Assembly: GCA_964017185.1 (NCBI GenBank)
Contig: OZ024869.1
Location: 57,376,761-57,440,760 of the forward strand
Direction of reading: 5' to 3'
DNA from: Rugalucina vietnamica
Lineage: Eukaryota; Mollusca; Bivalvia; Lucinida; Lucinidae
Length of the DNA: 64,000 bases
Below the pieces are notes generated by a model. That model saw nothing but the letters and a program-made list of their open reading frames with translations. It made no database searches and was not told the origin of the DNA. Positions 1 to 64,000 of this stretch are shown one piece after another. Numbering within the stretch: the stretch's first letter is position 1; the number at the start of each line of letters is the position of its first letter. The translations under genes and the position numbers were made by a program.

Positions 1-189
1 AATATATAAGAATAATTGCTGGTCATAAACCAGCATTTTTAACAGAGTCGGGACTTGTTTACCGATGGCAAAGCTTCATACGATGAGATGGTTCATGTAT
101 CTTTGCGAGTTCTAGCACACTGGAGTTTTCAAAAATAAGCAACTCGATGATCGTGTTCGCGTGGCGGGGTAATACAGTCCTTCAAAGTA

Positions 190-256
190 CAGCGGATAAG
201 CTAAATGCACCGTAAAAAGGAGTCATGAGTTCGATCCCATGCTTCTCCACTCCTCC
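190..256 (+). other. tRNA-derived SINE-like promoter head
   Basis: An A-box-like stretch (ACAGCGGATAAGC) is followed about 35 bases later by a good B box (GAGTTCGATCCC), the spacing of a tRNA-type internal RNA polymerase III promoter. The same block recurs at 62212-62285 in the same context, so it travels with the R1 transposon. It does not fold as a complete functional tRNA in my reading and has no clear T-run terminator directly after it. Confidence 0.55.
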
Positions 257-873
257 GGGTGATACTTTAGACGAGGCTACAGACTTTGTGACCTTTTGTT
301 AAGTCAAAGGGACCTAGTCTTCAGACCTGACTGTCAGATAAAATCTGAACACACGGAATCGTTTAAACACCAACAAGATGATATTTAAGATGTTTGTCCG
401 TCGCCAGGTTGAACTAGGCCATGATAGTTGCAGACTAAGTTGCGGGCATATTCCAATCGATGGAATATCTAAATCAACAAATTACGTAGACCAGCTAGAT
501 AGGCCGCAATCCGTTTCACTTTGTCACCTAGCTCTACTTCTGCGTGGTGTGGAGAGTTATCAAGGAACACCGATGGGAACATCCTGACTACAAATTACGT
601 ATACATGTTGCTAAGGGGCGAACATTTTGAAAATATATGTCAATTGACACGAAATATATATTTTAACCGGATGTAGAGCTGTATATCTCGAAGTAGATAT
701 TATATTTAAATTCAAATAATTTGTGTTTATATCTAGATTTAGATATGATATCTAGTTTTTGATACTATATTAAAAAGGAGATATTTTGACAATATATGTC
801 AATTTAGATATAATATGTAAAACGAAGTATAGATAAACCGGATGTAGAGTTATATATCTAGAGGGAGATATTA

Positions 874-2040
874 CAGCTCGGTTTCAAAAATAACATACCC
901 CTGCAATGTCTCAAAATAAATTGACCTCTTCACCTTCATTGAATCAATCATTGCTTGCTGGTTATTAAGCTGATACGAATGAAACTTCTACATTTTGTGC
1001 ATGTGGCTATGTGTGTTGAAATGGTATTAATTTTATATTGATCATGAGCAGACCGATTGGACAGGAAGCTGCCTTATTCTGACAGATTTAAAGTCGAGTT
1101 TTCAAGCTTAGGTGGTTGGTATGGTGTACGTACTGTGAATTTGGCCACTTTCTGACCTGAATGCTATGCATTGACACCTATTTGAGACATCTTAAAACTT
1201 GCACCACACTCGAAACAGTACTGAATCAGAAAGTGGAAGTTTAATGTACCCACTACCTTGTATACAAGTACCTTGCAAATGCATGTTTTTAGCACAAAAA
1301 TTCTCTTCAAAGTTATCCAATTTTATGAATTTGCATCTGAGAATAGCAGTTATAATCGTAATGATTATTTATAGATAGTTTCTATAGAATTGTGTCCCAT
1401 GCAATAATGCCATGACCTTCTTGAACATAATGTATTGATCAAAGACATTTGTTGGTATGTGAATATTTTTGATTGAAATACTGTGACTGATCATTTTATC
1501 AAGATGGTTTATATAAGAAATCATCCCAGAGAAACTCAAACGAAACAAATATCAGGCACAAGAGAACACAGTAAGATGTAAACAGACAGTGGACAGTAAG
1601 AGCAGTTTTGCTTCCTTAACACACGCCTGTAATGAAAGGATACGCGTCTATTCAATCATTATTTCAGTACTTAAAATGTAAAGCGAATGTGGTGCAAGTT
1701 TTAATGTATCTAAAATAGATGTCCATGAAAAGTATTGAGGTCAGAAAGTGGCAATATTCACAGTACGTATATACATCATACCAATCGCCCAAACTTGAAA
1801 ACTTGATTTTAAATCTGTCAGCATTTTTGTATACGCCAAATACAGCTTCCTGTCCGATCGGACTGCTCATGATCAATATAAATTTAATACCATGTTAACA
1901 CACATAAACATATGCACAAAATGTAGAAGTTTCATTTGAACCAGGTCAATAGTCCCCAAGCAATTATCGATGCAATGAAGATGAAGAGGTCAATGTATTT
2001 TGCGACATTGCAGGGGTATGTTATTTTTGAAACCGAGCTG
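874..2040. mobile_element. Foldback DNA element with ~360-bp inverted arms, TA-flanked
   Basis: The ends are exact inverted copies: CAGCTCGGTTTCAAAAATAA at 874 and its complement ending at 2040. The arms run about 874-1235 and 1664-2040, with a unique spacer of about 430 bases. The flanks are TA on both sides (872-873, 2041-2042). The sequence on each side rejoins as the AT-rich repeat seen uninterrupted near 2375. This suggests a non-autonomous element inserted into R1 at a TA dinucleotide. There is no coding capacity. Confidence 0.75.
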
Positions 2041-2139
2041 TATATGTAAATTCAAATATTTTGTGTTTATATCTAGATTTAGATATGATATCTACTTTTA
2101 GATACTATATTATATGTCGTTTTAAAGGATGTGCTCTAC

Positions 2140-2730
2140 TGTAATATGTCACACGAAATATATATTTTAACCGGATGTAGAGCTGTATATCTCGAAGTAG
2201 ATATTATATTTAAATTCAAATAATTTGTGTTTATATCTAGATTTAGCTATGATATCTAGTTGTTTGATACTACGTGTATATTAAAAAGGAGATATTTTGA
2301 CAATATATGTCAATTTAGATATAATATGTAAAACGAAGTATAGATCAACTGGATGTAGAGTTATATATCTAGAAGGAGATACTATATGTAAATTCAAATA
2401 TTTTGTATGCCATATTTATATTTATACATAACAATGTACGTAATGTATTGTGACGGCAACTCTGTCGAACTTGATATTTTGTCAACCTGCGAATCTGATA
2501 ACTATGTAAACCTGTATTATCTAGTATTAGCAATGCAAAATAAAATAAAGTAAAATAAAATAAAATAAATAAATAAATAATACAAAACCGATTTATGTAT
2601 GAACGTAAGGAAAACATGCGCAAGGGACTATTTTAGTCTTATACTGGACTTGACCCGATATGATATCTACTTTTAGATACTATATGAAAAAGGAGATATT
2701 ATATGTCGTTTTAAAGGATGTGCTCTACTG
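2140..2730 (+). repeat. Partial second copy of the R1 right end
   Basis: Directly after the first terminus at 2139 the sequence restarts inside the R1 repeat (AACCGGATGTAGAGCTG) and ends again with GGATGTGCTCTACTG near 2730. This is a partial tandem duplication of the terminal part, or a second truncated insertion abutting the first. Confidence 0.6.
2408..2657 (+). mobile_element. A-tailed retroelement fragment, unclassified
   Basis: The R1 repeat is broken after AAATATTTTGT and resumes at GATATGATATCTACTTTTAG. The inserted segment contains an A-rich tail of AATAAA/TAAAA units (about 2539-2582), as at the 3' end of a non-LTR retroelement or SINE. No reading frame or tRNA-like head is recognised. 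A processed transcript is also possible. Confidence 0.35.
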
Positions 2731-3366
2731 GTATAAAAGTTAGAGACTTCAAATTTTATATGCATGTTCAGAATGACCAAATCTATTACTGAAAACAAGA
2801 ATAAGACGCTGTGGTTTACCTTTGTCTTCTTTTAGTACTTTGTTTCTTTTTCTTATAATCTTTGTAGAAGCGTACAGTACACCTGGGTATTCATTTGATG
2901 ACTAAATGTATACCTTTTTCTGCAATCTTCTTTTTGTCTCAAAGTGGTGTGGCCTCTGATGGCTACCGCCGGGGATATGTGAGCTTTGCTCACTTTTGCT
3001 AAATTTAAGAGAACAATCGGTTTTTACGTATTCTTGACAATGCAAAGGAAAATGCCTTCAGCAGCATGATTCTGTAACGTCTAAATGTACAGCAGGCTTC
3101 GTATGGCATAACAATGGTATTTAAAAGCTAGAATTATTCCCCATCTTATAAGAACGTCCGACTAATGAAAACACGGCTCAGTCTGCACATCCACACTATC
3201 TGATCAATGTGTGTTTCATTTAGATATTTGTTGGGATACGCCAAATGAGGTTGGGTTGGGAAGACCCCCAACTGTACAAGGAACTGCTCCAAATTTAATC
3301 CAATTGATTCTATTATACCTGAATGAAATGGTCAGAAATCATGAGACAAGACTTGCGGATGTGCTT
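2731..3366. other. Unassigned intergenic stretch
   Basis: I see no long reading frame, terminal repeats or family shared with the rest of the window. Confidence 0.5.
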
Positions 3367-5126
3367 TTTAGCTCACCTGAGCCGAAGGCTCAAAAGGTGA
3401 GCTTATAGGATGTCCGTCCGTCGTCGTCCGTCCACAATTTCAAAGATCTTCTCCTCTGAAACCGCTTGAACAATCAAAGCCAAACTTCAAATGTAGCATC
3501 CTTAGGAAGGGGGAACGACAGTTTATATAAATGGTCCAGGTCACATGACCAAGATGGCGGCCATGCCCATATATGGTAAAAACCATGAAAATTCTTATCT
3601 TCTTCTCTGGAACCGGTGGACCGATTTCAACGAAACATGGTAGGTAGCATTTGTGACTCTGACCCATCATAGTGTATATAATAAACCATGACCTTTGGCT
3701 GACCTTGACCTATTTAACGGCAAGCTCAATTTTGGTTACATAGGCTTTTCAATGGAAAAAAAGTGAAAACATTGAATTTTTCAGCATGTTTTGTAGCCTG
3801 TGACCTGAAAGTTGGTAGATACAGACAACATGTAGAGCCAATGAAGTGCTGTGAGTATAAAAAGTCAAGGTCATTTCTTGACCTTGGCCAAAGGTCATTT
3901 ACAAATTAAATATAAATTTTAATTTTCTCAGTAACCACTTGACTAATCAAAGCAAAATTTTATATGTAGTATCCTTAGGATAGAGGAACAAAAGTTTATA
4001 TAAAATGGTCCAGGTCACATGACCTAGATAGCCATCATGGCTATACGTAAATAGCAAAAACCTCTAAAAATCTTCTTCTCCAGAACCAGAAGGCCTATGA
4101 TTTTGAAGCTTGGCATGAAGCATCAGGGGGAGGAGCTCTACAAAGTTTACATAAATCATGACCTTAAGATGACCTTGACCTATTTTACGGCAAGGTCAAC
4201 ATAGGTCGCCCATGCATTTGAATGGGGAAAATTGTCAAAATGTCATTTGAAAAACTTTATGGAAATGGGCAAATAGACTGAAGATTTATGATTCTGGAAA
4301 AAAATGGACCCCAGGGACAGGTCTGCCCCCAATCTTGGGCAATATACATGTATATTACCATAATATCTTCTTCTCTGAAACCGTTTGGCCAATCAAAGCC
4401 AAACGTCATGTGGAGCATTCTTAGGAACTGAAAATGAACGTTTATATAAATGGTCAAGGTCACATGACCAAGATGGCCGCCATAGCTATAAATAGCAAGA
4501 ATCTTTAAAAAATTTCTTCTCCAGAACCAGAAGGCCTATGATTTTGATACTTGGCATGAAGCATCATGGGTAGGAGCTCTACAAAGTTTATATAAATCAT
4601 GACCTTGGGATGACCTTGGCCTATTTTATGGCAAGGCCAACATAGGTTGCCCATGCATTTGAACGGGGAAAATTAGTAAAATGTAATTAAATGGGGGGAA
4701 ACTTTCTGGTAGTATGCAAATGGACAGAAAATTTATGTTTATGGAAAAAATGCCCTCATGGGGTTGTCTGTCCCCGCCCCTGGGCTATATACATGTATAT
4801 GGCCATAATATTCAAACATCTTCTTCTCTGAAACCGCTTGGCCAATCAAAGGCAAACTTTATGTGGAGCATCCTTAGGAAAGGGGAATGAAAGTTAATAT
4901 AAATGGTCAAGGTCTCATGACCAAGATGGCCACCATGGCTATAAATAGCAAAACCTTTATAAATCTTATTCTTCAGAACTGGAAGACCTATGAGTTTGAA
5001 CCTTTGCCTAAAGCATCAGTAAATGGAGCTCTACAAAGATGATCTTGACCTATTTTATGGCAAGGTCAGCTGAGGTCGCATATCCCAGATCTCAGGTGAG
5101 CGTTTACAGGACCATTGGTCCTCTGG
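3367..5126 (-). mobile_element. Family A Helentron-like repeat, copy i
   Basis: Read on the minus strand it starts CCAGAGGACCAATGGTCCTG, a hairpin AGGACC-AAT-GGTCCT, then CGCTCACCTGAG, and ends with GAGCTAAA after a TGAGCC/GGCTCA hairpin. The body is about four diverged tandem monomers of 440-490 bases. Each carries CCAAGATGGC(G/C)GCCAT, GGTCACATGACC and AGGTCAAGGTCA words. There is no target-site duplication and no reading frame. Short asymmetric inverted ends, 3' hairpin, tandem core and head-to-tail junctions resemble non-autonomous Helentrons, including oyster pearl-type elements. The class assignment is inference. Confidence 0.65.
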
Positions 5127-5700
5127 TTTAGCTCACCTGAGCCAAAGGCTCAAAATATGAGCTTATTGGATTGCCATGCTCCGGCGTCCGCCCGTCCGTC
5201 GTCCACAATTTCAAAGATCTTCTCCTCTGACACCGCTTGGCCAATCAAAGCCAAACTTCAAGTGGAACATCCTATCCTTAGAAAGGGGGAACGAACATTT
5301 AGATGGCAGCCGTGGCTATATAAAAACCTTTAAAAATCTTCTTCTCCAGAGGAACCATAGATTAAGTCCGTTCAGCCCGGCATGACGAATAACTGCCACT
5401 TTCTACTACTATTTCTTCTCCAGAACCAGAAGGCATATGATTTTGAAACTTGGCATGAATCACCAGGGAGAGGAGCTCTACAAAGTCTATATAAATCATG
5501 ACCCTGGAATGAACTTGGCCGATTTTACGGCAAAGTCAACATAGGTCGCCCTTGAAAGAGGAAATTTGTCAAAATGTCTTTTGAAGGAAAAAGCTTGAAG
5601 CAAATGGGCATACGGACTGACTATTATGATTCTGAAAAAATTTGGACACCAAATGCTGGTCTGTCCCCATCCCGGGGCAATAAGTTCACACATACTGTTT
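5127..5700 (-). mobile_element. Family A copy ii, truncated at its 5' part
   Basis: On the minus strand its GAGCTAAA end abuts the CCAGAGGACC start of copy i with no extra base. Only about one and a half core monomers remain before the similarity fades near 5700, followed by A/T-rich sequence. Confidence 0.6.
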
Positions 5701-5817
5701 TTGAGATTTTTATCCGTGAATAAATAAATGAATAAATAATTTGAGATTTAGATTGAATTCAGTTGTAATTCAACTCCAGGTAATGTATCTTTATAGTAGG
5801 TAGATCTATCCATTTTA

Positions 5818-5818
<1 letters not shown>

Positions 5819-5855
<37 letters not shown>
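5819..5855. repeat. Poly(A) run
   Basis: A run of about 36 A residues. It may be the tail of a reverse-transcribed insertion or simple-sequence expansion. No retroelement body is recognised next to it. Confidence 0.8.
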
Positions 5856-5856
<1 letters not shown>

Positions 5857-5867
5857 AAAAAGAAAAA

Positions 5868-6120
5868 ATGTCATGGACATGTTTTGGTGCCTTGTCGACG
5901 AGCTTATGACATATGTATGTAGACAAACGTAATTCATTCGAGCCTTTCACAGTATAATGCCCTGTCCAAAGAATTTGCCATAGAATTCTGCTTAAAACGT
6001 TGCTATAGAAGAAACGGAAAAAAAAAAACGTTATGACTTACAATATCACTACCCCTACCGGACCGGCTACCCCTAACGAGTGAACCTGCGGAAGGGCTCG
6101 TAGAAACACCCAAAACAACC
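5868..6120 (+). repeat. Direct repeat unit paired with 7802-8035
   Basis: TGGACATGTTTTGGTGC through CGAGTGAACCTGCGGAAGGG matches 7802-8035 in the same orientation with scattered substitutions. It belongs to the repeat cluster that continues to about 9900. No coding potential is seen. Confidence 0.6.
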
Positions 6121-6278
6121 CCTAACATTCAAAAACCATTTGATAGTGCCTAAACACTTATAATTTTTGTATGTTGTTCTATAGACAAATGTTTGTAAAA
6201 TATGATAAGAAAGTGCAGTGAATGGCCCCTCAAAACAAAGAGGAATACCCCCGAAGAAAACTGCATTAAATGCTCGTA

Positions 6279-7191
6279 AACCCCTGTCACACCAGGGTGG
6301 CGTTCTCGCGGCGTTCTACAAAAATGCAGAACGCCAAGGTGAACGCCGTGAGAACTCCATGGACGCCGTGGCAACGCGGTGGGAACTCCATCGAACGCCG
6401 TGGGAAATCCTAGAACGCCAAGGGTCGGCGTTTCTTTTGGACATGCTCAAAACAAACGCCATCACTCGGCGTTCTAATAAGAGCGCCGTGGGGACGCCGT
6501 GGGGACGCCGTGAGGACGCCGTGGCAACGCAGTGAGAACTTCATCAACGCGGCGGGAACGCCGTGAGAACTCCATGGACGCCGTGGGAACTCCGTGGAAA
6601 CGCCATGGGCTACCACGACGTTTGCACTACGATCTCACGGCATGCCCGCGGGACTCATTCCGTTGTTTTTGAGGCGATGGTGCTGGACTGAATTCCAGTT
6701 GTAGTGATAGTGTCGGTGGTGGTACATGTACGTCATCTGTCTTTTTCGGACTTTTCCCCTTTAGTCACCGCTTTCCTTCTTCCCCTCTTACCAGTCATGC
6801 TGTCTTCTTGAAAGCAAACGTACAAATGAGTGAGACTTTGTTTCTGTTTTGCCTACAAACCGTCAGAGCAGTGCTAGAACGCCGTATAAGCGCGGCGCGA
6901 ACGCCGTGGAAGCGCGGTGCGAACGCCAAGAGCGCCGCGCAAACGCAGTGAAAGCGTCGTGCAAGCTCCGTGGAACGCCACATAGAACTCCGCAGAACGC
7001 AGTGAGAACTCCGTAGGAACGCCTTGGACGCGACGAGGACGCCATGGGGACGCCGTGAGGACGCCATGGCTTGCTTTTTTCACAAATAAAATCATTTTTT
7101 CTTGGAGTTCTCGTGGCGTTCTGGAAAAATTAAGAAAATTTAAGAACGCCACGCAAACGCCGCGCGAACGCCTTCTGGTGTGACAGGGGCT
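6279..7191. mobile_element. 913-bp TIR element built of GAACGCCGTG subrepeats, TA duplication
   Basis: The ends are CCCCTGTCACACCAG and its exact complement, with TA at 6277-6278 and 7192-7193. The inverted paralogous copy around 9725-9750 lacks the element and reads CTCGTTAGCAG across the site, so this is an empty-site match. The interior is two GC-rich blocks (about 6296-6640 and 6870-7170) of direct GAACGCCGTG/GAACTCC(A/G)TGG units around a unique 250-base middle. No transposase is present. A TA-targeting superfamily is likely, but which one is unclear. Confidence 0.8.
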
Positions 7192-7199
7192 TAGCAGAA

Positions 7200-8555
7200 T
7201 AAGTAATTTAATCGCAAAAACTCGCCTATTAATACCTATCACTTGACATAATCACGGTTGGTGATGTCGTAACCAGGTTATGCAAAGCGAATCTTCACGG
7301 GAACTTTCGAACATGAGCCACGGGATCAGACAAAATGTCAACAGCGAAGTGAGTTTTCACGATTTTTTTTTCACAGTATTGCAGCCTTATACATGTATAT
7401 ACAAAAAGGCGAATACCACTCTCAATAGTATTTATGCCTGCATCCGAAACGAATGAATCAGGCACACAAACGTCAATAGATTACTTGCGATCCACTTTCT
7501 CCTCTCTCACGGCTGGTAATGTCGTTAGAAGCAATCAAATGTTATGCAAACGGACGCCTTACGGGAGCTTCCGGACATGAGTAACGGGAACAGAACACGA
7601 AAAACAACATGTGACATTTGTTTATGTTTACGCAAATTTCTTTGTTCGGAGGTAAATATTCTGAAATCGGGCAATACTATTCCAAATAGTATTTATTTCT
7701 GCCCACTTTTTTGCGATCGTAGGAGTGGGAAATGCTGTTGTATCTCTAGAATCCAAGTTTTTCTGGAAGCGAGGTATGTTGTTCGTTCTGTTATGAACTG
7801 GTACTGGACATGTTTTGGTGCATTGTCGGCGAGCTTTTGTAGACAAACGTATCTCATTCGAGCCTTTCGCTGTATAATGCCTTGTCCAAAGCATTTGCCA
7901 TAGAAATTCTGCTTAAAAACTTTGCTACAGAAGAAACGGAAAAAAAGTTATGACTTACGACATGACTTCCCCTATCGGACCGGTTACCCCTAACGAGTGA
8001 ACCTGCAGAAGGGCTCATGGAAACATCCAAAACCTACCCAATATGTAGGTTTAATGGGTATTTTGGAATGTAATTCGTACCGAAATCGCTACAATCCCAT
8101 TTTACTCACGTCGTCTCCGCATGAAACGAAGGGAAGCGTGTACAGACACCAAATTTTTACCACCGACGCAGAACCAACCTAGGACCTCTAGCAACAGAGG
8201 TCAGTGTTCTTACCACTGAATTCAATCATCAGTTACTGGAATAAAATCGCCGATATTTCAGTAAATTTCCGTTTTCGGGTTGTTGCTTTAAAATTTAAAA
8301 TAATTTTTTTAAATGGGACTTTGTTTTAATAGCAGGAATTCGTCTCGTTAGGTGCAATAGTGCTGATAGGGGTAACCCATGTCGATAGGGGCAACATAAA
8401 CGAAAAGCTCAGCTTCTACACAAGTGACACTTGAGAATAAATCTTGACAACGTTTGTTTGCAAAACAAAATGGATTAGGATACAGTTATATGTAGCAAAA
8501 GCGTATTTTAAAGCATTTATTGTACCGAACCCCCTCACTTGCAACCACGAAAGCA
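7200..8555. repeat. Left side of complex inverted-repeat cluster
   Basis: Segments here reappear inverted downstream: 7205-7245 near 9688-9725, 7255-7510 at 8575-8835, and 8041-8555 at 8865-9375. The order is scrambled, so the cluster is not one simple palindrome. More likely it is several insertions of one foldback-prone family. 8130-8220 contains the complement of the tRNA-like block at 9184. Confidence 0.6.
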
Positions 8556-8864
8556 ATACCACACTCAGGATAAAGTGGATCGCAAGTACTCTAATGACGT
8601 TTGTGTGCCCCATTCATTCGTTTTGGGTGCAGACATAAATACTAAATGGAATGGTATTCCCCTTTTTGTATATATCAAGCTGCAATACCGTGTGAAAAAA
8701 TACAGTTCTTGAAAACTCACTTGGCTGTTGACATTTTGTCTGATCCCGTAAATCATGTTCGGAAGTTCCCGTGAAGATTCGCTTTGCATAACCTTCCAGT
8801 TGCCCCTAACGACATTACCAGCCGTGTCTCTGTGGTGTTTCGGTGTAATTAGATTTCGTGGTTG

Positions 8865-9375
8865 CAAGTGAGGGCGTTCGGTACAATAAATGCTTTAAAA
8901 TACACTTTTGCTACATATAACCATATCCTAATCCATTTTGTTTTGCAAGCAAAAGTTGTCAAGATTTATTCTCAAGTGGCACTTGTGTAGATGCTGAGCT
9001 TTTCATTTATGTTGCCCCTATCGACATGGATTGCCCTTATCAGCACTATTGCCACTAACGTGACGAATTCCTGCTATTGCAGCAAAGTCCCATTTTAAGA
9101 TTATTTTATAACAAAGCAACAACTCGAAAAACGGAAATTTACTGAAATATCGGCGATTTTAGTTTAGTAACTGTTTGAAGCGTGGTATACCTCAGTGGTA
9201 AGAACACTAGCCTCTGGTGCTTGAGGTCCCAGGTTAGAGAGATCTGCACCGGTAGTAAAGAATTTTATGTCTGTAAACGATTCCCTTCTTGTCATTTGAG
9301 ACGTCGTCGTGAGTAAAATGGGATTGTAGAGCTTGCGGTACGAATTATATTCCAAAACACCCATTAATCCCCTAA
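8865..9375. repeat. Right inverted arm matching 8041-8555
   Basis: GTGGTTGCAAGTGAGGGCG to the AATGGGATTGTAG region is the complement of 8041-8555 with small indels. The arms are about 510 bases and the spacer about 310. The two arms could form a long hairpin in RNA or single-stranded DNA. Confidence 0.65.
9184..9245 (+). other. tRNA-like SINE head, degraded
   Basis: TATACCTCAGTGGTAAGAAC resembles a tRNA A box, and CCAGGTTAGAGAGATC sits where a B box would be but has lost its core. An inverted copy lies near 8180-8215. A decayed tRNA-derived SINE is more likely than a tRNA gene. Confidence 0.45.
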
Positions 9376-9788
9376 AAACTTACCATTTCATCTATGTTAT
9401 AGCTTGAAAAGTACATTTTCCCACAGCAACGCACGTTGTGCGACCGGGTTCAAGTTGATTGCATATAAAATCGGTATTATTCTTTTTCAAGTCAAGTTGA
9501 TTATGCCACGGTGCATGATCGCACATGGCATTGCTCTTGTCCTGGTTTTCACCTAAAAAGCAAAAATAGTTTCGCCCAAGTGATATCGTGCTGGATTGGT
9601 GGCCTTGTAAAGCAGTATAATTCTGGCGTGCTAATCATGTTGTTTTGAGAAGGCTCTGTCATATTTCGTATTTCATATTCTGTGGTTGATAGGTATTAAC
9701 AGGCGAGATTTTTTGCGATTAAATTTCGTCTTCTGCTAACGAGAATTTTAATGTGGTATTCTATTCGGGAGGTATCCCTCTTTCTCTT

Positions 9789-9789
<1 letters not shown>

Positions 9790-9838
<49 letters not shown>

Positions 9839-9849
9839 GGGGGGGGGGG
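9790..9849. repeat. Poly(T) run followed by poly(G)
   Basis: About 48 T residues are followed by about 12 G residues. It interrupts the inverted paralogue of the 6160-6280 segment. Length is probably unstable. Confidence 0.8.
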
Positions 9850-10071
9850 CGTCCACTACAATTTCCTATTATATATAACAAACATTTATATAAATATTTC
9901 TTAATTAACCACTAATGATATATGCGTATTTTTTTGTGAAAACACTAACCATCATAACGCAATGCAACGTCGAAATGAAAATCACAACAAAAGCCCACTT
10001 TCGGTAGATTATTATTGCAAAGAATATACAACTGCTTCTCAAAATGTCCTCAGGTCGATAATTTATAAGAA

Positions 10072-10706
10072 CAAGAGAACCAATGGTCCTATAAACGCTC
10101 ACCTGAGACCTGAGATATATACTAATAAACTTGTTTGACTACAATGGTAATATGCATGTATATAACCCCAGGGCAGGGTCAGAATAACACCTGGTGTCAA
10201 TGTCTTTTCAAATCATGAAAAAATCAGTCCATTTGCCAATTTACTGCAAGTGTTGCCCTTCAAATGACATTTTAACAAGTTTCCCCATTCAAATGCATGG
10301 GCGACCTAAGTTGACCTTGCCGAAAAATAGGTCAAGGTCATCCCAGGGTCATGATTTATACAAACTTTGTAGAGCTCCATTGCCTGATGCTTCATGCCAA
10401 GTTTCAAAATCACAGGCCTTCTGGTTCTGGAGAAGAAGATTTTTAAAGGTTTTTGCTATTTATAGCCCTAGTGGCCATCTTGGTCATGTGACCTGGACCA
10501 TTTATACAAACTATCGTTCCCGCTCCAGATGAAATTTGAATTTGATTGGCCAAGCGGTTTCAGAGAAGATGTTTGAATATTTTTGTCATAGACATGTATA
10601 TATAGCCCCTGCGGCAGGGGCAGACAACCCCCTTCACCCCAAACTATTTTCATAAACATAAATCTTCTGTCCATTTGCTCATTCCTAGCAAGTTTTCGGC
10701 CATTAA
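10072..10706 (+). mobile_element. Family A copy iii, left part
   Basis: It starts with AGAACCAATGGTCCTATAAACGCTCACCTGAG-like sequence (hairpin plus CTCACCTGAG end). It runs through one and a half core monomers and stops inside a monomer at GCCATTAA (TTAA at 10703-10706). The remainder of the same copy resumes at 38891. The intact copy at 55040-55150 shows the uninterrupted order CTGCCATTAAATGACATTTT. Confidence 0.7.
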
Positions 10707-11163
10707 GAGCAATTCTCTGTAACCACTTAATTTTTTTACATAGGGCCGTGGCACGCATAGTCACCGATTTTGCTGAAACTTTCCTATCTTGGTCATTTGA
10801 ACATAAAACTAATTAATCAACACTCATATGCTCCAATTTCATACCCGTTGTCATGGAAACGGCAAATGAATATTTTGGCAAAAAGTGTGTCCAAAAATCA
10901 CCTATAATTGGGTATTTTCCAGCTGTAACTTTTACTTTATACAAATTCAGATCCAACTTATGGTCCACATATATGAATATACAACACATTTTGATTAGAA
11001 ATACAAAAATAAAAATTCATTTGGAAAGCCTCTGATTTTATCATGGCTCTGCAAAGTGGGTGAGGTTTCGAAGATTTGAAAAAGTGATTTTTCAGCATTT
11101 TTAGGGACAATTCTCATAGTGAGTGCGGTCCGTTGCAGATATACGCGCATATTCACGATATAC
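10707..11163 (+). repeat. Left terminal inverted repeat of the 28-kb element
   Basis: It matches the complement of 38464-38890 with small indels. One is a segment of about 33 bases (near 10913-10946) present only here. It contains GTTGTCATGGAAAC, an X-box-like word, and ends at CGATATACAACAAT, where the left arm is interrupted by an insertion. Confidence 0.75.
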
Positions 11164-11857
11164 AACAATAATTGAGCGTCGTCACGCATAAAAGGTCCTT
11201 AGCGTAATTCCTGACGTTGCGAGATATTGACGTCACAAGCGACGCGTAAATTACGCGACAAATTCATTCCCAATTAACGTCCGTGTGTGCATGTATTATT
11301 TTAGCTTAGCGGCTTGTGTTTGCATAGAACATGGAAAATGTAGTGGCGTTTGTTATCTCTGTTAAAAGTCACTGGTAAGTGGATATGTATATGGTAAAAA
11401 GAATTGACCTTCAATAATAAGACAGACAAATCATGAAAGCTACATACATTATATCGCTAAAACATGGATCAAAATGTACTAAATGTTTTAGTCTATTATC
11501 TCGACGGCTCTGTTAGGATGTCAGACGGGGTCAACGGTGAAGTATTATCAATTTGGCGTGTCACCAGTAAATCATTCAGATTTAGACGCATGCATGTATG
11601 CATAGATTTGTTTTCTGGTTGAAGTGTTATCACAAGATCTAAATTGAATTTAATCTTGTTGGACCAAAATCTGGTCAAATATTTTCACATCTTTCTCTCT
11701 ACATGTTCTGATCTTTCCAAAAGTACCGCTTGATATATTTTAATTCAAGGGAGAGCAATCTTTAAAAACACATAACACGCATGTGGTTTGAAACTGAAAA
11801 CATTTTGTATTTTTATTATGTTTTAAAGCAAAAGCAAACAATAAACATAAAATTTAT
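11164..11857. other. ~0.7-kb insertion present only in the left arm
   Basis: The right arm reads continuously from AAACATGTCTTTTCAAAAATT to TTGTTGTATATCG, while the left arm has about 695 extra bases between the corresponding points. I find no clear terminal repeats, duplication or reading frame in it. Confidence 0.5.
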
Positions 11858-12730
11858 TTGTTAACCAATTTCTAAAAAGACATGTTTGGGAAGTTAGGTC
11901 TGAATATGCGTAACCATAGCAACAATGAGGGTACTGTCGCAAAACGCAAATTTATGAGTGTGTCCTTTTGCTCTCATAGAATTCTACTGTGACGACATAA
12001 TTGATTGTAAATTATGCAATATGTTGTAATTGAAACTAGTCTTCAGAAAATATGGCATTTAATCTTCAGTGACCATCTAAAGGTCAAGGTCAAGGTCACA
12101 GAATACAGAAAAATGACACACAATTGGCGTTTTTGCCCATGTTTAAGTTGATTTTGCAATAATTGAGGCTCAAATTTCTTTCTTTTTTGAATATTTATGC
12201 AAATCACCACAAAGTCTTTCACGCTGAGATATTTTTGTCCACCAAGTGACTTCAAGGTCAAGGTCACCAAAAATTTATTTTTTTGGGGGGGGTAAAATGG
12301 AGTTTTGTCGAAGTTGTAAACAAATTAAAGTAATATTTTTTATCGTATTATGCTTTTTCATTTATATATGTGTTGCAAAGTCCAATATCATTCAGAAGAT
12401 TCACCTGCTGACCTTAAATAACCTTTAAAGGGTCAAGGTCGTCAAAAATGTAAGAAAATGGCTTAAATTGGCATTTTCTTACCAGTATTTTGTACTTTTT
12501 CCCAGAGTTTGGTGCAAAATTGCTTTAATATTTGTTTTAAAAGCTCGAGATATGTTGTATAGGATACAAAGGTTAAGAACATATGGCATTGAATCTGCAG
12601 TGACCTTCGTAAAGTCAAGTTCAAGGTCACATGTTAGTAAAAATGACACAAAATTGGCTTTTTTGCTCATGTTTAAGTTGATTTTGCCATAATTTAGACT
12701 TAAATTTCTTGCTTTATTGAATATTTATGC
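11858..12730 (-). repeat. D-type tandem repeat, left arm
   Basis: About one and a half monomers of roughly 520-540 bases are present. Each contains GTCACCTGGTGGACAAAA, TTGCAACACATATATAAAT and AAGAAAATGGCTTAAATTGGC-type words and several AAGGTCA-rich patches. The orientation is opposite to 36621-38440. The block is interrupted at TTTATGC (12730). Confidence 0.65.
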
Positions 12731-13404
12731 TTATCCTATAGGCATAGTACAGAGCCTATGGAGACAAAACTATGATTAAATCAGATAACGAAAATTATAT
12801 CATATGGTATAACCTTCAGGTCTTATGGTATAACCTTCAGGTCTTTAGTACACATGTGCCATGGCACAACAAATTCTATCTATAGCGACTGTACTTTCCA
12901 TACTATGATAATGGAGACACAGATAAGCTGCTATGTTGTCAAACAGCTGATCTCAATCTTTACTTTATACTAAAAGGTCATGTTAATGCTAGTTAATTTG
13001 CCATGCTGATCACATATAGATTTACAGAGGTACCTTTTTCATGGCCATTGGCCAATACAGGAAGTGTCACAGTGTCACAAGAGTACAAAGCTGTGTCACA
13101 ACAAAATTTATCTTAATGAACATTACTTTTTGTACACAACTTGACAGTAAGACAAAGACACTGATCACCTGCTCAGTTGTAACAAGCTGGTCTGGATCTT
13201 ACAGTCTATAGGATAAAACAGATAATCAACTGATTTTTTCTTCAAGTGCTGTGATTTGGAAATTAATTCATAGTTTGAGTGACCTTTCATCAGGACCCTT
13301 TTACTCGCCTTCGGCTCGTAAAAGGTCCTGATGAAAGGTCATTGAACTATGAATTAATTTCCAAAACACAACACTTGAAGAAAAAATCAGTTGATTATCT
13401 ATAA
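12731..13404. mobile_element. Insertion with TTATCCTATAG inverted ends plus a long hairpin
   Basis: The D monomer breaks at ATTTATGC and resumes at ATATCACCACAAAG. Inside, TTATCCTATAG (12731-12741) is exactly inverted at 13206-13216. A long hairpin follows at 13221-13399. No reading frame is present. The two parts may be two separate non-autonomous elements. Confidence 0.5.
13221..13399. repeat. 179-base near-perfect hairpin
   Basis: GATAATCAACTGATTTTTTC at 13221 is complementary to the segment ending at 13399. The arms of about 85 bases, with few mismatches, converge on TAAAAGG, around the loop CTCGCCTTCGGCTCG near 13306. It is MITE-like in size and would make a long stem if transcribed. 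Confidence 0.75.
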
Positions 13405-13560
13405 CATATCACCACAAAGTCTTTAACGCTGAGATATTTCCGTCCACCAGGTGACTTCAAGGTCAAGGTCAAGGTCACTAAAAGTTTAATTTATTAGGGG
13501 GTAAAATGGAGTTTTTTTTTGAAGAAGTAAACAAATTAAAGTATTATTTTTTTTATCGTA

Positions 13561-14238
13561 TTCACCCTATAGATTCACTGTACACCGTAGAATCAGTGAA
13601 AGGCACTGTACCAGTGATTGAACACATTTTTTGGGCAAAAAATGCAAGATACTGGTAAGTATTTTGCATGTTTTCATGTTATCCGTTTTGTTTCTGTGCC
13701 ATAGTTTTCAGTCGATCACTTCGGTCCATGTTCTTGTTTCATCTTATGGTCGACAAACCGCAAAAGGTGTTCGTCGTAGCATACAGGAGGCATTCGTTTT
13801 GGATAAGAGTTGTAAAAATGCTTAAAATCGCTGCATTTTCTCCTCTAGTTTTACTATCAAACATTTTTGAGAAAATAAAATACGCGCAAAAGTAAGAAAT
13901 ACTTCGGAACTTTCAATATAAGAAAGCGCATGCTGATCCGCTCCGTCGATATCGAAATTTCTTACCATAAAGGACTGTACGTTCGAAATTCAGTGAAAGG
14001 AACTACTGGCCCAGTCAAAGAGAGGTCGATTTATTTTTTGTACCCAGTTATGTCAATTGGCTGTACGAAGTTATTGAAACTGCTAGCGAGTAAAATTGCC
14101 TTGTAAGCGAAGAAATATGCCTTATTTAGGAATAATGGGCCAGTTTGTAAACCATATTAGTATATTACATCTTCTCGATTTACCTTTGCATTTTGTCAAC
14201 CCCATTTACTGCAAAAACAATTAGCGAAAAAAAGTACT
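13561..14238. other. Unassigned stretch
   Basis: A short piece of D monomer (13405-13560) stops at TTTTATCGTATT. The following sequence has no recognised repeat family or credible coding frame until the foldback at 14239. Confidence 0.4.
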
Positions 14239-14521
14239 ATGGAACGCCAAAGCTGTCTGATGGTAAGGAATAAAAACATTTGATTCATCATCGTCAATAT
14301 ATCCTGCTCACATTTTATTATATGTTGTATAGTGTGCATTATATAATGAGAAAAGTCCATTATATGTTGGACTAGGTTCTTTATATTAAGAAAAATTTCA
14401 TTATATGATGAGTAAACATCTATACATTATGGTAGACTTACATTATATGCTGATACAACCTCATTATATTATGTATGTTTCTCATTATATTATGGGCAAT
14501 TGTCTTTATATGCATCAATTG

Positions 14522-14578
<57 letters not shown>

Positions 14579-15009
14579 GATCATCATGATCGATCATCAT
14601 CATCGATCATCACCATGACGATCGATCATCATCATCAAGACCGATCATAATCATCATCATGATCGATCATAATCATCTAATCCTCATCATCATCGTCGAT
14701 CATGATGAGGATGATCGATCATCATCATAATCGACCATCATCGATGATCATCATCATTATCGATCATCACCATGATGATCGATCATCATTATCATAATCG
14801 ATCATCATCATCATAATCGATCATCATCATGATCGATCATCATCACCATGATCGATCATCATGATCGATCATCATCACGATCGATCATCATGATCGATCA
14901 TCATAATCGATCATCATCACGATCGATCATCATGATCGATCATCATCATCATGGCCGATCATCATGATCGATCATCGTCATGATCGATCATTATGATCGA
15001 TCATGATGC

Positions 15010-15041
<32 letters not shown>

Positions 15042-15330
15042 GTGATCGATCATGATGATGACCGATTATGATGATCGATCATAATAATGATGATTGATCA
15101 TGATGATTGATAATGATGATGATGATGATGATCGATCATGGTGATGATCGATCATGATGATGATCGATCATTATGATCGATCATGATTATCGATCATTAT
15201 TATGACCGATCATGATGATGAGCGAACATGATGATCGATCATGATTATGATGATGATTGTGATCGATCATGATGATGAGCGATCATGATGATGATGATGA
15301 TTGATATTGATGATGATAGATCAGAATGAC

Positions 15331-15379
<49 letters not shown>

Positions 15380-15701
15380 GATCATGATCATGATGATAGA
15401 TACATAATATAATGAGAAATATACATAGTATAATGAGGTTGTATCAGCATATAATGTAAGTCTTTCATAATATAAAGATGTTTAATCACCATATAATCTA
15501 AGTCTAACATAATATAAAGATTTTTACTCATCATATAATGAAACGTTTCATAATATAAAGAACCTAGTCCAACGTTTAAATGGACTTTTCTCATTATATA
15601 ATGCACACTATACAACATATAATCAAATGTGAGCAGGATAAAATGACGATGGTGGATCAAATGTTTTTATGCTTTACCATCAGACAGCTTTGGCGTTCCA
15701 T
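14239..15701. mobile_element. 1.46-kb foldback with ATC/GAT and GATCGATC microsatellite core
   Basis: The outer ends are exact inverted copies (ATGGAACGCCAAAGCTGTCT at 14239 and its complement ending at 15701), flanked by TA on both sides. The arms of about 280-300 bases are themselves imperfect CATTATAT-led tandem units of 20-28 bases. The core (about 14520-15395) is ATCATC on the left and GATGAT on the right, studded with GATCGATCATC, so the whole element is a palindrome. No gene is present. Confidence 0.8.
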
Positions 15702-16040
15702 ACTCGTGCCAGTGTAGCTATTATGATCACTCGTAAAAAAAGACATTGTCCGAACAATGTTCACACCAGAATAGTTGTTATGACCACTTCATGTACTGTA
15801 TGCAAACCAATCAAATATAGGCGCTTAATCACAATTTTTGCTAATTGATTCCATCTGCATTGGTTGTTCTTAGACACGTATATTGTCTCCGGAGACCTCT
15901 CATGAAGACAGTTATACATAGAATGTGATGTTAATCTAATAGGTACAAAGAGGGAATCAAAATAAGTTTAGTAAAGAAAATTGATTGTCATATAAAAACA
16001 TTTTCAAATATATTGTAAGGCATCTCCAGGTAGGATGGCG
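15702..16040. other. Unassigned flank of the LINE insertion
   Basis: Single-copy-looking sequence with no reading frame or family match in the window. It continues beyond the LINE at 20636. Confidence 0.4.
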
Positions 16041-16053
16041 TCGGAGGCGACTT
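16041..16053 (+). repeat. Target-site duplication, copy at LINE 3' end
   Basis: TCGGAGGCGACTT is repeated perfectly at 20623-20635. The two copies bracket the LINE exactly and define its length. Confidence 0.9.
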
Positions 16054-16081
16054 GGTTTGGTTTAAACATATTTTATTCGTA
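16054..16081 (-). other. LINE 3' terminus with AATAAA
   Basis: On the minus strand the element ends GAATAAAATATGTTTAAACC followed by AAACC and the target duplication. AATAAA can serve as the poly(A) signal, and the short TTTAAACC/AAACC tail resembles the short tandem 3' ends of CR1/L2 elements rather than a poly(A) tail. Confidence 0.7.
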
Positions 16082-16689
16082 TTCAAAATACATATATACA
16101 CGATGAACATAACATACAACATATACTAATTTGAACGAAAGGGATTCTGAAGAAAGTCAGGGACTTATTTTAATCCGTATCCCTCAAATAATTGACGACG
16201 TAATCAATTTGTGATTGTTAGATAAGGATGGAGTGAATTTCTTCTTATAAAATTTGGTAGAGGCTGTAAACTTGTAAGATAAAATAGAGTTGAATTTGGA
16301 GGGGGGGGGGGGGGTTGCTCCACGAGGGCCAGTTTTCAATTATACCTTATACTGCCAACATTTATCAAAAGGTTGTATGATCATTTCAAGTAAATGGTTT
16401 GGGAACATAGCTGTGTTTAATTTGAATAACAAATGCTCCAATTATTTGTTCTATTCTTGTGACAGTAGTGGCAATAATGAATATACGTACTTTTTCATGG
16501 GGATTAGTAGACATGCAATTCACGTGTACTTCCATGGTGACCTTTTCAGTCGTTTATAAAGAATACAAGTATTAATGAAAAAACACGGAGTCAAAGTCAG
16601 TTTTCGGCATGTACACAAGAAGCTAGCATGGAACGCCAAACAGACGTCCCAGTCACATATAGCAAATCGTGAGACGTGATAAGACATCT

Positions 16690-17515
16690 TCAACGGTTAG
16701 TTTGAAATCTTCTCGTTTTAATTACGAAGTTTTGTACATCCTTAAATATTTGTTTGTTAACATTGAAAGGCATATTACGAGCGCCATATAACAGTGTATT
16801 TACAGTAGGCAGGCAAAACTGTGAGACCGATTGAAGCATCTCTTGTCTAAGGTTGATAAAGAGGACAGGTGAGAAGGAAATGTTTTGTGTCTTCAACACT
16901 ACCACATAGACAGAGAGGGCTAGGGACTATCTTTTTTGAATGAAGGTGTTGGCTGAGCGAACTACAGTTGGTTCGTAATCTGCTGTGGTAAACCTGGGCG
17001 AGTCTAGGACCTTCGTAATAATACCTTGGAGGAGGATCTAGGTTGCTGTTAAGGTGGGATTTCAGGGACGTGCTGGTCATATTTCTTGTATCTTCAGGTA
17101 GACTGTTCCAAATGCGTATTGAACTAGGTAAAAAAGATTTATAGTAAAGTTCGGAATGACATTGAACAGTTCGAATATTATTTGGGTTTCGTAAGGTATA
17201 GGGGACATTAGCACCAATAGTAGCTGGGACGAGAGCAGATAAATAAGCAGGAGATAGGCCATTATACATCTTGTGCATCATGATAAGTTTGTGTTTATTT
17301 CTTCTGCAGGCTAAGGAATCCCATCCGGTTTCACGGTCTAGTCGCTCGGTTGACACGAGGCGAGTTGCACCAGTTACAATTCTGGCAGCCTCCCTGTGAA
17401 TTTTTTCTAGTTCTTCGACTTCGTAATCGGTACACTTGTCCCAAACTACGTCCGCGTATTCGAGCAATGGCCTAATGAAGGAGAAGTATATAGTTTGGAG
17501 TGATTTTCTATCCAT
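16690..17515 (-). pseudogene. LINE ORF2, C-terminal part of reverse transcriptase protein
   Basis: The 17515-16847 frame gives 222 residues of the ORF2 C-terminus. It starts at KSLQTIYFSFIRPLLEYADV (after the thumb), followed by ARIVTGA, the RR.KHKL..MHKMYNGL block, PYTLRN, SFLPSSIRIWNSLP and a terminal CLCG...KHFLLTCPLY Cys/His motif. A 1-base shift near 16855 moves the frame to LRQEMLQSVSQFCLP and on to a stop at 16690, so the natural C-terminus is frameshifted. The YADD catalytic palm is absent because of an internal deletion whose junction is at about 17515-17530. This block is characteristic of CR1/L2-group elements. Confidence 0.88.
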
Positions 17516-17522
17516 ATAAATT

Positions 17523-18176
17523 TATGTTAAAATCGCCGGTTACGAGTATTTCGTATGCATTTGTATCAATGGCCATTCCAATCGAGTCTTCTATAGCATT
17601 AAACGTTGCAACAGGTGATCGAGGAGGACGATAGAAGGTTCCTATCAAAAGTTTCCTACTATGTGACTTTATTTCCACCCATACACACTATATATTCGGG
17701 AGTTCAAGATCCTGCCTGCGTTTTGAAAAAATGGTATCCGTAACATATACACACACTCCTCCGCCGGGGTTTTCACCTCCACGATCACGTCGGTACGTTA
17801 TGTAGCCTTCGAGTGCAATATCACTATCCGAGTTACGTTGGTCAAACCACGTCTCAGTAATACTTATGACTGAGAAGTCAGAAAGTTCAGAAAATATGAT
17901 ATCTTTTTTCTCAGTAAGACTTTGTGCATTGTAATGAACAAGTGAAAATTTGTCTTTTATGCTCGAGTCATTAACAGAAGAGGTAGAACTGACAGATGGA
18001 GTCGAATATTCAGATAATGGGCCTGGATTCTTTTCAATATCGCCACAATTTAGTAACAACATTGATAAAAAAGTAAGAATTTCAAAGTCTGTGAAATGGG
18101 ACAAACCTTTGACTTTAAAATGTTTGCAGTAGTGTAGTCCAATATGAGTCCTATATTCAGCTATTTCGATATTCAT
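17523..18176 (-). pseudogene. LINE ORF2, N-terminus with 2A-like motif and AP endonuclease fragment
   Basis: The true ATG at 18176 is directly preceded by an in-frame TAA. Residues 46-53 are DIEKNPGP, a 2A ribosome-skipping signature. The AP-endonuclease start follows with HYNAQSL (Asn), then ITETW (catalytic Glu) and a GGGVCVYV strand. The frame stops at 17688 after LELPNI. A small shift restores VWVEIKS, GTFYRPP and VTGDFN down to about 17523, so motifs of the second endonuclease third survive in another frame. After GDFNINLY the sequence jumps to the reverse transcriptase C-terminus. The endonuclease nicks target DNA for target-primed reverse transcription. Confidence 0.9.
18018..18041 (-). 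other. 2A-type recoding motif (DIEKNPGP) in LINE ORF2
   Basis: The eight codons spell the D(V/I)ExNPGP core, preceded by LLLNCG, a typical 2A upstream helix. In 2A peptides the ribosome fails to join the final Gly-Pro and releases the upstream product. Here that would separate a leader of about 52 residues from the endonuclease-reverse transcriptase. 2A motifs at this position are known from some APE-type LINEs of sea urchin, molluscs and others. Confidence 0.85.
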
Positions 18177-19182
18177 TTATGTTATACAGTCAATAAGAGA
18201 ACGATATTCTTTCGAGGATACAAATATTGGACCCACAGTGAATATATCATTGTAGCAGACGAGGTTGTGTTCGTCTTGATTTCCCCCGTGGAGCTTCCCC
18301 CCAGTACAACAGTAACATACAAACAGTGAGAAAACATAAATACAAAATCAAAAACAATAAGGGATGAAGGAATTTGTAACAAGTACATAATGGATTTGTG
18401 ACATTTGAAAAGTGTGTGAATATGAAGAAAACCTTCTAATAGACATATCAAGGTGAGGTTAAGAAAGTTTCAGTCAAATGGAATAGAATGTAGGAAGGAA
18501 AGTAATAAATAATAAATTAGCAATAAAATCCGAAATAAAATTTCAGATACAATTTGTCTTCCTTGGAGTAATTGTCCGGTTATCCCAGATTGACCCGCGA
18601 CCGACCAAGGACCCGGGGGAAACGTCCCATGGCACACGAGGGGCAACTCGACCTTTGGCATTGTAATTGTTTAATCACGAGAAACGTCGGAGTGTATACG
18701 TATATAAAGAATACTATACACTGTAGATTCGAGTCGCCCGTCCCATGACACATCACGGATCCACCCGCCCCACGCCACGCCGCAGGTCAACTTGGGTCAA
18801 AACATAGAAACCGGGCAATTTCATCATGTGCTACTTGATCCGTTCTTATTAAACATAGGTACTGACCAGGATGCAGGAAGGACAAGGGTGAGGTAGAAAG
18901 TGGGTAAAGAGTGTAGAGAAGCAGAAATTAGTAATTCGTACATAATACAACTGATTTCTAAACAAACCTGTGGTGAATATTTCAAAAAGGAAATTAGGTG
19001 AATATATTACATAAATAAATGAGTAATTATGAAAGGGTATGAACAAGGAGCGCCAATGTACAATGCACTGGTAACGGTAAGTATTCAGATGTTGTTCAAT
19101 GTATATTTTAGAAATGTAATTCACCTAAAAGAACGTATATATAACAGAACAGCATATTAATCAAAACTTTTTTGTTCAGTTT
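18177..19182 (-). other. LINE inter-ORF region
   Basis: About 1 kb separates the ORF1 stop from the ORF2 ATG, longer than the usual overlap or short gap. A 63-residue minus-strand frame (18470-18661, PLVCHGTFPPGPWS) is present, but I cannot link it to a known domain. The region could hold an internal ribosome entry determinant or be inserted DNA. Confidence 0.4.
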
Positions 19183-20355
19183 TTAGCTGGCTGGCTGCTG
19201 AATGGGCTCATTCGCGTCATCGTAGTCCTTCAGATCGTCCATACAAGTTATTTTGAGTTTTTTCCCCGACGCGTCCTGGATATGTGGGTAACCGGCATAA
19301 ATCCAGACTTTCTTGATTTCTGAATTGGGCTTTCGTTTTATACGCCTACACTCAAACGCAAGCTTCTTACGTGCCGGTATCAGATCTTCTGTAATGAATA
19401 TGCCATTAATATTATTAGTACGAAGCACAGTCCTGCCTTGTAATAAATTTAGCCTTGCACTGCTGTTCGTAAATTTAATAATGATTTCGCGTTTTTGTTG
19501 TGTTCCAGGTGCAGCGGTAGCGGTAGCACCGCCGACGGGAGTGGGAGTGGTGTTTGGTGCCCCAACACGATGCGCCCGGTCGATATCCCTCGCGGTGATG
19601 GTAGAGTTGACCGTGGCGGCGAAATCGAGAACCTTCTTGGTCACGTCTTCGTTATTAGACTCGGCAATGCCCGATATTCGTAGGCACATCCTGCGGGAGT
19701 ATTGCTCCGCCTCATCCTGCTTCAGTTCAAGATTCGACACTTTACTCTGTAGATCGTCAACTAGTGTTTTCATGTTAACAAGAGCATCCTTTGTGTTGTT
19801 CAGTTCAGTTTTAGTGGTATTAAGTTCAGTTTGGAGAGACTTTGTCGCAGCAGCAACTTTCAGTTTCACTTGCTCACTGATTTCGTCCTGCAGCATCGAT
19901 TTAACCATCTGTGCTATCTCGAGCAGATCCTGCTTCGACAACCCCGGTGTTGCAGCTGGTTGGAAACCTATCATCTGTGGTTGTAGCTGAGACTGTATCC
20001 CATACATGGGATTCATCATGGATGGATGAGGACTGTATGAGTCTTGGCCCATGGCCGGACCCGGGCCATGATGGGCCGGGCTCTGAGTAAGGAGTTCAGA
20101 TTCATGCATTTCTTCAGATATATCAGACTGGCTGTCAGCAGGACTGGGAGGTAGTTGAACTGTCGTTGGGTCAATAGTCTTTCTATTGTCCGGTGTTTGT
20201 AACAATGATTGTGACTGAGGTTCAGCACCTGACTCAGCCTCACATACAGTCTGTGTATCAGTGGATTTTTGAAGGTTTCTAGTCTTTTTCGGAGAAGATT
20301 CTACCAAAGGCGATGACTTGTTACGCTTACGGCGGCGACTGCGATTATTCGTCAT
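19183..20355 (-). CDS. LINE ORF1 RNA-binding protein
   Basis: An intact frame of 390 residues from the first true ATG (20355). The longer reading upstream would need a TTG start. The N-terminus is basic (RSRRRKRNK near residues 5-13, nuclear-targeting-like) and is followed by a low-complexity Ser/Pro/Gln region. A heptad-rich coiled coil runs from about residue 140 to 220 (TKSLQTELNTTKTELNNTKD). A region like the L1-type RRM and C-terminal domain follows: RRMCLRISGIAE, DIDRAHRVG, REIIIKFTNSSAR, IFITEDL. Proteins of this type trimerise through the coiled coil, bind LINE RNA as a nucleic acid chaperone and form the RNP with ORF2. The intact frame contrasts with the broken ORF2 and suggests a fairly young insertion. 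Confidence 0.85.
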   Translation of the reverse strand: MTNNRSRRRKRNKSSPLVESSPKKTRNLQKSTDTQTVCEAESGAEPQSQSLLQTPDNRKTIDPTTVQLPPSPADSQSDISEEMHESELLTQSPAHHGPGPAMGQDSYSPHPSMMNPMYGIQSQLQPQMIGFQPAATPGLSKQDLLEIAQMVKSMLQDEISEQVKLKVAAATKSLQTELNTTKTELNNTKDALVNMKTLVDDLQSKVSNLELKQDEAEQYSRRMCLRISGIAESNNEDVTKKVLDFAATVNSTITARDIDRAHRVGAPNTTPTPVGGATATAAPGTQQKREIIIKFTNSSARLNLLQGRTVLRTNNINGIFITEDLIPARKKLAFECRRIKRKPNSEIKKVWIYAGYPHIQDASGKKLKITCMDDLKDYDDANEPIQQPAS

Positions 20356-20606
20356 AATACATATTCCCGAGTACAATTGTCAAAATTTTGCAGATACTAC
20401 GGTAATTTTGTTCACTCCTGTCGATCACCGCCAAAAAATGTCAGAATCTTCACTTTCACAACTATAATGTTCGAAATTTCATGTATTTATGAAGGAGAAT
20501 ATAGTTATTTGTCACTCACATGTGTTTAAAGTTGTCCTTCATTCCTTATTTTGAAAAAAAAATCACATTTTCTATCGCAACGAAAAATCCATGTTTACAC
20601 TAGCAA

Positions 20607-20614
20607 TCACGTGA
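20607..20614. promoter_or_regulatory. Palindromic E-box at the LINE 5' end
   Basis: TCACGTGA lies 9-16 bases inside the 5' boundary defined by the duplication at 20623. Non-LTR elements use internal promoters near +1, so this E-box is a candidate activator site. Function is not shown by sequence alone. Confidence 0.35.
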
Positions 20615-20622
20615 CCAGTCAA

Positions 20623-20635
20623 TCGGAGGCGACTT
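20623..20635 (+). repeat. Target-site duplication, copy at LINE 5' end
   Basis: TCGGAGGCGACTT, identical to 16041-16053. Confidence 0.9.
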
Positions 20636-20839
20636 AGCATGAGTAGTCCTTCACTTCAGGGAACACAAGAGTACCAGGGATGTTAAGTAACTAATAACGA
20701 ACTTGTCACATTTGCACCATCATTTAATCAAGTCATTATATAAGTCAATAAATTCATTCATTCATCAATAACAGCAGTCATTCGGTGCGCACATACACGT
20801 TTGTTGCCTTATAAATGGACTGGTAAATAATATAGAAGA

Positions 20840-21830
20840 TCCGATTAAAACTGAAGGCGCTAGAGTGGCCACAATACAAAATATTGATTTTTCAAACACT
20901 AAAGGACAACTCCGCAGTCAGAGGTCGGATCTGGCCTAAATTCGAAGTCATCCGATATATTGTAGTTATCCTTGTTACCTGCAAGAATGAAGAAGATCCA
21001 CTGAAAAACAAAGATGCTAGAGTAGCCACAACACAAAATATTGATTTTTCAAACACTCAAGGGCAGATAACTCCGCAGTCAGAGGTCGGATCTGGTCGAA
21101 ATTCGAACTCATCCGAGATATTGTAGTTATCCTTGTTACCTGCAAGATTGAAGAAGATCTACTGAAAAACAAGATGCTAGAGTAGCCACAACACAAAATA
21201 TTGATTTTTCAAACACTCAAGGGCAGATAACTCCGCAGTCAGAGGTCGGATCTGGTCGAAATTCGAACTCATCCGAGATGTTATGGATGTCCTTGTTACT
21301 TCCAAGAATAAAGAAGATCCAAATAAAAATGAAGGCGCTAGAGTGGCCACAACACTAAATATTGATTTTTCACACAGTCAGGGGCAGATAACTCTGCAGT
21401 CAAGGGTCGGATCTGGCTGAAATTCGAACTCATCCGAGATGTTATGGCTATCCTTGTTACATTGAAGGCGCTAGAGTGGCCACAACACAAAATATTGATT
21501 TTTCAAACACTCAAGGGCAGCTTACTCCACAGTCAGAGGTCGGATCTAGCTGAAATTCGAACCCATCCGAGATATTATAGTTGTCCTTGTTACCTGCAAG
21601 AATGAAGAAGATCCACTGAAAAATAATGGCGCTACAGTGGCCACAACATTTTTCCCATTATAAGTCTATGGGGATGTTTCCAGACGCTCAAGGGCAGCTA
21701 ACTCCGCAATCTGAGGTCGAACCTAGCCGAAATTCGAACTCATCCGAGATGTTATGGTTGTCCTTGTTATTCCCAAGAAGAAGATCCAATCAAAAATGAA
21801 GTTGCTATAGTGGCCACAACATTTTCCCCA
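20840..21830 (+). repeat. ~160-bp tandem array, about six copies
   Basis: The phrase ATATTGATTTTTCA recurs at 20881, 21038, 21198, 21359 and 21492 (spacings 157, 160, 161, 133). It is followed each time by GGCAGATAACTCCGCAGTCA and GGTCGGATCTGG. Later copies near 21650 and 21810 are more diverged. The array lies upstream of a family-A-type 3' end at 23066, so it is probably the core of a related Helentron-like element. Oyster pearl elements have ~160-bp cores, an analogy rather than a match. Confidence 0.8.
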
Positions 21831-23066
21831 TTATAACTCAATGGGAGCTATCTGTTGCCATGGAAACCAGAGTTCTGATCCGACCTGGCCCAAAACCTAG
21901 TGCAACCTTTCCCCCTCCTCAGTGATGCTTCAGATAAAATTTGATTGCAATTGGCCTGGTTGTCTTAGAGATCTTCAAGATTGAAAGTGTGAATTCACGC
22001 ACACACACATAAATTCACCCTTACGTTGCTATAGCAACCAAAATAATTACATAATTATGATTGCCAAAATTGTGGAGGACTAGTCAACAAACATTTACGT
22101 AAAAACAAAACACAAATATTTCAAGCGAAATGACAGAAATTGCAATTTTCCGCTTTTCGTCTTATAAGTGAATGGAAACTTTAAGTTGCCATAGCAACCA
22201 AAGTAGTGGGACAAGGACAATAAAAAAAAAACAACACAAACTTTGTAGAGGCTAATATCATAAGCATGTATGCAAAGTTTCAGCTTCATCCGCCTTACAG
22301 CTTCTGAGAAGAAAATTTTTGAATATTTTTTCGAAAATTTACCCTTTACGTTGCTATAGCAACCAACTGAATTAAGCGATTTTGACAAAAGTTGCCTAAA
22401 ACGGGGAGGACTACTCACTAAACATTTATGTAAAAACAAAATTTCAATATCCTCAATGAAACGGCAGAAATTGCAAATTTCCACTTTTTGTCTTATAAGT
22501 CAATGGAAACTTCAAGTTACCATAGCAACCAAAGTAGTTGGACAATGACAATAAAAAACACAAACTTTGTACAGGCTAATGTCATATGTATGTATGCTAA
22601 ATTTCAGCTTCATCCCCCATACGGCTTCTGAGAAGAAGATTTTTGAATATTTTTTTCGAAAATTTACCCTTTATCTTGCTATAATAACCAAACGAATAAA
22701 GTGATTTTTACAAAAGTTGCCTTAAACGTGAAGGAATACTCAATAAACATTTATGTAAAAACAAAATTCAAATATCCCCAGCCTGACAACGGAAAATGCC
22801 AATTTCCACTTTTCTCCATACAAGTCAATGGAAACTTCAAGTTGCCATAGCAACCAGAGTTCTTATCCGATCGAAATAAAAACACAAATATTCGTTCCCC
22901 CCACCTGTAGATGCTAAGAAAAGATTCGGCCTAGCAGCTTCAGAGGAGAAGTCGTTTGAAAATGTTGACGACGACGACGGACGACGACGGACGAAGACGC
23001 ACGGACGCCGGCACGACTACCATACTATAAGCTCACCTTGTGAGCCTACGGCTCAGGTGAGCTAAA
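21831..23066 (+). mobile_element. Family-A-type element, right part with X-box-containing monomers
   Basis: About three monomers of 320-340 bases (starting near 22020, 22350, 22675) each contain GTTGC(C/T)ATAGCAACC twice. The copy ends with GACGACGGACGACG repeats, ATACTATAAGCTCACCTTGT, the TGAGCC-TAC-GGCTCA hairpin and GAGCTAAA at 23066. Its 3' terminus is that of family A but the core is different. D sequence resumes directly after GCTAAA. Confidence 0.65.
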
Positions 23067-24235
23067 AATGGCTTAAACTGGCATTTTCTTACCAGTATTT
23101 TGTACCTTTTCCCAGAGTTCGGTGCAAAATTGCTTTAATATTTCTTGTTAAAGCTTTATATATGTTGTATATGAAACAACGAGTAAGAAAATATGGCAAT
23201 GAATCTGTGTTGACCTTCTGAAAGTCAAGGTAAAGATCACAGAATCGAGAAAATGACATGAAAATGTCTTTTTTTTTTTTTTTTTTTTGTCAATAGTCGA
23301 GTTGATTTTGCGATAATTGATCCTTGACATTCTTGTTATCATGAATGACAATATATATTTACACGAAGTCTTTCAATCTGTGATAATTTTGTCCACCAGG
23401 TGATTTCAAAGTCAAGGTCAAAATCACCAAAACTTTAAATTTTAGAGGGTAAAATGGAGTTTTTGTTTAAATTGTAAACAAATTAAATTATCAATTTCAA
23501 TCATATTATGCTTTTTCATTTATATATGTGTTGCAAAGTCCGATATCATTCAGACAATACACCTGTTGATCTTAAATAACCTTTTAAGGGTAAAGGTCAA
23601 AGATGTAAGAAAATGGCTGAAATCACATTTTCTTACCAGTATTTTGTCATTTTCCATTGAGTTAGGTGCGAAACTACTCTAATGTTTGTTTTTAAAACTT
23701 AAAATATATTGTATATGAAACAGCTTTAAGAAAATATGGCATTGAATCTGCAATGACCCTCAGAAAATGAAGGTCAAGGTCTCAGAATCGAGATAATGAC
23801 GTGACATTGTCATTTTTGCCTATACTCAAGTTGATTTTGCCATAATTGTTTCTTGATATTCTCGTCATCTTGAATATTTATACATATTACCACTAAGTCT
23901 TTCACACTGAGTTGATTTTGTCCTAATGTGTCCTATATGTGTTGCAAAGTCGGATATCATTCAGACAATAAACCTGTTGACCTTAAATAACCTTCAAAGG
24001 TCCAAGGTCACAGATGTTTGTGATTCATGAGATATGATGCATATGGGACAGGAAAATATGGCATTGTATCTGAAAAGCATGATATGGTTGGAATTAATAA
24101 TTTAATCTGTTAAGGATTGGAGCAAAATGTCCATTTACCCCCTTAAATATTAAAGTTTTGGCGACCTTGACGTTGACCTTGAAGTCACATTGGAACAAAA
24201 TCAACTCAGTGTGAAAGACTTAGTGGTATTAGTCC
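23067..24235 (-). repeat. D-type tandem array, inner left arm
   Basis: About two D monomers (TTTTCTTACCAGTATTTTG, GCAAAGTCCGATATCATTCAG, CACCAGGTGATTTCAAAGTC) in the same orientation as 11858-12730, and opposite to 29560-30209 and 36621-38440. Confidence 0.65.
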
Positions 24236-24793
24236 GGTAGAATCTGAGGTGGACCTGGATTTGGGGTATATAGAAAATGTTTTGACTGATTATGATAGCC
24301 AACACCTTCAGAAACAAGAATCCACATGATGCCACCTTGGCATCCTTGGGCAACTCCCACAATTCAATATGGCGTCCAAGAGGGCTGCCATCTGTTAAGA
24401 CCTTCCAGTACTAGGCCCATAAAGTGCAAATTCTTGCACTTTCACAACCATTATATATGTATTATATGGTGAAAAAGTTGCACTTGCATTGGTCTTTTTG
24501 TCAGAATGAAATAAAGATAGCATCCAAGATGGCCGCCAAAGTTATAAAAAAATAATTTTCTTGGCCAAATGTCAATTAATTTTTGCAGTATTATAGCTTT
24601 ATAAGTGATGTACAGGGAGAATGTGCAATGAAAGAACCTAGATGGTGCCAATTCGTCATCCTTGGGTCACTTGCATAATTAGAGCAGGCATCCAAGAGGG
24701 TTGTCATCTCTTTAAACCTTACAGTACTAGGCCACTATAGTGTAACATTACAGGTTTTCTGGTCAGAAATAGTCCACAAGCATAATCAATGTA
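24236..24793 (-). repeat. E-type repeat, left arm
   Basis: Monomers of roughly 330 bases share CAATATGGCGTCCAAGAGGG, CATCCAAGATGGCCGCCAAA and TATATGGTGAAAAAGTTGCAC. They are inverted relative to 28560-29560. YY1-like ATGGC(G/C) words recur in each monomer. Confidence 0.65.
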
Positions 24794-25820
24794 CGGGGGA
24801 TGATCCAAAATAACGTAGACTTTTGCTGCAGCTTCTATACAACTCATTCAAATGCTTATAAAATAACAAGAACATAAATCGGAATATGTCTAGAATATTG
24901 TGGCAAAATATCAAACAAAAATAACGACCCGTTAAAATTCTACGGTCAAAACAAAAAGGTCACTATGGTCTACCCGGCGCACGTCATCTTTGATTTCGTA
25001 ACGTCGTTGGCGTTTTTATTCATTTTGAAATTAACACCCTCTTAGCGCTCACGGCCATCTATTCAACATGTACCATAGATTAAAAATTGTTTTGCGTATT
25101 GTGCTTTGTACTTCTCATATTTTCCGTCAGTATCCAAAACTCGAAACAAATTCTTACCTTGAATTGCTTCAAAATCGCCTCATCATCAGCCGTCTGCATG
25201 CGGTCAGCGCATTACGCATTTACGTCACCATTGACGCGCGTTATTTGTGTTTCTTTCTCCATCTTTGTTATGCTATTTTATCGTCAGAATCACAGCGGGA
25301 TTATTTTTACACAACTGATTTATCCATTGAATATTCCCGTTTTGTCTACATTTACTAATTTTCGGTCTTTGTGTTGGCGCTTTCAAAAATCGCGTCAAGT
25401 TTAGTAATAGGATAAATTTAAGCTGTGTCTGGCTACGACGTTTTTAACGTTAAATGCACTGAAAAAGCGCACAATTGAGATTAATATTTCAAAAACGCAC
25501 CACTCAAATTTGTTGTTACTTATGCACAGCACTATCTAAACACCATGCTTTTGCTGGACTAAGTTTGGCACGATTCGCATGCCTATTTTGCATTTTGTCG
25601 AGACATGTATGACACAGGACACGACCGAAATTTCGCGTGCGCCGCCTATGCGTCACCATGGTTGTAAAATGGCGCGGCGTGTTTCAGATACTTATGAAAT
25701 ATGTAATTGTTTTATCTTATCTTTATATACGAATGTTCTGATTTATCGCAATATACATTTTTCTAAAATTCATCTAGGTATGTTGAAGCAAAAGTTTACG
25801 TTATTTTGGATTTTCCCTCG
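24794..25820. mobile_element. 1.03-kb TIR element at a TA site
   Basis: The ends are CGGGGGATGATCCAAAATAA and, inverted, CGAGGGAAAATCCAAAATAA, with about 33 bases of similarity each. TA flanks lie at 24792-24793 and 25821-25822, and E-type sequence continues on both sides. The dinucleotide target and the TIR style suggest an IS630/Tc1/mariner-related non-autonomous element. No catalytic DDE/D frame is seen. Confidence 0.7.
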
Positions 25821-25822
25821 TA

Positions 25823-26450
25823 TCATATGGTGAAAAGATTGCACTTTCATGCGTCGTATGTGTCAATTTTAAAAGAAAATATCATGGCATCCAAGATGGC
25901 CGCCAAATGTTATTAAAGTAATGAGTTTCTGAACCAAATGTCAGCTTTTTACAGGAATGAAAAGGTACAAGTAGGCATTAAACTTTTCAAGTGATGTATA
26001 GGAAGGATTTTCTACTCAAGAACCCAGGTGGTGCTATCTTGTCACCCCTTTGCCACACGCATAATTCAATATGGCAATCAAGAGTGTTGCTATCTGTTAA
26101 CACATTGCAGTGCTAGGCAAGTATAAGTTAAAATCAAGTGTTTCTGATCAGAAATCGCCCATAATTGTTGTTTATTTATCATATTGTGATAAAGTTGCAT
26201 TAATAGGGTCTTATAATAGTGTCAGATGGGATTTAATTGGCATCCAAAATGGCTGTCAAAAATAGAAAATAATATATTTCATGCCAAAATTTTAATTTTA
26301 CACTATTTGGAACTTTATTAAGTGTGTGCAAGGAAGATATGCAGGACAAGAACCAGTCGGTGCCAGCTTGCCACACATGTGCTACTAGAAACTTCAATAT
26401 GGCGTCCAGGGTTGGTTTCATAAGTTAAGACCTTTAAGTACCATGGTGCA
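25823..26450 (-). repeat. E-type repeat, continued
   Basis: About two further E monomers (GGCATCCAAGATGGCCGCCA at about 25885 and TTCAATATGGCGTCCAGGGT near 26395). They continue the array interrupted by the TIR element. Confidence 0.6.
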
Positions 26451-26833
26451 AAAATTGGGTTCGGTCATTAAAATTGTCTTGATATGTTACTCATGTGTGT
26501 TTTACTTTCAATGAAATTACCAACCCAAGGTTGTTTATTATGGTATTGAATATAATAGCAAATTAAACGCTTCAACCACCACTGCTTCTGATATGCAAGT
26601 ACTACTTCTTTATCATTACTATTTGTTTCTATTGAAAATGTTACATGCTGAATGGCTTCTTAAACTTAAGGAAAATATGATTGACTTCAACCAGTGCATC
26701 ACATATAAAAAGAAGGTGTCCGTCTGACACATCTAAAGATTTAGGCAGACTGTCTGTTCTTCGGTGAATGTTAAAGAAGTACTGTAAGGGCCAATTAGAG
26801 ATACATGCAGCACAAGCTAGGTAATATGTTTTG
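26451..26833. other. Unassigned stretch near the centre of the 28-kb element
   Basis: No reading frame or family match is recognised. Confidence 0.4.
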
Positions 26834-27300
26834 TTTGCTTGTTTGAATTGATGCTTAACGTCCCAGTCAACAGCCAAGGTCATGTCGGGCCATTGCCTCC
26901 GTTTAATGGGACTTGTACCCAAAATTAAGAATGTCATGACATAGTGGAGCGGACTGACGCAGGGGTAGAGTGTCGGACTCTGGTCCCGGAGGTCCCAGGT
27001 TCGGTCCTCAGCCGGGTCAACGTTCGCTGTGGCCTTGAGCAAGTCACAAATCCACAGCTCCTGAGGCAGTGGTTAGAAATTGATCGACTTCGTACACAGT
27101 AAAAAATCCAACAAGTGCTTCAAATATAACCACCCAAGTACGCCAAAAAGGCTTGTATGTATGGATGGTTTGACTTAAACCACCCTTCCTGGGCAGTCTC
27201 AGACATGAGCGGTTGACCAGTAATCAGATGGTCAGTCAGTAGCGCATACGCTTTGCATGGAGGCACAAGCACGCCGTCTATTTCTTTAGGTAAATGGGCG
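26834..27300 (+). repeat. Dispersed repeat (GTTTGTTTGAATTGATGC family) split by a SINE
   Basis: It starts TTTGTTTGAATTGATGC and ends CTATTTCTTTAGG. It matches 60118-60445 and 59222-59490. The two parts (26834-26942 and 27106-27300) join at CATGACAT/CCAACAAG, as in the uninterrupted copies. It carries CCTGAGCGGTTAACCAGTAA and is probably itself a short non-autonomous element. Confidence 0.7.
26943..27105 (+). mobile_element. tRNA-derived SINE nested in the dispersed repeat
   Basis: A-box-like GGGGTAGAGTGTCGG and B box GGTTCGGTCCT stand at tRNA-like spacing. The CCTTGAGCAAGTCAC stretch common in animal SINE bodies and a short A-rich end (AGTAAAAAA) follow. The copy at 60230 shows the empty site. 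Length is about 163 bases. RNA polymerase III transcription and LINE-dependent mobilisation are expected for this class. Confidence 0.75.
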
Positions 27301-28131
27301 GGGTCAATATTCCCACCCGACCATCCTCAGGTAAAATGTTGACTGCAAAAGAATGTTTATGTCTCCTGCACATGTACAGCTTACTTTTGCATGTACATCC
27401 CCACTACTCCCACCACACAAAAGGTAGTTATACAGACCTTGCATCGGATAGTGCAGTTAGCAAAATGATCAAGTTACTGACTACAAGAATTTGAAAAGAT
27501 TGTATTCTCTTTATCAACTTGGTGTATGTTGTGTTTTATCATGTTCTAAAGTTACTGCACAATTTCACAAGTTTTCGTGTTGATTGACCAATACCATAAT
27601 ATCCTTTGTCAATCACAAATGATTACGTTGATAGTGTGTTCGCTAAACACAACAATATGAGTGACAGAGTAGCTGACATAACAAACATCTCTTCTTTCTC
27701 ATTTATCACATCTCCCTTAGCACTTATTCAGAGTATCGTTTGTGTAATATCTCCCTATTCGACTGACCTACACAAACATACATGTACCTCATGTCACCTA
27801 TCTGGTGTCTTTTAAAGATACAAAATTCACCCCAGACTTGACAGTCTGTCTTCAGAGTAAGTATACTTAAAAAGAGTGCTAGATCAATGGCTTTTCTTCA
27901 TAGATAATACATTATATGTAGTCAGTAATATATCCCTTACAGTTCAGAAATCATACAGTATGTAATTTGTATGCTAAGGCACACAATCTATAAAAGGTAT
28001 TAAATCACGTGTATACTATATTCTGCTATAAATTTTATAGTATGAATTCCTGCCTTAACCATTCTGTGGTTTGCCACACACGCATTAGTCCATCTTTGCA
28101 AATTAAAACTGCTCCAGTAAGCCCCACCCCC
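27301..28131. other. Unassigned stretch
   Basis: Short frames only, none with recognisable domains. It lies close to the symmetry centre of the 28-kb palindrome, where an element's own genes might be expected, but I see none. Confidence 0.4.
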
Positions 28132-28258
28132 GGTAATTTTATATTACTGATCGTTCCTATTCAGTAATTGTCAATTTAGTTTTCCCACCTCCGTTTTTGG
28201 AGTGATAATTTCCTTCGGATTGCGCCATTTTCGGATCATTGCCTACTTGTGACTTTTT
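28132..28258 (+). mobile_element. Naiad 3' UTR relic with internal deletion
   Basis: GGTAATTTTATATTACTGATCGTTCC, then TTTCCCACCTCCG and ATTGCGCCATTTTCGG..GCCTACTTGTGAC, match the last part of the Naiad element at 31553-31850 in the opposite orientation, with most of the middle missing. The CAGTAAC/GTTACTG hairpin is kept with paired base changes. Confidence 0.65.
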
Positions 28259-28559
28259 AGCAATTACAAGACCTGCCAAGGGAAATGTTATTTTAATCAA
28301 GAAAAACAAAACACAGCGAATAGTAACCCCATCTGACATATTGCATAATCAACAGAAATAATTCTTGGTGGCAATCTTTGATACAAAATTTATTTCGTAC
28401 TGATAAAACACACTTTGGATACAACTTCATTGCAATAAATGCAAGGGTAACAAATCAACATAAAAGACCTAAGACACAGAATTTACTAGATCTGGTACAA
28501 TTATAGTGTATTATAGGCCAATCTTAAAAGATGCCTTATTGAATTATGCTGGTAGCCCA
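28259..28559. other. Unassigned stretch
   Basis: Nothing recognised. Confidence 0.4.
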
Positions 28560-29559
28560 AGTGTTACATAGTATTTCAGCGGGACTGTTTTGTTCTATAT
28601 CTTTTTTCATGTTTTGATGGCCATCTTGACTGCCATTTTCATTTCACATGTACGTGCGTGTACGATCGATGTGAGTGCAACTTCATGTCAGCATGATTCA
28701 TAAATTCGCATTTATATGCTACTTCTGATTGGAAGATTTTGCACTATAAGGACTTGGTAGTGCAAAGTCTCAACAGATGGTAACCCTCTTGGATGTCATA
28801 TTGATAAATGGGAGTTGCTAAAAAAGTAAAAGGTGGCATCAACTGAATTCTTCTGTTGCATACCCTTCTTTTACACAACTTATAAAGTTATCAATAGGGT
28901 GAAAATGAAATTTGTTCGTGAAGGCATTTTTACATTTTGGCGGCCATCTTGGATGCCAGTTTTAATTCAAACTGACATAAGACCAATTGGAATGCCACTT
29001 ATTCACAATATGATATACAAACTGCATTTGTGGGGTTTTACTGACCAGAAAACACTTGATGTTGCACTATACTGTAAGTTTTAAAGGGATGTCAACCCTC
29101 TTGGACGCCATCTTGAATTAATGCAAGTGGCCCAAGGGTGACAAAATGGCACTATCCGTGGGTTCTTGCATTATATAGCCTCGTTATATATCACTTATAA
29201 AGCCATAATACTGCAAAAACTGACCCTTGGCCAAGAAAATCATTTTTATAGCTTTGGCGGCCATCTTGGATGCCATTTTTATTTGACACTGATATAAGAA
29301 CAATGTAAGTGCAACCTTTACACCAAGTGATACATTTGTAATAGTTGTTGTCGATCTTTTATCAGAACATAAAAGAATTTGCGCTTTATAGGCCTACTAC
29401 TGTAAGGTTTTAACAGATGGCAACCCTCTTGGACGCCATATTGAATTGTGCGAGTTGCCCAAGGATGCCAAGGTGGCATCATGTGGATTCTTGTTTCTGA
29501 AGGTGTTGGCTATCATAATCAGTCAAAACATTTTCTATATACCCCAAATCCAGGTCCAC
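28560..29559 (+). repeat. E-type repeat, right arm
   Basis: Three monomers with GGCGGCCATCTTGGATGCC and AACCCTCTTGGACGCCAT words. They are the complement of 24236-24793 and 25823-26450. 29395-29530 aligns well with 24290-24420. Confidence 0.65.
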
Positions 29560-30209
29560 CAAAAAATCACACATATTCTACCGGACTATATTATGTATAA
29601 ATATTCAAGAAGACGAGACTATCAAGAAACAATTATGGCAAAATCAACTTGAATATGGGCAAAAAAATAACAATGTCACGTCATTTTATCAATTCTGTGA
29701 CCTTGACCTTGACTTTCTGACGGTCATTGCAGATTCAATGCCATATTGTTTTAAAGCTGTTTCATATACATTACATTTCAAGCTTTAAAATCACAAACAT
29801 TAAAACAGTTTCGCACCAAAATCGGGGTAAAATAACAAAATGCTGGTAAGAAAATGCCGATTTCAGCCATTTTCTTACATCTTTCACCTTGACCTTTACT
29901 CTTAAAAGGTTATTTAAGGTCAACAGGTGTTTTGTCTGAATGATATCGGACTTTGCAACACACAAAAATAAATGGAAAAGCATAATATGATTGAAATTAA
30001 TAATTTAATTTGTTTACAATTTAAACAAAAACTCCATTTTACCCTCTAAAATATAAAGTTTTTGTGACCTTGACCTTGACTTTGAAGTCACCTGGTGGAC
30101 AAAATTATCACAGACTTTGTGTAAATATGTATAATCATTCATGAGAACAAGAATGTCAAAGATCAATTATTGCAAATTCATCTTGAATATTGGCAAAAAA
30201 TGACATTTT
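29560..30209 (+). repeat. D-type repeat, inner right arm
   Basis: About one D monomer, the complement of 23067-24235. It is interrupted at ATGACATTTT (30209) by the hAT-like element and resumes at 36621. Confidence 0.65.
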
Positions 30210-30332
30210 CAGGGTTGCCACTCATTCATTATTTCAAAATTCCCTGACTTTTCAATGACTTTTCCCAGTTTTCAAGATTCTTTTATCGGCCTCTCAGCGC
30301 CATTTATCATCTCTTTGAAGCCATCTCACCTA

Positions 30333-31552
30333 CCAGGGGACCAATGGTCCTGTAAACGCTGAGATATAAACAGGTAAACTGTTTTGACTAGAATGGTAAT
30401 ATACATGTGTATAACCCTGGAGTCAATGCCTTTTAAAATCATAAAAAATTAGTCCATTTGCCAATTTACTAAATTTTAGCCCTTTAAATGACATTTAACA
30501 ATTTCCCCCATTCAAATGCATGGGCAACCCAAGTTGACCTTGCCGTAAAATAGGTCAAGGTCATCCAAGGGTCATGATTAATATAAACTTTGTAGAGTTC
30601 CATTGCCTGATGATTCATGCCAAGTTTCAAAATCATAGGCGTTCTGGTTCTGGAGAAGAAGATTTTAAAGGTTTTTGCTATTTATAGCCACGGCGGCCAT
30701 CTTGGTTATGTGACCTTGACCATTTATACAAAATTTCATTCACTCTTCCTAAGAATGCTCCACATAAAGTTTGGCTTTGATTGGCCAAGCGGTTTCAGAG
30801 ATCTTTGAATATCACTGGTATATTGCCCCAGGGTGGGGGCAGACAGACACCTGGGGTCCAATTTATTTTCAGAATCATCAATCTTAAGTCCATTTGCCCA
30901 TTGTCTGCAAGTTTTTCCCTACAAATGGCATTTTAACACTTTTCCCCATTCAAATGCATGAGCCACCTACGTTGACCTTGTCGTAAAATAGGTCAAGGTC
31001 ATCCCAGGGTCATGATTTATATAAACTTTGTAGAGCACCAGTCATTGATGTTTCACACTAAGTTTCAAAATCATTGGCCTTCTGGTTCTGGAGAAGATTC
31101 TTAAAGGTTTTTTCTATTTATAGCCATGGTGGCCATCTTGGTCATGTGACCTTGACCATTTATATAAACTTTCTTTCCCCCTTCCCAAGGATGCTCCATA
31201 TGAAGTTTGGCTTTGATTGGCCAAGCGGTTTCAGAAGAGATGTTTCATTATAATGGAAATATACATGTATATAGCCCCGGGGCAGGGGCAGACAACCCCC
31301 CAGGGGCTAAAATTTTCCATTTACATTAATCTTCTGTACATTTGCCTATTCCCAGTAAGTTTTACCCATTAAATAGCATTTTACCATTTTTCCCATTCAA
31401 ATACATTGGCGACCTAAGTTGACCTTGCCATAAAATAGGTCAAGGTCATCCCAGGGTCATGATTTATATAAACTATGATGGGCCCGCGTCCCCGATGCTA
31501 CATACTAAGTTTCATGGAAATCGGCCCACTGATTCTGGAGAAGATTTTTTTA
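30333..31552 (+). mobile_element. Family A copy v, left part
   Basis: It starts CCAGGGGACCAATGGTCCTG and has about two and a half core monomers with CCATCTTGGTCATGTGACC. It stops at GGAGAAGATTTTTTTAAA, where Naiad begins. The copy at 51250 shows the uninterrupted order GGAGAAGATTTTTAAAGGTT. Confidence 0.7.
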
Positions 31553-31829
31553 AAAAAGTACAAGTAGGCAAAGATCAGGAAAAGGCGCAATCAGAAAAAG
31601 ACTCCCACTCAAAAAACCAAGGTGGGAAAAAACCAAACCAACAATCAGGTACTTATACCATGAAAACATTTCGTAAGCCGAATGAGCAGCTATTTTCCCA
31701 ATAGGTGGCCACTCAGTTACCTTAACTAAAATATGCAAACATACATAAGGCGCCAACAGCACAAAAATATTTTAAACACCAAGACATAAAACAAAAAGAA
31801 CCACCACAGAAGTATCGACTTGGAACGAT

Positions 31830-31848
31830 CAGTAACACAAAGTTACTG
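31830..31848 (-). other. Conserved hairpin in the Naiad 3' UTR (CAGTAAC stem)
   Basis: CAGTAAC-loop-GTTACTG is a perfect 7-bp stem. In the relic at 28132 the closing pair is T-A instead of C-G, and a related hairpin is at 60834. Paired changes suggest RNA structure that matters to the element, perhaps recognition by its reverse transcriptase. Confidence 0.55.
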
Positions 31849-31910
31849 GCGGGTTTAAATCGATTTTACACGGCCGTAACCTCACCCTCAGCTTCTGCAG
31901 TGGTTCATAA

Positions 31911-31959
31911 CATTTAGTTAGTTCTTCGGTCCTCGTGGTGAATCTCTAACTAGTAAATG
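31911..31959 (-). other. Conserved stem in the Naiad 3' UTR, weak SECIS candidate
   Basis: CATTTA-GTTAG pairs with CTAAC-TAGTAAATG across a 24-base loop. The stem is bracketed by TGA-containing words (ATGATT, TTATGA) and kept in the copy at 52448-52496. A SECIS needs a TGA/GA quartet and an AA apical loop. The loop here does not fit well, so I only flag it. Confidence 0.3.
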
Positions 31960-32168
31960 AATCATCAAGAACAAACAAATAAATCATGATAAACATCCTG
32001 ATGAATCAAAAACCAGGACTCACAGATTCAGTAAGCTGCCCGACGATGGAGATCCCTGGGCGCCAAATAACTTACTAACTCCGGAGCTAAAGAAAAACAT
32101 CAGTTGGACCCCGGTGGGCCAAGCAACAGACAAGAAGCTCCGGCCCCAACCAACTAAAATGAATAGCT

Positions 32169-35100
32169 TTAAGTCGGGGCCATCATAGAGTCTGACGCCC
32201 GACCCACCGGCGTGCAATTAAAGAAGGCAGCATAGTTATCAACCGTGATTGGGTTAAAAACTAAGCATGCAGACTGTCGCATAACATTCAAGTTATAACC
32301 TATACGTCTGTAACGTGCTATGATTTTTCTAAACTGAAAAGAAAAATCATTACTCCCTATAAGTTTCTTAAATTTGTAAACCAAGTCACCATAAAATTCT
32401 GGTTCCGAAAGACCCTCACTTAAAAGCGTCTTTAACCCAACATAGTGTCTACGATAAAATTTTGAATTTTTTTTCGAAGTTTATGATACCGATAGCCCTG
32501 TTGGAGAAGTTTGGCCGTTAAAGATTTATTTCGAGCGTTGAAGTCTGTAACATGATTGCAGACTCTAGCAAACCTAATAAGTTGCGAAATGTATACACCA
32601 TAAGAAGCACGACGAGGAACGTCACCATCCAAAAACGGAAAATTTACTATATCAAAATCAAAGTCATCGCGCTTACCATAAATTTTAGAAGAAACAAATC
32701 CATTTGCAACAGAAAGATGTAGATCTAAAAAGGGGGCTTCGGTATCCGAGATATTGGCTTTGTTCAACTGTAGTTCAGATGGATAAATTTGATTGACCAT
32801 ACCTTCAAAATAAGGGTTGTCAATGTTCAAAAGGTCATCGAGGTACCTAGAAGTGGAATTAAAAGCCTCGATAACATCAGCTTGATTATCATGGTTAAGA
32901 GAATCCATGAAATCTCTTTCGTAGCAGTATAAAAAATAAATCAGCTACGAGAGGTGCGCAATTTGTACCCATCGGAATTCCAACAATTTGTCTGTATAAC
33001 TTGGTCCCAAATCTAATATAAATATTATCCAGGAGATAGGATAAGGCGTCGCACACATTCTGACATGACCAAAGTGTATACCGACTTTGGTCAGAGGATG
33101 TGAAAAAAGCCTTTCTGTCATTACATGCCAAATAAAGTGAACCATAGTTTTTTAATGCCCTTTTGAAGGTCCACTCTATCAAATCCAGAAGTTTTTCTTT
33201 AATTAGATTATGTGGTAAAGTTGTATACAGAGTAGAAAAATCATATGTGGACAAGCTCGTCGCACGGAACCCTCTACACTTCAATTTATTGAGCACCTCA
33301 CCAGAATTTTTTATTGACCAAAACCAATTTTTATTTGAAGTTTCATACACTGTCTCACAGTATCTTATAACATGAGATTTGATAGCAGTAAGACAGGAAG
33401 TTAATAATTTAGAAAGTTCAGTAGTAGTACAAGAGCTAGAATTTGCAATAAATCTTGCTTTGTATGGTCTTTTGTGAAGCTTAGGTAACCAATACATCGT
33501 AGGAAGTTTGTCTTGGCCTTCATTGACACAAACAGAAAACTTAACAGGTAAATCGTTTAAGTGGGCATTTACTACAGACACCTCATCAGTATCTGTCTCC
33601 AGATAAGCCCTGGTACCATCCAGCTCCTGTTTTAAGGTGTTAACGTAGTGAAGCCTACAAACAACAACAACATTGTTTGCGGCTTTGTCTGCCGGAACCA
33701 AGACATACTTTCTGTGAAATTCTTGCATACCCTGCTTCAAATGCCTAAATGACGATTTAGGTTTAGGAGGTAAAAGTTTAGTATTTTGTGAATAAAACTG
33801 TATACGTTTATCCATGATAGTGAAGATACTTCTTTTCCATTCTTTAAGAGCATTATCCTCAACACCCTCTCGTTTACACCATCGATTAACGAAATCATTC
33901 AATGCAGATGCAATCTCCTCTCTACATTTATCGAAATTGATGCAGGAAGGGAATCTATATTTCGGACCTTTAGAAACAATTTTGCGAATTGTAGAATCCG
34001 AAATTATTTTTAAATTTCCAGTAACTATATGTCCGGCTGGTTGATAAACAAATTTTGAATCTTTACAATCTCAAGACTTAGGAGTATTAGCATGGATATC
34101 AAGATCAGAAACAAGTTTATTGAAATTAAAAATAGTATTTCTGATTGGTTTATTATATTTGTAACAAATAATAGGAGGTTCTGAATTTTGGAAGTACGTA
34201 GGTATAGACTGTATCACTGATGTATCCTGAAATATGCTTGGTAAATCAATAAAGTCAATTCCTTTATTAATGAAAGGAATTTTAATAAAACTTCTAATGT
34301 GATTAGATTCGGAATCGATAAATGGACGAAGAGCATGCTGAGTATAACATCTTGTTAACAGTGCAGCGTCATACATTTGATGATTTCTATCGTAAAATCT
34401 ATTAGCCTCTGTGTCCAAGGAACGTAATACAGCAATAGGTAGAGAACTAAGATAAGACAGCATTGGATGTCGACCGTGAATCCTTAGTTTAACAGCTAAA
34501 TCATTAAGGAAAGTGTTCAATTTCATTGTAGCGCACCGTTTACGTTTGTCATTACCCTTTTCCCGTATACCATGAGATCTAGATTTACGTTTACGAGACT
34601 CTGAAAGTGTAAGTACATCAAAATCGGGCATTTTGGAAATATTTCCCTCATGGTAAATGTTGTCGTTAAATCCCAGTGGAAAGGGAGTTTGCAATAATTT
34701 AATCCATGTAAGTTCAGTTTCAAATCGTTTGATGTTTTTGAATCTAACAGAAGAATTTTCATCATATGAGATTTTTTCCACTGGTTGAACTATAACATTA
34801 TTGGGAGAATGACCAGTGCGCTTAAAATGCTGGTACAGAAAGGTATCATTATTTTTGGGCTTTCTGATTCTACGATAGTGCTCACCAAATCGTTTTTGCA
34901 AAGTTCGACAAGTTTGTCCAACATATTGCATCCTACAATTATTTGTATATCAACTAAGAACATATACAAGATCCATTGATTTTCAGTCTAAATCAGAATC
35001 ATTAACCACTGAAAATGTCCTACCATTCATAGATGAAGTGATAGTAGTCTTAGAGCATAAATGATTGCAACAGTTGCACTTCTTGGCATTGCACTTAGAA

Positions 35101-35381
35101 ATACTAGGGTACATTCCAGGTCTCTTGAACGGATTAATATATTTACGTAAAATTGGTGATTTAAGTGGAGATAACCTTATCTGAAGATTATTACGAAACA
35201 TATTAGAATTAGAAGCTCCGTGTAGATTAACAGTAGATGCCGAAAATAAATTAAGAGGTGTCACCCTAACAGTAGGTAATAAATTTTGAAAATTGTTAGT
35301 TGAATGAGGAATCCGTACAGTAGACGCGGCATGCAACCTAAGGGGAGTTAATGTAATTCCTAATCTTTTTGTGATAGTCAT
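32169..35381 (-). CDS. Naiad polyprotein: GIY-YIG endonuclease plus Penelope-type reverse transcriptase, with in-frame TGA codons
   Basis: The first true ATG in frame is at 35381; an in-frame TAA lies at 35454-35456. Residues 100-135 carry a Cys cluster (KCNAKKCNCCNHLC). The GIY-YIG domain follows: VYVL, YVGQT, LQKRFGEHYRRI (Arg, His) and FETELTWIKLL (catalytic Glu). A CxC linker is near residue 437. RT motifs follow: PKLHKRPYKARFI, YDFSTLYTT (Asp ~714), GIPMGTN (~801), RYLDDLL (~847), then FLDLHL and RRASYGVYISQLIRFARVC. The path holds only three stops before 32169, all TGA, at codons 133, 144 and 437, each at a conserved Cys. Two 1-base shifts lie in homopolymers (A6 at 32931-32936, T8 at 32467-32474). 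Length is about 1,070 residues. The reader should treat selenocysteine decoding as likely but unproven. Confidence 0.85.
34071..34073 (-). other. In-frame TGA in the CxC motif
   Basis: The reading NTPKS-TGA-DCKDSKF places TGA at the first Cys of the CxC motif that links endonuclease and reverse transcriptase in Naiads. The downstream frame continues open without any shift. Confidence 0.85.
34950..34952 (-). other. In-frame TGA after the GIY-like strand
   Basis: The reading is VYVLS-TGA-YTNNCRMQYVGQT. GIY-YIG domains of this group normally read ..YL..C..C...YVG.T, so TGA replaces the first Cys of the CxxxxC pair. Confidence 0.85.
34983..34985 (-). other. In-frame TGA before the GIY-like strand
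   Basis: The reading is NDSDLD-TGA-KSMDLVYVL. The family pattern is Cys-Lys-Ser-x-(N/D)-(L/V)-(I/V)-Y, so TGA again stands for Cys, 11 codons from the next TGA. Confidence 0.85.
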
Positions 35382-35558
35382 AGTTGGGAGTTCTGTGTTG
35401 ATACTGCCAAAAGAAGCGCGACACTCATACCGGTTATAGAAAAAATAATGCACTTAATCGTAATGCAAAATCTCTCAAATGAAAGAACAAGGTATAACCG
35501 AAGCCCACATCTCAGGTCCATGTCTAATACAAGTCTATGGATAGAAAGGTAAGAATCG

Positions 35559-35568
35559 CTTATATAAC
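35559..35568 (-). promoter_or_regulatory. TATA-like box of Naiad
   Basis: GTTATATAAG on the minus strand lies about 180 bases upstream of the ATG. It is a plausible RNA polymerase II TATA element. No other core element was checked. Confidence 0.35.
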
Positions 35569-35696
35569 GAGATACGAGTGACGGTCAACTAATGACCTTC
35601 AATACGGTATCGAAGAGTTGTGGTAGTTAGAGATAGGAAAATACAAACTGATTGCAAGCAATCCCTGAGGATTGGAAAAATAAGAGCATTAAATGG

Positions 35697-35938
35697 ATGT
35701 AAAGGTTTTTTCTGTTTATAGCCATGGCGGCCATCTTGGTCATGTGATCTGGACCATTTATATAAACTTTCGTTCCCCCTTCCTAAGGATGCTCCACATG
35801 AAGTTTGGCTTTGATTGGCCAAGCAGTTTCAGAGGAGAAGATCTTTGAAAATGTGAACGACGGACGGACGGATGACGGACGGACGCCGGAGCATGGGTAT
35901 ACTATAAGCTCACCTGTGAGCCTTCCGCTCAGGTGACC
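35697..35938 (+). mobile_element. Family A copy v, right part
   Basis: It resumes with AAAGGTTTTTTCTGTTTATAGCC and ends with TATAAGCTCACCTGTGAGCC and CTCAGGTGACC. The terminal GAGCTAAA has mutated to TGACCAAA. Confidence 0.7.
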
Positions 35939-36620
35939 AAAGCATAGGTTGCAAGGCTCTTCTTTACTTCTGCCACTTTAGAACTTTTCCTATGTAGGGA
36001 AATTATTTCCACTACTGTTATAGTTATCCCCATAACAGAACAAATGTGAGATAAAATGGCTTCAATGGATTTTCTTCATTTTTTCCGCCCCCATGCTTCA
36101 CTTTACGTAGTAATGTTTGATGTAAAAGGGAAAGTGAATTTTGAAATGGGGTCTGGGGGCCGCCTAGGCCCCAGAAGCTCTTGGGTTTATAATGCAATCT
36201 CCTCTGATGTTGGCCTCTCCTGAGGTCATTTATCATATTTTAGCATGCAGCCAAAATGAATTGAAATTAAAGAAAACAAGTAGGATACAGAAAAAGTAGG
36301 TCTACTTTGAAGCTCAACCACTGTAAAAAGGAAAAATCAAATACTTCTCAAATAATATGTTTAAAGACTTTAACTTAATTAAGAAATTCTTAGAAACTGA
36401 AAGCCATGTAACTTTAGGGGAAAAGAGTTCACTTTTTTCAAATTCTTTTAAGACATTGATACATTGCCAAAGACCATCCCCTTTGAGAAAATTTAGAAAT
36501 TCCCTGACTTTTCCCTCACTTTTTGCAATTTTCCCTGACTCTAACTCAAATTCCCTGACTTTTCACTGACCTGGAAAAAATTTCATTTTCCAGACTTTTT
36601 CCCTGACCGTGGCAACCCTG

Positions 36621-38440
36621 AATTTTTTCATGTCAATTCTCGATTCTGTGACTTTGACCTGGACTTTCAGAAGGTCACTGCAGATTCAATGCCATATTTT
36701 CTTATTTGTTGTTTCATATAAGATTTAAAAACAAATATTAAAGCAATTTTGCGCCAAATTCTGGGAAAAATAACAAAATGCTGGTAAGAAAATGCCAATT
36801 TAAGCCATCTTGCATTTTTGACCTCGACCTTGACCCTTTAAAGGTTATTTAAGGTCAGCAGGTGGATCGTCTGAATGATATTGGACTTTGCAACACATAT
36901 ATAAATGAAAAGGCATGAAACGATGAAAAATAATACTTTAATTTGTCTACTTCTTCAACAAAAACTCCCAATTTACCCCCTAAAATTAAACTTTTGGTGA
37001 CCTTGACCATGACCTTGTAGTCACCTGGTGGACAAAAATATCTCAGTCTGAAAGACTTTGTGGTAATATGCATAAATATTTAATAAAGAAAGAAATTCGA
37101 GCCTAAATTATGGCAAAATCAACTTAATCATGAGCCAAAAAAGCCAATTTTGTGTCTTCTTCTCTAACATGTGACCATGACCTTGACTTCTGAAGGTCAC
37201 TGCAGATCCAAAGCCATAATTTCTTAACCGTTGTTTTATATACAACCGTTGTTTTATATACAACATATCTCAAGCTTTTAAAACAAATATTAAAGCAATT
37301 TTGCGGTAAGAAAATGCCAATTTAAGCCATTTTCTTGCATTTTGACTTTGACCTTGATCCTTTAAAGGTTATTCAAGGTCAGCAAGTGGATTGTCTGAAT
37401 GATATCGGACTTTGCAACACATATATAAATAAAAAACACAATACGATAAAAAATATACTTTAATTTGTTTACTTCTTCAACAAAAACTCCATTTTACCCC
37501 CTAATAAATTAAACTTTTGGTGACCTTGACCTTGAAGTCACCTGGTGGACAAAAATATCTAAGCGTAAAAGACTTTGTGGTGATATGCATAAATGTTCAA
37601 TAAAGAAGAAATTGAAGTCCAAATTATGGCAAAATCAACTTAAACATGAGCAAAAAAAAGCCAATTTTGTGTCATTTTTAATAAAATGTGACCTTGATCT
37701 TGACTTTCCGAAGGTCACTGCAGATTCAATGCCATATTTTCTTAACCTTTGTTTCCTATACAACATATCTCAAGCTTTTAAAACAAATATTAAAGCAATT
37801 TTGCACCAAACTCTGGGGAAAAGTACGAAAACTGGTAAGAAAATGCCAATTTATGCCATTTTCTTGCATTTTTGACCTTGACCTTAACCCTTAAAAGGCT
37901 ATTTAAGGTCAGCAGGTGGATCGTCTGAATGATATTGGACTTTGCAACACATATATAAATGAAAAAGCATAATACGATAAAAATTATTACTTTAATTTGT
38001 TTACAACTTCGACAAACACTCCATTTTAACCCCCTATAAAATTAAACTTTTGGTGACCTTGACCTTGACTTTGCAGTCACCTGGTGGACAAAAATATCTC
38101 AGCGTGAAAGACTTTGTGGTGATTTGCATAAATATTCAATAAAAAAAAAAGAAATTTGAGCCTCAATTATGGCAAAATCAACTTAAACATGGGCAAAAAG
38201 CCAATTTTGTGTCATTTTTCTCTATTCTGTGACCTTGACCTTTAGAAGGTCACTGAAGATTAAATGCCATATTTTCTGAAGACTAGTTTCAATTGCAACA
38301 TACTATATGATTTACAATCAATTATGTCGTCACAGTAGAATTCTAGGAGACCAAAAGGACAGACACTCATAAATTTGCGTTTTGCGACAGTACCCTCATT
38401 GTTGCCATGGTTACGCATATTCAGACCTAACTTCCCAAAC
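36621..38440 (+). repeat. D-type tandem array, outer right arm
   Basis: Three to three and a half monomers of about 520-540 bases; the phrase TTCTGTGACC/TGTGACC..GACTT recurs near 36645, 37165, 37685 and 38225. Each monomer has CTTTGCAACACATATATAAAT, AAAAACTCCATTTTACCCCC and GACCTTGACCTTGAAGTCACC. It is the complement of the left D blocks. Confidence 0.75.
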
Positions 38441-38463
38441 ATGTCTTTTCAAAAATTGGTCAA

Positions 38464-38890
38464 CAAAACATTGTTGTATATCGTGAATATTCGCGTATAT
38501 CTGCAACCGACCGCACTCACTATGAGAATTGTCCCTGAAAATGCTGAAAAATCACTTTTTTCAAATCTTCGAAACTCCACCCACTTTGCAGAGCCATGAT
38601 AAAATCAGAGGATTTCCAAACGAATTTTTGTTTTTGTATTTCTAATAAAAATGTGGTATATATTCATATAAGTGGACCATAAGTTGGATCTGAACCCAAT
38701 TTTAGGTGATTTTTGGACACATTTTTTTGCCAAAATATTCATTAGCCGTTTCCATGGCAACGGGTATGATATTGGACCAAATGAGTGTTGATTTATTAGT
38801 TTTGTGTTCAAATGACCAAGATAGGAAAGTTTCAGCAAAATCGGTGACTATGCGTGGCACAACTTTTTAAGTGGTTACAGAGAATTGCTC
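38464..38890 (-). repeat. Right terminal inverted repeat of the 28-kb element
   Basis: The complement of 10707-11163. It ends GGTTACAGAGAATTGCTC and is followed by TTAA. Its inner side carries GTTGCCATGGTTAC (38400) and GTTTCCATGGCAAC (38748), X-box-like words also present in the left arm. Confidence 0.75.
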
Positions 38891-39297
38891 TTAAATGGCA
38901 TTTTCTTTTCCCATTCAAATGCATGGGCGACCTAAGTTGACCTCGCCATAAAAAGGTCAAGGTCATCCCAGGGTCATGATTTATACAAACTTTGTAGAGC
39001 TCCATTGCCTGATGCATCATGCCAAGTTTCAAAATCATAGGCCTTCTGGTTCTCGAGAAGAAGATTTTAATGGTTTTTGCTATTTACAGCCCTGGCGGCC
39101 ATCTTGGTCATGTGACCTGGACCATTTATACAAACTTTCGTTCTCCCTTCCTAAGGATGCTCCACATGAAATTTGAATTTGATTGGCCGAGCGGTTTCAG
39201 AGAAGATGATTGAAAAGTGTGAACGACGACGACAACAACGACGGAGCATGGGTATACTATAAGCTCACCTGTGAGCCTTCGGCTCAGGTGAGCTAAA
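38891..39297 (+). mobile_element. Family A copy iii, right part
   Basis: It resumes at TTAAATGGCATTTTC and runs to GGTATACTATAAGCTCACCT, the TGAGCC-TTC-GGCTCA hairpin and GAGCTAAA at 39297. Confidence 0.7.
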
Positions 39298-40317
39298 ACA
39301 CACAAGAAATCGGAGAAAAATCTTGGATAAAATAGGGGGTATACATACAAAATAACTTGCACCAGAGTTGTTAACAAAGCCAGGATGCTGAAAGAAGTAT
39401 CAAATGAATACTATGGCTATGTACTATAACCCTAAAGTCTCATATAAGAATGATCTAATTTTCAATTTTGTTAATTTCAATGAAAACTTCATAAATAGGA
39501 ATGAAAAAGTGGAACAATTAAATCGTTAATTCTACAAAATGATGTGTATCTCGGCAACCAAAAGCCCTTACTTGCTGAAAATGGCATCAAATGGTTGCTA
39601 GGGCAATAGTATACCATCCTGTACTACAACATATAAGTCATTTGACTTTTTATGTTATGCATATTAACAAAACCTTTCGAATTTAGAGGACAATTAGGGA
39701 AAAATCAAGGCGGTATACATAGAAAATCACATGTATCTTAGCTACTGATAGACCTAGAGAGCTATTATTCGTATCAAATGATTGCTAGGACAATGTTCTA
39801 TAACCGTATGGTCTAATATATAAATCATCACTGACTTTTGTTGTATGGGCATTAAAGAGATCATTATTATAAACAGGAAAATCAACGAAAAATGAAGTGG
39901 TATCATACTATAAGGACCATTGACTATATGGCCTGTATATGCCTATACTTTAGCGGCCCAGAAGACTGTTATCAAGCTCCCCATGCTGATCTTTTATACT
40001 GAAGACAATAGTTCCATGTCTTATGAAGAGATACATGTTCAGATATTTACATATTCTGCCATTATTTGGTAGAAATTGAAGTTTCAGTGAGGTTGGGATA
40101 TAAATTTCATGAATACTAAAAGGTAGAAAAATTGTAATTTTCTTGCATGATGGCGATTGTTGTTACTAATGTTTGTAAATTAGAGCATTCAGTTGACAGA
40201 AACATGCAAGAATCATGTAATAAGAGCTGTCGCAGGACAACGTGCTCGACTGCTTCTGACCTTTGTCAAACATAAGGCCAAACCCATTATGCTCATACAT
40301 CTTTTTGCCTTGATGCA
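39298..40317 (+). repeat. Diverged ~200-bp tandem repeat
   Basis: Phrases such as ATCAAATGNNTGCTAGG and ATATAAATCAT/ATATAAGTCAT recur at about 200-base spacing (near 39585 and 39775). A related unit lies at 45820-45920 (AATTGAATGCTAGGATAATG). No coding frame is present. Confidence 0.5.
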
Positions 40318-42010
40318 ATAAGGCAAAATCACTGAACCATGAAAGTTAACTATAACTACCTATAACTACTATAACTACCTAAGATTTAAAGGTCTCACTC
40401 ATACTGTGAAAGAAATGTGTTCATATACCAACTGAGTGCCAAGACACAAGGCAAAATCACTGAACCGTGAAATAAGGTCACACTGACCTATAAGTATTTC
40501 AGGGTCAAAAGTCTAGTGATACTACTCATAATGTGAAAGAAATATGATCATATACCCATTCAGTGTTGAGATATAAAGCAAAATCACTGAACCATGAAAT
40601 TAGGTCATAGTGACCTATAAGTATGTTTGGGTTAAAGGTCTGGTCATACTCATCCATAATCAGTATGAAAAAATACCAACTGAGTGTCGAGATATAAGGC
40701 AAAATCACTGAACCATGAAATTAGGTCAGAGTGACCCAGGAATACTTTACGGTCAAAGGTCTTGTCATACTCATACATATTGTGAAAGAAGTATGTTCAT
40801 ATACCAATTGAGTGCCGAGATATAAAGGAAAATCACTCAACCGTGAAATTAGGTCATAGTGACCTAGGACTACTTAAGGGTCAAAGGTCTTGTCATACGC
40901 AAACATAGTGTCAAAGAAGTTTGTTCATAAACTACTTGAGTGCCGAGATATAAGGCAAAGTCACTGAACCGTGAAATTAGGTCACAGTGACCTATAATTA
41001 TACTGGGGTCAAAGGTCTGGTCATACTCACTCATAATCTGAAAAAATTATAAAAATATACTAATTGAGTGTCAAGATATAAGGCAAAATCACTGAACCGT
41101 GAAATTAGGTCGCAGTGACCTAGGACTACTTCAGGGTCAAAGGTCTTGTCATACGCAAACATACTTTGAAAGAAGTTTGTTCATACACCATTTGAGTACG
41201 GAGATATAAGGCAAAATCACTGAACCGTGAAATTAGGTCACAGTGACCTATAAGTATATTGGGGTAAAAGGTCTGGTCATACTGACTCATAATCTGAAAA
41301 AAGTATGAAAATATACTAATTGAGAGTCAAGATATAAGGCAAAATCACTGAACCGTGAAATTAGGTCACAGTGACCTAGGACTACTTCAGGGTCAAAGGT
41401 CTTGTCATACGCAAACATACTTTGAAAGAAGTTTGTTCATAAACCATTTGAGTGCCGAGATATAAGGCAAAATCACTGAACCGTGAAATTAGGTCACAGT
41501 GACCTATAAGTATATTGGGGTCAAAGGTCTGGTCATACTCACTCATAATCTGAAAAAATTATAAAAATATACTAATTGAGTGTCAAGATATAAGGCAAAA
41601 TCACTGAACCGTGAAATTAGGTCGCAGTGACCTAGGACTACTTCAGGGTCAAAGGTCTTGTCATACGCAAACATACTTTGAAAGAAGTTTGTTCATACAC
41701 CATTTGAGTACGGAGATATAAGGCAAAATCACTGAACCGTGAAATTAGGTCACAGTGACCTATAAGTATATTGGGGTCAAAGGTCTGGTCATACTCACTC
41801 ATAATCTGAAAAAAGTATGAAAATATACTAATTGAGTGTCAAGATATAAGGCAAAATCACTGAACCGTGAAATTAGGTCACTGTGACCTATAAGTATATT
41901 GGGGTCAAAGGCCTGGTCGTACTCGCTCATAATCTGAAAGAAGTAAGAAAATATACAAATTGAGTGTCAAGATATAAGGCAAAATCACTGAACCATGGAA
42001 AGTAGGTCAA
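40318..42010 (+). repeat. 128-bp tandem array with 512-bp higher-order repeat and palindromic AGGTCA sites
   Basis: The phrase AGGCAAAATCACTGAACC starts near 40321, 40449, 40576, 40697, 40825, 40953, 41081, 41209, 41337, 41465, 41593, 41721, 41849 and 41977; spacing is 128 in nearly every step. Monomers alternate between A and B types. Copies 6-9 and 10-13 repeat with type details, giving a tetrameric unit of 512 bases. Most monomers contain AGGTCA-NNN-TGACCT. Confidence 0.9.
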
Positions 42011-42039
42011 CCGACCCTTACCGTCATGACACACAAGTC

Positions 42040-42905
42040 AGTGTCACAAAGTCAAAAGATGAATGACCAACCATCTTCCTAAGTTGTTTCTATTAAGAAA
42101 TAAAAAGAAAAAAAATTCTGGGAGTTCTAGATTTTGACCTCTAGCCCCGCCCCCCTGACTACGACCCAGAGGTCCGATGCCATGGAACCTAAAGTGTATG
42201 AAGTATGAATGCTTTATGATAAGTTGTTGTCAAGATATGGACTCCTTGTAAAAGTTACACAGCAGTATATCTATTTTTTACAGTGTTCTAGTTTTTAACC
42301 TCCAGCCCCACCCCCCCCCCAGGCATGGACCCAGAGATCCGATGCCATGAAATGAAACTCAACCCTACAGGGTACCTATGGTCCGAGTATGAAAGCCCCC
42401 TGATAAAAAGTTTTCAAGATATAGACTTCTAGAATACTATATCACAGAAAAGCCATTATCATTAATGGTGTTCTAGATTTTAACCTCTAGCCCCACCCCC
42501 TGGCATGGACCCAGGGATCTGATGCCATGGAATGAAAGCCGACCCTACAGGGTTTCAATGGCCCAAGTATCAATGCTTTCTGATGAGTGGTTGTCAAGAT
42601 ATGGACTTCTAGAAAACTTTAACACAAGAATTGCCATTTTTGAAGGTGTTCTAGATTTTAACCTCCAGCCCCACCCCCTGGCCTGGACCCAGGGGCCCGA
42701 TGCCATGGAATAAAAGCTAACCCTACAGGGTATCTATGGTCCAAGTATGAATGCTTTCTGATGAGTGGTTGTCAAGATATGGACTTCTAGAAAACTTTAA
42801 CGCAAGTGTGACGCGCACGCGCACGGGAACGGGAACGGGAACGGGAACGTGGACGACCGGGGTGACTGCAATAGCTCTATGCACTTCGTGCAGTCGAGCT
42901 AAAAA
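42040..42905 (+). repeat. ~180-bp tandem array ending in a GAGCTAAA hairpin terminus
   Basis: About four units contain TTTTAACCTC(T/C)AGCCCC, GACCCAGNGATCCGATGCCATGGAA and TGGTTGTCAAGATATGGACTTCTAG. A short GGGAAC run (about 42824-42848) precedes GCACTTCGTGC and GTCGAGCTAAAA. The end is built like that of family A, although the sequence is different. Confidence 0.7.
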
Positions 42906-43701
42906 TGCACCGAAAATGTTTAAATATCTGCAGTATGAATTATTGTTAGGAAAACTTTTAGGAGGTACCTGTATAGCATTTCTGCCTATGTACTATTAGA
43001 TTACCATATATACTCCATAAATAACAGTTACAAAAAGTGCTGAGTTTCCAGTCTTGAATCATTTAAAACTCTTTAAGAAGTCAAAACTCTATGTCGCTTG
43101 ATAAATATGTTCTTGAAACAAATTAGTTTGATATTCATCATGTACAATTGAATTATTGTGGCAAAATATGTATGATAAATTCTATCTAATTGTCAAGGCC
43201 AATGTAGCGTAACAGACATATACACCGGCTACTCTTACATGGCTACCTATCTCCATACTTCAACAATGAAATGAATCTTCAAAAAATCAAGTCACCTAAA
43301 GTAGATAAGCTGGACTGCACTTACCATATGCCAGCCAAACCCATTTATTGAGCATAAACCAGGAACTAGTAAACCTGACCCCACAGTATGGAAATAATAC
43401 AACAGGTACAGAATTTTTTATAGATTAGAGGCCATGCAAAAACAAGAGAATATTTGTACAGTGTGTCTCCAAAATTTTGTAACACAAAATGATAGGCACC
43501 ATTAACGCCCGTGGCCCAAATGATGAAAGTTGATTCTGCAGCACCCAGTTTTAAGTTAATAACATTTCTAATAATGCGTATTATGAGCAAGTTAAACTAT
43601 TTCATTTTCAATTACTTTATATATGTTAGCTTTGCCAGAATGAGTAGCTGTAACCGTTTTTTTTTTTTTTTTCATATTTGGGCTCTGGTTTTGGGGCTCT
43701 A
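42906..43701. other. Unassigned stretch
   Basis: No coding frame or repeat family is recognised. A T-run lies at about 43657-43672. Confidence 0.4.
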
Positions 43702-43813
43702 GAGTATCGTTCCCCACAAAGAACCAACACGCCACCATTATATATTGTGCATTACATTGCAATACATATGCATGCTAAAGCTTTTTATTGGTTCTCAGGG
43801 GGGAACGATACTC
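43702..43813. mobile_element. 112-bp MITE, TA target
   Basis: The TIRs are GAGTATCGTTCCCC at both ends, extended imperfectly by AAAGAACCAA/TTGGTTCT, with TA on each side (43700-43701, 43814-43815). Size, TA target and lack of coding fit a Tc1/mariner-type MITE. Confidence 0.8.
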
Positions 43814-43815
43814 TA

Positions 43816-44029
43816 TAAAATATTTTCATAATTACTATATATTTCATACAAAAATTGACTGTTTTAACCCCAAATTCAGATCCTATGGCATGAAACATGG
43901 AAACAATTTCTGTTATCCAATAGTGCATAATTTAGGGAAGTTAACCTGTGCAAAAGAAGACAGATAGCTAGCTTTTTGTTTTTCCAAAAAACATAGGCAT
44001 TTGTAAATAGAAACGGTCAACGCTTCTTT
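43816..44029. other. Unassigned stretch
   Basis: Nothing recognised. Confidence 0.4.
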
Positions 44030-45720
44030 GAGCAACGTTTGTCTGTCTGTTTGTTTGTTTGTCTGTTTGTTTGTTCCTCTACTCCTCGCAGGTCCTTGGG
44101 CCGATCTTCACCAAACTTGGAGGGAAGGTGGAGGGCGGCCCCGGATATTAGCTTGAGGGGTACTTTTTTTGAAAGGTCAAGGTCATCGAGGTCAAAGGTC
44201 AAATTTGTTTTTTTTTCTGTTTGTTCCCCTACTTCTCCCAGGTCCTTGGGCCGATCTTCACCAAACTTGGTGGGAAGGTTGAGGGCGGCCCCGGATATTA
44301 GCTCGAGGGGTTCATTTATATAAGGTCAAGGTCATCGAGGTCAAAGGTCAAATTTCTGTATCTCCCAGGTCCTTGGGCCGAATTTCACCAAACTTGGAGG
44401 GATGGTGTAGGGCGGCCCCGGTTTTTGGCTTAAGTGGTTAATTTTTGAAAGGTCAAAGTCATCCAGGTCAAAGGTCAAATTTATGTTTCTTTCTGTTTGT
44501 TCCCCTACTTCTCAGGTCCTTGGGCCAATCTTCACCAAACTTGGTGGTCAGGTTGAGGGCGGCCCCGGATATAAGCTCGCGGGGTTCATTTTTTAAAGTT
44601 CATCGAGGTCAAAAGGTCAAATTTCTGTATCTCCCAGGTCATTGGGCCGATCTTCACCAAACTTGAGGGATTCATTTTTTGAAAGGTCAAGGTCATCGAG
44701 GTCAAAGGTCAAATTTTGTTTTCGGTTTTCAAATTTATGTTGTTTTTTTTTTCTGTTTGTTCCCCTACTTCTCCCAGGTCCTTGGGCCGATCTTCAACAA
44801 ACTTGGTGGGAAGGTTGAGGGCGGCCCCGGATATTAGCTCGAGGGGTTCATTTTTTAAAGTTCAAGGTCAAAGGTCAAATTTCTGTATCTCGGCAGTCCT
44901 TGATCCGATTTGCATGAAACTTGGTGAGTGTATACAAGTTGATCCCTGATTAATATTTATGGGTCCAATTGGGTCAAAGGTCATCGAGGTCAAAGGTCAA
45001 ATTTGTTTTTTTTTTCTGTTAGTTATGTTTTTTTTTGTTTGTTCCCCTACTTCTCCCAGGTCCTTGGGCCGATCTTAAAGGTCAAGGTCATCGAGGTCAA
45101 ATGTCAAATTTCTAAATCTCGGCAGTCCTTGGTCCGATTTGCATGAAACTTGGTAAGCTTATACAAGTTGATCTTTGATTAAGGTCCAATTGGGTCAAAG
45201 GTCATCGAGGTCAAAGGTCAAATTTATGTTTGTTTTTTTCTGTTGGTCATGTTTTTTCTGTTTGTTCCCCTACTTCTCCCAGGTCCTTGGGCCGATCTTA
45301 AAGGTCAAGGTCATCGAGGTCAAAGGTCAAATTTCTGTATCTCGGCAGTCCTTGGTCCGATTTGCATGAAACTTTGTGAGTGTATACAGGTTGATCCCTA
45401 ATTAAGATTTATGGGTCCAATTGGGTCAAAGGTCATCGAGGTCAAAGGTCAAATTTATGTTTTTTTTTTCTGTTGGTCATGTTTTTTTCTGTTTGTTGCC
45501 CTACTTCTCCCAGGTCCTTGGGCCGATCTTAAAGGTCAAGTTCATAGAGGTCAAAGGTCAAATTTCTGTATCTCTACAGTCCTTGGTCCGATTTGCATGA
45601 AACTTGGTGAGTGTATACAGGGTGATCCCTGATTAAGATTTATGGGTCCAATTGGGTCAAAGGTCATCGAGGTCAAAGGTCATATTTATGTTTTTTTTTT
45701 TCTGTTTGTCATGTTTTGTC
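44030..45720 (+). repeat. Tandem array with repeated DR1 AGGTCA motifs
   Basis: About nine diverged units contain CCTACTTCTCCCAGGTCC, TTGGGCCGATCTTCACCAAA and GGCGGCCCCGGATATTAGCT. The phrase AGGTCAAAGGTCA occurs perfectly eleven times (44189, 44338, 44465, 44699, 44865, 44987, 45208, 45318, 45439, 45548, 45670), and GGGTCAAAGGTCA four more times. No coding frame is credible. Confidence 0.85.
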
Positions 45721-46321
45721 TTATTTGAGATTGTGTGTATGTGTGTGTGTTATTTGTCTTCAACGCCGCAATCATCTTACTGCTACGTCGAGACGGGTAA
45801 AATTAACTAGTAACAACAAAATTGCTTATATCTCAGCTGCCAATTTCCATAGAGTGCTGAAATTGGTACCAATTGAATGCTAGGATAATGCACTATTGTC
45901 ATGCAGTCTGATAGCCGAACCATATTTTTTAAATTTTGTGAATAGTGAATAAAATGTTCGAAAAATGTGTAATATTATAATCGATTGCAGATTGGTGCGA
46001 CGAAAACCGCTTTGCTTACGTGAGAAAACACGACTGACAATGAAATATTTTTAGGTCAGAAGATCTAATTGTACTTGAATGCGGGGTCAAAATTTAGACA
46101 TCAAACAAATTTTATCGATTGAAGTTCGTTCTTAACTTCCGCACACTGATGCAGTAGATGACCATGCCCAGAGAAAAGGAAAATATATCAATTGAATTTA
46201 TCAATGTTTTATCTTGACTTACATCACTATCATAAGCTTAGAAGCAATCAATTAGATGACGATCAATTATAGGGTGGATTTATTATAGAAAATTGCGACT
46301 GAATGAGATAAACTGCCTAGT
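45721..46321. other. Mostly unassigned, short GT run
   Basis: A GTGTGTATGTGTGTGTG run lies near 45733. A single unit related to 39298-40317 is near 45820-45920. Otherwise nothing is recognised. Confidence 0.4.
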
Positions 46322-48449
46322 ACCAGACGACCATTGGTCCTGAGAACGCTCACCTGAAGCCTGATCCTGGAGTATTAAGTCATCATGAAATGACCTTGAC
46401 CTTGAATACTCACACACCTTTATTGAATTCATAAGTTGTCTGCATCTGCAAAGTTTCAGGTCTCAGGCTGCAATAGCTTCCAAACCCAGTGATTTATGAG
46501 AAAACCATAATTTTAATTTTGATATTTAAATGACTTTGGGTCAAGGTCAAGAAATGACCTTGGCCTTCATTAATTACTTACCTTCATTGACTCCATTGGT
46601 TGTCTTCATCTAGCAACTTCCAGGTCTCAGACTGCAACAGTTTCCAAAATATCCATTGTTTACGCCTTTTCCCATGTAAAAGCATATGTTTCCAAAATTG
46701 ACCTTGCCGTAAAATAGGTCAAGGTCATCCTATGGTCATCATTTGATCAAACTATGATGGGCTGGAGTCCCAAATGCTACATACCAAGTTTCGCGAAAAT
46801 TGGCCTTCTGGTTCTGGAGAAAATTTTTGAGTGGTTTTTACCATATATGGGCGTGGCGGCCATCTTGGTAATGTGACCTGGATTTCGCGATCAAACTTTC
46901 GTCTCCCCTACCCATGGATGCTCCACATAAAATTTCACTTTGATTGGCCCAGTAATTTCAGAGAAGATCTTTGAACAGTGTGTATGGACGACACACTGGC
47001 CAAGGTCAAGAGATGACCTTGACCTAAATTAATCACATACCTTCATCTTCTCCATTAGTTGTTTGCATCTAACACTTTTCAAGCATCAGGCTGCAATAGT
47101 TTTCAAAAAAAAATCCATAGTTTTCACTTTTTTCCCATGTAAAAGCCTATGTTTCACAAATTGACCTTGCCGTAAAATATGTCAAGGTCATCCTAGGGTC
47201 ATCATTTTATCAAACTATGATGGGCTGGAGTCCCAAATGCTACATACCAAGTTTCATGAAAATCAGCCTGCCGGTTCTGGAGAAGAAGATTTTTGAGTGG
47301 TTTATACCATATATGGGCGTGGCAGCCATCTTGGTCATGTAACCTGGATTTCGCGATCAAACTTTCGTCTCCCCTACCCATGGATGTTCCACATAAAATT
47401 TCACTTTGATTGGCCCAGCAGTTTCAGAGAAGAAGACCTTTGCAAAGTGTGTATGGACGACAGACTGGCCAAGGTCAAGAGATGACCTTGACCTAAATTA
47501 ATCACATACCTTCATCTACTCCGTTAGTTGTTTGCATCTACCACTTTTCAGGCATCAGGCTGCAATAGTTTTCAAAAAATCCATAGTTTTCACTTTTTCC
47601 CATGTAAAAGACTATGTTTCCAAAATTGACCTTGTCGTAAATTAGGTCAAGGTCATCCTAGGGTCATCATTTTATCAAATTATGATGGGATAAAAGTCCC
47701 AAATGCTACATATAAAGTTTCATGAAAATCGGCCTGCCGGTTCTGGAGAAGATTTTTAGTGGTTTTTACCATATATGGGTGTGGCAGCCATCTTGGTCAT
47801 GTGACCTGGATTTCGCGATCAAACTTTCATCTCCGCTACCCATGGATGCTCCACATAAAATTTCACTTTGATTGGCCCAGCAGTTTCAGAGAAGAAGACC
47901 TTTGAAAAGTGTGAACGGACGACAGACTGGCCAAGGTCAAGAGATGACCTTGACCTAAATTAATCACAAAACTTCATCTACTCCATTAGTTGTTTGCATC
48001 TACCACTTTTCAGGCCTCAGGCTGCAATAGTTTTCAAAAAATCCATAGTTTTCACTTTTTCCCATGTAAAAGCCTGTTTCCAAATTTGACCTTGCCATAA
48101 AATAGATCAAGGTCATCCAAGGGTCATCATTTTATCAAACTATGATGGGCTGAAGTCCCCGATGCTACATACCAAGTTTCGTGGAAATCGGCCCACCGGT
48201 TCTGGAGAAGATTTTTGAAGGGTTTTTACCATATATGGGCGTGGCGGCCATCTTGGTCATGTGACCTGGATTTCGCGATCAAACTTGAAATGCCACTACC
48301 CAAGGAGGCTCCACATAAAATTTCAACTAGATCGGCCAAGCGGTTTCAGAGAAGAAGATCTTTGAAATTGTGGACGACGGACGGACGGACGCCGGATCAT
48401 GGCCATCCTATAAGCTCACCTTGTGAGCCTTCGGCTCAGGTGAGCTAAA
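46322..48449 (+). mobile_element. Family A copy vi, ~470-bp core monomers
   Basis: It starts CCAGACGACCATTGGTCCTG and has about four monomers (GCCAAGGTCAAGAGATGACC at about 46990, 47467 and 47930). It ends with TATAAGCTCACCTTGTGAGC, the TGAGCC-TTC-GGCTCA hairpin and GAGCTAAA. This copy is complete at both ends. Confidence 0.75.
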
Positions 48450-48813
48450 AAACGGTTATTGGCAAATCAACATCTTTTCGTATGACGCAGCTCTGTACTA
48501 CTAATAGGACAAGTGACCTTTCCATTTTCGGAAAACACGCTCACTGACCTTGGTTTTGTTTCAAAATATTTTGGATTGACGCAACAGGAAACGTCGCGGA
48601 TAAAAGAAATCCATTGTAACAGCATATTAAAGCTTATGCTCTAACAAAGGCCTACAGAATTTAAGGCCTGATTTCAGTCTCATGTGCTGGTAAAAATATA
48701 ATTTTGGAATTTTGAGGAGAAAAGTATTGCAAATAGCAGGTACAGGTCCCTGCTTATAAACTCCAGCACAACTATCACATTCAAATTACACATGTTGCCA
48801 TGGCAACACTCCA
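48450..48813. other. Unassigned stretch with a perfect X-box
   Basis: GTTGCCATGGCAAC (48794-48807) is a perfect RFX-type palindrome. No gene is recognised next to it. Confidence 0.45.
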
Positions 48814-50436
48814 CCAGGGGACCAATGGTCCTGTAAACGCTCACCTGAGTCTGCTGCAAATACCAATAAACATGTTTGAATATTATGGTATTTAACCCCA
48901 GTGCAGGGGCAGATGAAGCCCTTGGGCCGTTGTCTTTTTTCAGAATAATCAATATTCTGTCCATTTGCCAATTTCTTGCTGGCTTTTCCCTTCAAATGAC
49001 ATTTTAACATTTTTTTTTCCCATTCAAATGCATGGGCAATCCATGTTGATCCTGCCATAAACTTGGTCAAGGTCCATTTCCTGCAAGATTTTCACCTAAA
49101 ATGACTTATTAAAAGTTTTCCCCATTCCAATGCATTGGTGACCTATGTTGACCTTGTCTTAAAATAGGTCAAGGTCACCACAGGGTCATGATTTATATAT
49201 ACATAGTAGTATTTCAGCCATTGTTGCTTCATGCCAAGTTTCTTTGAAATCGGTCCACCAGTTTCGGGGAAGAAGATTTTTGAAGGGTTTTTACCATATA
49301 TGGGCATGGCAGCCATCTTGGTCATGTGAACTAGATAATTTATAAATACATTGATTCCCCCATTCCATAGATGCTTCACATAAAATTTGGCTTTGATTTG
49401 CCAAGCGGATTCAGAGGAGAAGTTTGAATATTATGGTAATATACATGTATATTGCCCCGGGGTGGGGGCAAATGAGCCCCTGAGGTCTATTTGTTTTTTA
49501 GAAACATTAATATTCAGTCCTACTGCCCATTTTCTGCAAGACTTTCACTTTAAATGACATTTTAAAAGTTTTCCTTATTCAAATGCATTGGCTACCTATG
49601 TTGACCTTGCCGTAAAAAGGTCAAGGTCATCACAGGGTCATGATTCATATATACAATGTAGTACTTGAGCCATCGATGCTTCATGCCAAGTTTCTTTGAA
49701 ATCAATCCGCCGGTTCTGGAGAAGATTTTTAAAGGATTTTTACCATATATGGGCATTGCGGCCAAATTGGACATGTGACCTGGATTATTTATATACACAT
49801 TGATTACCCCTTCCTATTGATGCTTCACATGAAATTTGGCTTTGATTGGCCAAGCGGTTTCAAAGGCGATAATGTTTGAATATTATGGTAATATACATGT
49901 ATATTGCCCCGGGGTGGAGGCAGATGAGCCCCTGTGGTCCAATTTTTTTCAGAATCATTAATATTCAGTCCTACTGCCCATTTCCTGCAAGACTTTCACT
50001 TTAAATGGCATTCTAAAAGTTTTCCCCATTCAAAATGCATTGGCGACCTATGTTGACCTTGATGTAAAATAGGCCAAGGTCGTAACAGGGTCATGAATTA
50101 TATATACATTGTAGTGCTTGAACCATCGATACTTCATGCCAAGTTTCGTTGAAATCAGTCCGGCGGTCCTGGAGAAGAAGATTTTTGAAAGGTTTTTACT
50201 ATATATGGGCATGGCGGCCATCTCATGTGACCTGGATTTCTTATATACATATTGGTTCCCCCTTCCTATAGATGCTTCATATAAAATTTGGCTTTGGTTG
50301 GCCAAGCAGTTTCAGAGATGAAGATCTTTGAAATTGTGGACGGACGGACGGATGAAAGGAAAACGGACGGACGGACGCCGGATCATGGCCATCCTATAAG
50401 CTCACCTTGTGAGCCTAACGGCTCAGGTGAGCTAAA
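48814..50436 (+). mobile_element. Family A copy vii
   Basis: It starts CCAGGGGACCAATGGTCCTG and has about three and a half core monomers, each with the TACATGTATATTGCCCC(A/G)GGG phrase. It ends GAGCTAAA at 50436, directly abutting the next copy. Confidence 0.75.
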
Positions 50437-51406
50437 CCAGAGGACCTATGGTCCTGTAAACGCTCACCTGAAACCCAAGATATATACCAATAAACTTGTT
50501 TGACTAGAATGGTAATATACATGTATATAACCGCAGGGCCGGGTCAGAGCAACCCCTGGAGTCAATTTCTTTTTGTAAACATAAAACTGCAGTCCATTTG
50601 CCAATTTACTGCAAGTTTTGCCCTTCAAATGACATTTTAACACTTTTCCCAATTCAAATGCATGAGCGACCTATGTGAACCTTGCCGTAAAATAGGTCGT
50701 CATCCCAGGGTCACGATTTATATAAACTTTGTAGAGCTCCAGTCACTGATGCTTCACACCAAGTTTCAAAATCATTGGCCTTCTGGTTCTGGAGAAGACT
50801 TTAAAGGTGTTTTTTTTTCTATTTATAGTCATGGCGGCCATCTTTGTCATGTGACCTTGACCGTTTATATAAACTTTCTTTCCCCCTTCCCAAGGATGCT
50901 CCATATGAAGTTTGGCTTTGTTTGGCCAAGCGATTTCAGGGGAAAAGATGTTTCATTATTATGGAAATATACATGTATATAGCCCAAGGGCAGGGACAGA
51001 CAACCCCCCAGGGGCTAAAATTTTCCATTAACATTTATCTTCTGTCCATTTGCCTATTCCCAGTAAGTTTTACCCATTAAATAGCATTTTACCATTTTTT
51101 CCCATTCAAATGTATTGGCGACCTTAGTTGACCTTGCCGTAAAATAGGTCAATGTCATCCTAGGGTCATGATTTATATAAACTATGATGGCCCTGCGTCC
51201 CCAATGCTACATACCAAGTTTCGGGGAAATCGGCCCACTGGTTCTGGAGAAGATTTTTAAAGGTTTTTGCTATTTATAGCCATGGCGGCCATCTTGGTCA
51301 TGTGACCTGGACTGTTTATATAAACTTTCGTTCCCCCTTCCTAAGGATGCTCCACATGAAGTTGGCTTTGATTGGCCTGGACGACGGAGCATGGCCATCC
51401 TATAAG
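50437..51406 (+). mobile_element. Family A copy viii, left part
   Basis: It starts CCAGAGGACCTATGGTCCTG immediately after the preceding copy and runs through two core monomers to GGCCATCCTATAAG. It is interrupted there by a 2.3-kb element, and its terminal 44 bases lie at 53711-53754. Confidence 0.75.
51398..51406 (+). repeat. 9-bp target duplication, left
   Basis: TCCTATAAG, identical to 53711-53719; family A normally has it once. Confidence 0.85.
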
Positions 51407-52082
51407 AATGTCAGACAACTCGGACCCAAGACGACTCGGACGCAAAATTTCTGAGACGACTCGGACCCAAACCTTTACGGACCCAAGACGAATCGGACCC
51501 AAACCTTTTCGGACCCAAGACGAATAGGACACATACTGACGGACGATATCATAAATGTTTGATATCCCCCCCCCCCCCCGGGGCGGAGAGGGTCGTGGCT
51601 ATAAATGACCTAGAGCATTATCTTAAATGTTAATAAAACTCGTAAAACGAGTGAGCAGTCTTTGTTACGCAACTACATGGATAACGGAACAACCAATTTT
51701 AAAACGAACGAATGAACACAATGGTTTTAGAATGAATCTGTTTTTGACATTGGTTTATGATTTTTAACGATGCACGACATTTCGTCGAAAATGTGTTTTG
51801 TCGAAAATCTTGTAACTTCAAAAATATTCGCCACAAAGTTTTGAGATTTATTCCGTATGAGACTAGCCTGTAAGTCCACATTTTGAGCCACCAGCCCTTA
51901 GGTTTGGGGTAAAGGTCTGGTCATGGGGACATTTTCGACACATGTAATTTTCGGTTTTTAAAGTTGTATGAATTTTAAGTGCGTAAACTTGTTTTTTTAA
52001 CTTTTATGTTTTCTGCAAATTTGTGAAGGGTGATCCACAGTAATTTAAGACAATGTTTGATCTGTGTGTCAAATGTGAAAAG

Positions 52083-52661
52083 GTACAAGTAGGCAAAGAT
52101 CAGGAAAAGGCGCAATCAGAAAAAGATTCCCACTCCAAAAACCGAGGCGGGAAAAAACCAAACCAACAATCAGGCACACACACCATGAAACAAATCGTAA
52201 GCCGAATGAGCAGCTATTTTCCCAATAGGTGGCCACTCAGTTACCTTAACTTAACTTAAAATATGAAAACATACATAAGGCGCCAACAGCACGAAATTTT
52301 TTTTAAAAAACACCAAGACATAAAACAAAAAGAACCACCACAGAAGTATCGACTTGGAACGATAAGTAACACAAAGTTACTGGCGGGCTTAAACCGGTTT
52401 TACATGGCCATAACCTCACCCTCAGCTTCTGCAGTGGTTCATAACATTTAGTTAGTTATTCGGTCCTCGTGGTGAATCACTAACTAGTCAATGAATCACC
52501 AAGAACAAACAAATAAATCATGATAAACATCCTGATGAATCAAAAACCAGGACTCACAGACTGAGTAAGCTGCCCGACGATGGAGATCCCTGGGCGCCGA
52601 ATAACCTACTAACTCCGGAGCAAAAGAAAAACACCAGTTGGACCCCGGTGGGCCAAGCAGG
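52083..52661 (-). mobile_element. Naiad 3' UTR fragment joined to a tRNA-like head
   Basis: It matches 31560-32125 closely, including the 3' end GCCTACTTGTACC, and stops upstream at TGCTTGGCCCACC. Directly upstream is a tRNA-like sequence (52683-52767). It may be a 5'-truncated Naiad, or a SINE that borrowed the Naiad tail. Confidence 0.75.
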
Positions 52662-52682
52662 AAAACCTTATCGGTACGACAT

Positions 52683-52767
52683 ATGCGATGAAGACTCACA
52701 AAATTCTCGTTAGTTTTCAGCAACTAAACCCACCACTCGCACTTAACCGCTCGGCTATCTGCCAAGC
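52683..52767 (-). other. tRNA-like (Leu/Ser-type) head
   Basis: The A box TAGCCGAGCGG is perfect (52747-52757) and is followed by TTAAGTGCGAG. The expected B-box position, 45-55 bases on, reads TTGTGAGTCTTC, which is only partly conserved. It is not a functional tRNA. Confidence 0.55.
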
Positions 52768-53039
52768 TAGATGACTTATTCTTAACACATTGATTCGATC
52801 TAGCAAGTAATCATGATATGAGCATGCATCTCCTATTTTCATCATATAACGGTAACTTACTGCCATTTTTTTGTGAAACAAACAGTAATTTATGTTTGTT
52901 GATTATCGCTTATCGATTACAAAAGTCCTGATTGATAAACAATTATCGACGTTGATTAACTTATCGAATGAATCGAGATACTTAAATGAGGTGTCACTTG
53001 TGCCTACAAGCGAGTTTTAGTGTATTGTAAAATGTTGAT

Positions 53040-53535
53040 AATATTGAAAGATCAGTATTTTCATATCACAGAATCATCATATCAAAGTAGTCACCAAATG
53101 TCCAAGTAAATTCAATAACCCAGGTTACACATAATAACATCATGAGCTGCATTGTTACAGATAAATGAATCATTTCATGCATCTTTTGTCATGTTTGTCA
53201 TTTTTTTATCGAAAAAAAAAAAAAAAAAACAAAAAACAACATTTTGCTTATCATATTATAACAGAATCATCATATCAATGTAGTCACCAAATGTCCAAGT
53301 AAATTCAGTAACCCAGGTTACATAAAATAACCCAGGTTACACAAAATAACATAATGAGCTGCATTATTTCAGATAAATGACTCAATTTCAGGCATTTTTT
53401 GTCATTTTTTATCGAAAAAAAAAATCCTTATCATATGATCACAGAATCAGCATATCAAAGTAGTTATCAAATGTTCAAGTATATTCAATAACCAAGGTTA
53501 CACAAAATAACATCATGAGCTGCATTTTGATTTTA
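53040..53535 (+). repeat. ~190-bp tandem repeat, three units
   Basis: CATATCAAAGTAGTCACCAA, CCAGGTTACACA and CATCATGAGCTGCATT recur near 53090, 53275 and 53455. Short A-runs end two of the units. The middle unit has an extra ATAACCCAGGTTACA. Confidence 0.75.
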
Positions 53536-53710
53536 GCGAGTATTAGTGTTTTATACAAATTTGATCTACATAATATAATATAAATTGTTTGCATGGTCGT
53601 CCTTGTTGTTGGGTCCGAGTCGTCTCAAAATTGGGTCCGAGTTGTCTCAGGCTTGGGTCCGATTCGTCTTGGGTCCGAAAAATTGCATGGGTCCGAGTTG
53701 TCCGGCTACC

Positions 53711-53754
53711 TCCTATAAGCTCACCTTGTGAGCCTTCTGCTCAGGTGAGCTAAA
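53711..53754 (+). mobile_element. Family A copy viii, terminal part
   Basis: TCCTATAAGCTCACCTTGTG, then the TGAGCC-TTC-TGCTCA hairpin and GAGCTAAA; it completes the copy interrupted at 51406. Confidence 0.75.
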
Positions 53755-54061
53755 AAGCATAGAAATACCACTTTTTACAATTTTGGATCTATTTTTTACC
53801 ATTCAACATCATTTTCAACTACCGGCCCATGCGACAAACAATTTCTTATTATGAAATAATTATGAAGTATCATCCAGACATATTGTATGCTAAGTATCAT
53901 TTTGTTCGTCCTGTGGGCTGGCACTTAAAAATTAAAAAATGTGTTCAGAAATGTTCAAAAATAGACCAAAAAGTGCAGAATGTGCTTTATCTATGGTTCT
54001 TTTGGGCGTTGCCATAACAACACTTGTAGGATAAAGGCCGTATATTAAATGCCGGAAATCA
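53755..54061. other. Unassigned stretch
   Basis: Nothing recognised. Confidence 0.4.
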
Positions 54062-54220
54062 TTCACCATTTTTAAATTATCGGCTGGTTTCCTGCTTACA
54101 AAAAATCAATATTGGAAAAACAGGTAACCACAAACCCCCCTCAGGGGGGTTCTGGTTACCTGTATTTCCAATATTGATTTTTATGAGCTGGAAAACAGCC
54201 GATGATGCAAAAATGGTGAA
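54062..54220. mobile_element. 159-base hairpin MITE-like element
   Basis: TTCACCATTTTT at the left end is complementary to the right end. The inner arms AATCAATATTGGAAA, CAGGTAACC and CCCCCC pair around a TCA loop with very few mismatches. It is too palindromic for chance and has no reading frame. The target duplication is unclear. Confidence 0.75.
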
Positions 54221-54476
54221 GACCGTGACGTTGTTTGAAATGCGTGTGAAATCGAGGTATCAAATGCGCGGATGGCCTGTAGGGTAATTAGCCGATAATC
54301 ACTCAGGTAACCTGTGTTCATACTGGCTTTGGGCAGGTACGATCGTTATGTTAGTCATTTTTTTCATGCTTTTGTAGGTTTTAGACTTTTTATAGTGTTT
54401 TTAAATGGTATTTTATCCAAGAACATTATTTTAAACATCATGGATCTTAAAATTTCTGACACTAATAGAAGAAAGA
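54221..54476. other. Unassigned stretch
   Basis: Nothing recognised. Confidence 0.4.
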
Positions 54477-55474
54477 CCAGAGGACCAATGGTCCTGTAAA
54501 TGCTCACCTGAGACCTGCGATATATATTGATAAACTTGTTTGACTAAAATGGTAATATATATGTATATAACGCTTGGGCAGGGTCAGAATAGCCCCTGGA
54601 GTCAATATTTTTTTTCAAATCATAAATATTCAGTACATTTGCCAATGTACTGCAAGTTTTGCCCTTAAAATGAATTTCCCCCATTAAAATACATGGGCTA
54701 CCTAAGTTGACCTTGCCGTAAAATAGGTCATGGTCATCCCAGGGTCATGATTTATACAAACTTTGTAGAGCTCCTTTGCCTGATGCTTCATGCCAAGTTT
54801 CAAAATCATAGGCCTTCTGGTTCTGGAGAAGAAGATTCTTAAAGGTTTTTTGCTATTTATAGCCATGGTGGCCATCTTGGTCATGTGACCTTGACCATTT
54901 ATACAAACTTTGGTTCCCCCTTCCTAAGAATGCTTCACATAAAGTTTGGCTTTGATTGGCCAAGCGGTTTCAAAGAAGATGATGTTTGAATATTATGGTC
55001 ATACACATGTATATAGCCCCAGGGCAGGGGCAGACAACCCTCTGGGCCCAAAATATTTTCATAAACATAAATCTTCTGTCCATTTGCTCATTCCTATCAA
55101 GTTTTCTGCCATTAAATGACATTTTCTATTTTTCCCCATTCAAATGCATTGGCGGCCTAACTTGACCTTGCCGTACAAACTTTGTAGAGCTCCATTGCCT
55201 GATGCTTCATGCCAAGTTTCAAAATCATTGGCCTTCTGGTTCTGGAGAAGATTTTAAAAGGTTTTGCTATTTATAGCCCTGGCGGCCATCTTGGTCATGT
55301 GACCTGGACCATTTAAACAAACTTTCATTCCCCCTTCCTAAGGTTGCTCCACATGAAATTTGAATTTGATAGGCCAAGCGGTTTCAGAGAAGATGATTGA
55401 AAAGTGTGAACGACAATGACGACGACGGAGCATGGGTATACTATAAGCTAGCCTGACGGCTCAGGTGAGTTAAA
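54477..55474 (+). mobile_element. Family A copy ix
   Basis: It starts CCAGAGGACCAATGGTCCTG and has two core monomers. It ends with ACTATAAGCTAGCCTGACGG and CTCAGGTGAGTTAAA (one base off the usual GAGCTAAA). It provides the uninterrupted reference (CTGCCATTAAATGACATTTT near 55108) for the 28-kb insertion site. Confidence 0.75.
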
Positions 55475-57084
55475 AATCGTGCAGCATATTACGTTTGTGT
55501 TTGTGTTTAAGTATACAAGGTGTTTCATAATAACTGTCCTTAATCTAAACAGCTGTGGTTTTATGAAGGAAAGGTCGATGAACCACTTTTTGTTGACGTG
55601 ACGCTCACAATTAAAAGTCAAACATTGCAAATGACGAAAACAGATTTAGAATTTTAATCTCGAGATGACAAATGCCTCGTCCGAGTTCACATAGACACCA
55701 AATTTAATCATTCGACATATATAAAAAAAAATTCCAGCATGATGTTGAAAATTAAGTTTCAAGTTTTGAAAGATTAAATCTCAAATGAACAATATTTTGA
55801 GCATATTCTTAAAATTGTGACCGCAAACGTTTATGTTCATTATTTTAAATCGGCGACAACGGCTCTTATCATGGTCTTTTATGTGCTTTGTGGTGAAAAC
55901 GTCAAAATGATGTAACGACGTTTGACGGAATGAACTTCTTAAAATGCGAAATCTGAAGCAGACATGATTATACACTACCACAATCAAAGTACACCAACTG
56001 GTTATATTTAAAATAAAACTAAAAATAAGAAAACAATAAGTAATGTTGAAAAGGGGGGGGGGGTCTCACGCTATATGAAATTTACATAGGGTTCTGCCCA
56101 CGCACCGATTTTTATAATATTATGCATATTGCTAGCTTGGTGCATGGCCACTTTATTAGTAATATAGATTTTCTCTTAACTACTTAAAATTTTTAAATAC
56201 AACATTTTGTATTAGAGGGGGTCTGAATATAGGGGTGTGTGTGATTAAAGTCGCCCATGACCGTCATATTAGCCTCTTCCTAATTATGTTTGTTTGTAAA
56301 ATAATCTAGAATGATCAACCATCCTTTTGGTATTGCATAATTGTTGATAGCTATAATATTGAATTCAGCTGATTATCATTTGTTTTGCAGACGACCCCAA
56401 ATTTAAGCTCCATAATGATGAAACCGCATGTTTGATTTTCAATTTTAATATGTTCCATATTTTGTCAACCTATAATTTTTACCTCAAATTAGGCCACACA
56501 TATATAGATTATATGCTGAAAATTGCGTGAAATTTGAAGACCGGTAACATCTTTTTCTAGGACATTGAATGATACAAGTCAGAATTCTGAAAAACGTAAA
56601 ATAAATAATGATTTATCCAATTATAAGTATTTTATGTTTTTAACATGTTACAAAGTAAACTTTTTGTGAATAATTTTCCAGCTTAACGATTTCGTGTCTT
56701 GTGTGACCATATATATTTTGAATATTGATTTAAGTGAGAAAATTGCACCCTGTCTTGGACCTTATAAACCATATCAGCCCATCATTTTAAGTTTTCATAA
56801 TTAGATTTTAGAACATGATTCTATCTATTAGCTAGCAATTCTCTATAGTTTATTCGTGTTTATGATGCAATTGCCTAGTTTTTACTGTTCTGGTTATTTT
56901 TTCCAAAAATTAAGTTATTTGGGTATTAATTAATTATTTAAATGAACTTCTACAGCTATGTTGTTGATTTCTACATCCTGTAATTCACACCATATGGAAA
57001 CCTAAGGGATTTAGCATTTTGCATGAAATAAACCCAATGAGGCTAAGGACAAATCATTTCCTGCTGATTACTATATCAGGACCT

Positions 57085-57125
<41 letters not shown>

Positions 57126-57902
57126 ATCCACCCAAGTATATAATGAAGCAAAACCAATAGGATGAAGAGAGAAAACGAAATATCAATAGATAAAATTATA
57201 TGATAAGTTACTAACAAGAGGAGCTGGTTAACTACTTGTGTATTGTTTTTTTCTTCTCCTCCATTTGAAGCATTATACGCATGTACTAGACAACACTTTA
57301 CCAATATAATATCATGTTTGAAACCGATTATACCATATATAAAAATCTAAGATGAAAGCTATTAATCTTATGCATGCATATTATCACCTGCTACAGCAGG
57401 CAAACCTATTACTGGAAGTTTCAAACATACTTCCAACATTTCACAATTGGAAATCCTGAAATGGGGTTTTTGAACTTATAAACTTACATGTAGCTAACAA
57501 GCTTTTTTTACCTAGCTGACATATAATTGACAAAACAGTAAGGATTAAAGAAGAGTATCTAGACAACTATCAGCATGAAATCACAAACATTTTGCTGCAT
57601 TTATAATTGACTATTTGTTAAAATAAACCCATGAACATTGATGGATTCATAAATGTGTTAAAACCTTGAGATTTTTAAACATTTAGTTTGGATGTGTTCA
57701 GTTGCATTATTCATAACTCTAATATTCATTTCAAAAATAGTAAAAAGAACCACCTTAAAATGGTAGAAAGATTGTCAATGATGAATATGTTTAATGAAGA
57801 ATTAAAACAAATCTGATATTTAAAGTGAAAGCTATACCTGAGCATCACATCTGAACCCTTACAAAGAGAAAAGTCTGTCAAATAGCTGAATTATGCACTT
57901 AC
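55475..57902. other. Unassigned AT-rich stretch with a poly(A) run
   Basis: No credible gene or repeat family is found over 2.4 kb. An A-run of about 38 lies at 57087-57124, and a G-run is near 56055. It could contain regulatory or non-coding exons that I cannot recognise. Confidence 0.4.
57898..57902 (+). repeat. 5-bp target duplication, left (CTTAC)
   Basis: CTTAC is repeated at 63064-63068, immediately outside the TIRs. Confidence 0.6.
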
Positions 57903-58859
57903 CAGTAGGGCACAACCGTTAAATCGATATATTATATCTAGAAGGAGATATGCCTAATTACCATATATTTCGAACGAAATATACCCTATTATAATATATC
58001 TAAATTGACATATAATATGTCAATCTAAATATCATTATATATTTCGATCGAGATATATCATTTCCTTCATCTGAACACGTGATCATTTTGCGTCATGCGC
58101 AGTCTCTCATCGAGTTTCGCATAGCGGGAAGTTTTGAATTTTGTGCAGAAACAAATTTCCAACAAAAAATCCAGCGTCATCGAAAAGTTCACCAGGGAAG
58201 TTATGTACAGTTTGGATTTGAATATGCTCGTCGTCCGATTTACATGAGTAAACACTATTTTACTTGCTGAACATAACGACATAAAGCGCTAGGGAAATTC
58301 CAAGAAGTGTTAATTATATCTAAAATGTTTGGACTGGTTAGATTATATGACTTCACGTCCATATCAGCAATTGTTCGGTCATATTGGGAAGGAGCCAACG
58401 CTTTCTGTATGTAAACCAGAAGTCAAGGAAGCTTAAAATTTTGCTCAATGGCTCTTCACGACAAGATAACGTACGATCTCGCCGGGGACCTCTCTGCACG
58501 TAAATAAATCATTCTTCTTCTTCTTCTTCTTTCAAAGAATGACGCTACCACAATGCCAGGCAACAAGAATTTACCTCGAGGAACAGGCTGTTCAATGTGA
58601 GCGTGACTGCAAATGAAACCAGCGATCTCTCAAAGTTAACTAAACTGATAAGGACGGCAAACCGATGCGACTTTGCCCATCCCCGCCCATTCAGCATTGG
58701 GGCCGTGAGAAATAGATGGGCTGCCAGACAGAGCTTATAACTGAGTGATCGACTACACGATAACTGGTTAACCACTTAGGTCTGAAACTTCCTAGGAAAA
58801 GTTATAAGCTTTAGTTGTTGTGTGGTTATATGTCTTCAGCACGTATTTTTAAGCAAGGC

Positions 58860-59215
58860 AACATCCCAATATGACCATAGATGTAGCAACACATTCGAAC
58901 AATAGACCTATATGATCGAATCCCGGGATCGAACAACATATTCACACTCGTCTCACAAATGCTCGGCGCGGGGCTCGAATCAACACTGGCCAGAGTGGTA
59001 CCAAGATGCAACTCGGCAAGGGACCGTCAAACTCGGTTGCAATTACGCTACATGGCGATGGGTACATTATTTGCATGGCTCCTCGTCCTCCGGGGAGTTA
59101 ATATGCCTTGCTCAAGGACAACACGGTGCTGCCAGTGCCACGGTGATCGGTCCCATGACCTCTCGATTCGGATTCACATGCTTTACCACTACGTCACCAC
59201 GCTCCCTATTTATTT
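58860..59215 (-). mobile_element. tRNA-derived SINE, minus strand
   Basis: On the minus strand, TGACGTAGTGGTAAAGC (A-box-like), GGTCATGGGACCGATC at the B-box position, then TTGTCCTTGAGCAAGGC, the same body phrase as the SINE at 26943. Reading frames across it are incidental. Confidence 0.6.
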
Positions 59216-59221
59216 TATGTT

Positions 59222-59490
59222 GGTTGGTTTGTTTGAATTAATGGTCATGTCGGGGCGCTGCCTCGATTTTATGGGACTTTTACCAAAATTTAGGACGTCA
59301 TGACATCCAATAAGCGCTTCGAATATGACCACCAAACTATACCATCAAGGCTTGTATGTGTGGATAGACTGACATGAACCACTTTTCCTGGGCAGGCTCA
59401 GACCTGAGCGGTTAACCAGTAATCAGATGGTCAGTCAGTAGCGAAGAAGCTTTGCGTGGAGGCACAAGCAGCCCATCTATTTCTTTTAGG
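59222..59490 (+). repeat. Dispersed repeat (GTTTGTTTGAATT family), internally deleted
   Basis: It matches 60118-60445 but lacks the segment between GAATT and GGTCATGTCGGGGCG. Confidence 0.65.
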
Positions 59491-59619
59491 TCCCAATAGA
59501 AGGACAGTAAACGAGGTCTCAACACACAGGAAGCGAGGAAAATAGCTGATACACATTAGCATAATATAAGCCAAACGCGCGCCGGGTGTGTTGACAATAA
59601 TGTAAAATTCAACATACGT

Positions 59620-60017
59620 CAGGAGCACATCGGAGACACGTTAGAAACGCGTTACATGCACGCTGGCACGTTAGAAACGCGTTACATGCGCGCTTTGTAC
59701 GCTTAGTGTACGCCTCGGTGTACGTTGATATACGTCGCTGTTGGTCGGTGCGCACTCCACGCGCGTATGGGCTCAAAACACTTTTTAAGCATGCTTAAAA
59801 TCTTTTCTCGAATCTCGGCGTGAATCGGTCGTGTGTCTAAGCTGGAAACGACCCTCACTCGGTTAGTACCTTCTACAACAGGTTAATCAGTTAAATACGT
59901 TTCGAATAAGTTCCACGCGCGATACAGGCGCGTTGAATACGCTTTGAATGCGTTTGGCGCATATTTTAGATACGCCAGTGTACGTATCATGCGCGTTCCG
60001 ATTTAAAATTTACGAAC

Positions 60018-60058
<41 letters not shown>

Positions 60059-60117
60059 CAGTAACGTGCCCCAAGCGTGTACGAGACGCGCATTTAACGT
60101 TTGCTGCGCGCCTATAG
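59620..60117. repeat. CpG-rich GTACGC/ACGCGTT degenerate repeats with poly(T)
   Basis: Phrases such as ACGTTAGAAACGCGTTACATG occur twice in tandem (near 59637 and 59668), with many TACGC words. It is broken by a T-run at 60020-60058. It continues after the dispersed repeat, from 60446 to about 60670. CpG density is far above that of its neighbours. Confidence 0.55.
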
Positions 60118-60445
60118 CGCTTGCTTAGCGTTTGTTTGTTTATTTGAATTGATGCTTTACGTCCCAGTCAACAGCTAAGGTCATGTCGGGACGTTGCATC
60201 CACTTTATGGGACATTTAACCAAAGTAAGGATGTCATGACATTCAACAAGTGCTTAAAATATAAGTCATATAACCATCTAACAAAGCCACTCATGCTTAT
60301 ATGCGTAGACGGTTTGACTTGAAACCACTTTTCCTGGGCAAGCTTAGACCTGAGCGGTTAACCAGTAATCAGATGGTCAGTCAGCAGCGAACAAGCTTTG
60401 CCTGGAGGCACAAGCTACCAATCTATTTCTTTAGGCCCCAATGAG
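60118..60445 (+). repeat. Dispersed repeat, uninterrupted copy
   Basis: From GTTTGTTTATTTGAATTGATG to CTATTTCTTTAGGCCCC. It gives the empty-site reference (CATGACATTCAACAAG) for the SINE at 26943. Confidence 0.7.
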
Positions 60446-60924
60446 CGATGTCTTCCTGCTTAGTGTGTCTGGGACGTACCACAAAACGTACTTTATTTTT
60501 TCAGCGTTTTGATATTTTTTTCATACGTCTGGCAAACGCTTCAGTCACGCGCTAATGTGTGACTGCTAAAACGAGTTTAAGAAACAAATTATTTTTACGT
60601 CCAAAATCTTCATCGTGTTGAGATTTTTCATACGCCCGGGGCGCGTTTGGGTAATACGCTAATGTTCTATCTGCAGGAAACCACGGATTTATAAATTATA
60701 ACGTTGATCGAATCGCCCGGTGCTTGCAAAATCATGCATTTTGTATCAGACCGAGAAGAAAGGCTTAACTTGTGGCTCTAGTTCAACAAAGATAATGGAA
60801 AATATATAAACTGTTTATACCACCCAGTAAATTTATATTACTGACCGCTCCGATTCGGTACATCTGTTGTAGTCCTACTTGTTTTATGTTTTGCTCCTTT
60901 TATGTACGTTTTCAAAGCGTTGTT

Positions 60925-61490
60925 GAATCGCAGATTTCACACCTGTGAAATCGGCGACACTTAATAATAAAATCTGTGAATATCTGGTAGTATTTTCATA
61001 TGTGAAAAATTTGTACCAAATTTTCACATGCGGGACGAGTCAGTGTTTTGACGTGTGAAGAATTGGTTTAGATTCATCACATATTTGAAGAACTGGTATC
61101 AATTTTACTCAGATGTGAAAGCTTGGTACAAAATGTTTACATATATTGCTATATATTGAAGAATTGGAATCAAAGGCAAAACCATTTCAGATGGGTGGTT
61201 TTCGTGAGTGTTAAGAATACGTACAAATAGACCATGAAATTTGATTATATGCGCTTATCTCACATGCGTGTGAAATGGAATGAAATCCGTTACATACAAA
61301 TTCGTTACCAATTCTTCGCCGGCTGGGAGGATTTGGTACCAATAATTCACATAAGAACTTTGCGAAATGTGAAAATTATGGTTCAAGAACGTGTTTTCGT
61401 GTGTTAGAAGATTTAGTACCGATTTGTGTCAATTCTACACATCTGAAAAAAAAATCATACCAGTTCTTCACAGACGTTATATAAATTCGT
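60925..61490. repeat. Degenerate palindromic repeat (ATGTGAA..TTGGTACCAA..TTCACAT)
   Basis: Words ATGTGAA, GAATTGGTACCAA and TTTCACAT alternate in both orientations at 25-40-base spacing, e.g. TATGTGAAAAATTTGTACC near 60998. It is an old palindromic satellite-like tract. Confidence 0.55.
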
Positions 61491-61510
61491 ACCGTCAGAA
61501 ACAGAAAAAA

Positions 61511-61773
61511 AGTACAAATAGGCAATGATCAGGAAATGGCGCAATCAGAAAGAAATTCCTACTCCATAAAACGAGGGGTCGGAAAAACTAAAATGACACT
61601 TAGGCACTTATACCATGAAAACATGAGCAGCTATTCCCGAATGGGCGGCCACTCAGTTACCCGAACTGAACTAAAAATATGAAAACGTACATAAGGCTCA
61701 AACAGCACAAAAATTCGACTCCAAAACACAAAACAGTTAGAACCACAACAGAAGTATCGCCTTGGAACGATCT
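61511..61773 (-). mobile_element. Naiad 3' UTR fragment
   Basis: It matches 31560-31830 (GCCATTTCCTGATCATTGCC, GAGTGGCCGCCCATTCGGGA) and is cut upstream at GATCGTTCC. 5' truncation is typical of target-primed insertion. Confidence 0.7.
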
Positions 61774-62211
61774 TGAAGACATTTAAAATTTTAGTATGAA
61801 TTTCACCGCCCCCACCCCGCCATCGAAATTTAACATACACAAATGTCACACTTCCAAAATGTGCCTTGTTGGTACCTATTTTTACACAAATGTGAAATTA
61901 AAAATGCGGTTCAACAAGGCTATCATCCATGTCGAGAGCGTTAACACGTTATTAGAATGGTGCTGGTACCGGTGAACCGATTTGAATTTATGCTTCCTGC
62001 GTCTGGATGCCTCAACGTTTTGATATCCCGGAACATCTCTGACATATTGAAATGAGAGAAGGAACTATATAAGAATGATTGCTGGAAAACAAGTAGGTAA
62101 TGAACCAGCATTTTTAACGGAGTGGGGACTTGTTTACCGATGGCAAAGCTTCATACGATGAGATGGTTCATGTATCTTGGCGAGTTCTAGCATGGCGGGG
62201 TAACACAGTCC

Positions 62212-62285
62212 TCTATGGCACAGCGGATAAGCTAAATGCGCTGTAAAAAAGGAGTCATGAGTTCGATCCCATGCTTCTCCACTCG
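62212..62285 (+). other. tRNA-derived SINE-like head inside R1
   Basis: TGGCACAGCGGATAAGC (A box) and GAGTTCGATCCC (B box) at good spacing, as at 190-256. Confidence 0.6.
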
Positions 62286-63063
62286 TCCGGGTGAGACTTA
62301 AAGCCGAGGTCCCACGACGATCTCCCATGACAAACTGATGACAAGGACGTATTGTGACGAGGCTACAGACTTTGTGACCTTTTTTTAAGTCCAAGGGCCC
62401 TAGTCTTCAGACCTGACTGTCAGATAAAACCTGAACACACGGAATCGTTTAAACACCACCAAGATGATATTTAAGTTGTTTGTCCGTCGCCAGGTTGAAC
62501 TAGGCCATGTTAGTTGCAGACTAAGTTGCGGGCATATTCCAATGGATATAATATCTAGATCAACAAATTACATAGATCAGCTAGATAAGCCACAATCCGT
62601 TTCACTTCATCACCTAGCTCTACTTCCGCGTGGTGTGGAGAGTTATCAAGGAACACCGACGGAAACATGTTGCTAAGGGGCGAAAAAATGTGAAAATATA
62701 CGTCAATTGAGACATAATATGTCAAACGAAATATATATTTTAACCGGATGTAGAGCTGTATATCTCGAAGTAGATATTATATTTAAATTCAAATATTTTG
62801 TGTTTATATCTAGATTTAGATACGGTATCTAGTTTTAGATACTATATTAAAAAGGAGATATTTTGACAGTATATATCAATTTAGATATAATATGTAAAAC
62901 GAAATATAAATAAGCCGGATGTAGAGTTATATATCTAGAAGGAGATACTATATGTAAATTCAAATAGTTTGTGTTTATATCTAGATTTAGATATGATATC
63001 TAGTTTTAGATACTATATGAAAAAGGAGATATTATATATCGATTTAACGGTTGTGCCCTACTG

Positions 63064-64000
63064 CTTACTGGATAAGTTTAAAGATAATAGTGATCGAAAA
63101 GTTAGAAAGTGCCACTATATTTGGTATTCTTGTCAAGTTTTTAACTAAAGTTGGCATCAGCAACAATTAAGTTAAGTTATGAATAAGTAATCTTATAAAC
63201 GACAATACAAAGATGGCAAAACAACCCTACTGAAAATATGAGTGAAATATTACTGAAATTTCAATGATATTTCAGTGAATTGCAATGGAACCCTTATTAT
63301 CAATGAAATATCACTGAAATTTCAGTGAACTTTTATTTTTCAATGGAATGTCAATGAAATTTCTGTGAAATATCAATGATATATTACATTGAAATTTCAG
63401 TGAAATATCGATGAAATATCACTGAAATTTTCAGTGCTATTTCAATGAAATTTCAATGATCACATGACCAAAACCACATTACCATAATCCCATGACCTCT
63501 GACCCTACTTCCTTTTCCTGTTGCACATAATTTTGAAATGCAAACAAAAATCTAATCTGAACTAAATCTTCAAACATCTAAGGTATCAGAATGACTACAA
63601 ACTAGAAGTGTGAAGACAAAACAGCAGACAAGTTCAGAGTTAGTAACAGGAAAAGGATAGTGCAGAAACCTTGATGGGAAGTGGTCTGCAGGATGTTTAT
63701 GTAGAAGACATGAGGGAATGAGAGAACAATCATGGATAGAAAAATTGATAAAGGCTATATGGGGCTAGTATATGTAACTTACTTTGAAGAACTACTATTT
63801 TTAAGGTATGAAAATATGTGCATGTTGTTCTCAACATGGTTTCTCATTTATCATACTGTCTGGCTGGGGAAGGTTAGATTTCATAATTTATAGTCACTAA
63901 TTTAGAGATATTTGACCAGGTACCTTTTCCTTTCTGGGTACAGGCACATCCTTGCAATGCACATAGGTCATTAAAACAGCCAAGAATGTGAACACAACCC
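63064..64000. other. Unassigned end of window with TGAAAT repeat
   Basis: 63235-63462 is a degenerate repeat of TCA(A/C)TGAAAT(A/T) words, including CACTGAAATTTCAGTG palindromes. The rest shows no gene. Confidence 0.5.

Follow-up and report, generated by a model that had tools for sequence, protein, structure and literature searches.

A Naiad-type Penelope-like retroelement of Rugalucina vietnamica with in-frame TGA codons at conserved cysteine positions: a probable selenoprotein

Features of the locus

The window, by which we mean the whole stretch of 64,000 nucleotides analysed here, contains a Naiad-type element of approximately 4150 bp on its minus strand (31550–35699). The bounds of the insertion were placed there because both flanks consist of a repeat unit which is found uninterrupted at 50702–51377. 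The following features were recognized:

31550–35699, minus strand: whole Naiad copy, approximately 4150 bp, which interrupts a dispersed repeat unit; the paralog at 50702–51377 matches both flanks
32897–35381, minus strand: first frame, 828 codons plus TAA, covering the N-terminal GIY-YIG endonuclease, the CxC linker and the first part of the reverse transcriptase (RT)
34983–34985, minus strand: TGA codon 133, putative selenocysteine (Sec); Cys133 in relatives, immediately before the GIY strand; TGA in 39/39 genomic copies
34950–34952, minus strand: TGA codon 144, putative Sec; first Cys of the CCHH set C144, C149, H185, H191; TGA in 39/39 genomic copies
34071–34073, minus strand: TGA codon 437, putative Sec; first of the two Cys in the CxC linker; all 39 genomic copies have TGA
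33657–33659, minus strand: codon 575, TGT in the window; a presumed fourth Sec site in some relatives
32435–32944, minus strand: second RT piece, in another frame, containing the YLDD motif
32169–32480, minus strand: C-terminal piece, ending SDSMMAPT and then TAA (32171–32169)
32127–32194, minus strand: SECIS element, which takes in the final codons and the stop codon (RF00031, 39.0 bits, cut-off 35, E 2.4e-5)
31550–32126, minus strand: 3' region, the end of which also lies 52–58 bp upstream of base 1 in 13/39 other copies (pseudo-LTR arrangement)
52078–52659, minus strand: separate fragment, 93% identical to 31553–32125 of the Naiad 3' region

The dispersed repeat unit is represented by many diverged copies (31001–31549, 35700–35936 and approximately 46600–55500), one of which hosts the Naiad insertion. 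The separate fragment of the Naiad 3' region at 52078–52659 stops just short of the SECIS. A match to U3 snoRNA (37.4 bits, Rfam cut-off 34) is located on the minus strand at 14817–15004. Twister-P1 was matched in the 3' region with 23.3 bits (cut-off 67.2), a match which we set aside as chance.

Reading frame

The minus-strand frame opens with ATG at 35381 and extends over 828 codons, an in-frame TAA being present upstream at 35456. Up to codon 829 it is interrupted solely by TGA at codons 133 (34985), 144 (34952) and 437 (34073), exactly as the first-pass annotation of this DNA had described it. The next stop, TAA at codon 829 (32897), lies beyond the point where the frame departs from the homologous reading. 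The remaining part of the RT is split between 32944–32435 and 32480–32169, with the final piece back in register with the first frame. This arrangement is in keeping with two small frame changes in the RT of this copy, which had also been proposed at first pass; the window copy itself is frameshifted, with two frame breaks.

Relationship to the Naiads

Naiads are defined by a permuted order of domains, an N-terminal GIY-YIG endonuclease and a C-terminal RT in one ORF, together with CxC and CCHH motifs; their RT also has an insertion-in-fingers domain. The window protein shares 32–37% identity with 24 relatives which carry Cys at the TGA sites (Cys-type). P0057 and P0060, with approximately 35% identity to it across residues 94–824, possess GIY-YIG (136–226 and 129–219, above the Pfam cut-off) before RVT_1 (708–852 and 741–845, below the cut-off). 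The endonuclease likewise precedes the RT in P0044 and P0047, both matches being below the Pfam cut-off. Neither of these two Pfam models was matched by the window protein, P0001, P0003 or P0018, and searches of PDB by sequence and by profile gave no match.

Codons 437–439 read U-D-C, that is, the CxC linker between endonuclease and RT; among the Cys-type relatives C437 occurs in 24/24 and C439 in 22/24. The CCHH set of the window endonuclease is composed of U144, C149, H185 and H191, and the corresponding C, C, H and H are each found in all 24 relatives. Naiads are not known to carry the canonical hammerhead ribozyme, and in 30500–36500 a search with Rfam detected no hammerhead even with E values up to 10 allowed.

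Pseudo-LTR, tandem and inverted copies are typical of Naiad Penelope-like elements. The family of the window element is abundant in its own genome (1.09 Gb), and in 39 other copies examined base 1 of the element is the start in 16, the remainder beginning further in, while many end at element base 4145–4150. A piece of the 3' end lies 52–58 bp upstream of base 1 in 13/39, which are pseudo-LTR-like, and an inverted piece is found in 9/39. Among the matches listed in two own-genome searches are rows approximately 4.2 kb apart, which look like tandem arrays. Judged by its sequence and by the definition given above, the element is a Naiad-type Penelope-like retroelement with a predicted N-terminal GIY-YIG endonuclease, CxC linker and C-terminal RT. 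PMC11167929 gives the tandem and pseudo-LTR arrangement as a habit of Penelope-like elements.

Viral contigs contained no relative by protein or by alignment search. A DNA pattern of the SECIS core matched 25 viral contigs; these were rejected, as tblastn found no Naiad encoded in any of them. One scan of bacterial and archaeal genomes yielded one Cys-type Naiad, L001, in a MAG contig.

Craig, Yushenova, Rodriguez and Arkhipova are said to have described, in 2021 in Mol Biol Evol (38:5005), Naiads which turned into selenoproteins with several Sec independently in spiders and in clams. The first-pass annotation had named clams and ostracods, which departs from the "spiders and clams" reportedly given in that abstract. 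The window element fits the kind so described: at the level of its general features, it shares the N-terminal GIY-YIG domain, the CxC linker, the RT, several in-frame TGA codons, and the tandem, pseudo-LTR-like and inverted copies.

TGA codons and conserved cysteines

A column was regarded as conserved Cys if Cys occurs there in 90% or more of the 24 Cys-type relatives (P0047 and P0057 among them). Ten columns qualify: 97, 102, 105, 133, 144, 149, 437, 439, 575 and 651. TGA codons 133, 144 and 437 fall on three of these, and at each of them Cys is present in 24/24, which bears out the proposal that the TGAs sit at the family's Cys positions. Under a single-mutation null, three changes creating stops would give TGA every time, and every time on one of the ten conserved Cys columns, with a probability of 0.8–2 x 10^-5, a rough figure which assumes independence. 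The Cys-type Naiads, that is, the 24 relatives and L001, agree with the window protein in domain order and in the ten conserved columns, but differ from it in having Cys at 133, 144 and 437 (24/24) and, in L001, the sole DNA example, in being without a SECIS.

Besides C144, C149, H185 and H191, at least 23 of the 24 Cys-type relatives keep Y140, Y153-V154-G155, R164, H168 and E202, conservation which is as expected for a GIY-YIG nuclease. Because the GIY-YIG-type Tyr, Arg and Glu lie elsewhere and the CCHH set is conserved, the replaced Cys are read as ligand positions; they look like metal-ligand or structural positions, one per cluster. It had been suggested that TGA replaces catalytic or structural Cys, and of this the catalytic part is not supported.

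The SECIS element

The match at 32194–32127 is the sole Rfam SECIS_1 above cut-off in the 64-kb window and lies on the element's strand. The region 32120–32201 folds with -35.3 kcal/mol (z -4.59). At first pass 31553–32168 had been named as the place to look for a SECIS; one does exist on the same strand, but it lies across the stop codon and partly outside that interval.

The ORF ends in SDSMMAPT, in which Met-Met is specified by ATGATG and contains the AUGA core of the SECIS; in the predicted fold the UAA stop codon is unpaired in the SECIS loop. Among 47 relatives which reach the C-terminal end, 36 terminate as MMxxX (17 MMAPT, 13 MMVPT and 6 others). The other 11 comprise four ending in SD or LD, one having MM with a longer tail and six without MM. 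Since Met has one codon, the MM protein end indicates, as read from the proteins alone, that the core sequence of the SECIS is kept in these relatives.

The SECIS, on whose occurrence somewhere in the family the earlier reading had been made to depend, is above cut-off in 23/39 other copies (12/20 and 11/19) and in 9/9 further pieces. On the matched strand, all 23 agree with at least 60 of the 68 bases of the window SECIS. The 16 copies lacking a match above cut-off include three not covered, one broken and 12 with changes. The core letters in the other copies are ATGA in 34/36, AAA in 34/35 and GGA in 35/35. In the SECIS the copies are 98.7% identical to the window, against 97.0% over the preceding 300 bases and 98.7% over the following 300; as the SECIS equals the latter, this comparison alone gives no extra constraint relative to the 3' region. 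L001 specifies Cys at 133, 144, 437 and 575, and in this single Cys-type DNA control no SECIS was found up to E 10.

Among the matches listed in literature searches on SECIS in coding regions or at stops, no SECIS straddling a stop codon was found. The GPX4 of fowlpox virus is a selenoprotein with an in-frame SECIS (Mix et al. 2007, as described in PMC6769590), and this SECIS works inside the reading frame. Fowlpox GPX4 and the window element have in common that the SECIS is in coding sequence and not wholly in the 3' UTR. Unlike the viral one, the SECIS of the window element is part of a retroelement and extends across the stop codon, and there would be three UGAs for it to serve.

Copies in the same genome

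The 39 further copies are approximately 96–99% alike over the longest piece, and all share 398 unchanged codons out of 828. Each has TGA at codons 133, 144 and 437, a point which had been put forward as a check, and Cys codons are found at these sites in 0/39. As the copies are so alike and not independent, this is weak by itself. Elsewhere in them there are 33 stops (31,314 codons examined in all), namely 17 TGA, 10 TAA and 6 TAG, and 10 of the 17 TGA represent one shared CGA-to-TGA change at codon 821. Sixteen of the 39 are free of stops beyond the three TGA sites. Codon 575 is TGT in 38 and TGC in one.

Two further own-genome searches used other relatives as queries; their best-scoring candidates are mutually overlapping and carry stop counts without positions. 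The first gave at least 73 copies, 71 with three TGA, one with four TGA and one with three TGA and one TAG, and the second at least 46 copies, all with three TGA. Most copies in the two lists have a 1101-residue frame, and in many the long frame is broken by three TGAs only, the window copy being frameshifted. In L082 and L083, for which positions were read out, the TGAs of the ORF are codons 133, 144 and 437; in L083 another two TGAs precede the ORF start. With P0002 as query, which spans only codon 437 of the three sites, a further search gave at least 58 copies, 55 with one TGA and two with two TGA; the remaining copy has one TAA, and its codon 437 is TGG.

Diverged relatives

Three protein searches (the best 120 of 315, 16 of 16, and the best 120 of 985 matches) gave 243 different proteins. 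Among the matches listed, segments aligned at 40% identity or more have W at residue 133 in 26/26, at 144 in 26/28, at 437 in 10/16 and at 575 in 17/49; at any other non-Trp query position W never occurs more than seven times. The six C at 437 in this set come from segments at 40–50% identity. The exceptions at 144 are P0185 (Cys) and P0148 (Pro), and three relatives have gaps at 133 and two at 144. W at TGA is presumably what a gene caller using code 4 writes.

In other relatives the predicted ORF is broken at the same places. Among the matches listed, 81 relatives start at M151, the ATG just after U144, 15 (63–96% identity) end at residue 436, 15 start at 577, and one ends at 132. Near-identical pairs of W-bearing and broken proteins, at 94–99% identity overall, include P0001 and P0110 (98.4%) and P0026 and P0176 (96.2%) for W437, P0124 and P0166 (98.4%) for W at 133/144, and P0002 and P0097 (98.8%) for W575. 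A partner over 90 residues exists for 7 of the 10 W437 proteins, 15 of the 25 with W at 133 and 144, and 13 of the 13 W575 proteins, in each case with four at 94% identity or more. Because near-identical relatives break the ORF at the same codon, W is taken to represent TGA. Genuine Trp at these sites is argued against on the same ground, though one own-genome copy does have TGG at 437. TGA at these sites is very probably old, its presence in the diverged relatives being deduced from W and from the ORF breaks.

Site 575 appears to vary among subfamilies, and a quick tree requires at least three changes there (SH-aLRT support only). P0030, P0039, P0063 and P0079, a clade at 45–48% identity, combine W575 with Cys437 and may thus have another set of Sec sites. 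P0066 is a Cys-type Naiad with W only at the residue aligned to codon 133, where its close relative P0061 has Cys; this is possibly a fresh TGA, or Trp.

Decoding of the UGA codons

tRNA-Sec is encoded at two loci of the genome, with scores of 79 and 71 bits (cut-off 47) and the anticodon TCA in each; the Rfam tRNA-Sec search matches 14/14 control genomes too, over cut-off in five. The features of a eukaryotic selenoprotein gene, that is, in-frame UGA at the Cys of homologues, a downstream SECIS on the same strand and a host tRNA-Sec, are all present. We hold with high confidence that the Naiad ORF is decoded with Sec at UGA 133, 144 and 437, and that this is a selenoprotein-coding retroelement. 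The first-pass annotation had arrived at the same reading, which the Cys of the relatives, the SECIS, the retention of TGA in 39/39 copies and the tRNA-Sec all support.

The alternative which survives best, though we regard it as unlikely, is that the UGAs are mainly regulated stops from which short N-terminal products arise, Sec read-through being a minor output. U133 and U144 are only 11 codons apart, low efficiency is to be expected for read-through at three UGAs, and the 81 listed relatives with predicted ORFs beginning at codon 151 could be cited in its favor. Against it, the endonuclease and RT downstream stay open in many of the listed copies, which implies that active copies must make the full-length product.

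Far less probable is that UGA is read as another residue without selenium, by a near-cognate tRNA, as Trp through A-to-I editing, or by a suppressor tRNA. TGA alone does leave the inserted residue unspecified, and the copy with TGG at 437 would suit Trp. The residue replaced is invariably Cys in the Cys-type relatives at all three sites, and Trp would be unusual as a metal ligand. The SECIS in the window, in the majority of the 39 copies and in every further piece, and the tRNA-Sec in the genome, also speak against it.

Ordinary decay, in which a dead copy would have acquired three chance stop codons which its relatives inherited, is favored by the two frame breaks, by the scattered stops in other copies and by the shared ancestry of the copies, but we give it almost no credence: every one of the three stops is TGA and falls on an invariant Cys (about 1e-5), listed relatives at 40–80% identity have W or breaks at the same sites, a SECIS is present, and nearly all of the listed own-genome copies have exactly three TGA.

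Based upon the Sec reading, a single ORF would be decoded with Sec at UGA 133, 144 and 437, and the SECIS, formed jointly by the final codons, the stop codon and the initial bases of the 3' region, would recruit the host Sec machinery. Without Sec insertion, translation would end after 132 residues, ahead of both endonuclease and RT. There would be one Sec per likely metal site, 133 in C97/C102/C105/C133, 144 in C144/C149/H185/H191 and 437 in CxC, a grouping drawn from residue invariance and not from a structure. Transposition would depend on the host's supply of Sec.

We might tentatively suggest, as a possibility short of an even chance, that the Sec-type Naiads have fused the recoding signal with the termination site, and that at each of three or four metal-ligand-like sites Sec stands in for one Cys. 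If so, one short stretch would be under selection as protein end, stop codon and SECIS at once, and transposition would be tied to host selenium status.

As a rule, a eukaryotic Sec site is a single redox residue. The Naiad described here would be a highly multiplied retroelement which puts Sec at several Cys positions resembling metal ligands; at the DNA level, the case for this is made up of the conserved TGAs, the SECIS, the host tRNA-Sec and the many listed copies interrupted by three TGAs only. It also serves as a warning that predicted protein sets may split such elements or give Trp at Sec sites. Two questions can now be put to the test: what a mobile enzyme would gain from costly Sec at ligand positions, and whether the selenium status of the host limits transposition.
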